Source of the DNA: an uncultured Desulfuromonadales bacterium | GTDB lineage: Bacteria > Desulfobacterota > Desulfuromonadia > Geobacterales > Pseudopelobacteraceae | Reading direction: 5' to 3' | Assembly (NCBI GenBank): GCA_903868145.1 | Contig: CAIPTY010000033.1 | Span: 1 to 59,246 of the forward strand | DNA: 59,246 nucleotides | In this document: in pieces, positions 1 through 59,246 of the stretch | How the letters are laid out: every line of letters starts with the position of its first letter | How positions within the stretch are numbered: position 1 is the first letter of the stretch | Translations under genes and position numbers: made by a program | The notes under the pieces: model-generated | Databases searched by the model: none | The model's input: the letters and a program-made list of their open reading frames with translations, nothing else | Told to the model about the DNA's origin: nothing

Positions 1-1179
1 CTGCTCCCGGTTCAGATCGGTGTCCAGTACCAGATCGGTCATGCCGATGATGCCGTTCATGGGGGTGCGGATCTCATGGCTCATGTTGGCAAGAAATTCA
101 CTCTTGGAACGATTCGCTGACTCGGCTGAGTCTTTGGCGGCCTGAAGCATAACATTCTGCTCCGCGATGGCCTGCTCCCTGATGCGGGTCTCATCCAGGC
201 GGGTGTTGAGGCTTGTGGTGTGGATGCTTGCCCTGATCATGGCCACGGCGCCGAAGAGTATCAGCAGGCCGATACCCCCGGTAACCGCCAGAAGGCGACT
301 CGGCGATCCCTCATCAACCTCTATTGCCGGTATGAAGACAGCCACTGCAAAGGGGGTCGAACTCACCGAAATTCTGAAGGCCGTCATCTCCAGCGATTCA
401 CGCATGGGAATCGGTACCAGAAAATGGATCGGCTCGCGTTCTTTCAGGTTGTGGGGCATGGTTAAATCGTTGCGTGTTATCAGGCTGTCGTTTGCGATGG
501 CTGTGTAAAGATAGGTTTTCTCGAACAGCAGGGCCATCATGTTCGTTTTATTTGTAGTACCGGCAAGAAAATGACGGTAGATGTCTGCCGGAGAAATCCA
601 GGCCAGAATATGTCCGTTTCCCCGCTCCTTGAAGATGTAAGGCACCGAAATTATGATACGGGCAGACTCGTTCTCCCCTTCGGCAAAAAAACGCGTTTTC
701 TTTCCCTGTTGTCCGGTATAGCTCTTCCAGCTTCGATCTTCATTTTTTTTGGGCGTTATGCTGGAATCGCGGGCATCCAGCAGGAGATGCCCGGAGGAAT
801 CCACGAAAACAACCCGCTTATAAAGAGCAGTGTCACCAAGGAGTTTCTTCTTCTGGAATGCCTCAAACACGGCGTTGGCTTCATCCAGACTCGCGGCCAG
901 GCCGTACTCCATGGACATGCCGAGCGCCATATTTTCAAAGTAAGCCGAAAGTTCACGATTGACGGCCAGTTCCTGGAGATCGTTCAGCCGTTCGGAAAAG
1001 AAATAGCCCAGCGCCTGGGAGCGTTTGTCCGCATCATCCAGCAAACGTGCACGGCTGGAACGCTGCATTTCACTGCGAGAATGGTAGAGATCCGTCAGGA
1101 GAAAACCGAGGTAAGCGACCAGTGACAGGCCGATAATAAGTGGCGCTATGCGCTGTATGCCGGTAAATAGTCTGGACAT
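1..1179 (-). CDS. Membrane sensor histidine kinase, N-terminal part (cut by window edge)
   Basis: The reverse strand reads open from an ATG at 1179 to the window edge (393 codons). It shows a transmembrane helix near residues 7-27, an extracytoplasmic sensing domain of about 290 residues, a second helix near 320-340, a short coiled linker and the start of a HisKA domain with the phosphoacceptor motif [10 protein letters not shown]. The ATPase domain and any receiver lie outside the window. The kinase starts 51 bases downstream of the solute-binding protein gene on the same strand, so the two are probably co-transcribed and the binding protein may present a ligand to this sensor; that link is inferred. 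Its output is unknown. The motif is nearly the same as in the larger kinase at 4825-8742, so the two are related hybrid-type kinases. Confidence 0.85.
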
Positions 1180-1229
1180 GAGGGTTGAGGAGGGCGGCGG
1201 CACCGACGATGCCGCCACCTCTATTGGTG

Positions 1230-2111
1230 CTATTTCATACCCTTGAAAAATTCAGGAAAGTAGCGTTGAGCCGTGGGATAGTACTTCTTTATGAGTTTAA
1301 GATAGGAGCCATCCTTCTGTGATTTCTTTATAAAAGCATTGTAGGCTTCGAGGAGTTTGGGTGAGTCTTTTGAAAAGCCGGCAGCCATCTGCTGCTTTTC
1401 TGAAATCGGACCAAGGATCTTGATCTTACCCTTCCATTTATCAAGCGCAACCAGGGCATCGGGAACGTCAAGAATGGTCATCTCGGCATCCTTGTTGATC
1501 ATTGCTGGTGCAATCTCGTTCAGCTTGCCGTTAAAATTGATGATCTTGGCGCCGGTGGCTGACAGGTTGTAGAGCGCAGGATCGAGACAGGTTTTTTCGA
1601 GTGTGAGAACCGTGCGATTCTTCATCAGTGCCTTTGTCAATGCAATGTCCTTTTCGATGTCCTTTGTCGGTTTGATCGGCCTGATGGGAGAATCGGTTCT
1701 TACTACCAGCCAGATCTGGTTGGGGAATGTGGGTGTGGAGAAGTTCACGATCTGCTGACGCCACGGTATGATGGTGAAGCCATTTGCGATGATGTCACCC
1801 TTCACAGGCGCGTTTTCAAGCAATTCCGCCTTGCCGTTGACCACTTTAACCTTTTTGCCGATCAGATCCTGGACGATAGGCCCCCAGTCACTCAGCACAA
1901 ATTCGTATTTGACACCGAGCGATTTGGCAAAAAGCCTGGTGAGTTCGGCTTCCATGCCGTCGCCGGAGCCGGTATTGAAGTTGGCGTACGGCAGTCCGAT
2001 ATGCCTCAGCACGCCACGCGCCTTGACATCGTCCAGATCTCCTGCAATACCGGCTGTCGTAACGGTAAGCGCTACCAGAAAAATTGCCGCCGCAATGATC
2101 CATCGTTTCAT
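1230..2111 (-). CDS. Periplasmic solute-binding protein, family 3-like
   Basis: This 293-residue protein begins with a signal peptide ([20 protein letters not shown], probable cleavage after GIAG near residue 23). The mature part has the two-lobed type II binding fold of amino-acid-type ABC binding proteins (SBP_bac_3), with early motifs such as [20 protein letters not shown]. No permease or ATPase gene is next to it. Instead it lies between a GGDEF protein and a sensor kinase, all on the minus strand, which suggests a sensing role more than transport. The family is clear from overall sequence character; the ligand cannot be named. Confidence 0.8.
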
Positions 2112-2237
2112 GATGTTGTTCCTCCCAAATCTAGGTGTATGTAGTCGGCTTAACTGAAATAAACTTAAAAACCGGCAACATATATAGCAAGTAACAAGGC
2201 TGCAGTCAAGGAATCAGGACGAAAACCAGCAGTCGCA

Positions 2238-3548
2238 TCAGGCCCGTTCCGACTGCGCTGCCTGTCCCCAGTCGGTCCTCCAGAAACGATAGGTGTTGCG
2301 TCCTGCCTTTTTGGCGGCGTACATGGCCCGGTCGGAAGCTATCTCCAGTTCTTTCATCACGGCGCCGTTGTCGGGATATATGCCGATGCCGATACTGACG
2401 GTCACCTGCACCGAAGTATTCTCCACGTGAAACGGTCGGGCTACCTGCGTGAGCAGATGTTCCGCTATGGCGCCCAACTGATCCTTGTCTCCGCAATCGT
2501 CAATGATGATGCAGAATTCATCGCCCCCCTGGCGGCTGATGGTATCGAGATCGCGTTTGCAGCACGACCTGATTCGTTCAGCCACTTCGATCAGCACCTG
2601 ATCGCCTGCTTCATGCCCCAGGCTGTCGTTTATATCCTTGAAGTTGTCCAGATCAAGATACAGCAGGGCGAATTTTGACCCGTAGCGGCGGGCTTTGGCG
2701 ATGGCCTGCTCAAGGCGGTCCTTGAACAGCCTGCGGTTTGCCAGTCCGGTAAGTGGATCCTGATATGCCATTTCCCGTATAACCTGTTCATTGCTGATGC
2801 GATTACTGATGTCACGGATAATCTCAATCGTCCCGGTGACCTTTCCGTCCGCGTCCTTCAACAGCGAGGCGGTGCTTTCGATATGCCATGTGACGCCATT
2901 AAGCTGATACGTCCGGGTTGATGAATGATTCTTCCCCTCTTTCAACGTCAGAATGGTCGGGCAGTCCTTGCATGGTTCGTCCTGACCGAAAACACTATAA
3001 CAGGTCGAACCGATCCGGTTTCCGTACATCTCCGTCATGGCCCTGTTCTGGTAGAGGATCCGGAAGTCAAGATCCTTGATGGAGACACCGTCACCGAGAC
3101 ATTCGAGTACGGATTTGAACTGCTCCCGTTCAACTTCAAGCTGTTTACTGACCCTTATGACATCAGTGCACCTTCTGACGGCAAGAAGCAGCTTTTTAAG
3201 GGAGAAGGGTTTGATGAAATAGTCACTGAAACCCAGTTCGAGGGCTGTGATGAGAGAGTCGGTGTCATCATTTACGGTTGTCGCAATAATCTGGGTATTC
3301 TGGGCAAGCGCCTTGATCCGACCGGCCAGCTCAAACCCGGTCATGCCCGGCATGTTGATGTCGGTTATGACAATCGGAAAATGGCGCTTGCTGAATTTCT
3401 GCAACGCCTCCTTGCCGCTTGCCGCGATCTCTGCGCGAGCCCCGCATTGAAAAAGTGATCGCTCAAGAATGCTCGCCGATATGGAATCGTCTTCAGCAAT
3501 AAGAACTTCAAGACCGCTCAGGTTTAAGTTGAGAAGTTTCTGGTGCAT
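2238..3548 (-). CDS. Response regulator with PAS and GGDEF domains (diguanylate cyclase)
   Basis: The protein has an N-terminal receiver domain (phosphoacceptor D63 in TDINMPGMTG, with a late Lys-Pro-Phe), a PAS domain around residues 140-255 and a C-terminal GGDEF domain with an intact GGDEF motif at 341-345. An RDLD motif lies exactly five residues before GGDEF, which matches the RxxD inhibitory site for product feedback. It should make cyclic di-GMP from two GTP when phosphorylated. I chose the ATG at 3548 because GGGGA lies about nine bases before it; an in-frame ATG at 3575 is less well placed. It sits next to sensor kinases whose phosphate it might receive, which is inference. Confidence 0.88.
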   Translation of the reverse strand: MHQKLLNLNLSGLEVLIAEDDSISASILERSLFQCGARAEIAASGKEALQKFSKRHFPIVITDINMPGMTGFELAGRIKALAQNTQIIATTVNDDTDSLITALELGFSDYFIKPFSLKKLLLAVRRCTDVIRVSKQLEVEREQFKSVLECLGDGVSIKDLDFRILYQNRAMTEMYGNRIGSTCYSVFGQDEPCKDCPTILTLKEGKNHSSTRTYQLNGVTWHIESTASLLKDADGKVTGTIEIIRDISNRISNEQVIREMAYQDPLTGLANRRLFKDRLEQAIAKARRYGSKFALLYLDLDNFKDINDSLGHEAGDQVLIEVAERIRSCCKRDLDTISRQGGDEFCIIIDDCGDKDQLGAIAEHLLTQVARPFHVENTSVQVTVSIGIGIYPDNGAVMKELEIASDRAMYAAKKAGRNTYRFWRTDWGQAAQSERA

Positions 3549-3631
3549 ATCGTGTCTGTCCCCTTTCCGGTTCATGGGCTGGCTGCTGAAAAGGTTGCAG
3601 CAGGCGCCCTGCCCGGCGCGGGTTCATCCCC

Positions 3632-3820
3632 TCATATTTCGTCAGGCATGCACAGGTTTCTAGCAGAATCCGCTTCGGCACCGCAGTTTTCACACCTGAA
3701 CCCCGGGCTCCCGGTTATCTGTCTGATAACATCCCACTCCTGCTGACTTTCCAGCTCACAGATATGTCCTGTGTGAAGCTCGACATGTTTGCAAGGGGGT
3801 TTTGCTTTTCCGGCAGTCAT
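3632..3820 (-). CDS. Small Cys/His-rich conserved protein
   Basis: This 62-residue protein has Cys and His placed like a small metal site: CKHVELHTGHIC near the start, then CENC and a late Cys (NLCMP). It may be a zinc-ribbon-like protein, but I do not recognise a named family. Its ATG at 3820 overlaps the stop of the DHH phosphoesterase gene as TGATG, which points to translational coupling and supports this start over an ATG 21 bases upstream. Function is unknown. Confidence 0.6.
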   Translation of the reverse strand: MTAGKAKPPCKHVELHTGHICELESQQEWDVIRQITGSPGFRCENCGAEADSARNLCMPDEI

Positions 3821-4734
3821 CAGACTGACCCCGCCTTGCATGCCTCTGTCAATTCCTTCAAAACAGCGTCAGCCTGGGCGTACGGGACCTGGCAGGTGCC
3901 GACCTTCCTGTGTCCGCCGCCGCCGTGCCTGAGCATCAGCGAACCGACATCAACCGTTGCCGAGCGGTTGAGGATGCTGTAGCCGACGGAAATGGCCACA
4001 AACTCTTTGCCCCGCCCATCTATCATGCGGATCGATATATTGGTCTCCGGGTAGAGTGAGTAGATCAGAAACCTGTTTGAGGGGGGAATCTCCTCAGCGC
4101 CACGGGCGTCAGTAATAAGCACCGGCCCGTCGCTCAGAGAATGTTTGCGGAGAAATTCCCGCGCCTTCAGGTCGTTGTCGTGGTAGCGTTCAATCCGTTC
4201 CCGTGTGTCCGGCAGACTGAGTATTTCATCGATGCCCGTCGTTCTGATGTGTTCAACCAGATCATTCATAAAGGCAAGGTTACTGATGCGGTAGCCTTTG
4301 TGGTAGCCGAGCCCCGTCCGCGGGTCGCAGATAAAGCCAAGCAGTATCCAGCCCTGGGGATTCAGAATCTCCTCTTCCGTCAACTGGCCCGAATCAACCC
4401 GATCCACGAATTCGAGCATTTCGCTGAACCGCTCAAATTTTTCAGCGCCGTAGTAGTCGCAGATTACCCGGGCCGCGCTGGGGGCAGTCGTGCTGCGCCC
4501 CTCGTATCTGCCTTCAAGCTCAAGGCGTTCATGCTCGCTGGAATGGTGATCGAACCAGAGCCCGCATCCGGGGACATACGGAACGTTTGCAAGGATGTCA
4601 CCTGCCCCCACCGCGATCTTGCCGTCCTGCAGATCCTTGGGGTGGGCGTAGACCATTTCGTCCATCAGTCCAAGTTCTTTAAGGAGTGCCGCACAGCAGA
4701 TACCATCAAAGTCAGAGCGTGTTAAAAGTCGCAT
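3820..4734 (-). CDS. DHH-family phosphoesterase
   Basis: This 304-residue protein has the layout of DHH/DHHA1 hydrolases. TRSDFDGI near the N-terminus and WFDHHSSE near residue 61 supply the metal-binding Asp and His residues, and a glycine-rich HGGGGHRKVGTC close to the C-terminus is the DHHA1 substrate-binding motif. Relatives hydrolyse short oligonucleotides, cyclic dinucleotide products (pApA or pGpG) or polyphosphate. Since a diguanylate cyclase gene is close by, turnover of linear dinucleotides is possible but not shown. An AAGGAG lies upstream of the ATG at 4734. The downstream small protein is coupled through a TGATG overlap. Confidence 0.82.
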   Translation of the reverse strand: MRLLTRSDFDGICCAALLKELGLMDEMVYAHPKDLQDGKIAVGAGDILANVPYVPGCGLWFDHHSSEHERLELEGRYEGRSTTAPSAARVICDYYGAEKFERFSEMLEFVDRVDSGQLTEEEILNPQGWILLGFICDPRTGLGYHKGYRISNLAFMNDLVEHIRTTGIDEILSLPDTRERIERYHDNDLKAREFLRKHSLSDGPVLITDARGAEEIPPSNRFLIYSLYPETNISIRMIDGRGKEFVAISVGYSILNRSATVDVGSLMLRHGGGGHRKVGTCQVPYAQADAVLKELTEACKAGSV

Positions 4735-4824
4735 ACACTGTTCTCCTTGTCACAATAATTTGAGTCAGTCAGGAAATCTACCACTCACCCTGAAAATAGC
4801 AATAATTTTATCTCTTGGATGTGT

Positions 4825-7800
4825 TTATTTATCCTGAGCGCCCCCCGCGAACCATCGCCCGATCATCTCCGCGAGTATCTCCTTTTTAACCGGTTTGGCG
4901 ATATAATCATCCATACCGCCTTCAATACATTTCTCACGGTCACCCTGCATGGCGTTGGCGGTCATGGCGATGATCGGGACGGCGTGGTTCAGAACCTTCG
5001 ATTCAGGATTGCGGATAATGGCGGTGGCTTCAAAGCCGTCCATCTCGGGCATCAGGCAGTCCATCAGCACCAGATCGTAGTTGATCAGCTCCAGGGCTTT
5101 TACCGCTTCAAGGCCGTTGGCTACCACGTCGGCTTTGTAGCCCAGTTTGCTCAGCATGCTCTGGGCTACTTTCTGGTTGATGATGTTGTCTTCGGCCAGA
5201 AGGATGCGAATGCCCCGCTCGCCGTATTCGGCTACGGTGTACCGCGTGACGATCCCTGTGACCGGGGGGATTATGAGGTCGGGGGCTTGCCGGGATCTCC
5301 CCAGTACCAGGGCGATGCAGTCGTGCAACTGTGACTGGCGCACCGGTTTGGCAAGATAGCCGACAAAACCGATCTGCTCCAGGATGCCTGCGTCTCCCCG
5401 CTGCCCGAGTGAGGTTACCATTACCATGAGGGTTGATTTAAGAAGCGGGTCCGCCTTGATCCTGCGGCCCAGCTCGAGGCCGTCCATGCCGGGCATCTCC
5501 TGGTCCAGCAGAGCCACTTGGAAGGGGTCTCCTTCGTGGGCTGCCTGGAGCAGAATCTCCAGCCCGGATGCTCCGTCTACGGCTTCGCTGTGGCGACATC
5601 CCCAGTGGTTCAGCAGGGTGGTTATGAGAAGGCGGTTGGTGGTGTTGTCGTCTACTACGAGTATACGGGTGCCGGATATGCTGGAATGTTTCATCAACTC
5701 TGCGGCTTTGGAGATGTCGGAGGCTTGTACGGTCTGCTTCTCGAATTTCGCGGTGAACCAGAAGGTGGAGCCGTTGCCGTCTGTGCTGGTGACGCCGATG
5801 TTGCCCCCCATGAGTTCCACCAGTTGTTTGCAGATGGCAAGACCCAGACCGGTGCCGCCGTATTTGCGGGTGGTGGAGCCGTCTACCTGGGTGAAGGGGG
5901 AGAAGAGGGCGTCGATTCGATCTGCGGGGATCCCGATGCCGGAGTCGTGAATCTCGAACAGAATGGTCGCGAAGCCGTCCTGGTCTGATATGAGGGTAGT
6001 GTTGATAACTACTTCGCCCTGATGGGTGAATTTGATGGCGTTGCCTGTAAGGTTCATGATGATCTGACGGATTCTGCCGGGGTCGCCTTTGAGGTATGAG
6101 GGGACATGCGGATCGATGCGGCAGATCAGTTCGAGTCCTTTTTCAGAGGCACGAAGGGAGAGCAGGTCTACGGTATCTTCCAGGGTGGGGCGCAGGTCGA
6201 AGTCGAGTATCTCCAGATCCATTTTACCGGCTTCTATTTTGGAGAAGTCCAGGATGTCGTTGATGAGGGTGAGCAGGCTCTCACCGCTTTTCCGGACGAT
6301 TTCCGTGTAGTCGCGCTGCTCCTGGTTCAGTTCGGTGTCCAGCAGCAGGCTGGTCATGCCGATGACGCCGTTCATAGGGGTGCGGATCTCGTGGCTCATG
6401 GTGGCAAGAAAGGAACTCTTGGCCTGGGTGGCGGATTCGGCCTTGTCTTTGGCTTTTTCCAGTTCCTGCAGCGTCAGTTTGAGTTCGGTTATGTTCTCAT
6501 GTGATACCACGGCATAATTGATACCAGATACAGTAAAAGGGTTCATCCGACAGATGAACCAGCGATTCTCGGTCGGGGAATGGCAGGGGTATTCCTTGAC
6601 AAATTCCGACATGGTACCATTGATGACTGCATTTACGGCTGAGGCGAATTCCTCAACCTCCTGCTTTTCGTCTTCACAGGCTGTCCTGCAAGCTTCCAGA
6701 TAACTGGCGCCCGTGCCGCACGAACCTTCAGCGGCGTTGTTCTCAATTGCAAATCTGTTCCAGGGGCGGTTGGTAATAACAATCTTTCCCGCTGCGTCAA
6801 TCACGCAGATATGGGAGCTCAGTCCATCCAGCGTGGAATGGATGAACTGCTCCTGCTTGCGAAGGGTCTCTGCAGCCTGCTTCCGCTCGGTTATGTCCGA
6901 GAAGGTGACAACTGCTCCGCTGAATAGACCGTTCTCAAAAATGGGGTATGATGAAAACTCTGCATCAAAGGAGCTTCCGTCCTTGCGCCAGAGCAGCTCG
7001 TCGTCCGCCCGGCAGCTCTCACGGGCGGCATTGGCCCGGTAAATGGGGCACTCCGTTGCAGGATAGGGTGAACCGTCGGCATGGCTGTGGTGGATGGTAC
7101 TGTGCGAGTCCCTGCCCACAAGTTCCTCGATCTCGTAGCCAAGAATATCCAGACCGGCCCTGTTGACGTAGGTGAAACAACCGTTTTCGTCAGTGCCATA
7201 GATGCCCTGATCGGTGGTCTGGAGTAACAGTTTTACTTTGGCTTCTGCCGCCTGGGACTCGTCCAGGGCCAGACCCAGTTGTGACTCCAGCTCCTTTTGA
7301 ACAGATATATCATCAAAAATCCAGATACTGCCGAAATCAGGTCGGGTCGGGTCTACCGCCTTGCCGGAAAACCTGGCCGTAAAGAAGCTGCCGTCGCCGC
7401 GTTGCACCTGCAGGTCTTTTAAAATCGTTTCACCGCGCAGCATGGTGGGATAGGCCTCTGCACCAAGCTCCTCATACTCTTCCTGTGACTTATAGATTAT
7501 CCTGGTGCTGGCACCTGACAACTCTTTGAGACTGTAGCCGAACATCGTGCAGAAGGTGGCATTGCACCACGCAATATGACGATCCTTGACAAATGTGATG
7601 CCTAACCCGGCATTTTCGAGGATGATCCTCTGCTCTTCCGAGAGCCGCCGCTGCTCCTGTTCGCGGTGATGCAGCATATCCAGAAGCGAATTGAAGGAAT
7701 CTGCCAGAAGTCCCAGTTCATTGGAGTGATCAGCGTCAAGCCGCTGAGACATGTCAGCATCGCCTTGAGTCAAGCTTTGAAGCTGTTGTGTAAAGTCTGT

Positions 7801-8742
7801 AATCGGCCTGCTGATGGCACTACCGAGTCTCCAGGCCAGCGCAATGGATGCGAGAATTACCGCAAACATCACCGCAAGAAAATAATTTCTGAAACGGGTT
7901 ATCGGCTGATACGCCTCGGAAGCCGGATAGTTGGCCGCCAGGATCCAGGCGGTGGTTTGCAATCGCTTGAAGGATGACAGGAAGCGTTTCCCCTTGGAGT
8001 TAACCGTTTCGCCCGAGCCTTCAAATCCCTCTAGCGCACGGTCAAACAACCTGTTAGCTCCCGGTTTCACATCCTTTTTCATGATGCGTGACGGGTCGGG
8101 GTGCAGGATCATGGTGCGATCAGGGGCGAACATGTATATGTAACCATTTGAGCCAAGCTTTACTTCATTCAGTGCCGCGAAAAGGCTACCAGTTTTCTGG
8201 AGATCAACTGCGCCACACAATAGACCCTTGATTGAGCCGTCTGCCGCCCTGATGATCGCTGTCATCATGACAACCGGGCGATCATCCAGCACCGTTACAA
8301 ATGGCATTGAAATGTACGGTTTGCCACTGTTAAGGGTGTTTATGTAATAATCACGGCTGGCAAACGATTCTCCGTAGTGGTTTGCCCGCACCGGAAATGA
8401 GGCGATCAGCGTTCCTTCTCTGTCTAGGATAATGAGGCTATGATTGAAATAGGAGTGGAGAGCAGGTTGATCTTCCAGCAATGTTTGCGTGGCATGGGTG
8501 CTTTTAAGAATATCAGGAGGAAGAATCTTCGCAACGTTGATCAGAGCTTGATGTGCACTCCTGAAATCACTGTCAACTCCTTGAGCCACACTCGAAATAA
8601 GGGTAAATTGCTGGTCAAGGATTGTTTGCCGGGTCGTTTTGCGGAAGTAGTGGTATGTTCCCGTGGCAATCAGAACGATAAGTAGTGTGATAAAGAGGCT
8701 GATGGCGATTGCGAACCTGTGCCGGATGCTAATAAATTCCAT
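4825..8742 (-). CDS. Hybrid sensor histidine kinase, Cache-HAMP-PAS(x3)-HisKA-HATPase-REC-REC
   Basis: I place the start at the ATG at 8742 ([10 protein letters not shown], after GGAAG), giving 1305 residues; an in-frame ATG at 8937 would only add a segment without domain features. Order of domains: transmembrane helix at about 10-35, double-Cache-like periplasmic sensor (about 40-280), second helix, HAMP, three PAS segments, HisKA with phosphoacceptor H784 in [10 protein letters not shown], HATPase with GIGIP and GGTGLGLAI motifs, and two receivers with D1080 ([11 protein letters not shown]) and D1228 ([11 protein letters not shown]). There is no DNA-binding output and no HPt domain, so phosphotransfer probably continues to a separate HPt protein. 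It is the first gene of the left minus-strand cluster. Confidence 0.9.
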
Positions 8743-8930
8743 GGTGGTCTTCCGTTCGTGACAATATTGCAACTGTGTTTTAATTTGCTGTGCTGTTTGA
8801 TTGGGGACAATTAGCAGGAATCGCCCTGTCGATGCAATAACTTTGTTACAATCTGGTGTCAATACGCCAAGGGAATAGTTACGTAATGATATCTGCGGGA
8901 TCGGGAATCTCGTGCCCGCTCGGGATTGCG

Positions 8931-8959
8931 TTGACACCGGGCAGTTCAGGGTGTAAGTT
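8931..8959 (+). promoter_or_regulatory. Candidate sigma-70 promoter for the Cache/HdeD operon
   Basis: TTGACA at 8931-8936 is followed after 17 bases by TAAGTT at 8954-8959. The -35 is perfect but the -10 is weak. It faces the plus-strand operon that starts at 9061. The 318-base gap between the divergent genes shows nothing else clear. Confidence 0.4.
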
Positions 8960-9060
8960 TTGATTGAAAAAGAGGCTTATTCTTCTCCTTTGAACCGGTT
9001 CTGTCTGCTGTCTGAGAAACCCGGCCTGGCAAGGCAATCCAACACTGGAGACCGACCTCC

Positions 9061-10209
9061 GTGGACATAAAAAAACGTATCCAGATTCTGCTCCTCTTTC
9101 TGGTGGCTGTACCGCTCCTGCTGCTGCTGTATGAGAGCTACCAGACCAGCCGGAATACCCTGATTGCGGAGATGAAAAAGGAAGCTCTGCAGATCGCACT
9201 GCTTCAGACGGCAGAAATTGATCGTGTCTTCGAGACGCCCCGAACCATCGTTGACGGGCTGGTGCGCTCACTGGAGAACGATCCGCTGCTGAGGCCGGAG
9301 GGAATACGTGAGCTGCTGACCCGCACCCTTCACGAAACACCGGAAATCTACGGGGTCGGTATTGCCCTGGATCCCGCCCTGACTCACCTGAAGCACTTTG
9401 CGCCATACGCATTTCGCCCCAAAGGCGTTGAGACGCTGATTTCCCTTCCCTACGAGTATACCCATCTGGACTGGTACCGGATTCCCCTGAAAAGCGGCAA
9501 GGGGACGTGGATTGATCCGTACTACGATGAGGCTGGCAAGGCGCTCATGGTCACCTACGCGGTTCCCCTGAAGAGAAACGGCGTCGTGGTGGGAATAGTG
9601 GGGGTTGATCTGGGGCTGGAGGGGCTGGTGCATCGCCTCCACGCTCTGAAACCAGGCAGTAACGGCAGGGTATATCTCGTCAACCAGGCGGGCAGGATCG
9701 TGGCACATCCCGACCTTAAGCCCATCGCCGATCTGCCGGGAAGTCAGGGACTGGGAGAAATGGCGCTGCTGATGAAGCGACGCGGCCTGGATGCCACAAA
9801 GATGCAGGATCCGGTCACCCGGCGTACTTCGTGGGTTGTGGAATCACCCATCAGCACTCTTTCCGCCGAACGGGGCGGGGGAGACTGGTCGCTTATCGTG
9901 AGCTGGCCACTGGACAAGAAGCTTGCGCCACTGAACGGCATGGGGCGGCGGATGATCGTGCTGTATCTTTTTCTGGGGGGTGCGGCTCTCTGGTTTCTCA
10001 ATCGAACCATTGATGATACAATCATCCGCCCTATCCGCCGCTTGACGGAGCAGGCACGTGAGTATTCAGAGGGTAATTTCAGTCAGCACATCGACGTACA
10101 GTACGATACGCTTGAACTGCGCGAGCTGGGGCTGGCCCTAAAGTCGCTGAGATTGAGTTCTGAAAAAAAGGATGCCCCGGATACGGGAATCAAAGAGGAT
10201 GTTCAATGA
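9061..10209 (+). CDS. Cache-HAMP membrane sensor without an output domain
   Basis: The gene starts at GTG (9061), with GGAG eleven bases before it. The 382-residue protein has an N-terminal membrane anchor (residues about 7-25), a double-Cache periplasmic domain (about 35-300; motifs YGVGIALDP, WYRIPLKSG, VVGIVGVDLGL), a second helix (about 305-325) and a HAMP-like segment, then ends. There is no kinase, methyl-accepting or GGDEF domain. A HAMP protein without output suggests that it acts through direct contact with another membrane protein. The next gene starts inside its stop codon (ATGA), so the HdeD-like membrane protein is a likely partner. That partnership is inferred from position only. 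Confidence 0.8.
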   Translation: MDIKKRIQILLLFLVAVPLLLLLYESYQTSRNTLIAEMKKEALQIALLQTAEIDRVFETPRTIVDGLVRSLENDPLLRPEGIRELLTRTLHETPEIYGVGIALDPALTHLKHFAPYAFRPKGVETLISLPYEYTHLDWYRIPLKSGKGTWIDPYYDEAGKALMVTYAVPLKRNGVVVGIVGVDLGLEGLVHRLHALKPGSNGRVYLVNQAGRIVAHPDLKPIADLPGSQGLGEMALLMKRRGLDATKMQDPVTRRTSWVVESPISTLSAERGGGDWSLIVSWPLDKKLAPLNGMGRRMIVLYLFLGGAALWFLNRTIDDTIIRPIRRLTEQAREYSEGNFSQHIDVQYDTLELRELGLALKSLRLSSEKKDAPDTGIKEDVQ

Positions 10210-11474
10210 ACCTTGCCATGTTGCTGCTCGGGCCCGGAAACCTGCGACGAATCCGCTGGTATGTCATCGCCCTGGGCACACTGTTTTCCGTCTGCGGAAT
10301 CTTTATCGTCATTGATGCTTCTGATACGGTTACCCTTATATCTCTAGAGGCTTTTGGCTGGGTCATGGTCGTCATGGGACTGGCAAAAATCGCCTTTTCG
10401 GTTCTTGCCAGCGGTGGGGGAATGCCCTCGTTTTTCGCATTTCAGGGGATCGTGTTCGTGATCCTTGGAATTGCCATTGCCGATTTCCCCAATCATTCGG
10501 GAAACGCGATTCCCTGGCTCTTCGGGCTGGCCCTGCTCCTGAACGGATTGTATCAGGCCCTCTCGGCTCTGGTCATCCGTTACCCCAACTGGAAGTGGTT
10601 TCTGGCCAGCGGCGCCGGGCATATACTTTTCGGCGGAATCCTGTTTTTCAGGTGGAAACAGGCCTCAGTCTGGGTGGTGCCGCTGTTCCTCGGGGGTGGC
10701 CTGCTCCTTCTCGGCCTTACGACGCTTCGCATGGCTCTGCGTTTGGGGCAGTACCTGGGGGCCCGGGAGGGGGATGACCCTGTCATGGCGCTGCGCTATT
10801 TTCTAGACTCCCATGTGGCAGGGCGGTTTCGCAAGCGATATCTGGCTGCAGATCCCGTGGCGCCTGCCGATGTCAACCCGGTGCGAAGCGACTTGCTGGT
10901 GCATGTCTGGACACCCTCAGCGGTGGCCATGGTGAGCCAGAGCGCCAATCCGGTGAGTCGCTATGTGGCGACCCAGAATATCGAGGGGAAATACACCGTG
11001 GGGCACTCCGCCCTTGAGATGAACCCCGATATCTACATCAGCCACTGTGACGGCGACCCCACGGCCTTTGAGTCGGGCGATGAGGTCTGGAAGACTCTCC
11101 GGAGCAAGGAGGTTCCGGGAGTTTTCCTGGAATCCTTCGAGGAGGAGATCAAGACGTATATACTTCCCTCAGCCACAATCCGTTTCCGCAACTTCAACGA
11201 GGGGCAGCTCCGCACCTTCTGGGGCGTTTATCGTCAGGTGACGGATTACAACTTCACCAACCGGAACTGCTCCGTGGCGGTGGCTCTGGCGCTGGAGGCG
11301 GCCCTGATGGGGAGCCTTGATACCGGTCGGCGCTTTCGGACACTGCTCAGCCTGCTGACGAACAAGGATCTCTGGGTCGCCCATTTCATCCGCTGGAAGG
11401 CACGGGAGATGGTCTGGACCCCCGGTATGATGCTTGAGTATGCCCTGGCGCTCCAACGGGTGGTGGAGGAATAA
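10206..11474 (+). CDS. HdeD-like membrane protein fused to a candidate permuted papain-like domain
   Basis: Residues 15-180 form six hydrophobic helices like the HdeD/DUF308 family of acid-resistance membrane proteins. Residues 225-422 form a soluble domain with a His in VGHSALEM (H267) followed by a Cys in NRNCSVAVA (C355). This order, His before Cys, is that of circularly permuted papain-like enzymes (YiiX, DUF4105 and similar), which are peptidases, amidases or acyltransferases. HdeD itself has no such domain. The gene overlaps its upstream neighbour by ATGA and its downstream neighbour by TAATG. The fold assignment rests on motif order and spacing and needs a profile search; the substrate is unknown. 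Confidence 0.7.
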   Translation: MNLAMLLLGPGNLRRIRWYVIALGTLFSVCGIFIVIDASDTVTLISLEAFGWVMVVMGLAKIAFSVLASGGGMPSFFAFQGIVFVILGIAIADFPNHSGNAIPWLFGLALLLNGLYQALSALVIRYPNWKWFLASGAGHILFGGILFFRWKQASVWVVPLFLGGGLLLLGLTTLRMALRLGQYLGAREGDDPVMALRYFLDSHVAGRFRKRYLAADPVAPADVNPVRSDLLVHVWTPSAVAMVSQSANPVSRYVATQNIEGKYTVGHSALEMNPDIYISHCDGDPTAFESGDEVWKTLRSKEVPGVFLESFEEEIKTYILPSATIRFRNFNEGQLRTFWGVYRQVTDYNFTNRNCSVAVALALEAALMGSLDTGRRFRTLLSLLTNKDLWVAHFIRWKAREMVWTPGMMLEYALALQRVVEE

Positions 11475-12742
11475 TGTCGGCTCCGATCCCTGAAAACCCC
11501 GCACTGCCGGAACGCCGTGATTCCACCACGGACCGTCTCTATGACGTCGGGTTTTTTCTGGTGGAGGCGTTTGCCGCTCTGGAAGTGACCGCCGTAATCG
11601 TGGCCAACGCCCGAATCACAGCCAGCCTGGGATTACGTGAGGAACTTTCGAGTTATATCATCAACAGTTACCTCTATCCGCTGTTTGCCGTCATGCTGCT
11701 GATAACCCTTCTTTCCCGGCTGGTTAGCCGCACCTTGAATCCCATGTATTTCTTCATGGCGGGGCTCGCGCTCTTTGCTGCGGGGAACGTCCTCTGCTTC
11801 GCGGCCGCGAGTCCCCTCTGGTTCTTTGCGGGGCGAATGGTCATGGGGGTGGGTGGAGCCGTCTCCTTTGCCGGTCAACTCTGGACCCTGAGCATTTTCC
11901 ACCGCTGGCGCATTACGCGGACACTCATCTGGGGGGAGGCGGGCGCGGCGCTCGGGGTAGTGGCCGGACCGATTGTTGGAGCCCTCTTCGCACAGTTTTC
12001 CCCCGAAGGCTGGCGGGATTTTTTCCTGCTGAACGCCGGTCTGGCAGTAGCGACGGCCCTTTTCGCCTGCCTGGGTCTGTGGCGCAGGGAGGCGCCGCAG
12101 GTGAAGGAAGACGCCGTAAAATCCGATGACCCCCGCGGCAGGAGCATGATCCGAACCATGACGGCGTGGCAGGTGGCGGTCTCGATTCTGATCGTCGGCT
12201 CGGAGTACCTTTTTTCCGACTATCTCCAGGCCAAAATGGGTAAAAGCCCATTGTTTGTGGGGGGAATGACCGTCCTGGCATCGGCAGGCGCCATTATGGG
12301 AAGCATCTGGGCGGCCCGCCAGGAGAAGCGGATGGAGCAGCTTCCCTCCCGCGCCGCCGCCGGTCTGCTCATCTCGCTGGCGGCTCTTGCCTTCTGCCTC
12401 TCCTCCCGGCACTTCCTCCTGGCGGGGATTCCGATCTTTGCCTCGGGATTGTGCATGGGGCTTGCCAGTGTAAGCATCTATGCCTCCATCGTCCAGGCAT
12501 CGGAACCGGTTCAGTTCCTTCCTCGCTCCATGGTCTACCTTATGGGAATGCAGATAGGCAATGCCATGGGAGTCCAGGCAGTCGGCCTTTCCGAGATGTG
12601 GCATCTGAAAGTGTTTCCCACTGCAGCCCTGGTGGCCGCAATTCCGCTTGCCATTTCCCTCGGAATCCTCACATATATCAGATACGTCCGCACCGCACAG
12701 TTATCCGGCAACATACCTGCTTTCAAGGAGAGTAATCCATGA
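11474..12742 (+). CDS. MFS transporter
   Basis: This 422-residue protein has about twelve hydrophobic segments and features of the major facilitator superfamily, including GRMVMGVGGAVSF in the first half and a long central cytoplasmic loop (around 205-230). The start overlaps the upstream stop as TAATG, with GGAGG five bases before. It probably moves a small molecule across the inner membrane. In an operon with a Cache sensor, a membrane hydrolase candidate and an outer-membrane barrel it may export or import the compound that the operon handles. The substrate cannot be predicted. Confidence 0.85.
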   Translation: MSAPIPENPALPERRDSTTDRLYDVGFFLVEAFAALEVTAVIVANARITASLGLREELSSYIINSYLYPLFAVMLLITLLSRLVSRTLNPMYFFMAGLALFAAGNVLCFAAASPLWFFAGRMVMGVGGAVSFAGQLWTLSIFHRWRITRTLIWGEAGAALGVVAGPIVGALFAQFSPEGWRDFFLLNAGLAVATALFACLGLWRREAPQVKEDAVKSDDPRGRSMIRTMTAWQVAVSILIVGSEYLFSDYLQAKMGKSPLFVGGMTVLASAGAIMGSIWAARQEKRMEQLPSRAAAGLLISLAALAFCLSSRHFLLAGIPIFASGLCMGLASVSIYASIVQASEPVQFLPRSMVYLMGMQIGNAMGVQAVGLSEMWHLKVFPTAALVAAIPLAISLGILTYIRYVRTAQLSGNIPAFKESNP

Positions 12743-13686
12743 ACGTTCCTCAGATGAAACAGCTTTTCTCCGCCAGCCTGCTCTCATGCTGTCTTATCGC
12801 CGGACTGGTGCTGTCGGCAGCTCCGGCACAGGCAGAGCCGGTCGGGATCACGCAGCCATCGGGTCCTCCACTGCTCTCATTGTCGGCCGCCCCGTATTAT
12901 CAGCTCCCCTCCAGCCTGAATCACGGCGGCAAGGTGGCGGTTACGAATCTCTCTCTGGATCTGAACAGCAACATTGCTATCAGCCGGGCGCTGGGCGTCG
13001 GGTTTCATCTGGGCTACGATTACACCGACTACCGTTTCAGCGGTCCGGTAGCTCTGGCCGGTTTAAAACCCTGGGGTGATATCAACCGTCTGGAAATGGG
13101 AGTGAATGTCAGCTACGATTTCACACCGGAGTTAAGCCTGTATATCATTCCTTCCCTCCAGTTTACCCGGGAAAGTGACGCCAGTTGGGGTAAAGCCATC
13201 GCATATGGCGGCGTCGTCACCGTGGCGTACGATTTTACCCCCGGCCTCACACTCGGCACCGGGGTCGCCGCATTCAACGATCTGGACAAGGTAAGCGTCC
13301 TGCCGGTAATTGTTGTGAAATGGCAGATCACCGACAAGCTGCTGTTGACCAACCCCCTGCGCCCCGGCCCCACCGGCCCCGCCGGGCTGGAACTCAGCTA
13401 TACCCCGGTAAAGCATTGGGATCTGGCTGCGGGTACGACCTACCGCTCGAACCGTTTCCGTCTTGGCAGTTCGGGAACCGTCAAGGAGGGGATCGGCGAG
13501 TCAGATGTCCTGCCTGCCTTCGGACGCTTGACCTGGAAACCGGCGAAATATTTCAGCACGGATCTCTACGCCGGCGTCATGTTCGGCGGATCTCTCTTCG
13601 TCAATGATCGAAACAACACCCGCATCTCCTCGGATCACTATAATCCGGCTCCATTTGGAGCATTGGCTGTTTCCGGTCATTTCTGA
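12739..13686 (+). CDS. Outer-membrane beta-barrel protein
   Basis: The 315-residue protein has a signal peptide ending in APAQA near residue 31, then alternating polar and aromatic strands typical of a barrel (for example GVGFHLGYDYTDYRF and ELSLYIIPSLQF). It ends in a C-terminal Phe (AVSGHF), which matches the outer-membrane insertion signal. It resembles DUF6268-type barrels. The start overlaps the MFS stop as ATGA, so it is the fourth gene of the operon. It could be the outer-membrane channel for the compound moved by the MFS carrier. Confidence 0.8.
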   Translation: MNVPQMKQLFSASLLSCCLIAGLVLSAAPAQAEPVGITQPSGPPLLSLSAAPYYQLPSSLNHGGKVAVTNLSLDLNSNIAISRALGVGFHLGYDYTDYRFSGPVALAGLKPWGDINRLEMGVNVSYDFTPELSLYIIPSLQFTRESDASWGKAIAYGGVVTVAYDFTPGLTLGTGVAAFNDLDKVSVLPVIVVKWQITDKLLLTNPLRPGPTGPAGLELSYTPVKHWDLAAGTTYRSNRFRLGSSGTVKEGIGESDVLPAFGRLTWKPAKYFSTDLYAGVMFGGSLFVNDRNNTRISSDHYNPAPFGALAVSGHF

Positions 13687-13734
13687 TTCGGGATTGCGCA
13701 GTAAAAATAGATCAAAAAGCGGAGGGGGCACAGA

Positions 13735-15609
13735 ATGGAAAACGACGAGACAGGAATATATGGAAACGCCATGGATAGCGATGCGCCAGACAGATCCTGC
13801 ACACTTACACGTCGGGATTTCATAAAATATTCCGTGGGCACCGCCGCGTGCATCACCTTCGGTTCGTTTGGCTCTGTGTGCAGCGCCGGGACAGGGACAC
13901 AGGTAACGGGATACCCGATTACATCCGCTGTATTCACGACGCGACAGCAGACAATTTCTTTTGACACTTCCGTAAAGGGTCTTGCCCCCATGGAACTTTC
14001 AAAAATATCCATGTACAAGCAATACGGTTATGGCAACTGGAAGATTGGCGCACCTCTCTCATCGGAACAGCGATCCGATATCATGCCGCCGGGACATATC
14101 TGCCCGTCGGACAATAAGCCTTTAAAACTGTTACATTTCTTTTCCATTACCGACATCCACATCACCGACAAGGAATCTCCCTCCCAGTTGATCTACCTCC
14201 AGCAACTGAATGCACGGGGTGCGCAGGTGACGTCGATCTATTCAGGTATCATGCTGTATACGACACATGTGCTTGACGCCGCAATCCAGACGGTAAACGC
14301 TCTGCACAGAAAGAATCCGATCGATTTCGGCATCTCGCTGGGAGACACGTGCAACAGCACCCAGTACAACGAACTTCGCTGGTATATTGATGTTATTGAC
14401 GGGAAGGTGATTACTCCAAGTTCCGGTGCCCACGCCGGAGCCGACAGCATCGAGTATCAGAAACCGTACAAGGCGGCCGGCCTGGACATCTCGATTCCAT
14501 GGTATCAGACTCTCGGCAACCATGATCATTTCTGGCTCGGCTCATTTCCCGTTAATGATTCCCTGCGAAAGTCATATATCAGCGATACGGTATTTGCTGC
14601 AGGAGACGCTCTCGCGGACCCAAGGACCATAAGCAAACCTGACTATTATATGGGCGTGCTGGACGGCTCGACTCCTTATGGTGACATTACAGGTGCAGGG
14701 CCGGTCGGAAATTTCAGTTCTCCCCCCAAAGTTGTGCCGGACCCGGATCGGCGTTCACTCCTGAGAACCGAGTGGATACAGGAGTTTTATGCAACATCCA
14801 CACGTCCGGCCGGTCACGGTTTCAACCTGGTTGAACCCGGCAGGGAAAAAGGATTTGCCTGTTACAGCTTCGTGCCCAAATCAAATATTCCAATCAAGGT
14901 TATCGTGCTGGACAATACTCAAAGGGCCGACGATGGATCCAAAGATATTCATGGCCATGGTTTTCTTGACCAGGCACGCTGGGACTGGCTGAAAAAAGAG
15001 CTCGCGGATGGCCAGGCGAATGATCAACTCATGATCATCGCTGCACACATACCGATTGGAGTGGACCTGATACATTCAGAAGTGGAATGGTGGGACAGCC
15101 CAAAAAATGCCGTCACCCTGCAGGGGCTTATTACGGAACTGCACAAATATCCGAATCTCCTGATGTGGATTGCCGGGCATCGCCATGTCAATACCGTTAA
15201 AGCATTTGCAGGGGCTACACCCGAACAGGGCTTCTGGCAGGTCGAGACATCATCGCTTCGGGATTTTCCCCAGCAGTTCCGAACATTTGAGATCAATCTC
15301 AACAGCGACTATACCATTTCAATCGTCACAACCAACGTTGATCCGGCGGTCAAAGACGGAACGCCTGCTGCGACATCGCGGAAATACGCAATTGCAGCAC
15401 AGCAGATCGTCCACAATGATTTCATTTACCAGAAATCAGCCGTTCGCATACATCCGTTGACGCAAAGTGTGGTTAAGCTTCCCGATGGCAGTTCGTCACC
15501 GGATCCAAGCATAAAGCCGATGCCGACCGGTTCGTACAATGCGGAACTGTATAAAAAACTGACTTCCAAGATGCAGGCTAAGATGATGGCCCTTTTCCGG
15601 TCAACATAA
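13735..15609 (+). CDS. Tat-exported metallophosphoesterase
   Basis: This 624-residue protein has a twin-arginine signal (TRRDFIK near residue 26, followed by a hydrophobic stretch). The calcineurin-like phosphoesterase motifs are all visible in order: SITDIHI, GDTCNS, GNHDHF, AAHIPIG and AGHRHVN, giving the Asp, Asn and His ligands of a two-metal site. The export signal places it in the periplasm with cofactor loaded in the cytoplasm. It lies 48 bases downstream of the outer-membrane barrel gene and could belong to that operon. AGCGGAGGGGG lies before the ATG. It resembles the long TIGR03768-type metallophosphoesterases; the substrate is unknown. Confidence 0.85.
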   Translation: MENDETGIYGNAMDSDAPDRSCTLTRRDFIKYSVGTAACITFGSFGSVCSAGTGTQVTGYPITSAVFTTRQQTISFDTSVKGLAPMELSKISMYKQYGYGNWKIGAPLSSEQRSDIMPPGHICPSDNKPLKLLHFFSITDIHITDKESPSQLIYLQQLNARGAQVTSIYSGIMLYTTHVLDAAIQTVNALHRKNPIDFGISLGDTCNSTQYNELRWYIDVIDGKVITPSSGAHAGADSIEYQKPYKAAGLDISIPWYQTLGNHDHFWLGSFPVNDSLRKSYISDTVFAAGDALADPRTISKPDYYMGVLDGSTPYGDITGAGPVGNFSSPPKVVPDPDRRSLLRTEWIQEFYATSTRPAGHGFNLVEPGREKGFACYSFVPKSNIPIKVIVLDNTQRADDGSKDIHGHGFLDQARWDWLKKELADGQANDQLMIIAAHIPIGVDLIHSEVEWWDSPKNAVTLQGLITELHKYPNLLMWIAGHRHVNTVKAFAGATPEQGFWQVETSSLRDFPQQFRTFEINLNSDYTISIVTTNVDPAVKDGTPAATSRKYAIAAQQIVHNDFIYQKSAVRIHPLTQSVVKLPDGSSSPDPSIKPMPTGSYNAELYKKLTSKMQAKMMALFRST

Positions 15610-15664
15610 TCCACCAGCGCGAATCAATCTGTGTGACCTCATTGTTATTGCTCCCGGGTGTTTA

Positions 15665-16339
15665 TCAGCGTCCTGTCCGGTTTCCCCACAACTCCTTGAG
15701 CCTTTTGTCGCGGCCACAGGCGGTACGATAGTATGTGTACCTGATCGGGTTTTTTTTGTAGTAGTGCTGATGGTATTTCTCTGCCGGATAGAACTCGCCG
15801 GCCATTGTTATCTCGGTGACGACCGGCTCTTTGAACGGTTTGTTCTTATCAAGGCTTTCCTTCGATTGTATCGCCAGTCGGCGCTGCCCTTCAGTGTGGT
15901 AAAAGATTGCGCTGCGGTACTGGTCTCCTGAGTCACAGAACTGGCGATCTTTTACGGTCGGGTCGATGTTGTGCCAGAAGACGGCCAGCAACTTCTCATA
16001 GCTGATTTTTGCAGGATCATAGACTATCTGCACCGATTCGGCATGGCCGGTTCCCCCCGCCGAGACTTCCTCATATGTCGGATTTTTCTTTTCCCCCCCA
16101 GAGTAACCTGAAGTAACCGATTCCACGCCGGGAAGTTCATCGAACGGGTGCTCCATGCACCAGAAACAGCCACCGGAAAAAGTGGCTTTCTCCCATTTCC
16201 GCTGATCCGGCCGCTGGGCTCGTGCATCTCCTGAAGATTCCGCGTAACCTGCTAAAATTGAAAGCGATATGGCAATAACTGTAAGCAATATAGCTGGTAT
16301 GCCTGTCATGGAATTTGTACGTCCGGCTTTTCGTGTCAT
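15665..16339 (-). CDS. msrA: Peptide-methionine (S)-S-oxide reductase MsrA, exported
   Basis: The core holds the MsrA active-site motif GGCFWCMEHPF, the downstream GYSGG and the GTGHAESVQIVYDP segment. The enzyme reduces methionine-S-sulfoxide in oxidised proteins. An N-terminal hydrophobic stretch (about 12-32) looks like a signal peptide or anchor, so it probably repairs periplasmic proteins. AAGGA lies upstream of the ATG at 16339. The 224 residues are normal for a secreted MsrA. No MsrB is next to it. Confidence 0.9.
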   Translation of the reverse strand: MTRKAGRTNSMTGIPAILLTVIAISLSILAGYAESSGDARAQRPDQRKWEKATFSGGCFWCMEHPFDELPGVESVTSGYSGGEKKNPTYEEVSAGGTGHAESVQIVYDPAKISYEKLLAVFWHNIDPTVKDRQFCDSGDQYRSAIFYHTEGQRRLAIQSKESLDKNKPFKEPVVTEITMAGEFYPAEKYHQHYYKKNPIRYTYYRTACGRDKRLKELWGNRTGR

Positions 16340-16447
16340 TTCGTTGCTATCCTTTGAGGGTATGATGGCATATCGTTCTTTTTTGAAGAGGGGTGACTCC
16401 CATGAAAACTGTCCATGCAGTTCTGGATCAGCGCCGGCGAAAGCAAC

Positions 16448-17437
16448 TCACTTGCCCGAGATGGTTCGTATCTGCTGTCTGGCGTAAGGAGTGAGAACCC
16501 TGTCAAAGGTTTGCCACGGAATCGTCACGCCATCAAATACTTGAGCCACGTGGGGGAAAAAGCCGTCTACATACATGCCGATGGCAGTAAAACAATAGGG
16601 GAAAGCCTGGTCAGGTTTCAGTTGGAATCGTTCATACCCCGTGACCATATCCAGAGTAAATTCTGAGTTTTGCTTTGCCAGTGCGGCAAAGTGCCTGCGA
16701 GCTGCAGCCTCTGCGATCTTTATCCACTCCTGTCCTGCAAATACATCGCGTATAAGCAACGGACGCCCCAAACTGATAGCGTACACACCGCATTCTTTGT
16801 ATGTATTGGGATATGCACCGGTAGACGTATCTGCTGTCAATTCTTTGTACATCCAGTCTTTTGAGGGATTTGAAAGAATTACGGAGTATGACTCACTGCC
16901 ACGGGCATCGGCGTCGAAGTCTATCTTGTTTTTGAGGGTTAGATAGCCGTTCAATTTAACTGCCAGAGCAGAGTTATCATCAAGTTGAACATATCTGCGC
17001 TCAAGCGTGTGAACTGCCTGTTCCTTGGCAGACACTTTGATAGTAGTATCCAGCATGAGATAGGTCTTGAATCCGGCTACTATTTTGCCGGTAGCTTCAA
17101 TTTCCTTGATTCGCTGCCGGTAGGCTTCTGCCAGACATTTGTCAGCTTCCTCAGGCAACGCGGCAGCTGCGTTGTAATCCGTAAAGCAGTATGTTGAGGT
17201 AAAGCGGAGCCACGACGACTGCCCCGTTACAAAAGTTTTTACTGAATTGGACGACAGGCGCGCCTTCGCTGCCCTATATGCAGTTGCTAACGACTCATCC
17301 AAAACAGACAGACGGGGGTTCGTGCAAATTGCACGTTCCATTTTCGAGGAAGCTTTTCTGCAGTCAAAGCTTGCTGCCTGCGCAACACCTGCCATCAGAA
17401 ATACCATCAGAATACCCGCTAATCTTTGCATCTCCAT
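16448..17437 (-). CDS. Exported DUF1311 (LprI-like) and DUF3298-like protein
   Basis: A signal peptide ending near VAQAA (residues 1-22) precedes an LprI/DUF1311-type domain with conserved Cys residues (SFDCRKASSKMERAIC, then a Cys in STYCF and another in DKCLAEAYRQR). The C-terminal 180 residues resemble DUF3298/RsiV-type envelope domains (LKPDQAFPYCFT). LprI relatives are lysozyme inhibitors or envelope proteins of unknown role. It stands alone, 108 bases from msrA on the same strand. No catalytic residues are apparent. Confidence 0.7.
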   Translation of the reverse strand: MEMQRLAGILMVFLMAGVAQAASFDCRKASSKMERAICTNPRLSVLDESLATAYRAAKARLSSNSVKTFVTGQSSWLRFTSTYCFTDYNAAAALPEEADKCLAEAYRQRIKEIEATGKIVAGFKTYLMLDTTIKVSAKEQAVHTLERRYVQLDDNSALAVKLNGYLTLKNKIDFDADARGSESYSVILSNPSKDWMYKELTADTSTGAYPNTYKECGVYAISLGRPLLIRDVFAGQEWIKIAEAAARRHFAALAKQNSEFTLDMVTGYERFQLKPDQAFPYCFTAIGMYVDGFFPHVAQVFDGVTIPWQTFDRVLTPYARQQIRTISGK

Positions 17438-17580
17438 ATCTCCCTGTTTCTATAGAAAAGTTATATGTGTCCTGGTGCGGTTCTTGAACGCCAGTGTACG
17501 GGAAATCCGCTTAGAGTATTTCTTTCTGCTGGCAGCCTCCCGCAGTTGGTGGTACTGGCAATCAGGCTCACTAAAGCGCG

Positions 17581-18390
17581 CTACATCCATTTAATGGTCT
17601 TTGCCTTAATGTCCAGAATATGAGGGAATTCACTTAGAAAGCTCATGCCTAAAAGGCCTGTGTATTCATTTTCTACACTTGGAATAATTACCAGTTCAAT
17701 ATTTCGTATCGATTTTGGCCCAACGGAAACACTGTCGGCAGTAATATGAGCAGTAGCCACCCTTGAGCCGTCAGCAATAGTAATGGAACCAGGCGCTGTA
17801 TTCTCCATTTTAACTCCGAGCTTTTCTGCTACTGCTTGCGAAACAGTAATTCCAGTTGCTCCAGTGTCTACGACTAATCGCAACTTGACTGCTTTTCCCT
17901 GATAACTGATCATAACCGGGACATGTACACGATTATCAATAATTATTACATCGGTTGTTGAACCACTCTTTCCTGACGTCATGGCATCCACCGATGACTG
18001 ATTCTCGTGCTCTGCATATAAACCCTTGTTATCAAGTATTTCGATAGTTTCAGGTGGATTTTTCTGTCCGATTCCCAATACATTCCTGATCCTGTCCCGG
18101 TTGAGTATTGTGAAAATAAACAATAAAACCAACGAAATGGCGATAATCTCTTTCGTATGTTTATTGACGGGCTTTCCAATATCATCAGTTAATAAATTTA
18201 TTGCCGGATTTTCGCTGGATTCACACTTCTCAACGGATCTGCAATCAGGATACTTTACACATACCCAAAAAAAAGCCCCGGCATCTTTTCCAGAGTGCTT
18301 TGGCTTAATCCTCATTTCATTCCCGCAGAAGTTACAGATCCTCTTGTCCTTCCTTTCCATTGGCGAGGCCATTTCTTTTGGATGTATCAT
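17581..18390 (-). CDS. Zinc-ribbon, single-pass membrane, retropepsin-like aspartic protease
   Basis: The N-terminus has a four-Cys zinc ribbon of the topoisomerase C-terminal type (CNFCGNE ... CVKYPDCRSVEKC, residues 20-57). A single membrane helix follows (about 83-97), and the C-terminal half is a retropepsin-like domain with DTGATGITVS (catalytic Asp near 176) and the closing YTGLLGMSFL. The protease part resembles the clan AA aspartic proteases of bacteria (TIGR02281 group). With the ribbon inside and the protease outside, it would act in the periplasm. The start is uncertain because Met residues at 1, 7 and 11 are all possible. Confidence 0.75.
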   Translation of the reverse strand: MIHPKEMASPMERKDKRICNFCGNEMRIKPKHSGKDAGAFFWVCVKYPDCRSVEKCESSENPAINLLTDDIGKPVNKHTKEIIAISLVLLFIFTILNRDRIRNVLGIGQKNPPETIEILDNKGLYAEHENQSSVDAMTSGKSGSTTDVIIIDNRVHVPVMISYQGKAVKLRLVVDTGATGITVSQAVAEKLGVKMENTAPGSITIADGSRVATAHITADSVSVGPKSIRNIELVIIPSVENEYTGLLGMSFLSEFPHILDIKAKTIKWM

Positions 18391-18593
18391 CTAGATTTTG
18401 TCCATTCTACCTGCCGCTCCTCAGGAATGAGGAATTGCCGGTCGGGCATGGGTTCTGTGCAGGAGGTGCGAGTTGACCTCTGTGGTGTTTGTAACGACAT
18501 CAAATACTTACAATATAATCAGGGCCACGTATTACGTGATAGCTGAATCGAACGTTATCATCCAAAGATTCATAGCGTAATGGCAAGTATATT

Positions 18594-18953
18594 TTACCAG
18601 GATAGTTTTTCTGTACCTGTAGTTTTTACCAGTTCTACTCCGTCAACGACCATCTTCCATTGATCACCGTCTTTATAAGGAGGTCTGGTGACGACAAAGG
18701 TTGTGCTTAATGGCCCCACTCCTACTGAAAAGTTGTTTCCGTCAAACCCATTGAGCGGCCCCTCGACGGAAGTAGATGATCCCCCTTTGAGCCGTTTGTA
18801 GCGAACTGATCCATCCTGCGTGATCAAAAGGGACATGGTCTTCTCCTGCCACTCGCCAACGTAACCGGACTTCTCTGGAGGAACAGGTTTTGCGCAACCG
18901 GAAAGAGAAACTAATAGTACAAACGTCAATAGCAGCTTTCTGATTTTCATCAT
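18594..18953 (-). CDS. Small lipoprotein of unknown function
   Basis: The 119-residue protein begins with a lipoprotein signal and lipobox (LVSLSGC, lipidated Cys near residue 20). The mature part is a short beta-rich domain (YVGEWQEKTMSLLITQDGSVRYKR) that looks like small lipocalin-like or DUF-type envelope proteins. GGAGG lies before the ATG. No operon partner is obvious. Confidence 0.65.
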   Translation of the reverse strand: MMKIRKLLLTFVLLVSLSGCAKPVPPEKSGYVGEWQEKTMSLLITQDGSVRYKRLKGGSSTSVEGPLNGFDGNNFSVGVGPLSTTFVVTRPPYKDGDQWKMVVDGVELVKTTGTEKLSW

Positions 18954-19096
18954 GGTGATCCTCCCTTATGTAATTCCTTAATGACCTCTATAACCTCTCT
19001 CCTGATAACCAACGACGGCGACGACTTCGGGGGATGACGGCTAGATTGCAGCGCTTTTTTAGAACCATACAAGTCACCCGTATACACCTGACAACA

Positions 19097-19130
19097 GAAA
19101 AAGAAAAGCCCTGATTTCTCAGAGCCTTTT
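19097..19130 (-). terminator. Intrinsic terminator after tRNA-Leu
   Basis: On the minus strand an AAAAG...CTGA stem with a GAAA loop returns as TCAGGGCTTTT, followed by TTTTCTTTTT. It ends the unit pgk-tpiA-secG-tRNA-Leu. Confidence 0.65.
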
Positions 19131-19161
19131 GGACTTAACCGGACAGTGCCGGATATTTAAT

Positions 19162-19248
19162 TGGTGCGGTGGAATGGACTCGAACCATCACGAGATTGCT
19201 CCCGCCAGCCCCTCAAGCTGGTGCGTCTACCAATTCCGCCACCACCGC
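19162..19248 (-). tRNA. tRNA-Leu(GAG)
   Basis: The acceptor stem is GCGGTGG paired with CCACCGC, followed by A and an encoded CCA. The anticodon loop is TTGAGGG with anticodon GAG. A long variable arm fits a class II tRNA-Leu, 87 bases in total. It lies directly downstream of secG on the same strand, the same neighbourhood as E. coli secG-leuU. Confidence 0.95.
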
Positions 19249-19371
19249 ACAATAATGCGTAGTCCAGCCACGCACATTTACATCACGTAAGTCATAAAAC
19301 CGTTCGCCGTCTGATGAACGTGAACGGCCTGACTACCTAACACATCCTGTTCCAGCAATCAAGCGTCAATC

Positions 19372-19761
19372 TCACTTGGGCGGCTGAGCCGGAGCCGTTG
19401 GAGGCACGGCAGCAGGCGCAGCCTGTTTGCTCACGGGAGCCGGTGCAACAGGCGGCTTGCCTGTTGCAGGAGTTGAGACGGGAGCGGGTGCCGCTGCCTT
19501 GCTCTTGCCGGACATGAGCGACGATGAAGAGGGCTGGCCGGAAAGATACGCCAGCGTCAGTGATGTCAGCATGAATATGACCGCACCGCCCGTGGTCATT
19601 TTGCTCAGAAACGTGGTGCCGCCTCCGGCACCAAACACCGACTGGCTGCCGCTGCTGCCGAAGGATGCGCCCATCTCTGCACCCTTGCCGGACTGCAGCA
19701 ACACAACTGCTATCATAAAAATACTCACCACAACATGCAATATCGTAAGAAGAATAGTCAT
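19372..19761 (-). CDS. secG: Preprotein translocase subunit SecG
   Basis: The first 75 residues show the SecG pattern: a helix (LLTILHVVVSIFMIAVVLLQ), the conserved QSGKGAEMGASFG turn, and a second helix (TTGGAVIFMLTSLTLAYL). A low-complexity Pro/Ala-rich tail follows (residues 90-129), typical of delta-proteobacterial SecG. It is part of the SecYEG channel in the inner membrane. AGGGG lies upstream of the ATG. It sits between tpiA and tRNA-Leu on the minus strand. Confidence 0.95.
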   Translation of the reverse strand: MTILLTILHVVVSIFMIAVVLLQSGKGAEMGASFGSSGSQSVFGAGGGTTFLSKMTTGGAVIFMLTSLTLAYLSGQPSSSSLMSGKSKAAAPAPVSTPATGKPPVAPAPVSKQAAPAAVPPTAPAQPPK

Positions 19762-19872
19762 TCAAAATCCCCTGACAGATCAAATAAGAATAGCCTGTCT
19801 AGCACAGGGCACTCGGTTTTGTAAAGCATTTATTGCCAGATTGCTACCATTTCGATCTGCTGAAGGCGTATT

Positions 19873-20628
<756 letters not shown>

Positions 20629-20636
20629 GATTCCCC

Positions 20637-21836
20637 CTATTTTTTGGCTTTAATGTCGAGGGCTTTGACACCCGGCAGGATCTTTCCTTCCAGCAGTTCC
20701 AGAAACGCGCCTCCACCCGTGGAGATATAGCTGACCTTGTTGTCCACCCCGGCCTTGCGCACCGCTGAATCGGTGTCGCCCCCGCCGATGATAGTGGTGG
20801 CGTAGCAGTTGCCGACCGCCTCAGCCACCGAGAAAGTGCCCCGTGCAAATGCATCCATCTCGAACACACCCATGGGCCCGTTCCAGATCACGGTCTTGGC
20901 ATCCCGCAGGGTCTGGGCAAACAGGGTAGCCGAGGCCGGCCCGATATCCAGCGCCATCCAGCCTTCGGGAATCTCCTGCACCGTGGTGATGAAGTTGGTG
21001 GCGGTGGCCTCGAAGGCGTTGGCGACGACACAGTCCACCGGAAGATAGAATGTAACGCCTCTCTTTTTGGCCTTGTCCATGATCTTTTTAGCGGTCGGGA
21101 TCAGTTCATCCTCAACCAGCGACTTCCCGACCGAATACCCCATGGCTTTCAGGAATGTAAAAGCCATACCCCCGCCGATCACGATCTTATCGACCTTGTT
21201 GACCAGCTTCTCAAGCACTTCCAGCTTGCCCGAAACCTTGGCGCCACCCAGAATCGCCACCAGTGGACGCACCGGATTACTCATGGCCTTATCGAAGAAG
21301 GTCATTTCATTGCGCATCAGGAAGCCGGCGGCAATCGTCGGAATAACTTTCGTGATCGCCTCAACCGAGGCGTGGGCGCGATGGGAGACAGCGAAGGCGT
21401 CATTGACATAAATCTCACAACCGTTGGCAAGATTACGGGCAAACTCCGCATCGTTTTTTTCCTCGCCGGGATAGAAGCGGACGTTCTCCAGCATGACCAC
21501 CTCGCCGCCTTTCATGGCGTCGATCAGTCTGGTCACATCCGGCCCGAAGCAGTCAGCCGCCTGCTTGACCTTCTTGCCGAGCAGTTCCGAGAGCCTTTTG
21601 GAAGCCGGAGCCATGGTGTATTTAGCCTTTTTTTCACCCTTCGGTCGCCCCAGATGTGAAGCCAGTATGACTTTGGCCCCCTGCTCTACGGCATACCTGA
21701 TGGTGGGAACCGCACCGGCGATGCGTGTATCTTCAGTAATGTTCCCCTTGTCATCCTGGGGGACGTTGAAGTCAACCCGGATGAAAACCTTCTTGTCCTT
21801 CAGATCCTTGATCTGATCGATGTAACGGATCGGCAT
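20637..21836 (-). CDS. pgk: Phosphoglycerate kinase
   Basis: The 399-residue protein has the usual Pgk length and motifs: RVDFNVP near the N-terminus, ASHLGRPKG, and the nucleotide-binding GGGDTDSAV in the C-terminal domain. It transfers phosphate between 1,3-bisphosphoglycerate and ADP. AAGGAG precedes the ATG. An intrinsic terminator separates it from gap upstream, and tpiA follows at eight bases. Confidence 0.98.
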
Positions 21837-21864
21837 GTTCGTCTCCTTGCTCGATGGAATGACC

Positions 21865-21896
21865 GAAAAAAAAGAGGGGGAATCCGATTCCCCCTC
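21865..21896 (-). terminator. Intrinsic terminator between gap and pgk
   Basis: On the minus strand GAGGGGGAATC is followed by its perfect reverse complement GATTCCCCCTC and then eight T. It lies 21 bases after the gap stop and 28 bases before the pgk start, so it must control how much gap transcription enters pgk. Confidence 0.85.
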
Positions 21897-21917
21897 ACTG
21901 TGTGTTCGCGATGTTCT

Positions 21918-22922
21918 TTATTTTTTGGAAGCGATCAATCTGAAGAGATCCACAACCCTGTTGGAGAATCCGCACTCATTGTCGTACCAGGAGAGCACCT
22001 TGACCATATTCTCGCCGATGACCTTCGTGCAGGAGGCGTCAACGATTGAGGAAAGCGGGTTGCCGTTGAAATCGATGGAGACCAGAGGTTCTTCGCTGAA
22101 ACCAAGAATACCCTTGAGCGGGCCTCTTGATGCCTTTTTCAACGCAGCATTCACCTTGACGGCATCGGTTTTCTTGTTGAGTGTAACCACCAGATCCACA
22201 ACCGACACATTCGGAGTTGGAACCCGGATGGCCATGCCGTCCAGTTTGCCTTTCAGTTCCGGCAGCACAAGGGCAACCGCCTTGGCGGCGCCGGTCGTGG
22301 TCGGGATCATGGACATGGCGGCAGCGCGGGCCCGGCGGAGATCCTTGTGGGGCAGATCGAGGATGTTCTGGTCATTGGTGTAGGAGTGAACCGTTGTCAC
22401 CAGACCTTTTTCGATGCCGAAGGTTTCATGCAGCACCTTGGCGACCGGCGCCAGACAGTTGGTTGTACAGGAGGCGTTGGAGATTATGACGTGTTTTTTT
22501 GCATCGTAGAGCTGTTCGTTGACACCCATGACAATCGTGATGTCCTCGTTGGTTGCGGGTGCAGAGATGACGACCTTCCTGGCGCCGGCCTGGATATGCA
22601 GCTCGGCCTTTTCCTTGGAGGTAAATATGCCGGTTGACTCAAGCACCACATCGATCTTGTCCTTTTTCCAGGGCAGTTCTGCCGGATTCTTGACCGCATA
22701 AATCTTGACGGTATTGCCGTTAATGATGAGACTGTCGGCAGTGTGTTCAACCTTGCCGGGAAAGATGCCGTGGACAGAGTCATACTTGAACAGGTGCGCC
22801 AGGGTGGCTGCGTCCGTCAAGTCGTTAATCGCCACGAACTGGATGTTTTTGTCCCTGCTCGCCGCCCGCAGCACCATCCTGCCGATCCTGCCAAAACCAT
22901 TGATTGCTACCCGTAATGCCAT
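21918..22922 (-). CDS. gap: Glyceraldehyde-3-phosphate dehydrogenase, type I
   Basis: The start is the ATG at 22922 ([15 protein letters not shown]), which has GAGGAGG before it; an in-frame ATG upstream at 23009 would add 29 residues with no family match. The 334-residue protein has the NAD-binding NGFGRIG motif, the catalytic Cys in [12 protein letters not shown], and a matching His further on (HSYTNDQN). It converts glyceraldehyde 3-phosphate to 1,3-bisphosphoglycerate. It is first in the glycolytic cluster gap-pgk-tpiA. Confidence 0.98.
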
Positions 22923-23052
22923 GAACTGCCTCCTCAAATGGATATTTGACAACCGCGCTTCGGCTGGAGCGACCCCACCCGGAAAGCTATAACTTGAATA
23001 ATAGAACATAAAAACGAATCGTCAACTATAAATTTGGACTGCCGGACATCCA

Positions 23053-24147
23053 TTATAAGGTAAGGTCAACCTGTTGCAGAGTTCCGGTGCTGCCGTTTTC
23101 ATTGAGATACAACCCGCTCGATCTGATCGTGCCGAGTGAACTGTTGCTGCTGGTTTTCAACTCAAACGGGGATGTGGTAGCGCCGAGATACAGAGCACCG
23201 ACCCCCTTCGCTTTCAACCCGGTCAACAAATCATTGCCCTGGCTGTCCTTGGACCATACCTTCAATTGCTTGAACACCGCGTCGTTTTCGTCTATCCAAC
23301 CGTTCCTGTCCTGATCGTAGGCGGATAAATCCTGAAAACCATTGCCACTCGTCGTGCCAAACAGCTCACTGCCGTTATTTATGGTGCCGTCATTGTTATT
23401 ATCGAGGGCAAGAAAACCGCTATTTACCCCCGCGAAGGAAATCTGTTCGGTGCTGCCATCGGCGTTGATATCGAAGCTGAATTTTGTGTCGGTAAGTTGA
23501 GCCGCCGAGCCGTCAAAGTTGATCATCAACGGATCCTGTTGTCGCACCGCGTCACCCAGTCGGATACTGACGCTACTTTCGCTGGCGAAGGCACGTTCCA
23601 TCGAAAGTTGAAGATTGAATTGGATCTGCCTGCCGTCGGCAGTCTTGACCATGCCCTGCGCCGAAAAATTCATACTTTCAGCTTCAGCATGCGTTACCCT
23701 CGAATCATATTCGAGACCGAAGCCTGCCAAGGGGGGCGCTTGCTGTTGCACCTGATCGCTCGTTCCATTTATTGCCTGAATCAGTTCGGCTGCCTTTTGA
23801 GAATCATTGCCGTCATCTTTGGGGGTGACGGACGTAATTTTTATTTTCTTTCCGGTAATCAGTTCGGCCAACATTTGCACTAACCGGGAGACTGGATCCA
23901 TATCCGTAATGTCTTCCCGCTCCCTGGTTCCCGTGGAGGCCCTCGCCTTCACCGTGTCTAGGGCTACAGATCTGGCAGAAAGAGACATATCTATCCTGTC
24001 ATGAGCCCGCGCAGTAAAACGCGCCGTGATGTTCTCAAGATCTCGGCGCTGGTTGCCGACCCACATTTTCAATGATTCGGACTTGGTCTGTTCTGTTACG
24101 GCAAGATGCTGGCTTGTCAGCAGGATATTGGAACTCTGAATTTTCAT
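23053..24147 (-). CDS. EF-hand-like calcium-binding conserved protein
   Basis: I start at the ATG at 24147 (MKIQSSNILL), which has GAGGGGG before it. The 364-residue protein has no clear signal peptide. Its C-terminal half holds Asp-rich loops that look like EF-hand or dockerin-type calcium sites: DINADGS, DNNNDGTINNGSELFG and DQDRNGWIDENDAVF. It ends with a beta-rich segment. Such proteins are frequent in Geobacter and other gamma/delta groups, with no known role. An N-terminal amphipathic region (TKSESLKMWVGNQRRDLENI) is less conserved. Confidence 0.7.
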   Translation of the reverse strand: MKIQSSNILLTSQHLAVTEQTKSESLKMWVGNQRRDLENITARFTARAHDRIDMSLSARSVALDTVKARASTGTREREDITDMDPVSRLVQMLAELITGKKIKITSVTPKDDGNDSQKAAELIQAINGTSDQVQQQAPPLAGFGLEYDSRVTHAEAESMNFSAQGMVKTADGRQIQFNLQLSMERAFASESSVSIRLGDAVRQQDPLMINFDGSAAQLTDTKFSFDINADGSTEQISFAGVNSGFLALDNNNDGTINNGSELFGTTSGNGFQDLSAYDQDRNGWIDENDAVFKQLKVWSKDSQGNDLLTGLKAKGVGALYLGATTSPFELKTSSNSSLGTIRSSGLYLNENGSTGTLQQVDLTL

Positions 24148-24472
24148 AAGTACCCCCTCGCGTGTAGTTACCATATCGGTGCTTTCCGCAAAAAAAATGA
24201 GTGAGGCGGGTTGAAAAGAATAGACACGTGCCAGGGGCTCAAACCTGGACAGTGCCGAAGAGCTTCAGGTGGCTTTAAATACCGGTTTAACCGCAGATTA
24301 ATGGATAACGATCAGTAATTATTGAGTTTTAAAAGGAACGATGATGCCGTGAAGGTGTAACCATGTATTGTTTTGTCTAATCTGTTCGGCCTGAGTTAAG
24401 ATTTTTCTCTGTGACCTCTGTGCCTTTCTGTGGTACAGGTTTTCCAAGGTTTAAAGAACAGGAGAAAGTTCC
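24148..24472. other. Intergenic region, 325 bases, divergent
   Basis: This gap separates the divergent EF-hand-like and sulfotransferase genes. I see no RNA gene and no convincing promoter. A TGGCACG on the minus strand near 24225 resembles a sigma-54 -24 box but lacks the matching -12 GC. Confidence 0.5.
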
Positions 24473-25294
24473 ATGACTACACCCTTCATCGGCGTCGCCG
24501 GTCTGCCACGTTCCGGTTCAACCCTGCTCTGCCAACTGCTGTCGGAACATCCCGATGTCTATTGCGAGGGACACAGCTCGCCACTCTGCAACGCGCTGCT
24601 GGCGACCCGGCGGTTTATCAGCGACGACCAGTTTTTCCTGTCGCAACTTGATGTGCAGCACGATACGACCTACGCCAACCTGCGTTCTGCCATGCAGGGC
24701 TTTCTGCACGGATGGCATAGAAACGGCGGCAAACCGGTGGTGGTGGACAAGAATCGCGCCTGGCTGCACTGCATAGAGTTTCTGCTGCATCTGGAACCTG
24801 AGGCGCGGCTGGTGGTATCCATCCGCGAGCTGGGGCAGATTTACGGCTCAATCGAGTCGCAGCACCAGAAGACCATTCTGGTGGATTTCATCGATCATCT
24901 GGCTGATTTTGACCGTTTTGGCCGTGCCGACCAACTGTTTGCCAAGGACAAATCCATCGGTGCGCCGCTTTCCTCCGTCCTGGCGGTGCAGGATCTGCCC
25001 CAGTCAGTGAAGGATCGCATCTACTTCGTCAAGTTTGAAGATCTGACAGTACAACCCGAGCAGACTATGGCAGCGGTGTACGCATGGCTCGGACTGACGC
25101 CCCACACGATCAACCCCCGCAGTCTGGCCGTTCGCCCCCACGAAAGCGACAGTCATTACCGCAACAAGTATACTCACCGTCAGCAGAACACCATCTCCCC
25201 GCCGAAACGCCACGAGATCCCGCCCCGCATCCAGGCCCTCATCGAACAGGCCTGCGCCTGGTATTACGAATGGTTTTATCCCCGACCGGTCTGA
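24473..25294 (+). CDS. Sulfotransferase family protein
   Basis: The 273-residue protein opens with GLPRSGSTLLCQLLSEHP, the 5'-phosphosulfate-binding loop of PAPS-dependent sulfotransferases. A later segment (KFEDLTVQPEQTM) is typical for the family, as is the RSLAVRPHES region. It should transfer sulfate from PAPS to a hydroxyl or amine of an unknown acceptor. AGGAG lies before the ATG. It is followed by a strong terminator, so it seems to be monocistronic. Confidence 0.85.
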   Translation: MTTPFIGVAGLPRSGSTLLCQLLSEHPDVYCEGHSSPLCNALLATRRFISDDQFFLSQLDVQHDTTYANLRSAMQGFLHGWHRNGGKPVVVDKNRAWLHCIEFLLHLEPEARLVVSIRELGQIYGSIESQHQKTILVDFIDHLADFDRFGRADQLFAKDKSIGAPLSSVLAVQDLPQSVKDRIYFVKFEDLTVQPEQTMAAVYAWLGLTPHTINPRSLAVRPHESDSHYRNKYTHRQQNTISPPKRHEIPPRIQALIEQACAWYYEWFYPRPV

Positions 25295-25312
25295 AAAACT
25301 ACCCCACTACAT

Positions 25313-25338
25313 GCGGCCCCCTGGCCGCCTTTTTGTTT
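25313..25338 (+). terminator. Intrinsic terminator after the sulfotransferase gene
   Basis: GCGGCC, a CCCT loop, GGCCGC and then CTTTTTGTTT form a compact terminator 18 bases after the stop. Confidence 0.85.
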
Positions 25339-25408
25339 GACTCTGTCCGGCTGACAGGTTAATGAACAGCTCGGTATTTACTTTTCATAACCAAGCGAGG
25401 TTTTCATC

Positions 25409-26128
25409 ATGTCCAGAAATGACGGGCGAAACAGCTCGGAACTGCGCCCCGTTGCAATTACCCGCAACTATACCAAACACGCCGAGGGTTCGACGCTGAT
25501 CGAATTTGGCGATACCCGTGTGATCTGCACCGCCTCGGTTGAAGAGTCGGTGCCACCTTTTCTGAGAGGCAAGGGAACCGGTTGGGTGACAGCAGAGTAT
25601 TCCATGCTGCCGCGTGCAACCCACAGCCGTTCGTCCCGCGAGGCTGCCAAGGGGAAGCAGAACGGACGCACCCTGGAAATCCAGCGCCTGATCGGGAGAT
25701 CGCTGCGTGCCGTCACCGATCTGGCCGCCCTGGGTGAGCGCTCAATTACGCTGGACTGCGATGTGATTCAGGCCGATGGAGGGACACGGACCGCTTCGAT
25801 CACCGGTGCCTATATTGCCCTGTACGATGCCCTGTCAACCCTTAAGCAACGGGGACTGATCCCCCGGATACCCCTCAGGGAGGCCGTTGCCGCCGTCAGT
25901 GTCGGCATCATAGGCGGCCAGGCCATGCTGGACCTCAACTATCTCGAAGACTCTTCCGCTGATGTGGACATGAATTTTGTGATGACCTCCAGCGACCGGT
26001 TTGTTGAGGTGCAGGGGACTGCGGAGGCGGAACCGTTTACGGTCGCCCAGATGGATGCCATGCGTGCGCTGGCGACGGATGGCATCCGACGTCTGTTCGC
26101 CATCCAGCAGGAGGCTCTGACCCGATGA
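25409..26128 (+). CDS. rph: Ribonuclease PH
   Basis: The 239-residue protein matches RNase PH over its whole length: [13 protein letters not shown], the phosphate-binding [13 protein letters not shown] region, and [16 protein letters not shown] near the end. It removes nucleotides from tRNA 3' ends using phosphate. It overlaps rdgB by four bases (ATGA), a common pairing. Confidence 0.96.
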
Positions 26129-26718
26129 AGGAACTGCTTGTAGCCACCCGCAATCGCGGAAAATTGAAAGAATTCAAACGGTTGCTTGCTGATGTCGTCG
26201 AGACGGTCAGGTGCTCTGCCGATTTTCCTGATTTTTCCGATACTGTTGAGGATGGCAGCACGTTTGAGGCGAATGCGCTTAAAAAGGCCCGCGAAGCGAT
26301 GCTGCATTCGGGTCTGCCCGCGCTGGCCGATGATTCCGGTCTGGTAGTGGATGCACTCGATGGCCGCCCCGGCGTCTATTCGGCGCGTTTTGCCGGGGAG
26401 GGGAGCGGCGACGCCGCCAATAACAGCCGCTTGATTCAGGAGCTGTACGGCGTGCCGTTTACAAACCGGCAGGCAGCCTTTGTCTGCGCACTTGCGTTTG
26501 TGACACCCGATGGCTGCGAGCGGGTTTTCAACGGCAGAATAGGGGGGCGCATCCTTGATGAGGGGCGCGGGAGTGGAGGTTTCGGCTACGATCCTCTGTT
26601 TCTTGTGGATGGTTTTGATCGCACCATGGCAGAATTGTCCCTTGATGAAAAAAATGCCGTCAGCCACCGGGGCCAGGCGCTGCGCCAGTTCCATGAGTTT
26701 CTTGAACAGGGGGGCTGA
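26125..26718 (+). CDS. rdgB: XTP/dITP diphosphatase (RdgB/HAM1)
   Basis: The 197-residue protein has the family motifs [11 protein letters not shown] at the N-terminus, [20 protein letters not shown] with the metal-binding acidic residues, and [10 protein letters not shown] near the C-terminus. It hydrolyses XTP, ITP and dITP to monophosphates, keeping deaminated purines out of nucleic acids. The ATG overlaps the rph stop. The next gene starts directly after its stop codon. Confidence 0.96.
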
Positions 26719-28188
26719 ATGAAAAAAGAGACCTCCCCGCGAAAGCCGGGCGTGCGTGCCGACCGGCCTGGTGCTGAAGCCGTCGGTGTTGTTACGCCCG
26801 CTGCCCATAAAAAACCGGCACTGACACGCAATACGCCGGTGGAGGTGACAGTGACCGCCCTTGACGCGGATGGCTACGGAACGGCTCGCGTGGATGGCCT
26901 GTCGTTCAAGATTGCCGGGGCTCTGCCGGGTGACGCGGTTATTGCAAAGGTAGATCATGCCTCGTTTGGGAACGTCGTCGGGCATCTGCACAAACTGCTT
27001 CAGCCATCCGCCTTGAGGAGCAGACGGCCCCCCTGCGGCAACGGTGCTTCCTGTCAGGGATGCCCTCTGATTACCATGAAGTATGGGGATCAGAAGATCT
27101 GGAAACGCGGCATGATTCTGGCGGAGCTCTCCGCGTATCCCGACCTGGAAAATATCATCGTGCATCCGCTGATCTCGCCCCCCCGCCTGATCCATTACCG
27201 CAACTCCGCCAAGCTGATCGTGGCGGGTAAATTTTCAGAACCCTTCTTGGGGATATATCGCCGTGCAAGCCATGATGTCTTCGACCTCGAATCTTGTCCG
27301 ATACATCATCCGCTGATCAACCGGGTCATGGAGGCGGCCCGACGAGGCATAACCCGGCTGAAGGTGCCGATTTACAACCCGCGCAGCAAGATGGGACTCT
27401 TGCGGTACCTCGTGATACGGGTATCCGAGGCCACGCAGAAGGCGATGGTCGTACTGGTGACGGCTGACCGCTCATACAATGAGATTCATCACCTGTCGCG
27501 CTTCATCCGGGAGGCGGTATCGGAGGTAGAGGTTATCGCCAGCAATGTCAATCGCTCTGAAGGAAATGTGATCTTCGGGCAGAAGGACTCCTTTCTGACC
27601 TCGAAACATTTTTTGACCGAGCGTATCGGCGACGTCAGCGTACAGATTTCGCCACGCTCGTTCTTCCAGGTCAACACCGGCGGTGCATGCCTGATCTACG
27701 AGAAGGTCAGGGAGTGGGCGGCGCTTGACAGCAATTCAACCGTGCTTGACCTGTATTGCGGCATCGGCGGGATCGGTCTGTTCCTGGCCGGTCAGGCCAA
27801 ACGGGTGATCGGGATTGAGGTGGTTGAAGAGGCGGTTGCCGATGCGCAGAAGAACGCACGTCTCAACGGTTTTTCCAATTGCCGTTTCGAGGCCGGTGAT
27901 GCGGCAGATCTCCTTGAAGAACTCAATGCGGAAGGTGCGTCGGTCGATGTGGCAGTTCTCAACCCGCCCCGCAAGGGGTGTGACCTGGACGTACTGAGAC
28001 ATCTTGCCGGTTTGAATCCGCGAACAGTCATCTATGTGTCCTGCTCTCCCCAGAGTCTGATGCGCGATCTTAACGAATTGAAAAAACTGGGATATGTGTG
28101 CCGGGAGATCCAGCCGGTGGATATGTTTCCGCAGACGGTGCATGTGGAGAATGTGGCATTGTTGGAAAAAAGAGATAAATCCGCTTGA
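26719..28188 (+). CDS. rlmD: 23S rRNA m5U methyltransferase, RlmD/RumA type
   Basis: The 489-residue protein has a TRAM RNA-binding domain (about 35-95), a Cys set for a 4Fe-4S cluster (PPCGNGASCQGCPL plus a Cys in DLESCPIHHP), a SAM-binding motif DLYCGIGGIGLFLAG, and the catalytic Cys in YVSCSPQSL. It methylates uridine in 23S rRNA. RlmD and RlmC/RlmCD cannot be told apart by eye, so the exact position is open. The ATG follows the rdgB stop with no gap. A Lys/Arg-rich N-terminal extension of about 30 residues is unusual. Confidence 0.85.
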   Translation: MKKETSPRKPGVRADRPGAEAVGVVTPAAHKKPALTRNTPVEVTVTALDADGYGTARVDGLSFKIAGALPGDAVIAKVDHASFGNVVGHLHKLLQPSALRSRRPPCGNGASCQGCPLITMKYGDQKIWKRGMILAELSAYPDLENIIVHPLISPPRLIHYRNSAKLIVAGKFSEPFLGIYRRASHDVFDLESCPIHHPLINRVMEAARRGITRLKVPIYNPRSKMGLLRYLVIRVSEATQKAMVVLVTADRSYNEIHHLSRFIREAVSEVEVIASNVNRSEGNVIFGQKDSFLTSKHFLTERIGDVSVQISPRSFFQVNTGGACLIYEKVREWAALDSNSTVLDLYCGIGGIGLFLAGQAKRVIGIEVVEEAVADAQKNARLNGFSNCRFEAGDAADLLEELNAEGASVDVAVLNPPRKGCDLDVLRHLAGLNPRTVIYVSCSPQSLMRDLNELKKLGYVCREIQPVDMFPQTVHVENVALLEKRDKSA

Positions 28189-28213
28189 CTTAACACGGCG
28201 ATACTGTTATTCA
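28185..28213 (+). promoter_or_regulatory. Candidate promoter of tRNA-Val
   Basis: TTGACT at 28185-28190 and TATTCA at 28208-28213 are 17 bases apart, with the tRNA starting 20 bases after the -10. The -35 overlaps the rlmD stop codon. Confidence 0.55.
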
Positions 28214-28232
28214 GACAGTTCAATTTTTATGA

Positions 28233-28307
28233 AGGCGCGTAGCTCAGGGGGAGAGCGCTACCCTGACACGGTAGAGGTCGACGGTTCGAGACCGTCCGCG
28301 CCTACCA
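28233..28307 (+). tRNA. tRNA-Val(GAC)
   Basis: The acceptor AGGCGCG pairs with CGCGCCT, followed by A and an encoded CCA. The anticodon arm has the loop CTGACAC with anticodon GAC. The T arm is GACGG-TTCGAGA-CCGTC. Confidence 0.95.
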
Positions 28308-28326
28308 TTGAAAGTTGTGGTTTCGG

Positions 28327-28357
28327 GGCATCGATGGTTTCGATGCCTTTTCTGTTT
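28327..28357 (+). terminator. Terminator or attenuator between tRNA-Val and thrS
   Basis: GGCATCGA and TCGATGCC form an 8-bp stem followed by TTTTCTGTTT. The thrS start codon is only 20 bases further on, so thrS must have a promoter inside this region or depend on readthrough. Confidence 0.7.
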
Positions 28358-28376
28358 CACTTTTGAGGGGTTCTGA

Positions 28377-30287
28377 ATGCCTGACATACATGTGACTCTT
28401 CCGGATGGTTCAGCCCGTTCACTTGCAGCGGGTTCTTCGGTATATGATCTGGCTGCCCTGATCGGGGCGGGTCTGGCCAAGGCTGCCCTGGCCGGCAAGG
28501 TTGATGGTGTGCTGGTTGATGTCACCTCACCCCTGCACGATGGTGCCAAGGTCGAGATCATCACCGAAAAGAGCCCCGATGCTCTGGAGATCATCCGCCA
28601 TTCCGCATCCCATCTGATGGCCCAGGCGGTCAAGGAACTGTTTCCCGCCGCCAAGGTGACTATCGGGCCTGCCATCGAAAACGGATTCTATTACGATTTT
28701 GATGTTGACCAGCCTTTTACTCCCGAAGACCTGGAAAAGATCGAATCCCGGATGGCTGAACTTGCCAGGGCCGATATGAGGCTGGAGCGTTCCGTGCTTT
28801 CGAGTGCCGAGGCTATCAGCAGATTCGAGGCTATGGGCGAGCCCTATAAGCGGGAATTGATTGAGGGGATCGGTGCAGAAACGGTATCGATCTATACCCA
28901 GGGCGGTTTTGCCGATCTCTGCCGAGGCCCGCATGTGCCATCCACCGCCCGCATCAAGGCCTTCAAGCTGCTTTCTATCGCCGGTGCCTACTGGCGCGGT
29001 GACGAGAAGAACCGAATGCTGCAGCGCATCTACGGCACGGCCTTTGTTGACAGGAAAGAGCTGGATGCCTACCTGCACCGTTTGGAGGAAGCCAGGCGTC
29101 GCGACCACCGAAAGCTGGGCCGGGAGCTTGATCTCTTCTCTTTCTCCGATGAGGTTGGCGCCGGTTTTGCCATCTGGCACCCAAAAGGCGCCATGTTGCG
29201 CACCATCATCGAGGATTTCGAGCGGCGGGAACATCTCAAACATGGCTACGATATCGTCGTGGGGCCCCAGATACTCAAAACCGAGCTGTGGCAGCGCTCC
29301 GGCCACTATGAAAACTACCGCGAGAACATGTATTTCACCGAGGTGGATGAGCAGAGCTTCGGCGTGAAGCCGATGAACTGTCTCTCCCACATGATGATCT
29401 ACAAGTCGCACCTGCGAAGTTACCGCGACCTGCCGCTGCGCTATTTCGAGCTGGGTACCGTGCATCGTCATGAGCGCGCGGGTGTTTTGCACGGCCTGAT
29501 GCGGGTGCGCTGCTTTACCCAGGATGATGCCCATATTCTCTGTACCCCCGAGCAGTTGGACGCAGAGATCAAGGGTGTGCTTTCCTTTGTCAGTGAGGTG
29601 ATGGCAATCTTCGGGTTCGACTATGAGATGGAGCTCTCAACCCGACCCGAAAAGTCCATCGGTGACGATTCCGCCTGGGAGCTGGCTACAAATGCATTGC
29701 TGTCAGCCCTTAAGGATACGGGGCGCCCCTACGAGATAAACGAGGGTGACGGGGCCTTCTATGGTCCGAAGATTGACATCAAGCTGCGCGATTGTCTTGA
29801 CAGACGGTGGCAGTGTGCTACTATCCAGTGCGATTTTACCCTGCCAGAGCGTTTCGACCTGCATTATATCGCCTCAGACGGGGAGAAAAAGCGGCCGGTC
29901 ATGGTTCACCGGGTGTTGCTCGGATCTATCGAGCGCTTCATTGGTGTGCTGATCGAACACCATGCCGGCAGTTTCCCTCTCTGGCTCTCACCGGTTCAGG
30001 CCATTGTCCTCACCGTTACCGACAGTCAGATACCATATGGTCAGAGCGTCCTGGAGCAACTGAGGAATGCGGGCATCAGGGTTCAGGGGGATTTCCGTAA
30101 CGAGAAACTCAGTTTCAAGATCCGTGAGGCCCAGTTGCAGAAGGTCCCGTACATGCTGGTGATCGGGGATAAAGAGGTTGAACAGTCCACCGTGACTCCG
30201 CGGTACCGTGATGGCAGGAATCTTGACCCCATGAGTACGATAGAATTTGCGGCCTTTGTTGAACAGGAATCCAAAAAGTTCAGATAG
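28377..30287 (+). CDS. thrS: Threonyl-tRNA synthetase
   Basis: The 636-residue protein has the full ThrRS layout: TGS domain (1-62), the editing domain with [11 protein letters not shown] zinc/His motif, the class II catalytic core ([27 protein letters not shown], motif 3 near IERFIG) and an anticodon-binding domain. It charges tRNA-Thr. GAGGGG precedes the ATG. It opens the classic unit thrS-infC-rpmI-rplT-pheST-ihfA. Confidence 0.98.
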
Positions 30288-30342
30288 CAGCGTGTGAACG
30301 AGCAAACGGCGTGTCCAGCCGTTTCATCCAGGGGGTGCAGTC

Positions 30343-30861
30343 ATAGCAAAACCGACCGTGAACATCAACAATACCATCCGTGCAACAGAGATCCGTGTGA
30401 TCGGTGCAGATGGAGAGGCACTCGGCATAATATCAACCGCCGAGGCTCTTGCGCTTGCAGAACAACAACAGCTGGACCTGGTGGAGGTATCTCCCTCGGC
30501 CGTACCCCCTGTTTGCAGGATCATGGATTACGGCAAGTTCAAATACCAGCAGAGCAAGAAGCTGCAGGAAGCCAGAAAAAAACAGGTTCACGTGGAGGTA
30601 AAGGAGATCAAGCTCCGCCCCAAGACTGATGAACACGACCTATTGTTCAAAGTCAAGCATGTCCGGCGTTTCCTTGAAGAGGGGAACAAGGCCAAGGTGA
30701 CGCTGGTTTTTCGAGGTCGTGAGATTACCCACATGGATATCGGACGGGCCGTCATCGAACGCTTCGCCGCCGAACTGGCTGACATCGCAGTTATCGAGTC
30801 GCATCCCCGGGTTGATGGTCGCCAGATGTTCATGATCGTTGCCCCCAAGGTAAAAAAATAG
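30343..30861 (+). CDS. infC: Translation initiation factor IF-3, probable ATA start
   Basis: The protein carries the IF-3 landmarks [32 protein letters not shown] and the C-terminal [16 protein letters not shown]-3 binds the 30S subunit and checks the start codon. In frame, no ATG, GTG or TTG lies between the upstream stop (30295) and the ATA at 30343. That ATA has AGGGGG seven bases before it, and yields the usual N-terminus [16 protein letters not shown] at 30358 is the only common start nearby and has no ribosome-binding site. IF-3 genes are known for rare start codons that give autoregulation (AUU in E. coli), so ATA is the likely start. Confidence 0.92.
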
Positions 30862-30913
30862 ATCAGCCGGTTTGCAGGATATTCTGTTATTTATCAACGA
30901 AGGAGAAAACCCC

Positions 30914-31111
30914 ATGCCTAAAATCAAGACCAATCGAGGCGCGGCCAAGCGCTTCAAAAAATCGGCATCAGGCCGTATCAAACGCGGCGGCGCCTACACC
31001 AGCCATATCCTGACTCCCAAAACCCGTAAACGTAAACGCAACCTGCGACAGGGAGCCATGGTGGCCGATGTTGACCAGAAGAACATCGCCAGACTGATTC
31101 CGTACAAATAG
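30914..31111 (+). CDS. rpmI: 50S ribosomal protein L35
   Basis: The 65-residue basic protein begins [15 protein letters not shown] and has [17 protein letters not shown], the L35 signature. The ATG at 30914 follows AAGGAG; an upstream in-frame start would add 14 unrelated residues. It lies between infC and rplT as usual, and L20 is known to control this pair in other bacteria. Confidence 0.97.
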
Positions 31112-31225
31112 TTTTCAATCACCCGTCAGGGATGGCACCCTGATGTGAGTTGAGCACGAGCCAAGAACCGTGAGGAATTGTCTCCCCTTTCGGATCGGGC
31201 GAAATTAACCATGAAGGAGTAGATC

Positions 31226-31579
31226 ATGCCACGCGTAAAAAGAGGATTTAAAGCGAGACACAGACGCAACAAGGTACTGAAGCTTGCCAAGGGATATCGG
31301 GGGGCGCGCAGTAAATTGTTCCGCAGCGCCACTGAAGCGGTTGATCGGGCGCTCAATTATGCGTTCCGCGACCGTCGCGTCAAGAAACGCGATTTCCGGA
31401 GTCTGTGGATCACCCGCATCAATGCGGCATCACGCCTGAACGGGCTGTCCTACAGCAGGTTCATCTTCGGCCTCAAAAAGGCCAATGTGGAAATTGACCG
31501 CAAGGTACTGGCCGACATCGCCGTCTCGGATCCCAAGGGGTTCACGGAGATCGCCAGTCTGGCAAAAGCCGGCATCTGA
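31226..31579 (+). CDS. rplT: 50S ribosomal protein L20
   Basis: The 117-residue protein shows [23 protein letters not shown] at its start (only its opening is needed for recognition) and the later [19 protein letters not shown]. It binds 23S rRNA early in assembly. AAGGAG precedes the ATG. A terminator follows before pheS. Confidence 0.97.
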
Positions 31580-31606
31580 CTGCGTACGCTGTATTTCAAA
31601 CTTGGG

Positions 31607-31637
31607 GGAATGGGATAACACTCCCATTCCTTTTTTT
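31607..31637 (+). terminator. Intrinsic terminator/attenuator between rplT and pheS
   Basis: GGAATGGGA at 31607-31615 and TCCCATTCC at 31622-31630 form a perfect 9-bp stem with loop TAACAC, followed by seven T. It lies 16 bases before the pheS start. No Phe-rich leader peptide is visible in the 73-base gap. Confidence 0.85.
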
Positions 31638-31652
31638 GTAAAGGTAGACACC

Positions 31653-32669
31653 ATGCGGCAACAGTTGGAACTGATGAGAGATGAGGCACTGCGCGTCATT
31701 GCCCAGACGTCGGGAGAACAGGCACTGCAGGAAGTGCGGGTCAGGTTCCTCGGCCGAAAAGGGGAGCTGACCGGACTGATGAAGGGACTTGGCGCCCTTG
31801 CGCCGGAACAGCGTCCGGTGGTTGGCCAACTCGTCAACACCATCAAGGACGAGATAGAGGCAACCCTTGAACAGGCGCTGACAGACGCACGCGAGCAGGA
31901 AAAGACACAACGGCTGCAGACGGAACGGATCGACGTCACACTTCCGGGGCGGCGTCAACCCAGTGGCACCAGGCATCCGGTCACTCTGGTGATTGAAGAG
32001 GTCTGCGACATCTTTGCCGGACTCGGTTTCTCAGTTGCAGAGGGGCCGGAGATCGAGCATGACTGGTACAATTTCGAGGCACTCAACTTCCCCCCTGAAC
32101 ATCCCGCCCGGGACATGCAGGACACGTTCTTTGTCGATAACAACCTGCTGTTGCGAACCCACACCTCTCCGGTCCAGATCAGAACCATGCTCAAGCAGAA
32201 GCCGCCGGTACGGATTATTGCTCCCGGAACGGTCTACCGCTGCGATTCCGACGCCACCCACTCCCCCATGTTCCACCAGATTGAAGGGCTCATGGTGGAC
32301 ACGGGTGTGACATTCGGTGACCTGAAAGGGATCCTGACCGTCTTTACCAACCAGCTTTTCGGCCAGAAGACCGGGGTGCGGCTGCGTCCCAGCTTTTTTC
32401 CGTTCACGGAACCATCCGCCGAAGTGGATATCGCCTGCGTGATCTGCGGCGGCAAGGGTTGCCGGGTCTGCAAGCAGAGTGGCTGGCTGGAGATCCTGGG
32501 GGCTGGTATGGTGGACCCGGAGGTTTACCGCCATGTCAACTACGATGCCGAGGAAATTTCAGGTTTCGCTTTCGGCATGGGCATCGAACGGATTGCCATG
32601 CTGAAATACGGCATCAGCGACATGCGCCTTCTGTTCGAAAATGACGTGAGATTTTTGAGGCAATTCTAA
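31653..32669 (+). CDS. pheS: Phenylalanyl-tRNA synthetase alpha subunit
   Basis: The start is the ATG at 31653 ([13 protein letters not shown]), giving 338 residues, the usual PheS length. The reading frame is open further upstream, but that part is rplT in another frame. The N-terminal coiled coil is followed by the class II core with [14 protein letters not shown], the [10 protein letters not shown] region and the closing [14 protein letters not shown]. It works as an alpha2-beta2 enzyme with PheT. Confidence 0.97.
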
Positions 32670-32700
32670 CTTCTGACTCCTGAGAATAGGGTGTTTTGTA

Positions 32701-35103
32701 ATGAATGTTACCTATAACTGGCTCAAGGAATATGTGGATTTCGACCTCTCACCGGAACAGTTGGCCGATCTGCTGACCATGCTCGGCCTGGAGGTCGAGG
32801 CAATGGACAGGCAGGGCGGCGGCATGGATGACGTGGTCGTCGCTGTTGTCGAGGAAAAGCGCCAACACCCCAACGCTGATAAACTGTCACTCTGCCGTGT
32901 CAATAACGGCAGCGAAGTGTTTGACGTGGTCTGCGGTGCCCAGAACTTCAAACAGGGTGACACCGTGGCCCTGGCTCAGATCGGTGCCACTCTGCCCGGT
33001 GACTTCAAGATCAAGCGTTCAAAGATTCGAGGCGAAGAGTCCTGCGGCATGCTCTGCTCCGAGAAGGAGCTGGGATTGGTGGATGAAAGCGCCGGCATCA
33101 TGGTGCTGTCTCCCGCCCTCAAACCGGGCATACCGGTCTTTGAGGCACTTGGTCTCAAAGATACATTGCTGGAGATCGGTCTGACGCCAAATCGCGCCGA
33201 TTGCCTGAGTGTTGCCGGCATCGCACGTGAGATTGCCGCCAAGCTGGGAACATCGGTTCGCTATCCCGATACGACTATCAACGAAGGCTGTTCGGCAGCC
33301 GCAGACACCATCTCGGTGACCATTCAGGATGCCGACCTCTGTCCGCGTTACGCGGCTCGTTACATCACCGGTTGCAGAATCGCGCCATCACCGGAGTGGC
33401 TGGTGAAACGCCTCAATGCTGTCGGCATGCGCTCAATAAATAATGTTGTGGACGTCACCAACCTTGTGATGATGGAATTGGGGCATCCCCTGCATGCCTT
33501 TGATTGCGACCGGCTGGAAGGTCGCCGTGTCGTTGTTCGCAGGGCTAGTGAGGGGGAACTATTCGTCTCCCTGGACGATCAGCAGCGCATCCTCACGGCA
33601 CATGACCTGGTGATCTGTGACGCCGCACGACCGGTGGCGCTTGCCGGTGTCATGGGTGGGCAGAATTCCGAGATAGCCGACTCAACGTCCAATATCCTGC
33701 TGGAAAGCGCCTGGTTCAGACCGGCAGCGATCCGGCGCACCAGCAAACGTCTTGGCCTGCACACGGAGTCATCTCACCGTTTCGAGCGTGGTGCCGATAT
33801 CGGCATGGTTCCCATGGCGCTTGACCGGGCTGCTTCCCTGATAGCTGTTCTCTCAGGCGGTACAGTTGCACAGGGCACCGTGGATGAATATCCCGGCAAA
33901 GTTGAGCGGAAAGCCATTCCGTTACGGGCAGAGCGGGCTGCTGTACTGCTGGGTATTGCTCTTGATCCATCCGAGACAGTAGACATTCTCAAGCGTCTTG
34001 AATGTTCAGTCAGCGAGAACTCTGATGGCAGTTTCTCTGTTGTACCGCCCAGTTACCGCATCGACATCGAACGCGAGATCGACCTGATTGAAGAGATTGC
34101 CCGATTGAAGGGGTTTGATGCCATCCCGGCAACCATGCCGCTTGCACGCGTCATGTCGGATCGTCCTTCGCAGCATCAGCGCATGGAGCGTCTGGTCAGG
34201 GATCTTCTTGTTGCCCATGGCATGAACGAAATTATCAATTTCAGTTTCACCTCGCCCGATTCAGCAGAAAAACTGCTGTTGCCTGAGGAAGACATCCGGA
34301 GGACTGCCATAAAACTGGCAAATCCTCTGGTTTTTGAGCAGTCCGTCATGAAGACCACGCTGCTGCCCGGAGTCCTGGAAACCATTGCGCGCAACATAAG
34401 TTTCCGTTCCATGGATCTCAAGCTGTTTGAGTTGAGGCGCAGATATCTGCCGACAACTGGAGAGATGCCGCATGAACCTCTCTGCATAGCGGGCGCGCTG
34501 ACTGGAACCCGCACTGACGGAAGCTGGAGCGCCAGCCGTGAAATGGTTGACTTCTACGATGTGAAAGGGATTATCGAAAACCTGCTTGAACAACTGCACA
34601 TCCGTGGCGTCAACTGGGTGGCTGATATCCCCGAACCCTACTACCACCCGGGAAAATCATGCAGCATTATGGTTGGCAGGGAGCAAATCGGCAGTTTCGG
34701 CGAGATTCATCCGACCGTGCAGGAGAATTTCTGTATTGAAAAACCGGTCTACGGCTTTGAACTTGATTTCGACAAGCTTGTGATCCTCTCGCGCCTGAAA
34801 ATTACTATTACGCCGCCCTCACGTTTTCCCGACAGCACCCGTGATATTGCATTGCTTGCCCCGGAGGAACTCCCGGTCGATAGTGTCCTGCGCTGCGTGC
34901 AATCGGTAAAGGCCCAGGAAATTGAACATTTGGAAACATTCGATCTTTACCGCGGGGCAGGTATTCCGGATGGGTTCAAGAGCATTGCCATTCGTATCCG
35001 CTATCGCTCTTACGACCGCACCCTGACTGACGATGAGATCAGCGTGATTCATGCAAAAGTTCTTAGTGCACTGTTGAAAAAACTAAATGTAACAACAAGA
35101 TAA
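32701..35103 (+). CDS. pheT: Phenylalanyl-tRNA synthetase beta subunit
   Basis: The 800-residue protein has the B1 OB-fold region (VVAVVEEKRQHPNADKLSLC), the B3/B4 editing domain, B5 with the central class II-like fold, and the C-terminal ferredoxin-fold anticodon-binding domain (RFPDSTRDIALL). It partners PheS and edits mischarged Tyr-tRNA. It lies 31 bases downstream of pheS. Confidence 0.97.
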   Translation: MNVTYNWLKEYVDFDLSPEQLADLLTMLGLEVEAMDRQGGGMDDVVVAVVEEKRQHPNADKLSLCRVNNGSEVFDVVCGAQNFKQGDTVALAQIGATLPGDFKIKRSKIRGEESCGMLCSEKELGLVDESAGIMVLSPALKPGIPVFEALGLKDTLLEIGLTPNRADCLSVAGIAREIAAKLGTSVRYPDTTINEGCSAAADTISVTIQDADLCPRYAARYITGCRIAPSPEWLVKRLNAVGMRSINNVVDVTNLVMMELGHPLHAFDCDRLEGRRVVVRRASEGELFVSLDDQQRILTAHDLVICDAARPVALAGVMGGQNSEIADSTSNILLESAWFRPAAIRRTSKRLGLHTESSHRFERGADIGMVPMALDRAASLIAVLSGGTVAQGTVDEYPGKVERKAIPLRAERAAVLLGIALDPSETVDILKRLECSVSENSDGSFSVVPPSYRIDIEREIDLIEEIARLKGFDAIPATMPLARVMSDRPSQHQRMERLVRDLLVAHGMNEIINFSFTSPDSAEKLLLPEEDIRRTAIKLANPLVFEQSVMKTTLLPGVLETIARNISFRSMDLKLFELRRRYLPTTGEMPHEPLCIAGALTGTRTDGSWSASREMVDFYDVKGIIENLLEQLHIRGVNWVADIPEPYYHPGKSCSIMVGREQIGSFGEIHPTVQENFCIEKPVYGFELDFDKLVILSRLKITITPPSRFPDSTRDIALLAPEELPVDSVLRCVQSVKAQEIEHLETFDLYRGAGIPDGFKSIAIRIRYRSYDRTLTDDEISVIHAKVLSALLKKLNVTTR

Positions 35104-35185
35104 AAAGCTGTTGCGAAATAAAATTCCCTGTGCTATAAAAATTTCCTTCGTTTTCAATAGGAAATCGCACACATAGAGGTTGAGA

Positions 35186-35479
35186 ATGACTAAGGCAGAC
35201 ATTGTTGAAAGAATTCATCAGAAGATCGGTTTTTCTAAAAAAGAGTCTTCTGAAATGGTCGAGTCGGTTTTCAGCATTCTGAAAAACACCCTTGAGTCAG
35301 GCGAAAAGATCAAAATAGCCGGCTTCGGCAATTTTGTCGTCAAACAGAAGGCTGACCGCCGTGGCCGCAATCCGCAGACGGGTGACACCATTACTATTGT
35401 CGCCCGTCGCATTCTCACCTTTAAACCGAGTCAGGTATTGAAAAACGCCATCAACACACCGGTCAAAGAGGCCAAGTAA
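35186..35479 (+). CDS. ihfA: Integration host factor alpha subunit
   Basis: The 97-residue protein has the HU/IHF fold and the DNA-binding arm GFGNFVVKQKADRRGRNPQTG. The ATG at 35186 has GAGG six bases before; a TTG six bases upstream is less likely. It bends DNA together with IhfB. The pheT-ihfA order is widely conserved. Confidence 0.95.
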   Translation: MTKADIVERIHQKIGFSKKESSEMVESVFSILKNTLESGEKIKIAGFGNFVVKQKADRRGRNPQTGDTITIVARRILTFKPSQVLKNAINTPVKEAK

Positions 35480-35491
35480 GCGCACTCAACC

Positions 35492-35845
35492 ATGGGCACA
35501 ACCTTTTCCGATAAACTGTATTACAAGATCGGCGAGGTTGCGCAGATGGCGGGCGTAAAAACATCGGTACTTCGTTTCTGGGAGACCGAATTCATATTTT
35601 TGCGGCCCGAGAAAAGCACAGCCGGACAGAGACTCTATTCAAAACAGGAAGTGGAACTTGTTCTTCAAGTTCGGCGGTTGTTGTATGACGAGAAGTTTAC
35701 CATTGAAGGTGTAAAAAAAAGGTTCTCATCTAAAGGCAGACTTCTTAACCCTGATGATCTTCCGCCATTGGAAGAGCCTGTTGATTACAAGAGACTGTTG
35801 AACGAAATCCGTTCGGATTTGCTTTTAATGCGTAAACAAATATAA
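35492..35845 (+). CDS. MerR-family transcriptional regulator
   Basis: The 117-residue protein has an N-terminal winged HTH of MerR type ([22 protein letters not shown] ... [15 protein letters not shown]) and a short coiled tail, with no visible metal- or drug-binding domain. It begins 12 bases after ihfA, and this gene is found at the same place in other Geobacter-type genomes and in related groups. Its target is unknown. Confidence 0.88.
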
Positions 35846-35854
35846 ACACGTTTT

Positions 35855-35931
35855 CGGTGCGTAGCGCAGCCTGGTAGCGCACTAGACTGGGGGTCTAGTG
35901 GTCGCAAGTTCAAATCTTGTCGCACCGACCA
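35855..35931 (+). tRNA. tRNA-Pro(GGG), integration target
   Basis: Acceptor CGGTGCG pairs with CGCACCG; the anticodon loop CTGGGGG has anticodon GGG; the 3' end reads ACCA. The 3' 46 bases, from the anticodon loop to CCA, are repeated at 51706-51751, so the tRNA was restored when the element inserted. Confidence 0.96.
35886..35931 (+). repeat. attL, 46-bp direct repeat
   Basis: This stretch starts ACTGGGGGTCTAGTGG and ends CGCACCGACCA. It is identical to 51706-51751 and is part of the tRNA-Pro gene. Confidence 0.92.
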
Positions 35932-35938
35932 ATAATAA

Positions 35939-35979
35939 CAGGGACTTAGCCGAAATGGTTGAGTCCCTGTTTCTGTTTT
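35939..35979 (+). terminator. Terminator of tRNA-Pro
   Basis: CAGGGACT and AGTCCCTG form an 8-bp stem (35939-35946 with 35962-35969), followed by TTTCTGTTTT. Confidence 0.7.
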
Positions 35980-36000
35980 GGGTAACACATGGGTAACAAA
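35980..36000 (+). repeat. Two GGGTAACA iterons, left arm
   Basis: GGGTAACA starts at 35980 and at 35991, an 11-base step, close to one helical turn. The same 21-base block, in the same orientation, is at 51580-51600 by the integrase. These are good candidates for integrase arm-type binding sites. Confidence 0.7.
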
Positions 36001-36048
36001 TTGTGAAGTTGGGCAAAGTATTTTGAAGCAAACAGAGTCTAGTGGTGG

Positions 36049-36145
36049 TATCAACAGTGTCGTCATTCCGGTGCGCTTTTTCGCCCTTTAGTAACCTTTG
36101 CGGGCTCAATGCTCCCTCCCTTGCTTGCGAGAGAGTCTGAAAGGC
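36049..36145 (+). repeat. Left-arm degenerate repeat, copy 1
   Basis: Copy 1 shares with copy 2 (36247-36345) a run of blocks in the same order: GTGTCG, ATTCCGGT or GTTCCGGT, TCGCCC, AACCTTGCGGGCTC-like, and CTCCCTCCCTTG. A shorter copy lies at 51833-51876. No coding potential is visible. Confidence 0.5.
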
Positions 36146-36246
36146 AGCTCGCCCAGAAGCTCGCCCAACAGCGGGGCGTTCGCGGATATAAAGCCTTCCG
36201 CTCTCAACCCTAAGCTTACAACGGCATTTAATGCCTGTTAGTGCGT

Positions 36247-36345
36247 TGCAGGTGTCAGCGGTGTCGCTGTTCCGGTTCGTGTATTCGCCCGCAAAAAACC
36301 TTGCGCGGGCTCTCCACTCCCTCCCTTGTTCGTGACAGAGTAAAA
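36247..36345 (+). repeat. Left-arm degenerate repeat, copy 2
   Basis: It is related to copy 1 as described there, with GTTCCGGTTCGTGTATTC shared exactly with the third copy near 51860. Confidence 0.5.
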
Positions 36346-37274
36346 AGCCTGCCATGCCGCATATTACCTGCATCGCCAGCTTATTTGCCAGTACAGGAAT
36401 AAAGGCATTCACATCACACCGCGTTCCATTCCACTACGGTTGCCACGGCGACGCGCATACAGCCGCGCCCCGCCTGAGCGCCCTTCGTTTCATTCCAGCG
36501 CCGTCATGTTCATCAAACCTACGACGCCCCGCAAAGTGCGATGAGACTACACCTTGCAGGACAGAGGCAAGCGCAACACGCCACTGGTCAAGAGCCGCGC
36601 CCGGAAGGATCACCCGTTCACGTCTCTTGCTTGCGCCGTATTTCGCCCGCAGTCAGAAAGACGCTTCACAAAACGGGGTAAGGCTCCGTATTGTTCGCAG
36701 AGGCCAAAGCGTCAGGTTTTGTGCGACCGGAAGCGCACAATTAAGCCCGTCAGTGAGTATGAAAGACTGAAGGCCGGTCAGTAGGGAGCACAGCACAGGA
36801 TATGTCAGCACCCCCCGCCGTCCCTTCCCCCCTCTGGACACCCCCCATCCCCGGCATCCCCCCCGGCAAGTAACTCCCAAAGGGGGGAAGGGCACTCTTG
36901 GGGGGAGTTGCTGCTTCTGGCCGACCCTCCATCGGTTCATCTCGTTTTGGTAAAAGCAACTGCCCGCCATGATAAAGGCGATTGCGGTCAGTTACCAAAA
37001 CGGATTCACGCATACCCTGTGCAAACCGTGCTCCCGATGAGTTTTGATTCCCCCCGCCCGCCCAGGCAGACAGTCGCGGACTGCTGGCTTCACCCGTCGC
37101 GCACTCCGGAAGCGCCAGCCCCCACGCCTGACTGCCTTCCCGTCCGCCCCCTGGGGCTCCCCTTACAAATACTTCTTTAATGAAGAAGGATTCCCGTGTT
37201 ATTCCTTCCCATTTCCTGCTATATAAACACATTTCGTTTCAACCAATACTCACCAATAAAAGGGATCGATAAGC
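36346..37274. other. Non-coding stretch upstream of the helicase gene
   Basis: I see no supportable gene here. Short open frames on both strands have no family resemblance and no good ribosome-binding sites. Between about 36806 and 36915 the plus strand has many runs of five or more C and then of G. An inverted repeat AACTCCC ... GGGAGTT spans about 36872-36910. The promoter of the helicase gene must lie in the last part. Confidence 0.45.
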
Positions 37275-40200
37275 ATGACAGATAACCATCCCCCAACCCC
37301 AAAAAAATTCCTTACTAACCAAGGTGAAAACACGCTGAGCAAGCGTCTGGAAAAAATTCTCCCGCTGACACAGGATTTCGACTGCCTCGTCGGATATTTT
37401 TTCATCAGCGGTTTCTTCCGGCTCTATCCTGCACTCGAAACCGTCAAGAAAGTTCGTATCCTTATCGGTCTGAAAAACGAGCAGGTAATCCACGGACTCA
37501 TCCAGATTGCTAATGATCGGCCAGAAGATAGCGCTCCATCAACAGCGGAGATCAAAGCCACGCTCGGCGGCATGATGCGGACGGAGTTTGTTCAAGCCTC
37601 GGAGACGCTTGCCATCGAGACAGGTGTGCGAAAGTTCATTGAATGGATTCGCTCTGGCAAGCTGGAGGTGAAACTCTACCGTGAGCAGAACATCCACGCA
37701 AAAGTCTATATCATGACGCCCGAACATCCTGTGCCGGACGTCAACCACGGCTATGTCATTACCGGATCGAGCAATCTTTCCCATAGCGGTTTGGAAGGTA
37801 ATCTTGAGTTCAACGTGCTGCTTGCAGAGCCGGAGGAACACGACTACGCGCTGCATCGCTTCAATGAATTATGGGAGCAGGCGGTAGATGTTAAGGACGT
37901 GCATGAGACGATCATCAATACGGTGGAAAAGGAATCGCCGTTCGCCATATTTACGCCTTACGAGCTCTACCTCAAATTTCTTGCAGAATACTTCCGTGAC
38001 TACCTCGGCGACCGCTCGAAGTTGAATGCAGAAAATTTGCCGCAGAATTTCAAAAAGCTTAGTTATCAGGAAGATGCTGTTTTCACCGCGCAACAGATGC
38101 TGAAGACCTTTGGCGGAGTTTTTGTTTCCGATGTTGTTGGTTTGGGTAAAACCTACATCTCCGCGCTGCTCGCATTGCAACTCGATGGTCGCTGTCTCGT
38201 CATTGCGCCGCCAAGCCTTCTCGATGAGAACAGCCCCGGTTCTTGGACACGAGTGTTCCGCGACTTCTGCATCCCTGGACATAAGTGTGTATCCATCGGC
38301 AAACTTGAAGAGATCATTGAACAAGGTGTTGAGTTTTACAAATATGTATTCATCGACGAATCCCACCGCTTCAAGAATGATTCAGCGCAACGCTATGAAC
38401 ACCTCACACGCATCTGCCAGGGCAAAGGCGTCATCCTGGTTTCTGCAACACCTTATAACAATACGCTTGATGACATTTACAGCCAGTTGAAACTGTTTCA
38501 ACCGCCCCGGAACAGTACCATTCCCGGACTCCGCAATATGGAGGCATTTTTTGAACGGCTACGCAGTCGCCTCAAGGGTCTGCACCGACTTGATAACGCT
38601 GAAGCTTATGTAGTTGCGGTCGAACAGAACGCCCATGAACTGCGTGAGCGCGTACTCAAATACATCATGGTGCGCCGTACCCGCCGTGAGATTGAGGAGT
38701 TTTATGGTGCTGATCTGAAGCAACAAAAAATATGGTTTCCGAAGGTCAGCGACCCTGTGCCGCTGCTCTACAAACTAAACAGCACGGAAAGCGCCGTATT
38801 CACCAACACCCTGGAGAGCATAACGAGTGCTGATTTTCACTACGCTCGTTATCAGCCACTTAACCCGGAATACTATACCGGCCCGATTGAAGAACGTGCC
38901 GTGCAAGGACAGCGCAACCTTGCCACCTTTATGAAAATTCTGCTCGTGAAGCGTCTGGAAAGCAGTTTTCACGCTTTTAAAGAGACTCTTGGCCGGTTCA
39001 TTAAATCCCATGAGCTTGTTCTGCAAGCATTCGACGACGGCTTTGTCTACACGAGCAAAAAGCACAGCAAGAAGGTATTGGAATTTTTAGAGGAAGGCGA
39101 TGACGATGCTATGGATGAGCTTATTGCTCAGGAAAAAGCTGAAAAATTCCCTGCAAAATTATTCACAACAACATTCCGTAAGCATGTCGCTTCCGATCTT
39201 GCCACCCTGAAAACAATTCAAACTTCATGGAAAAAGATCAAGCGCGACCCAAAATGGGAGGAGTTCAAACGCGAGCTCACCACAACCCTTGCGAAAGGAA
39301 AGCTTGTTGTCTTCAGTGAGTTTGCGGACACTGCGCACTACCTTGCAAATCTCATCAAAAAAGAAGTGGATGACGAGACGCTCCTCTTCAGTTCCGCTTC
39401 CAGTCCCGAACTGCGCCGTGATGTCATTGCCAACTTCGATGCCAACTTTCAATCACCCAGCGACGACTACCGTATCCTCATTACCACTGATGTCCTGGCG
39501 GAAGGCGTGAACCTTCACCGCTCCGCCACCGTTATCAATTATGACCTCCCCTGGAATCCGAGCCGCATGATGCAGCGAGTCGGGCGTGTGAATCGCGTTG
39601 GCACCAAGTTCAAAACGATCTTCACCTATAATTTTTTCCCAACCGACGAGGGCAACGACGAGATTGCACTCACTGAAGCAGCCAAGTCGAAGATCCACGC
39701 TTTTATTACGCTTCTTGGTAACGACGCCCGACTGCTCACCGGTGACGAGCAGATCACGTCACACAACCTTTTTGATCGCATCAATTCCAAGGAGTCCGCA
39801 GAGGGTGGCGAGGAAGAGCATAAGAGTGAGTTGAAATACCTGCGCCAGATACTTAACGTGAAAGAAAAAGAGCCGGAGCTTTTTCAGCGTATTCTCACTC
39901 TGCCACGCAAGGCACGCTCCAGTCGCTTCCACGCGCCGGAGCCAGGGTCGGCGGAGAATCCTGAAGCCACCACTTCAAACCCGGATCGGCCCGCCGTTAT
40001 CACGTACTTCAGGCAAGATCGGCTCGATAAATTTTTTCGCTCACATGCCGACATCAAACAGGCGGAAGAACTCGACTTCTTCACCACTGCCGAAACCTTG
40101 GAAACCACCGCAAAAGAAAAACGACACGAAATCCCGCCAGAGAAGTTCTATCCGCTGCTGGACAAGAACAAGGACGGCTTCCAGTCCGCAACAACACCCG

Positions 40201-40541
40201 GACTTGAGACGCTGCTCCCTTCGACCGCAACCGGCAGTAGCAACGAGGCCATCGTCCTCAAGCGACTCCGCGCCCGTGGTTTCCGTGCTGCCGAAGCACT
40301 CACACCGGAAGACAGAAAGTTCGCCGCCGCCGTGCATCAAATCATTGCTGACGGGCGTGTGGGTAAGGCCACCATCCGCAAAGTAAAGGAAGCGTTCGAT
40401 GATACCGATGATCCAAAGGCGATGATTGCCATCCTACGCAAGGAAATATCCAAGCAATATCTTCTCGGCCCGGCAAAGCAGCCTACCAAGGAACTGCCGC
40501 AGACACAGCGAGAACTCATTCTTTCATCCTATCTGCCGTAA
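37275..40541 (+). CDS. PLD-nuclease/SF2 helicase fusion protein (defence candidate)
   Basis: Residues 15-190 form a phospholipase D-like domain with H141-x-K143 (NIHAKVYIM), GSSNLSHSGL at 164-173 and a late Glu, the half-site of PLD nucleases such as BfiI. A SNF2/SF2 helicase follows: GLGKT (289-293), DESH (361-364), SATP (390-393), and the C-terminal motifs LITTDVLAEGVNLH and QRVGRVNRVG. The last 250 residues are variable. With the methyltransferase 12 bases downstream it probably forms a restriction-type phage defence: the helicase translocates on unmodified DNA and the PLD domain cuts. Similar PLD plus helicase pairs occur in defence islands (DISARM has them as separate proteins). AAGGGA precedes the ATG. 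Confidence 0.85.
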   Translation: MTDNHPPTPKKFLTNQGENTLSKRLEKILPLTQDFDCLVGYFFISGFFRLYPALETVKKVRILIGLKNEQVIHGLIQIANDRPEDSAPSTAEIKATLGGMMRTEFVQASETLAIETGVRKFIEWIRSGKLEVKLYREQNIHAKVYIMTPEHPVPDVNHGYVITGSSNLSHSGLEGNLEFNVLLAEPEEHDYALHRFNELWEQAVDVKDVHETIINTVEKESPFAIFTPYELYLKFLAEYFRDYLGDRSKLNAENLPQNFKKLSYQEDAVFTAQQMLKTFGGVFVSDVVGLGKTYISALLALQLDGRCLVIAPPSLLDENSPGSWTRVFRDFCIPGHKCVSIGKLEEIIEQGVEFYKYVFIDESHRFKNDSAQRYEHLTRICQGKGVILVSATPYNNTLDDIYSQLKLFQPPRNSTIPGLRNMEAFFERLRSRLKGLHRLDNAEAYVVAVEQNAHELRERVLKYIMVRRTRREIEEFYGADLKQQKIWFPKVSDPVPLLYKLNSTESAVFTNTLESITSADFHYARYQPLNPEYYTGPIEERAVQGQRNLATFMKILLVKRLESSFHAFKETLGRFIKSHELVLQAFDDGFVYTSKKHSKKVLEFLEEGDDDAMDELIAQEKAEKFPAKLFTTTFRKHVASDLATLKTIQTSWKKIKRDPKWEEFKRELTTTLAKGKLVVFSEFADTAHYLANLIKKEVDDETLLFSSASSPELRRDVIANFDANFQSPSDDYRILITTDVLAEGVNLHRSATVINYDLPWNPSRMMQRVGRVNRVGTKFKTIFTYNFFPTDEGNDEIALTEAAKSKIHAFITLLGNDARLLTGDEQITSHNLFDRINSKESAEGGEEEHKSELKYLRQILNVKEKEPELFQRILTLPRKARSSRFHAPEPGSAENPEATTSNPDRPAVITYFRQDRLDKFFRSHADIKQAEELDFFTTAETLETTAKEKRHEIPPEKFYPLLDKNKDGFQSATTPGLETLLPSTATGSSNEAIVLKRLRARGFRAAEALTPEDRKFAAAVHQIIADGRVGKATIRKVKEAFDDTDDPKAMIAILRKEISKQYLLGPAKQPTKELPQTQRELILSSYLP

Positions 40542-40553
40542 GGAGCATCAATA

Positions 40554-43500
40554 ATGGACAAGGCCACCGCGCAACGACTCGTTAGTGAAACATTTAAAGC
40601 TGCATTCGACAAGAAGCGTTACCGCGATTTTATCAATGAACTGTGCAACGGCTTCAACGAAGCCAAGGCGCAGATCATGAGTGTGCCGGAGGCCTTTACG
40701 CCCCACGTCAAAAGTTGTCAGCGGCTTGGAACCTTTGAATCTGCCGATGGTGAGTTAGCCGATGTGCTCATTGTTCATCTTACCGAATCATGGAAACTGG
40801 AGCGTACACGCACCGCCCTGCGCGATTTCGTCGCCCACAAGCTCAAGCGGGGTGATAATTACAAGGAAGCCGGCCTCGTTGCCTTTGTCGCCCCTGATGA
40901 GCTGTCGTGGCGTTTTTCCTTCGTGCGGATGGAATACGAAACCAAGCGTGACACCAATACAGGGAAGATCAAGACGGAAGAACGTCTCACCCCGGCTCGC
41001 CGATTCTCATACATTGTAGGCGTGGATGAAGAATGCCATACCGCCCAGAGCCGTTTTCTGTCGCTGCTCCAGAACACAACGGCCAAGCCTGCGTTGTCGC
41101 AGATTGAGGAAGCCTTCAGCGTCGAGGCCGTCACTAAAGAGTTCTTTACCCAATACGCTGCGCTTTTTAACTCTACACAGATTGCGTTGGATGCAATCGT
41201 AAAGAAGGATTCCGTCCTGCGTGCCGATTTCACCGCGAAAAAAGTTTCCTCCGCTGATTTCAGCAAGAAGCTTCTCGGGCAAATCGTGTTTCTCTACTTC
41301 ATTCAGAAGAAAGGGTGGCTGGGGGTTCCCAAAGGCGGCAATTGGGGTGACGGCCCGCGCAATTTCCTGCGCCAGCTTGCTGACCGCGCCATCCGCGAAA
41401 AGAAGTGCCTGTTTAACGACGTACTCGAACCACTTTTCTACGACACGCTCGCCACTGATCGAGGTCACGAGGCGTGGTGCAAAGTTTTTTCATGCCGGAT
41501 TCCGTTCCTCAACGGCGGGTTGTTTGAGCCCCTGGCCGGTTATGATTGGGAGAAAACCAATATCAGTTTTACCAATGCTCTTTTTTCAAACCAGGATCGA
41601 ACCCCTGCCGGGGATACAGGAAGCGGCATTCTCGATGTTTTCGACCGTTATAACTTTACCGTCAACGAGTCAGAACCGCTGGAAAAGGAAGTAGCAATCG
41701 ACCCCGAGATGCTCGGCAAGGTCTTTGAAAACCTCATCGAGGAAAACCGGCGCAAAGGTCTTGGTGCGTATTACACCCCTCGTGAAATCGTCCACTATAT
41801 GTGCCAGGAAAGTCTCATCAACTATCTGGACAACGGGCTGAATAATCCCATCAAACCTCGCACTGGGAAGCCTATAGCAGTGCCCCGGAAGGATGTGGAG
41901 GAGTGGATTCGTCAGAGTGACCAGTTTGCCCACTACGCCGCCGCAATCGCTGCCGGTACCAAGGGAGATCATTATCCCAAGCCGCCTGAGTCCATCCGCA
42001 CGTTTGCTGCCGAAATCGATGCTCTGCTGCGCGACATAACTGTCTGCGATCCAGCTATCGGTTCAGGTGCTTTCCCTGTTGGCATGATGACCGAGATCGT
42101 TCGAGCGCGTGTCGCACTCACACCATATTTCGAGGATGTTGCCGAACGCACGCCCTACTATTTCAAGCGACACGCCATCCAATCCAGTATCTACGGTGCC
42201 GACATTGATGCCGGTGCAGTTGAAATAGCCAAACTGCGGCTCTGGCTCTCGCTGGTAGTCGATGAGGAGGACGTCCAGAAGATCAAGCCACTGCCAAATC
42301 TTGACTACAAGATTGTCGTCGGAAACTCACTGCTTGGCGTTGAGAAGAATCTGTTTAATATCGAACAGTTCAAGCAGTTGGAAATTATTAAACCCAAATT
42401 CTTCGACGAGTCAAATAAAACCAAGAAGGCGGAATACAAACGGCAGATCGAAAAACTTATCCATGAACTGACCAACGGGCGAGAGGTGTTCGATTTTGAG
42501 ATTTATTTCTCTGAGGTGTTTCATACAAAGGGCGGTTTCGATGTCGTGATCGCTAACCCACCTTACATTGACTCTGAAGCGATGTCTAAAACGGCAAAGT
42601 GGCTGCGTGACATTGTTCAAGCGAACTACAAATTCACAAAGGGAAATTGGGATATATACATCGCGTTCTTTGAACTCGCATTTAACCGCCTAAACCCCTC
42701 GGGAGTTTTGTCATTCATTACACCGGACAAATGGATTGCAAAGCCATTTGGTAATGAAATGCGCCGCTTGACCACAGTAAAACTTGACTCAATATTACGA
42801 GCGGGCAGAGAGGTTTTTGAAAATGCGAAAGTTGATGCCATTGTCACTGTTTATTGCTGCGCAGAATCTCATTCCATAATAGTTCGGGACTTTGACGGGC
42901 GAAACATTTCGGACATTAGAATTGTTGCCAAGAGCGATTTGGTTGAGCCATTCACTTACGACTGGTTATTTTCAAACAGCCTCTCGCTCTTATCCAAAAT
43001 TGAAGATACTGGTGTTCGATTGGCATCAATTGGAGCATGTGAAAATTCGTGTGCAACCTCTGACGCATATAAACTAAAAGGCTTGGTTAAAAATGTGGCG
43101 GACGAGCCTGATCTCGGCAAGTATTTTAAAATCATTAACACAGGGACGATAGGAAAATATATATCTCGGTGGGGTTTTCGCGAGATGGTCTATTTGGGCG
43201 ACAGATACCTCCGCCCAGTAGTTGATAGGGTGGCTTTTCTCCGTGAGTTTCCAAACTCCTACGGGAAAAAATCGGTGAAACCTAAACTTATCGCAAAGGG
43301 TCTCAATTTACTGGATGTATGTCTCGACGAATGCGGGGACTACATTCCTGGAAAAACAACATTGATCGTAACTGCTGACAACTTACGCAACCTGAAACTT
43401 CTTCTAGGCCTATTGAATCATCCACTCGCGCTATTCTATTTCAAGCAGCGATACCCATCGGCTAGTTACAATCAGGGCACTTCATTCACCAAAGACATGC

Positions 43501-43691
43501 TCAATGAATTCCCAATTCCAAAAATGACAGCATCAGAAGAGGGTGATATTATTTCGTTGGTTGACCGCGTACTATCGGACAGAACCAATCAACAATCTTT
43601 GAGCCAGGCAGAGGAGACGCTACGAGCTAGAATTTATGGACTTTACGGTTTAACCTATGCGGAAATCGCTTTAATCGAAGCTGTGCGTTAA
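40554..43691 (+). CDS. N6-adenine DNA methyltransferase, Eco57I/PglX-like
   Basis: The 1045-residue protein has a large N-terminal domain without a clear PD-(D/E)xK nuclease motif, then GAYYTPREIVHYMC (404-417), SAM motif DPAIGSGAF (499-507) and catalytic NPPY (668-671). The C-terminal third should be the target-recognition domain, ending with FPIPKM and a helical tail. It would methylate adenine at a specific site, protecting host DNA. The size and lack of a nuclease domain recall BREX PglX. The start is 12 bases after the helicase stop, with AAGGAG before it. The 3' third of the gene (from about 42600) is visibly more AT-rich than the 5' part. Confidence 0.88.
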   Translation: MDKATAQRLVSETFKAAFDKKRYRDFINELCNGFNEAKAQIMSVPEAFTPHVKSCQRLGTFESADGELADVLIVHLTESWKLERTRTALRDFVAHKLKRGDNYKEAGLVAFVAPDELSWRFSFVRMEYETKRDTNTGKIKTEERLTPARRFSYIVGVDEECHTAQSRFLSLLQNTTAKPALSQIEEAFSVEAVTKEFFTQYAALFNSTQIALDAIVKKDSVLRADFTAKKVSSADFSKKLLGQIVFLYFIQKKGWLGVPKGGNWGDGPRNFLRQLADRAIREKKCLFNDVLEPLFYDTLATDRGHEAWCKVFSCRIPFLNGGLFEPLAGYDWEKTNISFTNALFSNQDRTPAGDTGSGILDVFDRYNFTVNESEPLEKEVAIDPEMLGKVFENLIEENRRKGLGAYYTPREIVHYMCQESLINYLDNGLNNPIKPRTGKPIAVPRKDVEEWIRQSDQFAHYAAAIAAGTKGDHYPKPPESIRTFAAEIDALLRDITVCDPAIGSGAFPVGMMTEIVRARVALTPYFEDVAERTPYYFKRHAIQSSIYGADIDAGAVEIAKLRLWLSLVVDEEDVQKIKPLPNLDYKIVVGNSLLGVEKNLFNIEQFKQLEIIKPKFFDESNKTKKAEYKRQIEKLIHELTNGREVFDFEIYFSEVFHTKGGFDVVIANPPYIDSEAMSKTAKWLRDIVQANYKFTKGNWDIYIAFFELAFNRLNPSGVLSFITPDKWIAKPFGNEMRRLTTVKLDSILRAGREVFENAKVDAIVTVYCCAESHSIIVRDFDGRNISDIRIVAKSDLVEPFTYDWLFSNSLSLLSKIEDTGVRLASIGACENSCATSDAYKLKGLVKNVADEPDLGKYFKIINTGTIGKYISRWGFREMVYLGDRYLRPVVDRVAFLREFPNSYGKKSVKPKLIAKGLNLLDVCLDECGDYIPGKTTLIVTADNLRNLKLLLGLLNHPLALFYFKQRYPSASYNQGTSFTKDMLNEFPIPKMTASEEGDIISLVDRVLSDRTNQQSLSQAEETLRARIYGLYGLTYAEIALIEAVR

Positions 43692-43875
43692 GTTGAGAAC
43701 GCTGCCCCCTGAGGAGATCGAACTGGTAGAGTGCACCCGTTAAGAGTGAGCTTCTATGATGTATTTGAAGGCTTCAACCATTGATACTTTGACAACTGCC
43801 TTAGCGGCAAATCATATTTCACAAAGCATTACAGCCTTGAAAGTACATATTACAGGACAAAAGGAGAACAACATC

Positions 43876-44058
43876 ATGGCAATGACCGTCGAAATAAAAG
43901 GCAACAAGCTCTGCATCGAAATTGACCTAGAAACGCCAACACCATCATCATCCGGTAAAACCTTGGTGGTCGCCAGCTCGCGAGGGAATGCTGTAACTAC
44001 TGCAATGGTGGATGGTAAGCCTGTTACTATCGGGCTGAATGCGTATATCAAGCCGTAA
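43876..44058 (+). CDS. Small conserved island protein (60 aa)
   Basis: The protein runs MAMTVEIKGNKLCIEI and ends GLNAYIKP, with a low-complexity TPTPSSSGK in the middle. Its ATG at 43876 has AAGGAG eleven bases before; an upstream in-frame ATG at 43756 has no such site. Similar short proteins are often found in genomic islands, but I know no function. It looks like a small beta-rich domain. Confidence 0.55.
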   Translation: MAMTVEIKGNKLCIEIDLETPTPSSSGKTLVVASSRGNAVTTAMVDGKPVTIGLNAYIKP

Positions 44059-44165
44059 GCACAGTTGGCTATCCCGATTTCGTTTGCTTTCGGTTTATCT
44101 AGTGGTATAAGCTACTATCTCGTTTTACAAAGAAGCTTTGCCAAACGCGGAAGGAGTCAAACATT

Positions 44166-44357
44166 ATGAAGAGCTTGGCCATGGTGGCTGAAAAGAAATA
44201 TGAAGGCAAATATGTTGCTTTGGAATCGTTCACCAATAATCGTGTCGTTGCATCAGGCAAAGACCCGTTGCGGGTGATGAATGCTGCCGGTAAAACTGGA
44301 GTAAAAGAGCCGGTTATTGTCTTTATTCCAAAAGAAAACATGACCTATATTTACTGA
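44166..44357 (+). CDS. DUF5678-family small protein
   Basis: The 63-residue protein has KKYEGKYVALES, VVASGKDPLRVMNAA and EPVIVFIPKE, the pattern of DUF5678 proteins. It overlaps the next gene, a retropepsin-like protease, as TGATG, so the two are translationally coupled. GGAAGGAG lies upstream of the ATG. The family often stands before an aspartic protease, suggesting a two-gene module, possibly of toxin-antitoxin type; this is inference. Confidence 0.7.
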   Translation: MKSLAMVAEKKYEGKYVALESFTNNRVVASGKDPLRVMNAAGKTGVKEPVIVFIPKENMTYIY

Positions 44358-44782
44358 TGCCCATCGTAGAATATCCCTTTACAACGCTATCGCCGGGGGC
44401 TCCACCCCGGCCTATGCTTCCCATCTGCATACACAACCCTGACACCGGATTGATTTATCGAACCTGGGGTCTTATTGACACCGGTGCCGACGATTGTGCA
44501 ATACCTGCCGCAGTAGCGCCCGTCATCGGCCATCAGCTTAATGCTGGCAATCCATCCTCCATTGGAACAGCCGGTGGAAATGCAACAGTCTATGCTCATA
44601 TAACCCGCATCGACATTCTCTCCATCACCGATCATGTCACCATTGTACATTCCATTCAGAATACTCCGGTAGACTTCTGCCCCGGCCTTAATACCGTTCT
44701 GCTCGGCGTTGCCAATTTCCTATCCAACTTTGTTCTGACTATTGATTACCCCAGACAGCGTTTTTCTATCAAAACCCCCTGA
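44357..44782 (+). CDS. Retropepsin-like aspartic protease, small
   Basis: The 141-residue protein has LIDTGADDCAIP (catalytic Asp near residue 37) and a closing LLGVANFLSNF, which is a one-domain retropepsin-like fold that should act as a dimer. It has no signal peptide, so it is cytoplasmic. It is coupled to the DUF5678 gene by TGATG. Its natural substrate is unknown. Confidence 0.75.
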   Translation: MPIVEYPFTTLSPGAPPRPMLPICIHNPDTGLIYRTWGLIDTGADDCAIPAAVAPVIGHQLNAGNPSSIGTAGGNATVYAHITRIDILSITDHVTIVHSIQNTPVDFCPGLNTVLLGVANFLSNFVLTIDYPRQRFSIKTP

Positions 44783-44804
44783 AAAACATTTACCCTTCCT
44801 CGCG

Positions 44805-44879
44805 TGCGTGCGCGTAGACCGTGTCGCGGAACTAGCAGACTCTCCCTCAAATCTTCAGGGGAAAATTTGCACGCACCCA
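44805..44879 (+). pseudogene. tRNA-Leu-like remnant
   Basis: TGCGTGC at 44805-44811 pairs with GCACGCA at 44869-44875, followed by CCCA. Inside, GCGGAACTAGCAGAC resembles a tRNA-Leu D arm and CTCAAAT a Leu(CAA) anticodon loop. There is no T arm with TTCRA, so this is not a working tRNA. Confidence 0.35.
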
Positions 44880-45030
44880 AGAAAGGGTGTCAGTATATGC
44901 CTGCCAGAGGTGGTGAAAAGGGGTATACCGGGGGTGGTAGGGGCAATTTAGCTAACGGTTCGTTAGTAATTTGAGGATCATTGTTGTTGCCAATTTCACT
45001 AATCGCTCAAATTACCAAACGAACCCATTT

Positions 45031-45894
45031 TTATGCAGTCGGTTGTTGCGCAGAAGGATCGGCGTCCGGCACCACTTCAATGGTATTAAGCCGCCATTCC
45101 TGAAGCTGCCGCAGTTCCTTCATTGCCTTGTAAAGTTGATTGTCCAGGGATGCTTGATACCGTTCAAACGATTCACGGTATTTGTCCGTTAGTATCCCCT
45201 GCTCGGCAAAGGCGTTGTTGAATAGTGCAATGTTCTTGGGTCGCTGCCGGGCTTTTGCAAGTTCCTTGTCGGCGTATGCTTTCATCTCAACCAGCCAGGC
45301 TGAAAGGTCAGTATTGCAGCTTTTCAGATATGCCTCGGCGCTCTCCTCCTCTTCATCCACGGTTTCCTGCTGCAACTGCTGCCAGCATTCAGGGGCGATT
45401 TTCTCCACCGATGCAAAGGTCAACTCTTCATCCTCATCTTCCATAATGGCGTCATATTCCAGCAGGACATCTTTACACCATTTTTCAAGCTCCTTGTCGA
45501 AAGGCTCAATATCCGCTTCCGTGAGTGCGTTCGGGCTGTAGGAGGCTATATTCAGGATGCCGTTGAGCTTTGACAATACCTTTTCTGTCTGCCGCCTCAG
45601 AGATATTGCGCCGGTTTCTGCCGCTACGATCCGGCGTTGCTTCCAGATTGCGATGGCGATCTTTTCCAGCAATACCATTTCCAGAATGCCGGACGGGTTG
45701 AAGGTGGTGGTCAGTTCATCAAAGAGCTGCTGGAACTCTTGCGGCTTTTCATCCTGAAGATGCAGGCGGGCACTCAATAGTCCGTGACGTGTGGCATTGC
45801 GCGATGCTACCGCCTTGCCTTCGGCGCTCTTGGGGCCGCTGCTCTTCTGTGCGTTCTGCTGGTTCGCTGTTATCTGTTTTGTGCTTGTTGCCAT
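45031..45894 (-). CDS. Conserved island protein with NQQNAQKSSGPKSAEGK motif
   Basis: The start is the ATG at 45894 (MATSTKQITANQQNAQKSSG), which has AAAGGAG before it. The 287-residue protein has a basic N-terminus with SSGPKSAEGKAVASRNATRHGLLS, a motif seen in many hypothetical proteins of bacterial islands, then a long helical, acidic and coiled-coil body (EDEDEELTFASVEK). It has no catalytic motif. It is the last gene of the replication operon, 21 bases after the zinc-ribbon gene. Function is unknown. Confidence 0.7.
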   Translation of the reverse strand: MATSTKQITANQQNAQKSSGPKSAEGKAVASRNATRHGLLSARLHLQDEKPQEFQQLFDELTTTFNPSGILEMVLLEKIAIAIWKQRRIVAAETGAISLRRQTEKVLSKLNGILNIASYSPNALTEADIEPFDKELEKWCKDVLLEYDAIMEDEDEELTFASVEKIAPECWQQLQQETVDEEEESAEAYLKSCNTDLSAWLVEMKAYADKELAKARQRPKNIALFNNAFAEQGILTDKYRESFERYQASLDNQLYKAMKELRQLQEWRLNTIEVVPDADPSAQQPTA

Positions 45895-45914
45895 GATAGT
45901 TGCTCCTTTCAATG

Positions 45915-46265
45915 TCAGGTTTTGTCAGGTACCCGTTCCGCTCCCGGTGCGGGAGGGTGGCAGCGTCGGCATACCCAGTGAGGGTATTTCTCAGTTCCGG
46001 CCAGCCAATAATCAGTTCTCTTGCAGCAGTAGCAGGGACGCTGATGTGGTAACAGTGGCAGAGGTGATGTGTCTTCTTTTGCGTGTAACGGGTGTACCAG
46101 GTGTAACGGAGTCTGCAACTCCTTATCAATAGCGGGTTTGACTGCCGCTGGAGCTGTTACACGTTCGATTTCTGCTGGTGTAACAGCGGGTATCACCGCC
46201 GAGGAATAATCCCCGGCGGCTTGCACTATGGCTTCTGGCTGATATTCGTACCATGCCGGACTCAT
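45915..46265 (-). CDS. Small zinc-ribbon protein of the replication operon
   Basis: The 116-residue protein has a disordered, Ala/Pro-rich N-terminal part, then CYCC ... CRRCHPP, a four-Cys site like the zinc ribbons of phage primases. Its ATG overlaps the stop of the DUF927 gene by four bases (ATGA). It may help the primase/helicase bind DNA. The gene is also known to sit next to DUF927 genes in similar elements. Confidence 0.65.
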   Translation of the reverse strand: MSPAWYEYQPEAIVQAAGDYSSAVIPAVTPAEIERVTAPAAVKPAIDKELQTPLHLVHPLHAKEDTSPLPLLPHQRPCYCCKRTDYWLAGTEKYPHWVCRRCHPPAPGAERVPDKT

Positions 46266-48058
46266 GCTTCATCACTCCAGATTTTGGCAGTGAAGTGGTA
46301 GCAGCGTTGCTGTCCCATATTCGGCAACCGCTTGGCCTTCTGGCTTTTCCCGGCACTATCAGGTTCAATGATCCCACGTTCGATAAGATACTTTGTGGCG
46401 AGTTTGACATTGTGGCCGCTACAGATTTCCTTGAACGCTTCAGGGAGTACATAAAATTCGTACACGCCATCGCTGTTCAGTTCTCTGAATCCAGCCCGGT
46501 TAATGGTATCCCGCCCGTTGTTGTTCTGTTCATCCTTCATATCGCTGAAACGACTTTCGCCGTGAGCTTCAAAAAAGCGCCGGACATCTTGGATCATCAA
46601 CTGGCACTCTTTGGAATCAGTGCCACCCCACGAATCGAGCCACGCTTTGAAACAGGTGCCGACTTCACGGAAAGCCGTGCCCTGTTCCCATCCGGTAATC
46701 CCCATATCAGTCGCCAGTTCACCGGCTGCTGCAATCAGTGAAAAACGCCGGGCAACCCGCGTGATCTGGCCATTTGCACCCTTTGGTAAATAGGTGTTGA
46801 TAAAGGTGGAGCGCAACTGCTTCAGCTCATTGGCTACGGTGGACAGGCGGGGCAGGAGCTTGTCCAGGAAGGCAGGGAAGGCCGTACCATAATACTGGCG
46901 GGTGCGCTGTTTGATGGTGTCAGCAAATTGTGCTGGTGATTCCATACCGTGGATATTTTCAAACAGACCCAGACCACGCCCGGCGTCAGCGGGAAGATCA
47001 GCAAGCCGAACCTCTTGCCCGGCCTTGCTCTTTTGTCCGCCATGCCTCATGTGTTCTGCTATGCCTATTTCACCGGTGGAAAGAAATAATAGTCGCCATG
47101 TTGCCAGACTTCGGGGTGCGCCGGTTTGTGATGCACGAGCCTTGCCTTGGCCATTGGAGAGCATATAGGCGTTGCTCCCGACTTCTTTTGCTTCCACCTG
47201 TGCCAGCTCATCAAGAGGAAGAAGCCGATCATTGTGGTCTACGGCCAAACCTTCAAGGCCATTGCTGGTGGCTCTCCAGTGTTTGGTGTATACCTCCGGC
47301 GATCCGTATGTGCTGGATGCAGCGTCGCCTGCTGTTGTTTTGCCGGTACTGCTGCCGCCGACTATGTTGATGCCGCCGGATTCATCGTGGGTGATATTGA
47401 GTAAGGCGGGAGCAAACGACATGGCGACGGCAAAGACCAGGCGGCTATTGCCGACACATAAGGCGGCAACATTATCTCGCCACTGCTGGAGATCCCCTTG
47501 CTGACCCATGGTGTTCGCCTGAGAAGATGACGACTGGTAGATGATGCTTTCGCCCTTGATGCCGCCGATAGTTCTAGTGGGGAGGACAAAACAGTTCGAG
47601 TGCCAGCCGGTGCGACCGGTACATAATACCTTCTCGTTACCCTTTGGCTTGGTTGTCTGGATATATTCGATCAGCTTTTGCGGCGCTCGTGAGGTCACAC
47701 CGATAATCAGACCACCCCGCAGGAGTTCACCCCGGATTTCTTCACCGGTGCCTTTGCATAGTTCCATCGGCATTGGCCACTGATGATGCCTGTTGTCGTG
47801 ATCCTTCCACACCAGCAATCTGCCCCAGTCGCCACCCTGTTCATTGCGGGTTTGCGCCTTGATGTCCAGGCTGCTGCAAATAAAGTGCGGTTGTTGCAAT
47901 TCACCATCTTTGTTGACGCCGATCCAGACCACCGCACCGTTCTTTTCGTCTCTGCTGAAATGCGCCCCAACAGGGACTTCTTCAATGGGCAGCTCCTCAA
48001 ACTCTTCAGCGGAGCCTTCGACCAGAACATCATCCATACCTTTTTTGCCATCACTCAT
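46262..48058 (-). CDS. DUF927-family ATPase (replicative helicase-like)
   Basis: The 598-residue protein belongs to the DUF927 family of element-borne ATPases. It has a Walker A GGSSTGKTT near residue 236, a Walker B-like LLPLDELAQV near 278, and the conserved GRTGWHS upstream. A C-terminal winged-helix-like part (KYLIERGIIEPDSAGKS) may bind DNA. Such proteins go with a TOPRIM primase in P4-like and related integrative elements, and probably unwind the element's origin. The ATG overlaps the stop of the upstream gene by four bases. Confidence 0.85.
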   Translation of the reverse strand: MSDGKKGMDDVLVEGSAEEFEELPIEEVPVGAHFSRDEKNGAVVWIGVNKDGELQQPHFICSSLDIKAQTRNEQGGDWGRLLVWKDHDNRHHQWPMPMELCKGTGEEIRGELLRGGLIIGVTSRAPQKLIEYIQTTKPKGNEKVLCTGRTGWHSNCFVLPTRTIGGIKGESIIYQSSSSQANTMGQQGDLQQWRDNVAALCVGNSRLVFAVAMSFAPALLNITHDESGGINIVGGSSTGKTTAGDAASSTYGSPEVYTKHWRATSNGLEGLAVDHNDRLLPLDELAQVEAKEVGSNAYMLSNGQGKARASQTGAPRSLATWRLLFLSTGEIGIAEHMRHGGQKSKAGQEVRLADLPADAGRGLGLFENIHGMESPAQFADTIKQRTRQYYGTAFPAFLDKLLPRLSTVANELKQLRSTFINTYLPKGANGQITRVARRFSLIAAAGELATDMGITGWEQGTAFREVGTCFKAWLDSWGGTDSKECQLMIQDVRRFFEAHGESRFSDMKDEQNNNGRDTINRAGFRELNSDGVYEFYVLPEAFKEICSGHNVKLATKYLIERGIIEPDSAGKSQKAKRLPNMGQQRCYHFTAKIWSDEA

Positions 48059-48867
48059 GGCGTACCTCCCGGAAGGCGGACGATGAAGGTTTTTGCTCCC
48101 CGCTCCTGGAGTTTTCGGCAGAGCCGTTTTACCGCCTGCTTCAGGTTTTTACCCGGCTCCAGCCAATCGTTATCTGGTACGATGCAGACTTTGCGACCGC
48201 GCATATAACTGATGCCAAAATCATTTACAGCCAGACCCTGCCACTGGATCAGGTCAAAGTCGTCAATCAGAGCGTCATACGTCAGCCCCGGCTTTTTCCA
48301 GTTCCATAAACCAGTTACGGCAATGCAGGGCAATCCCTCTTGTGTGGCCTTCAGCGCCTTCTTTTCGCCTTCTGTTATGTACAAGGTTTTGCTGGCATCC
48401 TGCAAAATGCCGGAGTGCCAAAGTGGAACAGGAATATACAGCCGATTCGGCGCACCCTTGCACTGGATGTACTTGGGCTTTTTCTTGCCGTCATAGCCGC
48501 GTTCACTGCCTGGAGCATAGAAGAGCTTGAAACGCTCATATCCATCAAAGGGCGGGAATGGCAGACGATAGGCGGATACAAGGCCGGGTATGTTAAACCC
48601 GAGTGCCTTGGTGATCTGTGATGGTGGATAGATAGTTTGAATCCGCGCCTGAAGCAACGTGTCGTCAAGCAGGCCGGACTTTTCCAGATCGAGGCGATGT
48701 TCCGGTGCCAGGACAATATTGCTGTTACACCGTGGTACACGGCTGATTTCTTGTGTAGGTAACGGACAGGTGGTATATAACAGGTCGTCATTACAGCATG
48801 TTATGATGCTTGATACACCCGTTACACCTGTTACATCGGATAATTGATAGGTCTGGTTATCTGTCAT
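48055..48867 (-). CDS. DUF3854/TOPRIM primase-like protein
   Basis: The 270-residue protein has TOPRIM-type motifs YITEGEKKALKA (conserved Glu) and VCIVPDNDW (acidic pair), as in DUF3854 and phage primases. It lacks a primase polymerase core, so it may work with host proteins or with the DUF927 ATPase. It overlaps both neighbours by four bases, making a tightly coupled operon. Confidence 0.8.
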   Translation of the reverse strand: MTDNQTYQLSDVTGVTGVSSIITCCNDDLLYTTCPLPTQEISRVPRCNSNIVLAPEHRLDLEKSGLLDDTLLQARIQTIYPPSQITKALGFNIPGLVSAYRLPFPPFDGYERFKLFYAPGSERGYDGKKKPKYIQCKGAPNRLYIPVPLWHSGILQDASKTLYITEGEKKALKATQEGLPCIAVTGLWNWKKPGLTYDALIDDFDLIQWQGLAVNDFGISYMRGRKVCIVPDNDWLEPGKNLKQAVKRLCRKLQERGAKTFIVRLPGGTP

Positions 48868-49106
48868 AGCCCACCACCCCGCGCCACTCTTGACGCTTCA
48901 TGGTAAAGACGGGTTCTGGTCAGCAGCAGCGCTTTGGCCGGGAGACTGACGCCGCGCTCGTAATCCATCAAGGCATCACGGAGCTGCGGCGTATCTTCAA
49001 AAACAAAGAGAGCCTGGTTGGTGTGTGGTTGGCTGAGGATGGCAAACACTAACCCGGCAACGGCCAGGTAGGATGTCCGGTTTATGTCGGTTGTCTCGAA
49101 TCTCAT
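48864..49106 (-). CDS. DUF5659-family small protein
   Basis: The 80-residue protein starts MRFETTDINRTSYLAVAG and contains ALFVFEDTPQLRDALMDYERG, the DUF5659 pattern. The ATG at 49106 follows AAGGGG. It overlaps the primase-like gene by four bases. Its role is unknown, but the family is common in replication modules of integrated elements. Confidence 0.75.
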   Translation of the reverse strand: MRFETTDINRTSYLAVAGLVFAILSQPHTNQALFVFEDTPQLRDALMDYERGVSLPAKALLLTRTRLYHEASRVARGGGL

Positions 49107-49116
49107 GTCATTCCCC

Positions 49117-49356
49117 TTATCGACGCTTGGCGGCGTCCGCTTCGGTGGTGGATTGGAATGACGGAAGCGCATTCAGATATTCGTGGAGTTCACTTTCGCG
49201 GTATCTGACCATTCTCCCCAGCTTGATCCAGCGTGGCCCCTTGCCAACAAGCCGCCACTGCTCAAGTGTGGATGGTTTCAATCCGGTGATCCGCTCAACA
49301 TCTTTCTGGTTCAACAAAGTGTCAATTACTGCTGCCTGCAATATTTTGTCTGCCAT
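49117..49356 (-). CDS. AlpA-like helix-turn-helix protein (excisionase/activator)
   Basis: The 79-residue protein has an HTH_17-type winged helix: LLNQKDVERITGLKPSTLEQW and RWIKLGRMVRYRESELHEYL. Such AlpA/excisionase-like proteins control integrase expression or excision in P4-type elements. The ATG at 49356 follows AAGGA. It is the first gene of the replication operon, with an intrinsic terminator in its leader. Confidence 0.85.
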   Translation of the reverse strand: MADKILQAAVIDTLLNQKDVERITGLKPSTLEQWRLVGKGPRWIKLGRMVRYRESELHEYLNALPSFQSTTEADAAKRR

Positions 49357-49400
49357 TTGGAATATCCTTTTTCTGGTAGTCGTTGAAGGAAGGAAGGCAC

Positions 49401-49434
49401 AAAAAAACCGCCTCCCCAAAGTGTGGAGAGACGG
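49401..49434 (-). terminator. Leader terminator before the replication operon
   Basis: On the minus strand CCGTCTCTCC and GGGGAGGCGG form a ten-pair stem (two G-T pairs) with loop ACACTTT, followed by seven T. It ends 45 bases before the first start codon of the operon (49356), so it acts inside the leader. This suggests control of replication genes by premature termination, as in phage P4. Confidence 0.75.
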
Positions 49435-49551
49435 CGCTGGCGCAGTAGTTGCGTTACCTATTAACAAACCGTTGACGTAATATTGTGTTGTATGACCCTA
49501 TAGTACATAGTATTAAACTACATAAAATAATATGAAATGCTATAAAATCAT

Positions 49552-49583
49552 TTGACAACAAAACTCGTAAACAGTTATATAAT
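49552..49583 (+). promoter_or_regulatory. Promoter of the predicted small RNA
   Basis: TTGACA at 49552-49557 is followed by TATATAAT at 49576-49583 (18 or 20 bases, depending on the -10 chosen). It points away from the replication operon and towards the hairpins at 49612-49758. Confidence 0.6.
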
Positions 49584-49589
49584 ATTATT

Positions 49590-49680
49590 CAACTACTGCG
49601 CATCAGCGTAGTCTCTCCTGTGGTCGGGAGAATTGTTTTTAGAAGGGGTTCCGTTGGCGCGGAGCCCCTTCTTTCGTTTA
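49590..49680 (+). ncRNA. Predicted small RNA ending in a terminator hairpin
   Basis: About seven bases after the promoter starts a short region without a gene: a small hairpin TCTCC-TGTGGTCG-GGAGA (49613-49630), then a strong stem AGAAGGGG-TTCCG around loop TTGGCG returning as CGGAGCCCCTTCT (49641-49672), then TTTCGTTT. This makes a transcript of about 90 nt with its own promoter and terminator. I do not recognise the family. Confidence 0.6.
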
Positions 49681-49701
49681 TATTTCATCCATCCATATAG
49701 T

Positions 49702-49758
49702 CACCTCCTGTGGTCGGGGTATGATTCCACGGTATTTTGTTGGCGCAACATACCGTGC
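49702..49758 (+). repeat. Second copy of the small-RNA hairpin motif
   Basis: CTCCTGTGGTCGGG at 49705-49718 repeats the first copy at 49614-49628. It is followed by CACGGTA ... TGTTG-GCG-CAACA ... TACCGTG (49729-49757). The loop TTGGCG is kept while the stem sequence is entirely different yet still pairs. Confidence 0.55.
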
Positions 49759-49789
49759 TTAAAGATAATAGTAATAATAATCAACAGGG

Positions 49790-49798
49790 TTATCCACA
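49790..49798 (+). promoter_or_regulatory. Consensus DnaA box
   Basis: TTATCCACA matches the DnaA box exactly. It lies in AT-rich DNA with repeated AATAATA, between the control region and the integrase. It could belong to the element's origin. Confidence 0.45.
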
Positions 49799-49973
49799 AC
49801 CTTCGGCTACTAATAAACCACAACATGTATGCTTTATCAAGGTAAATCATTCTATATTTAGTGGTTGATATTGTGAATGTTTTCTCCATTTGTCCGAATA
49901 TGTCCATTTGAGTCTGTTAAAGCCGTTTTTTGCATGGATAATTTGATAAAAATAATTTGCTCCAAAGTTTTAA

Positions 49974-50030
49974 TTCTCCCAAAACGCAAAACAGCCCGGC
50001 GTTTATCTCACTTGAGATTCACCGGGCTGT
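49974..50030 (-). terminator. Terminator downstream of the integrase gene
   Basis: ACAGCCCGG at 49991-49999 and CCGGGCTGT at 50022-50030 enclose an inner ATCTCA/TGAGAT stem. On the minus strand it is followed by TTTTGCGTTTT, so it terminates transcription leaving the integrase gene. Confidence 0.7.
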
Positions 50031-50285
50031 CTTAACCTTGTATGAAGAGTGGTCAGATACCCATTAGTGTCGCGCAACCTGATCCAAGAATTATCACTGA
50101 CGGCAGTTTCTGAAAATTCGGATTGTCTAAACTCTTTTATCAAGCGCGGAATAAAGCTACAACAAAATATATACGGGTGTCAAGTATGATTTAGCACAAT
50201 ATAATACAGCGTGTGACAGGTTGTGTTATTGATTCAAGAAGTGCGCATATCTGGTGGCTTACGTTTAGGCATCTCTTCCTTTGGG

Positions 50286-51533
50286 TTATGGTTGTTTTGG
50301 CATGACCGCCTTTACTATAGCATCGGTAATCCGCTGCATTGGTTCTCTCAATTTCTCCGTAGAAATTATCAGGTAACCCTGAGTGACATCACCTTCACTC
50401 GAATGATTGAGGAGTCGCTTTAGCTCGGTATAACTGACAAGGTTCTCGGCAATCGTCGCAAATGTCCTGCGCATATCGTGCGGCATGAAGGAGAGCCCCG
50501 GCTTTACCTTGTCCGGGTGTTCCTTCTGCATCTTGGCAAGTTCTGCATCATCAGCACAGCCGTTTATGATCTTGAGTGTTTCGCGTTCGACGTGGCCGAT
50601 CTGCTTGCGTGTCTCTATCAAGTGCCCTGTCTTGCCAGGGCCAGGGAATACGAAATCATTCTCTCGACATTTCAGGCGATCCTTGAATATCTCCGTGATG
50701 GTAGTGGACATTGGCAGCGTCAGGTCGTTGTTATTTTTTGGATCAAGAATAGTGAAGGTCTTGCCCTCGAAGTCAACTTGTGTCCATTTCAAGGAAAGCG
50801 CCTCATCCTTCCTTAACCCGGTAAACAGCAGCAGCTTGAAAAAGTCGCGAGTTGCAGGCGTCTGTACTGCATCCAATGCCTTCCACCAGACAGCAAGCTC
50901 ATGTTCCTGTAGGCAGGTACCACGGCGCTTTATTTTATTCCATTGACGGGCATTGGAAAGAACCTTCACCGGATTTTCTGGAAGTGTGTCGGGATATTTA
51001 CCGGCGGCGTGGTTGTACATCAGGCGTAAAACTTTCATTACATTGTTGGCTGACGCCTGGCCGCTATTTTTGCTTATATTCAGATGGCGTGCAGAAACCA
51101 TTTCACGAGTGATCTCCTTGAGTGGTTTCTTTTTCCAGTCTGAAAGGTGCGTATCAAGCAGCAGACTGTAATTATCTGCGGTACTGGTCTTGATGCTCTG
51201 TGTTTCAAAATACTGCTCGATGATTTCTTTCAGGGTAAGCCCGCGCACCCGCGCCTTCACCTTTTCCTGGTTATGGTCAATACCCTTGGTCATATCGCCG
51301 AGAATGCCTTTGGCTTCCTTCCGCGCTCCATCTGCCGTCTTTGGGGAGCCATGCTTGCCAATGGTCACCCGCGTCAACTTGCCATTGACCCGCGCCATGA
51401 CAAAATACGTTTTTGTCGTCGGAGAAACCCGAACGCCGAATCCGGTCAGTTTTTCATCGAAGTAGTCAATGCGACCGGTGGTAGGGAAGTGAAGAGAGTC
51501 AACCTTGTCTTTGGTGATATTGAGCTTTGCCAT
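50286..51533 (-). CDS. int: Tyrosine recombinase/integrase of the tRNA-Pro element
   Basis: The start is the ATG at 51533 (MAKLNITKDKVDSLH), which has AGGAGG before it. The 415-residue protein has an N-terminal arm-binding domain of the DUF4102 type, a SAM-like core-binding domain, and a catalytic domain with the conserved Arg in TGLRKDEALSL, HDMRRTF with the second Arg, and Tyr in TQGYLI. It recombines attP with the tRNA-Pro 3' end. It lies next to the right end, reading inward. Its own leader contains the three GGGTAACA iterons, so Int binding could also repress it. Confidence 0.95.
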   Translation of the reverse strand: MAKLNITKDKVDSLHFPTTGRIDYFDEKLTGFGVRVSPTTKTYFVMARVNGKLTRVTIGKHGSPKTADGARKEAKGILGDMTKGIDHNQEKVKARVRGLTLKEIIEQYFETQSIKTSTADNYSLLLDTHLSDWKKKPLKEITREMVSARHLNISKNSGQASANNVMKVLRLMYNHAAGKYPDTLPENPVKVLSNARQWNKIKRRGTCLQEHELAVWWKALDAVQTPATRDFFKLLLFTGLRKDEALSLKWTQVDFEGKTFTILDPKNNNDLTLPMSTTITEIFKDRLKCRENDFVFPGPGKTGHLIETRKQIGHVERETLKIINGCADDAELAKMQKEHPDKVKPGLSFMPHDMRRTFATIAENLVSYTELKRLLNHSSEGDVTQGYLIISTEKLREPMQRITDAIVKAVMPKQP

Positions 51534-51569
51534 GTCGTCACCTCCTGGATTGCTACCCGTGGAATTGAT

Positions 51570-51600
51570 GGGTAACAGTGGGTAACACATGGGTAACAAA
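51570..51600 (+). repeat. Three GGGTAACA iterons, right arm
   Basis: GGGTAACA starts at 51570, 51580 and 51591, with steps of 10 and 11 bases. They lie between the integrase start and attR, and match the left-arm pair at 35980. Confidence 0.7.
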
Positions 51601-51705
51601 TAAGACAGGAATAGTCAATACAAAACGATACAAGATAATACATAGACTGTGCTTATTCAGTATGTTACATTGTTTAAAAATATGTGGTAGTACATATACC
51701 ATTGA

Positions 51706-51751
51706 ACTGGGGGTCTAGTGGTCGCAAGTTCAAATCTTGTCGCACCGACCA
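51706..51751 (+). repeat. attR, 46-bp direct repeat
   Basis: It is identical to 35886-35931. It lacks the 5' half of tRNA-Pro, so it is not a tRNA gene. Confidence 0.92.
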
Positions 51752-51758
51752 TAAAAAA

Positions 51759-51797
51759 CAAGGGGTTACGGCATTGGCTGTGACCCCTTGTTTCATT
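51759..51797 (+). terminator. Terminator-like hairpin behind attR
   Basis: CAAGGGGT (51759-51766) and ACCCCTTG (51783-51790) form an 8-bp stem followed by TTTCATT. The position relative to the att repeat is the same as for the hairpin behind tRNA-Pro. Confidence 0.6.
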
Positions 51798-51800
51798 GTA

Positions 51801-51819
51801 GGGCACATATAAGGCACAT
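51801..51819 (+). repeat. Two GGCACAT iterons behind attR
   Basis: GGCACAT starts at 51802 and 51813, an 11-base step, about 50 bases after attR. This copies the layout of the GGGTAACA pair behind attL but with another sequence, as expected for a second integrase. Confidence 0.5.
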
Positions 51820-51881
51820 CGTAAGCAAAACGAGTGCGCCAGAGGATGCAGCAGGGTTGCCGTTCCGGTTCGTGTATTCTA

Positions 51882-53126
51882 TTATTTCACTGCATTAAAA
51901 AGATGCTCCGCTTCGGAAATATCATGAGCCGACAAGCCGATTTTCCTGGCACGAGCCTTCCACCCACTGATAACTTTGACCACCCGAGTGATAATCTCCT
52001 GTGTCTGATCCATACCGAGACGATAGTATTCCCTAGTTTCCCGTACGACAGCCATATCCGGCTGCCGGGTATAGATATCAAGGGCTAGGGCATGTTCATC
52101 TTTCTTGAAGGACGGGTTCATGTCAAAGGCCGGGGCAAGCCGCCAGCCGGAAGGAGTCCTCATGAAACCGTGATTGCGCAAATGATCGTCTCGGTTAGCG
52201 GTGGCAACGTTGAAAACAACTCTGGTGAAAAGCTCCTTGAGATCACTGGTGATATGATCGGGCACGCCCCAGGTGGCGATAAACTCGGCCAACTCCAGAT
52301 AACTGGCTTCCTCGATATCCTGATGCCCGGTCATGGTCGTGGCTGACGCAAAGAAGCGTCTGGTGGTACCAACCCGGTCAAATCGTTTCACCATGAAGGT
52401 GTGATAGCCGCCACCGATCTGCATGAGACGTGAAGCGGGAACGGTAATCCCGCAATCCCTCGCAAGTTCGTGCAGCAGCATCTCCCAGAGTGCGACATCG
52501 TATGCATCGTCGGCTGACGGAAACTTGGCAATCCAGAGGCTGCCGTCCTCGTCCACCAGATTGGCTTTCGGGCGGGCACCGCCGAGAGATGAGCCGGGTG
52601 CGACCAGAACCCTCAGCCATTCCTTTATCTTGTCCAGGTCATCCTGCTTCTTCCTGGTCAACTCAAAGGCCACTGCCTGCAGTTCGGCAATCCGGGCAAT
52701 AGGCGGTGCTGAAAGCGCTTCATCGGCCAGAAAAATATCCGCATCCGGGCGGCTCATCCGGAGTGCTCCTATACGGGTGCAGTCCTGGATCCCAAGCAGG
52801 AACTCCCATACTCCGAGTGTTCTAGGCGTGCGTCCCTGTTCCCGGGCCTCGACAGCCTCCCGGCGTTTCATCAGAACTTGTCCCCATCGGTCGGGGCAGG
52901 AATCCATGAAGACACCGAAGTTGGCATTGCCCGGGTAAAACTCACCGGCAGTCAGGTCCAGTTCCGGATCAAGCGGGAAGGCATGGGCCTTCTTCGGCCA
53001 GGCCGCGTCATAGGCAAAGCGCACACTTCCCCGGTCACCACGGGACAAAGTGCCGATCCGCTGCAAGGGGCCGAATGACGGATCATCAAGCCAGACCCAG
53101 ATCTGTTCGCCTTGTACTCTAGCCAC
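51882..53126 (-). CDS. hipA: HipA-family kinase toxin
   Basis: I place the start at the GTG at 53126, which overlaps the end of hipB by eight bases, giving 414 residues; an in-frame ATG at 53186 is the alternative. The protein has the HipA N-terminal domain, a central GGARPKANLVDEDGSLWIAKF (glycine-rich/Lys region), catalytic NRDDHLRNHGF and the PAFDMNPSF metal-binding segment. HipA-type kinases phosphorylate a tRNA synthetase or similar target and stop growth until HipB binds. The gene lies in what seems to be a second, decayed element. Confidence 0.88.
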   Translation of the reverse strand: MARVQGEQIWVWLDDPSFGPLQRIGTLSRGDRGSVRFAYDAAWPKKAHAFPLDPELDLTAGEFYPGNANFGVFMDSCPDRWGQVLMKRREAVEAREQGRTPRTLGVWEFLLGIQDCTRIGALRMSRPDADIFLADEALSAPPIARIAELQAVAFELTRKKQDDLDKIKEWLRVLVAPGSSLGGARPKANLVDEDGSLWIAKFPSADDAYDVALWEMLLHELARDCGITVPASRLMQIGGGYHTFMVKRFDRVGTTRRFFASATTMTGHQDIEEASYLELAEFIATWGVPDHITSDLKELFTRVVFNVATANRDDHLRNHGFMRTPSGWRLAPAFDMNPSFKKDEHALALDIYTRQPDMAVVRETREYYRLGMDQTQEIITRVVKVISGWKARARKIGLSAHDISEAEHLFNAVK

Positions 53127-53457
53127 TTGATCCGCCAGTTTGTCGTGTCTTCTTGGGAGCCCTCTTCCGGTGCGGCAACGCTTCATCCTGGAGACGCCGA
53201 CCCAAGGTATCTTCCTTTGCGATCAAACCCAGATCCTCCACCATCCCCAGGACACGCACCACTTGTACGTACATCCCCATAGCAACGGACGGGTCACCTT
53301 TTTCAACTTTGTAGAGGGTGGGCCGCGATATATCGGCTCTGGCACAGACGGTCTCCATTGAAAAACGGCGGCGCAAGCGCGCATCCTTGAGGCGCTGCCC
53401 CAAGGCTTCGAGTTCTTTTGCCGAAGATGAATATAGTGTAACGGTTCTCTTATTCAT
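53119..53457 (-). CDS. hipB: HipB-like antitoxin/repressor (XRE HTH)
   Basis: The 112-residue protein has a five-helix XRE domain (LGQRLKDARLRRRFSMETVC, then ADISRPTLYKVEKGDPSV) and a basic C-terminal tail. Its stop overlaps the likely hipA start, as is normal for this toxin-antitoxin pair. It has no visible ribosome-binding site, and its promoter -10 is only 11 bases upstream, so the mRNA may be nearly leaderless. It should repress its own promoter. Confidence 0.88.
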   Translation of the reverse strand: MNKRTVTLYSSSAKELEALGQRLKDARLRRRFSMETVCARADISRPTLYKVEKGDPSVAMGMYVQVVRVLGMVEDLGLIAKEDTLGRRLQDEALPHRKRAPKKTRQTGGSSG

Positions 53458-53467
53458 AGTGATAATT

Positions 53468-53496
53468 ATTATTTACATAAAAGCTTTAATTGTCAA
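53468..53496 (-). promoter_or_regulatory. hipBA promoter
   Basis: On the minus strand TTGACA (53496-53491) and AATAAT (53473-53468) are 17 bases apart. The surrounding AATT-rich palindromes (AATTGTCAATT) may be HipB operators. Confidence 0.55.
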
Positions 53497-53546
53497 TTAT
53501 AATTATTTTTGTATACTCGGCATTGATGATCAGGCTGTTCATTCAG

Positions 53547-53700
53547 CTATGCCTGCTGTCCCGCTTTCATTCTGCGCTGTATCGGTATTACCTTTGCTGT
53601 CTTGGCAGTTGTGGCAATCTTGATGGCATTTGTGATCCGCTGCATGGGAACACGTAGGTCGTCTACATCCGTATTAAAATAGCAGTTTGATATAGTCCAG
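53547..53700 (-). pseudogene. Integrase C-terminal remnant
   Basis: The minus strand reads CYFNTDVDDLRVPMQRITNA and on to a stop at 53547. It aligns with the C-terminus of the intact integrase (GYLIISTEKLREPMQRITDA), including the Tyr. Nothing upstream continues the frame, so only the end of an integrase gene is left. It probably belonged to the element that brought hipBA. Confidence 0.7.
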
Positions 53701-54051
53701 TTTTGGTGCGTCCGAACCGCAACATTATCAAAAAGGACACCGTATTGACCACCAGACGGCTCAAACCGCAGACCTGTTATGGATATGGAAGCAATGGCGT
53801 TGTTGATCTGTATTGTGAGAAAGAAAGATGATCTTGTGCAACCCTTTGATGCGGGATATAAGATATAGAGACGGGATATAAAGGGATTGGATCAGTGATG
53901 ATGCGGGGTTGTGGTGAATCGTGCGTCAGGAAAACGTTCCGAAGTAAAAACGGCTGAAAAAGTAGTTCTTGTGTAAAACAGATGAAGCCGGTAGCAACAG
54001 GGAAATATTTAAGAATGTAATTCTTGTGTAAACATCCCTTAAAGATAATTC

Positions 54052-54074
54052 AAAAAAAATCCCCACGGCTGGGG
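54052..54074 (-). terminator. Terminator of the tRNA-like/structured RNA locus
   Basis: On the minus strand CCCCA-GCCG-TGGGG is followed by ATTTTTTTT. It lies 72 bases after the last structured element and should end its transcript. Confidence 0.75.
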
Positions 54075-54146
54075 CCTTTAACCTCCCAGTTCCATGCCAC
54101 TGTTGCCGCATCGACCTAAAGTTTTGTCACCCGTGGAGATCTAAAA

Positions 54147-54234
54147 GGCGGCTGGGGGTTCTCCCTACTGGCCCCCACGCGATCCGCTTTCACAAGCGTC
54201 CTACGGCCGGGAGATTCACCGTGTTTCAGCCGCC
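54147..54234 (-). ncRNA. Unassigned structured RNA element, copy A
   Basis: The 88-base element is closed by GGCGGCTG/CAGCCGCC. Nested inside are TCTCCC/GGGAGA, GGCC/GGCC and CGCTT/AAGCG, with unpaired ACACGGTGAA and GTAGGA segments. All stems stack in one order on the minus strand. It lies between a tRNA-like sequence and a terminator. I do not recognise it as any known riboswitch or RNA family. Confidence 0.55.
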
Positions 54235-54280
54235 TGTACGACAATAACATTATTCCAAAATCTTGTGTAGATACATATGC

Positions 54281-54366
54281 GGGCGCATCCGGGATCGAAC
54301 CGGAGACCTAGCGACTCATGCTGAATGAAAGCCGAGTCCCTTGCTCTTCCACTGAGCTATACGCCC
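54281..54366 (-). pseudogene. tRNA-like sequence with abnormal anticodon arm
   Basis: Acceptor GGGCGTA pairs with TGCGCCC, the D stem is GCTC/GAGC and the T arm is TCCGG-TTCGATC-CCGGA, all good. The anticodon arm is odd: GACTC ... GAGTC encloses GCT-TTCATTC-AGC, with CAT in the tRNA-like loop, and extra bases remain on both sides. The 3' end reads GCA, not CCA, though the other tRNA genes in this window encode CCA. Confidence 0.5.
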
Positions 54367-54378
54367 CTGTTGAAACTA

Positions 54379-54466
54379 GGCGGCTGGGGGTTCTCCCTAC
54401 TGGCCCCGACGCGATCCGCTTTTGCAAGCGTCCTACGGCCGGGAGATTCACCGTGTTTCAGCCGCC
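54379..54466 (-). ncRNA. Unassigned structured RNA element, copy B
   Basis: It has the same 88-base length as copy A and nearly the same sequence, shifted by 232 bases. Differences fall mainly in the hairpin loop (CGCTT/AAGCG stem kept). A decayed tRNA-like tail (54508-54540) lies before it, lacking D and anticodon arms. Confidence 0.55.
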
Positions 54467-54615
54467 TGTACGACAATAACATTATTCCAAAATCTTGTGT
54501 ATATACATATTGCGGGGCGCATCCGGGATAGAACCTGAAGCTTGCTCTTAACCTTAGTGATATCACGCCACGGCTCGCCCAGGGTGTGAGCTGTTGTTTT
54601 GTCACGGCGGACATA

Positions 54616-55209
54616 TTACCGCCCCTTTGCTGCCCTCATCGCGTAAAGTTCTGCCATTAATTCAGCTTTCTTATCAATGTCGAGCGTGCCGGGGTTGATT
54701 GATTCATAAAGATCAGCTTCCTTGATGATATCCTTCAGCAAATCAACCCGTACGAAACCGGAATCCCTTTCAGAGATAAGCTTAGGAATACCCGGAACGC
54801 CAAACATCCAGTCAACACTAATACCCAGTTGACAAGAAAGAACATTCATAAGGCTAAAATCAGCTTCCATTTTATTGTCTTCAATAGCCTGGATTGTTGC
54901 AATCCACTTGTCAGGATCAGTGAACTTGACCTTGTGGACAAATTCGGGAATAGTCATCTCCCCCCTGATTTCCTTTAACTTCCCAGACCACCAGCCACAA
55001 GCCCCCCTTTCTTCCCCCAGCCCAGTCAGCAACCAGCCTGAGTTTATATATGGAAACTCTACCAAAATCTTATTTAAAAAATCAGCGTCCGGTGTTCTCA
55101 GTCCGGTTTCATAGTTCACAAGTGTTGTCTTGCTGATACACATTATTGGTGCAAACTTGTCTCTCGACAGGTTGCCCCTAATGGTTTTAATACGCTCGCC
55201 AATAGTCAT
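54616..55209 (-). CDS. Prophage repressor with two HTH-like domains
   Basis: The 197-residue protein has an XRE-type domain at residues 1-60 (GERIKTIRGNLSRDKFAPIM, ISKTTLVNYETGLRTP). A second, similar segment follows at about 72-145 (SGKLKEIRGEMTIPEFVHKV ... LGISVDWMFGVPG). Both halves end in a typical WLLTGLG or WMFGVPG turn, so the protein looks like an internal duplication. It is divergent from the Ner-like gene, like the c repressor of transposable phages. Confidence 0.8.
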   Translation of the reverse strand: MTIGERIKTIRGNLSRDKFAPIMCISKTTLVNYETGLRTPDADFLNKILVEFPYINSGWLLTGLGEERGACGWWSGKLKEIRGEMTIPEFVHKVKFTDPDKWIATIQAIEDNKMEADFSLMNVLSCQLGISVDWMFGVPGIPKLISERDSGFVRVDLLKDIIKEADLYESINPGTLDIDKKAELMAELYAMRAAKGR

Positions 55210-55393
55210 AAAAACATCCGATTTCTAAGGGTTAGAAGTCGGATGTTTTAGAAAAACCCTCCGACTTTTACAACTTGCTAAAAAGATTAAAGAATCAATA
55301 AAATTATCCATCACTCCACAAAAAACGAAGTTGGATGAAAAATAAATCAAAAATATGATTGACAGAATCACTTATTTGATTTATTTGTTCCCC

Positions 55394-55681
55394 ATGTCAA
55401 CCACACCAAGACCAAAAGAACCCCACCTGTTTAGGGAGTGGGTCAAGTACGAACTGAAGCTCAGGGGCTACACCATGACAGCAGTGGCAAAAACTCAGGG
55501 TGTAGGCCGTGAGGTTCCGTCAAGTGTATTCAGAAGGCACCGGCCAAAATGGGAAAAGATTATTGCCAATATTCTGGAGATGATGCCCTGCGAATTGTGG
55601 CCGGAACGCTACCCCGGTGAAAGTGTAATTGTTCCTGTTGGCAAGCGTAAATCTACAAGAAAAACGCGGGGGGCGCAATGA
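55394..55681 (+). CDS. Ner/Nlp-like DNA-binding protein
   Basis: The protein starts MSTTPRPKEPHLFREWVKYE and has a short HTH (YTMTAVAKTQGVGREVPSSVF), as in Ner and SfsB/Nlp proteins, which repress early transcription in Mu-like phages. The start is uncertain; an in-frame ATG at 55355 exists and neither start has a strong ribosome-binding site. It is followed by a gene overlapping by ATGA. Confidence 0.75.
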   Translation: MSTTPRPKEPHLFREWVKYELKLRGYTMTAVAKTQGVGREVPSSVFRRHRPKWEKIIANILEMMPCELWPERYPGESVIVPVGKRKSTRKTRGAQ

Positions 55682-56151
55682 CAAAGGTAAAACAAAGTTT
55701 AGTCACAGACCCGGCGCAACTCTCACTTTTCGATAGCATCAAGCGGGGACAGGAAGAACGAACGGCGAAACAACCGGGCCGAAAGTGCGTAACTGCAAAG
55801 CTGCACGCCGCCGTTAAATTGGCAATCAAGACCGCGCCAAAGTCTGTGGAACAGATTGCCGACGAAATGACGGAGTTGACCGGCGGGGAAGTCACAGCAT
55901 CCATGATATACAATATTACTTCATCCGCCCATCCTCATAAACTCCCTTGCGAACTACTACCGGCATTCTGTGAAGCGACCTCAGATTACAGGCCGCTGCT
56001 TGTGCTTACAGACGCCGCCGGTGTCTTCACCGTAGAACCGCCGGATATTATCCGCGCACGGCTGAAAAAGTTGGACGAACAAAAGAAAGAACTGGACAAG
56101 GAAAAAACCAAATACAACGCCCTGCTTAATGAATTAGAAGGGCGCAAATGA
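55678..56151 (+). CDS. Prophage early protein, CII-like, unknown function
   Basis: The 157-residue protein has a helical N-terminal half with EQIADEMTELTGGEVTASMI and LPCELLPAFCEATSD, which recalls CII-like phage regulators, and a C-terminal coiled coil (KKLDEQKKELDKEKTKYNAL). It overlaps both neighbours by ATGA. A role in phage regulation is likely but unproven. Confidence 0.6.
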   Translation: MTKVKQSLVTDPAQLSLFDSIKRGQEERTAKQPGRKCVTAKLHAAVKLAIKTAPKSVEQIADEMTELTGGEVTASMIYNITSSAHPHKLPCELLPAFCEATSDYRPLLVLTDAAGVFTVEPPDIIRARLKKLDEQKKELDKEKTKYNALLNELEGRK

Positions 56152-57203
56152 GACAGAACCAACATCCGCCAATGGAATATATATGTACAATTCCGGAAAT
56201 TGCCGAATTTATCGGAATTGCAGCCCGTGTAATTAGAGAAAAAGCCGCAAATTATAACTGGCAGCCCACCGGCGAACGTGTTCAGGGCGGTGGTGACAAG
56301 TACAACATTGATACCATTCGCCTGTACAAATCGGATGAAAAGCACCAGGCCGCGATAATGGCTATCAAAACCGCCTGCAACATGAAGCGAGATCAAGCCC
56401 AACTTGCCGCCGCTGCCGCCCTGAAAACAAAGCTTGAAGCCGACACACTGACAACCATTCAATCAGAAGTAGCCAAGTGCAAGCGGTTTCTGCCGGAAGA
56501 ACTGTTAGCCAGAGAAGCAGAACTGCGGGCAAAACGTGAAGCCCTGGAAAATGCCGAAGGCATGAACAAGGACGAAAAACCCCTTGTTATGCTGGCACTT
56601 ACCAAAGAAAAAGGCAAAAAAGCCGGTGTCGCTAAAAAATGGTGCCTGGATCAATGCCAGGCATGGATGATTGCCAACGGTTTCAAATCCAAACACACCG
56701 AAAAAAACCCGGATGGCTGGAACGAAAAAGGTATCAAGGCACTCTGTGAGGCATTCATAGCCGGACAGATCGACGTGCCGGAAGAGTACCGGAATATTCT
56801 TTCACGTAAGGGGAAATTATCGCTCACCATCCCGTCAATCCGCACCTGGAAAAAGGACTATGAAGCGTATGGCCTATATGGTGTAGCCCGCAAGCATAAA
56901 GAGCCCCGGGGAGAAGCACGAATACCACCACACCAACAAGAGCTTATTTATTCCCTGCTGTATGACTTTCCACACGTCAAGGCCGCCCGGATCAGGGAGG
57001 CGCTGCAATCCCGTTTTCCCGGTGAATACATCGTTCATGAAGATACCATCGTAAACTTTGTCAAATACTGGAAAGAAACAAACAAAGCCAGTGTGTTGCA
57101 AATAACCGCCCCCGATTCTTACCGTAACAAATATCAGTTTGCCGTCGGCAAGGCCGATGCCAATATCACCCGCCTGAATCAGGTATGGGAGGCGGAAGCA
57201 TGA
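56148..57203 (+). CDS. MuA-type transposase, N-terminal part only (truncated)
   Basis: The 351-residue protein has the Mu DNA-binding winged helix (EYICTIPEIAEFIGIAARVI), then the two HTH domains that bind phage ends. It stops after TRLNQVWEAEA, exactly where a full MuA goes on with the DDE catalytic core. The stop overlaps the next start as ATGA, so the join is clean and not a frameshift. It cannot transpose alone, but could still bind phage ends. Confidence 0.8.
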   Translation: MRQNQHPPMEYICTIPEIAEFIGIAARVIREKAANYNWQPTGERVQGGGDKYNIDTIRLYKSDEKHQAAIMAIKTACNMKRDQAQLAAAAALKTKLEADTLTTIQSEVAKCKRFLPEELLAREAELRAKREALENAEGMNKDEKPLVMLALTKEKGKKAGVAKKWCLDQCQAWMIANGFKSKHTEKNPDGWNEKGIKALCEAFIAGQIDVPEEYRNILSRKGKLSLTIPSIRTWKKDYEAYGLYGVARKHKEPRGEARIPPHQQELIYSLLYDFPHVKAARIREALQSRFPGEYIVHEDTIVNFVKYWKETNKASVLQITAPDSYRNKYQFAVGKADANITRLNQVWEAEA

Positions 57204-57523
57204 CAACTGAAGAGCTGTTGCCGCTGTTCAAAGCCAAGTGCGAAGAGATCGGACAGGCCGCCGTTGCCCGGCAAATTGGCAAGTCAGATGCCGCTATCAG
57301 CCAACTGTTCAACGACAAATACCCGTCACCTCCGGAACCGCTTTTGCGCCGGTTTGAAGAAGAATTTTGCCAATCAACATTGATATGTCCTGAAATGGGT
57401 GAAATCACCCTGAAGCGCTGTAGTTCCGAACGGGTAACGCCCTTTTCAGCATCGAGCGCCCGGCGAATCAGGATGCACAACGCCTGCAAAGCGTGTGGGG
57501 GAAACCATGACATTTCCCTTTAA
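57200..57523 (+). CDS. Small HTH protein of transposable phages
   Basis: The 107-residue protein begins with an XRE-like HTH (EIGQAAVARQIGKSDAAISQ) and ends in a Cys-containing part (CPEMGEITLKRC ... CKACGG) that may bind a metal. Similar proteins lie in the early operons of B3-like phages. The ATG overlaps the transposase stop. Confidence 0.65.
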   Translation: MTTEELLPLFKAKCEEIGQAAVARQIGKSDAAISQLFNDKYPSPPEPLLRRFEEEFCQSTLICPEMGEITLKRCSSERVTPFSASSARRIRMHNACKACGGNHDISL

Positions 57524-57728
57524 TCCCTACCTGATACGCCGTCCGCGAGGAACAAAAAGCCGATTTATCATTGATTCCGAGTTGGCGGAATTTATGGGCA
57601 CAATCGGAAAATATCATACCTTAAAGGAATTACGGTTGCTGCTTGTCGAACACTTTGGAGAAAAAAGAGCACCGTCTAAAAGTTCAATTCACCGCTACAT
57701 ACAACGGATTACCAGGGGGGGAGCATGA
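57507..57728 (+). CDS. Small prophage protein, HTH-like
   Basis: The 73-residue basic protein (MTFPFNPYLIRRPRGTKSRF) has a C-terminal KSSIHRYIQRI helix like a recognition helix. The ATG at 57507 has GGGGG before it and the gene overlaps both neighbours. Function is unknown. Confidence 0.5.
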   Translation: MTFPFNPYLIRRPRGTKSRFIIDSELAEFMGTIGKYHTLKELRLLLVEHFGEKRAPSKSSIHRYIQRITRGGA

Positions 57729-58069
57729 CACCGAACGCCACGCTACAACGTATTCCTAAACTTTCACCAAAGAAACACAAGAGCATTGCACGGGCTGAAT
57801 TACTGGCAGCAATGGAAGAGGCCGACCGGCTGATAACCTTTCTCAATGTTTTTGACCTGATGATATTTGACGATTTAGGCCGGGCACTGCCGAAAGAGCG
57901 CCTTGTTGAAGTAATGCCAAAATTCCAAAAGACCGCCCTTATCCTGCGTACAATAGCGATGCACCTTGACAATATCCACCGTTACACCTGCGTAACCGCT
58001 GGCACGAATCCACGCGAAATCATTTTTGAAAGGGGTTTGAACCATGAAAACATTCCGCAAGATCATTGA
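57725..58069 (+). CDS. Prophage protein of unknown function
   Basis: The 114-residue protein is mainly helical (ARAELLAAMEEADRLITFLN) with no recognisable motif. It overlaps the gene before by ATGA and the small gene after by 26 bases. Confidence 0.55.
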   Translation: MTPNATLQRIPKLSPKKHKSIARAELLAAMEEADRLITFLNVFDLMIFDDLGRALPKERLVEVMPKFQKTALILRTIAMHLDNIHRYTCVTAGTNPREIIFERGLNHENIPQDH

Positions 58070-58169
58070 ATTTCTGATTGACATTGAAATAAGGTTATCC
58101 CGCCGCAAGGCCGCCCGCCGCGCTGTCCGTGTCGCTTATCGGACAGCCTTGAACGGTTGCCGGGTGTAA
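58044..58169 (+). CDS. Very small basic prophage protein
   Basis: A 41-codon frame starts at ATG 58044 (MKTFRKIIEFLIDIEIRLSR) with AGGGG eight bases before. It has one amphipathic helix and a basic tail. Position and ribosome-binding site support it; function is unknown. Confidence 0.4.
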   Translation: MKTFRKIIEFLIDIEIRLSRRKAARRAVRVAYRTALNGCRV

Positions 58170-58172
58170 ACC

Positions 58173-58207
58173 ATTCGGGATAGACTTCTTTTACCGTTGT
58201 CCCGAAT
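58173..58207. repeat. Inverted repeat after the prophage genes
   Basis: ATTCGGGA and TCCCGAAT are separated by 19 bases. No T run follows on either strand, so it is not a normal terminator. The following 250 bases up to the tRNA-Asn promoter show no gene. Confidence 0.4.
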
Positions 58208-58425
58208 ACCATATTCCAGTGAAATTGGCTGTTTCCCAAGCGTAACATTGCTCTACTGTTGGCACGGTAATCAAGACAACCCTACATATCCAGAAGCATG
58301 TCAAGCGGATATGATTTCAAGTCGATAACACCCATAAATGGCGACTTACCTTAATATTTACAATATGTTATGCAGCTATAAAATTACAATGGCCGGACAC
58401 TAGTGGGTTAAGATAACTTTTTGGC

Positions 58426-58454
58426 TTGACTCTATCCAGCCAAAATGCTAGTAA
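58426..58454 (+). promoter_or_regulatory. Promoter of tRNA-Asn
   Basis: TTGACT at 58426-58431 and TAGTAA at 58449-58454 are 17 bases apart, and the tRNA starts 12 bases after the -10. Confidence 0.6.
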
Positions 58455-58465
58455 TTCCACTCCAT

Positions 58466-58541
58466 TCCCCATTAGCTCAGTTGGTAGAGCAGGTGACTGT
58501 TAATCACCTTGTCCGTGGTTCGAGTCCGCGATGGGGAGCCA
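58466..58541 (+). tRNA. tRNA-Asn(GTT)
   Basis: Acceptor TCCCCAT pairs with ATGGGGA, followed by GCCA. The anticodon loop CTGTTAA has anticodon GTT. A recombinase gene on the other strand ends inside it. Confidence 0.95.
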
Positions 58542-59246
58542 ATCAGGAACAAAACTGGGCACCATTTCAAAATGGTCCGGTTTTGTTGACATAGTGAGTG
58601 CGCCTACCAGTGCAGCATAGCTGCCGGTCAGGCGCACTTCTATTTTATCCACACAAATTTCTGTCACCAGCAATTTCAGATATTCCTTCCCGAAATTTGA
58701 CCCCTTTTCCAGCAATTTTTCCTTCAATGCCGAACAGAATGATTTGATTCGCCTGATTCCCAGGCCTGCCAGGGGAAGTTCCTTCTGCCGCTGCAGCCCG
58801 GCCATCTCCGTAAGAACTTCTTGCCGCCTCTCTTTGTGTTTGTTGACCCGTTCATGAAGTGTTCCGTCAAGGGGAAGCAATCCTTTTTCGACAGCTTCAT
58901 ACAATCGGTCGCTCTGGATCTTGATATCATCAAGCTCCTTTTTCAGTTTTTTCAACTGGTCGTCGTGTGCCGACCGGGATTGCTTCAGGTTGCGCTGAAG
59001 ATCCTTCAGCATCCCCTCCACCCGTTCCGGGGTGAAAATTTGCTCAGCAACAGCCTTGAGGACAAGGGTGTCGAGCTTTTCCATCGGCACGTTGCCATTG
59101 GTGCAGCTGCTGCCGCCTCTCAGGCCATTGATCCTGCCGGTGCATTTGTAGTAGCGATAGCGACCACCCTTGCCGGTGGCGATAGTCATGGTTGCGCCGC
59201 AGACCCCGCACTTGACCAGGCCGGTCAACAGAGTCGGCGAGCTAAC
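58500..59246 (-). CDS. Large serine recombinase, C-terminal part (cut by window edge)
   Basis: The frame is open from the window edge to a stop at 58500. Visible parts are the end of the Recombinase domain (SSPTLLTGLVKCGVCGATM), a zinc ribbon (CGVCG and a later Cys in SSCTNG) and a long coiled coil (around NLKQSRSAHDDQLKKLKKEL), as in large serine integrases. The catalytic Ser domain is outside. The last 13 residues (WLPIADSNHGQGD) are the antisense of tRNA-Asn, so the gene's end was created or fixed by insertion at the tRNA. Confidence 0.85.
   Translation of the reverse strand, partial: VSSPTLLTGLVKCGVCGATMTIATGKGGRYRYYKCTGRINGLRGGSSCTNGNVPMEKLDTLVLKAVAEQIFTPERVEGMLKDLQRNLKQSRSAHDDQLKKLKKELDDIKIQSDRLYEAVEKGLLPLDGTLHERVNKHKERRQEVLTEMAGLQRQKELPLAGLGIRRIKSFCSALKEKLLEKGSNFGKEYLKLLVTEICVDKIEVRLTGSYAALVGALTMSTKPDHFEMVPSFVPDWLPIADSNHGQGD

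Follow-up and report, generated by a model that had tools for sequence, protein, structure and literature searches.

Kissing-cloverleaf RNAs paired with PBECR3-type MuF genes of Mu-like phages, a candidate class of tRNA-mimic immunity factors

An array of cloverleaf RNAs behind a phage repressor-like gene

The DNA analysed here (the window) is a contig of 59,246 nucleotides from an uncultured Desulfuromonadales bacterium, the minus strand of which carries an array of small RNA elements directly downstream of a phage repressor-like helix-turn-helix gene (54616-55209, minus strand; Pfam HTH_19 and HTH_3). Divergent from the repressor gene are an HTH_35 gene (55355-55681, plus strand; Pfam HTH_35, 1.2e-13), of the Pfam family that includes Mu Ner, and a second gene with a sub-threshold match to CII (Phage_CP76); both would suit the left end of a Mu-like prophage. 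The far side of the array region carries HipB/HipA-like genes and an integrase. A ACACAAGA-type short repeat occurs three times downstream of the array (53824-53842, 53959-53977 and 54014-54032), and by eye in both linkers of the array too; these repeats may represent sites bound by a transposase or a repressor at the end of a Mu-like phage. Elsewhere in the window, an L20-Deltaproteobacteria ribosomal protein leader (RF03126, 62.5 bits) is located at 31159-31219 on the plus strand, as expected for the host group.

An earlier, sequence-only reading of the locus had described two units repeated with a 232-base shift, each consisting of a tRNA-like sequence, a linker and an 88-base element closed by GGCGGCTG/CAGCCGCC. 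The direct repeat with this shift extends over 133 nt with 97% identity, the 88-base element is present in both copies, and the linker (54236-54278, minus strand), which runs from the tRNA-like RNA to the second copy, is repeated ahead of the first. The 88-base element forms an RNA that we term the kissing cloverleaf. Copy 1, including its outer pair, spans 54378-54467 (minus strand; 89.3 bits with RNA model R1; 86.3 bits, E 1.9e-22, with model R2), and copy 2 spans 54146-54235 (minus strand; R1 93.3 bits; R2 87.2 bits, E 1.1e-22). P1 of copy 1 is formed by AGGCGGCTG/CAGCCGCCT, its loop 2 (CTCCC) pairs with loop 4 (GGGAG), and the closing P4 pair is lost. The expectation that the copies differ mainly in the loop while the stems are kept holds for two of the three differences, which fall in the P3 loop, and fails for the third, which is the change that breaks the P4 pair in copy 1. 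Comparison of the folds of the two 88-base elements with 200 shuffles gave z scores of -2.2 (7/200 shuffles as good) and -3.5 (1/200).

A whole tRNA-like RNA, which has an enlarged anticodon arm and lacks an encoded CCA, is present once, at 54279-54366 (minus strand). ARAGORN reports it as tRNA-Pro (cgg), and it scores 46.6 bits against the Rfam tRNA model RF00005 (gathering threshold 29), with 19 bases in the anticodon loop region compared with 4 in the model, so that the anticodon arm is not ordinary. The tRNA-like sequence of the upstream unit is a remnant comprising the T arm and part of the acceptor (54498-54538, minus strand; direct repeat D2, 76% identity over 41 nt). The strong terminator that was thought to close the unit is seen as a terminator-like stem and T run (54052-54074, minus strand; terminator-like site 54074-54061, then the T run), which carries little weight by itself because two terminator-like sites were found on both strands of a 901-base region compared with 0.9 in shuffles, and which ends a third element rather than the repeated unit. 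This third element (54059-54140, minus strand) fits a cloverleaf descriptor with a CTTTA/TAAAG loop-loop pairing and a different core, and the 3' strand of its P1 runs into the terminator. None of 100 shuffles fitted the descriptor, and the fold had a z score of -3.1. It had no R1 match at E 1, and a pattern search for homologues returned at least 120 stretches, none of which, by eye, has its fold. No sigma-70-type or otherwise good promoter match was found in the linkers, and copies 1 and 2 likewise had no good -10 match.

Fold, strand and distribution of the RNA family

Searching Rfam 15 with the 88-base element gave no match at the gathering thresholds or at E <=10, in keeping with the earlier failure to match it to a known family, and members of other subclasses from 12 loci had no Rfam match at E <=1. 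The element had no match to the tRNA covariance model either, the sole tRNA match (E <=10) within 53900-54700 being that at 54280-54366. A DNA search of 97 genomes around the host found one further true copy, in a genome of the same family (G016), inside a Mu-like prophage; a 29-base match in G085 was rejected as a member, the rest of the fold being missing. The search pattern ACACGGTGA-N4-12-CCGTAGGAC matched 48 stretches in viral contigs and 81 in genome contigs. Of 133 pattern occurrences, 107 had a P1 score of at least 6 and 94 of these were distinct; after removal by hand of L096, L062, L084, L102, L088 and L066, 87 were kept. L042 and L068 were also dropped before alignment A1 (85 rows), and 36 of the sequences were used for alignment A2 and RNA model R1. 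The P1 score cut left out real members (L107 and the partial members L017, L071, L081 and L125), of which L107 was regained by the model.

The element is about 90 nt long, with arms in the cloverleaf order P1 (about 7-14 pairs), P2 (ACGG/CCGT), P3 and P4; P4 directly abuts P1, and a pseudoknot joins loops 2 and 4. Among 36 close sequences, 96.0% of alignment cells are paired and double changes number 165, compared with 45 in shuffles. Across 87 sequences and 28 pairs, in an alignment fitted to the nested pairs of the model and not to the pseudoknot, 96.7% of cells are paired and 648 cells are changed on both sides, the corresponding figures being 186 (sd 13) for shuffles and no more than 115 for slid controls; such changes occur at 22 of the 28 pairs. 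An exact reverse complement of the loop-2 pentamer is found downstream in 79 of the 86 rows with the core motif, and the loop 2/loop 4 pairing occurs as 11 sequence types (CUCCC/GGGAG and ten others). The covarying pairs form a cloverleaf plus a loop 2/loop 4 pseudoknot, in place of the three nested stems proposed from the single sequence, and a fully nested fold was rejected on these grounds. The Rfam, homologue and covariation searches that the sequence-only reading had suggested thus gave no Rfam match, many homologues and overwhelming covariation, and its view of the element as a selected structured RNA stands.

Because the search pattern dictates P2 and the junction, their lack of variation in alignments A1-A4 is imposed, and P2 is not open to judgement from the main alignments. 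Two junction positions, GG/UC in pattern members, vary among the members found by the model without the pattern and read by eye: they are CC/GG in L136, L137, L142 and L143, GC/GC in L139 and AC/GU in copy 2 of L090, while L138 keeps one of the two junction pairs and L140 could not be aligned. This variation adds two pairs at the foot of P3. In L136, L137 and L143 (two genomes of one genus), the junction variant with the CCGTACCAC core is located about 260 nt past the end of a umuC-type polymerase gene, in convergent orientation. The strand is as stated, since G-U occupies 38 cells of the inner pairs and A-C only 4. A -10 box (5 or all 6 matches) is present in 35 of the 87 upstream flanks compared with 10 in shuffles, and in 5 of 87 in a reverse-strand control of the other flank. 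Boxes with at least four matches number 57, of which 42 end 3-8 nt ahead of P1; many members therefore look like independent small transcripts that start at P1, and the position of these boxes suggests that the kissing-cloverleaf RNA is probably transcribed independently.

Model-confirmed members are found in records of Alpha-, Beta-, Gamma- and Deltaproteobacteria, and in those of Sulfurospirillum, Nitrospirae, Bacteroidetes, Ignavibacteriales, Chitinispirillia, Verrucomicrobia and Candidatus Jettenia, some of which may be misplaced because many records are metagenome bins. Among 277 genomes of the window's class, a model search found the RNA in seven, including the window's own. Tandem copies are seen only in the window and in the loci L090 (600-858, minus strand; one copy with the AC/GU junction) and L099 (6939-7173, minus strand). 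Searches with blastn against isolated phages gave six weak matches in one search (best E 1e-3, to the tRNA-like part) and otherwise none, and those against plasmids gave no match; protein-anchored fetching gave Mannheimia phage 3927AP2 as a carrier. The kissing-cloverleaf RNA is a widespread family across many bacterial phyla that has no Rfam entry. It is apparently undescribed, as no title or abstract beginning among the open-access matches listed gives a description of it. The guide RNA with GGY repeats in the accessible text of PMC13142463 is different from the kissing cloverleaf.

In tRNA, too, the arms have this order and the second and fourth loops interact, and the tRNA resemblance resides in the 88-base element itself, with its cloverleaf and interacting loops. 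The coupling of a compact RNA to a tRNA-like domain was correctly recognised for the window, and it had been likened to YrlA and Y RNAs, in which a tRNA-like part adjoins a compact RNA. The window array shares that arrangement and differs from YrlA in having no Rfam match and no visible Ro partner (no Ro-type match in the ten window proteins scanned), and a tRNA neighbour is not general in the family. ARAGORN found four tRNA genes in the 34 loci scanned, which are those outside the MuF setting described below, and the YrlA/Y RNA reading has no support: most relatives are without an adjoining tRNA, and neither an Rfam match nor a Ro-type match was found. In L013, a tRNA-Thr gene (1034-1109, minus strand) immediately precedes a kissing cloverleaf in the same orientation, an order that recalls the window.

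Pairing of the RNA with PBECR3-type MuF genes

The 3' end of the RNA faces the Mu-like head gene MuF in 53 of the 87 unique elements (a count that omits L042, the MuF of which runs off the stretch edge), with the RNA antisense to the gene. The distance to the MuF stop codon is -28 to +8 nt in 51 of these 53, and in L124 the RNA is 278 nt away. A match to PF04233 (Phage_Mu_F) was found in 44 of the 49 facing proteins tested. Outward from the RNA, MuF is followed by the Mu portal gene, and on the other side of the RNA are the virion morphogenesis gene (G) and protease I. A riboswitch or cis-acting leader was rejected, as the RNA usually ends at the stop of a convergent gene and has no co-directed gene after it.

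The facing MuF proteins have a C-terminal domain in common, in which the Pfam domain PBECR3 (PF18812) was matched at E 0.01 in 19 of the 49, with a best value of 1.8e-8; the score of L008 was 27.0 bits, below the curated cut-off of 30. PBECR3-type proteins were grouped with our own HMM (E <1e-15), which was built from RNA-linked MuF proteins. An AlphaFold2 model of the C-terminal domain of L030 (pLDDT 93.5) had as its closest solved folds the ribonuclease toxin BrnT (Z 6.6) and a Salmonella toxin-antitoxin chain (7vd7, 6.5), followed by chains of two CDI toxin-immunity systems (7m5f, 5.8, and 6cp9, 5.1), and many RelE/HigB chains were also in the list; all Z scores are below 8, and 6.6 is a middling value. 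BrnT also ranked first with Foldseek (E 1.1e-3), with nothing at E <=0.001. A BECR/RelE-like fold of the MuF C-terminal domain is supported, but not proven, by this model, and we infer that the domain is a ribonuclease. In the accessible text of PMC5512222, PBECR is a predicted ribonuclease class at the MuF C-terminus that is inactive in Mu and likely active in orthologues.

The association was examined in Mu-type loci that were fetched by their portal gene, scored for MuF with HMMs and searched for the RNA. Of 91 loci with MuF, the RNA was present in 36/38 with a PBECR3-type domain and in 0/53 others (Fisher 2e-23). Exclusion of 12 contigs already known from the RNA pattern left 24/26 vs 0/53 (Fisher 3e-18), and clustering at 80% identity gave 16/17 PBECR3-type clusters vs 0/25 others (Fisher 1e-10). 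Loci without a scorable MuF were left out (17 of 81 portal loci); among 30 new loci, two (L365 and L375) were without a scorable MuF and a third (L380) broke off at the stop codon. Because RNA-bearing phages supplied the portal queries, carriers are enriched and the carrier share is biased; we see no way in which such a bias makes a contrast between domain types. The two misses, L297 and L298, are near-duplicates, and at the same spot L298 has a divergent cloverleaf with CTCCC/GGGAG pairing, a fit that 1/100 shuffles also gave. L303, counted among the 53, has a Pfam PBECR3 match of 28.9 bits, is not strong by our own HMM and has no R2 match behind MuF, and the RNA is thus tied to a PBECR3 subtype. 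The pairing of the RNA with PBECR3-type MuF is well supported. In partial Mantel tests, RNA distance correlated with the nuclease part of MuF at 0.38-0.41 and with the head part at 0.30-0.32, each value above all 2000 permutations, which hints that the RNA may track the C-terminal part of MuF a little more closely than the N-terminal one. The Mu-like locus of L298 also has, upstream (10-94, plus strand), a C4 antisense RNA (RF01695, 65.1 bits).

Of 274 phage records with a MuF match, ten were examined. Mannheimia phage vB_MhM_3927AP2 carries a PBECR3-type MuF and the RNA (R2 E 9.9e-12), and phage B23 (L355) has a PBECR3-type domain (6e-21) and no recognisable RNA. In Ochrobactrum phage POA1180, the domain is accompanied by a foldable antisense stretch outside the cloverleaf descriptor. 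Phage Mu, with no gap between F and G, VW-6B, three Casadabanvirus phages and two Klebsiella phage records had no R2 match, and F and G adjoin in them. In the Casadabanvirus phages MP22 and JD024 (L353 and L354), annotated anti-CRISPR genes follow gene G, one gene from the RNA site.

The window array falls outside this commonest genomic context: it has no MuF gene nearby, and a PF04233 search found none in its genome. Five of the seven RNA-bearing genomes had no PF04233 match, although PF04233 misses some MuF genes. In L072 and L115, an intact RNA adjoins a reading frame that stays open solely over its final 60-65 codons, those for the end of the domain, a pattern that fits an immunity factor outliving its toxin. 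In the window and L099, and apparently also L016 and L105, the RNA follows a repressor-like gene in the same orientation, and in L132, L109 and L090 it is next to host-type genes. HipA-type genes are near the RNA in two orphan contexts (window 51882-53457; L142 86-1426).

Proposed role of the RNA and other tRNA-like RNAs behind MuF

We propose that the kissing-cloverleaf RNA, a small RNA of temperate Mu-like phages, is a tRNA-mimic immunity factor, or antitoxin, against a virion-borne ribonuclease domain, and consider this reading a likely one. The partner would be the PBECR3-like ribonuclease domain at the end of the head protein MuF. With its cloverleaf of about 90 nt locked by the loop 2/loop 4 kissing pair, the RNA would mimic the RNA recognised by the nuclease, which would probably be tRNA, and would bind the domain and keep it inactive in the lysogen and during head assembly, so that the virion would carry the domain alone into cells devoid of the RNA. 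Phages with other MuF ends, some of which have tRNA-like RNAs at the same antisense site, would use these in its stead. The orphan copies fit this reading. Judged from genome context, the RNA probably shields cells from the RNA-cutting domain of MuF. The orphan array of the window, with at least three such RNAs, may serve as prophage or host immunity against incoming MuF-carrying phages. A point against tRNA as the target is that Iyer et al. 2017 (PMC5512222) consider it possible for the PBECR domains of phages to leave tRNA intact and to cleave mRNA or CRISPR RNA.

A structural or packaging role, in which the C-terminal part of MuF would bind the RNA in the prohead (as a scaffold or pRNA-like ring) and aid assembly or ejection, would account for the conserved place of the RNA beside the portal and MuF genes; kissing loops can also be intermolecular, and the inactive domain of Mu is suggested to be RNA-binding in the accessible text of Iyer et al. 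(PMC5512222). We nevertheless consider it unlikely, as the Mu, VW-6B, Casadabanvirus and Klebsiella phage records manage with adjoining F and G and no R2 match, other MuF types have different, tRNA-like RNAs at this place, and orphan copies persist behind repressors and in genomes without a PF04233 match. The convergence of the RNA with the late operon and the -10 box of many members would also suit a cis-antisense regulator that lowers MuF or G expression by opposite-strand transcription or by pairing with the F-G messenger. Pairing with the messenger would not demand that the fold be conserved, whereas changes on both sides are seen in 22 of the 28 pairs; orphan copies face no MuF gene, and the RNA is tied to the domain type and not to the operon, leaving this reading a slim chance. 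A tRNA-like shape beside a nuclease fits an intended substrate or cofactor, for example one cleaved to regulate phage or host, as well as it fits an inhibitor; the kissing lock and the retention of the RNA where little nuclease is left fit a stable inhibitor better, although this argument is a weak one, and we regard the substrate reading as very unlikely. A general lysogeny regulator or host-acting small RNA unrelated to MuF and carried in a favoured site, to which the copies after repressor-like genes and by host-type genes could point, is barely credible given the 0/53 MuF loci with the RNA when the PBECR3-type domain is missing.

Among known systems, the proposed immunity factor invites comparison with type III toxin-antitoxin systems, in which the antitoxin RNA is a pseudoknot encoded as repeats that precede the toxin gene in the same orientation. 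In the accessible texts on ToxIN and CptIN, a protein endoribonuclease is opposed by a small structured RNA (PMC8860590, PMC4627078). The proposed opposition of a protein endoribonuclease and a small structured RNA would be alike, as would the pseudoknot-type pairing between the covarying loops 2 and 4. The kissing cloverleaf differs from the type III RNAs in being convergent and downstream (53/87), mostly single-copy and tRNA-like, and its candidate toxin in being a RelE/BECR-like domain fused to a virion protein. The ranked structure lists held no ToxN-like folds and had RelE/BECR-type best matches, although absence from a ranked list does not exclude such folds. By analogy, the RNA may be filed as working like a type III antitoxin without being a member of that family. 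To our knowledge, RelE/BECR-type ribonucleases are known only with protein antitoxins.

According to the accessible text of Jamet et al. 2017 (PMC5576092), most genes for MuF polymorphic toxins in other phages are followed by a small ORF. As far as that text goes, the loci studied here are alike in having a MuF head protein, a C-terminal effector, a candidate immunity gene next to it and temperate phages as carriers, and differ in having an antisense tRNA-like RNA at the place of the small ORF. A delivered effector made by the phage needs an immunity factor, and the simplest reading of the RNA at this place is that it is such a factor and mimics the substrate. The MuF C-terminal domain appears to be of the class of the PBECR domains of polyvalent phage proteins (Iyer et al. 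2017, PMC5512222), for which the accessible passages describe no RNA partner and the main text does not use the terms small RNA, noncoding RNA or RNA antitoxin. With tRNA (RF00005) and phage tRNA arrays, the RNA shares the cloverleaf order, a four-pair second arm and interacting loops 2 and 4, and one member of the window array scores as tRNA. It is unlike tRNA in its long P1, its Watson-Crick kissing loops and its lack of a tRNA-model match, and the tRNA-like members have altered third arms. Genome evidence links this structured RNA family to a partner protein, as is seldom the case for new RNA motifs, and the family makes the function of the MuF C-terminal domain testable, with the RNA as a candidate ligand and a hint to the target. 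If the proposed role is true, RNA can be the immunity part of virion-delivered toxins and can inhibit a RelE/BECR-type ribonuclease, and odd tRNA-like sequences in prophages would be explained.

A wider reading, in which Mu-like phages would have a class of RNA immunity factors matched to the nuclease type, with orphan arrays and a kissing cloverleaf derived from tRNA, is put forward tentatively, as somewhat short of an even chance. The kissing cloverleaf would have arisen when the contact between the D-loop and T-loop of a tRNA was replaced by base pairs. Haemophilus phage SuMu combines the domain with an antisense cloverleaf that bears both the tRNA T-arm motif and a CTCGA/TCGAG loop pairing (0/100 shuffles), and its RNA looks intermediate between tRNA and the kissing-cloverleaf family. 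The T-arm motif GGTTCRANYCC was found within 60 nt of the stop codon in 14 of 115 distinct MuF genes, 13 of these 14, several of them near-duplicates, being without a strong PBECR3-type domain. L270, L279, L282 and L285 have cloverleaf folds in which a T arm is present and the loop of the third arm is three bases long, and the minimum-energy fold of L322, which is akin to L279, is not such a cloverleaf. In L274, the tRNA-like region had no ARAGORN or cmscan match and a fold no better than shuffles (z 0.0), and the example therefore relies on its T-arm motif and P1. The MuF ends beside RNAs of the T-arm type have a weak MuF_C match or nothing in Pfam, and other MuF genes bear PBECR2 or an ADP-ribosyltransferase. 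Beside another MuF type, in L309 (about 7380-7490, minus strand), there is a foldable antisense stretch with long P1 arms that lies outside the descriptor and has a possible CAGGG/CCCTG loop pairing.
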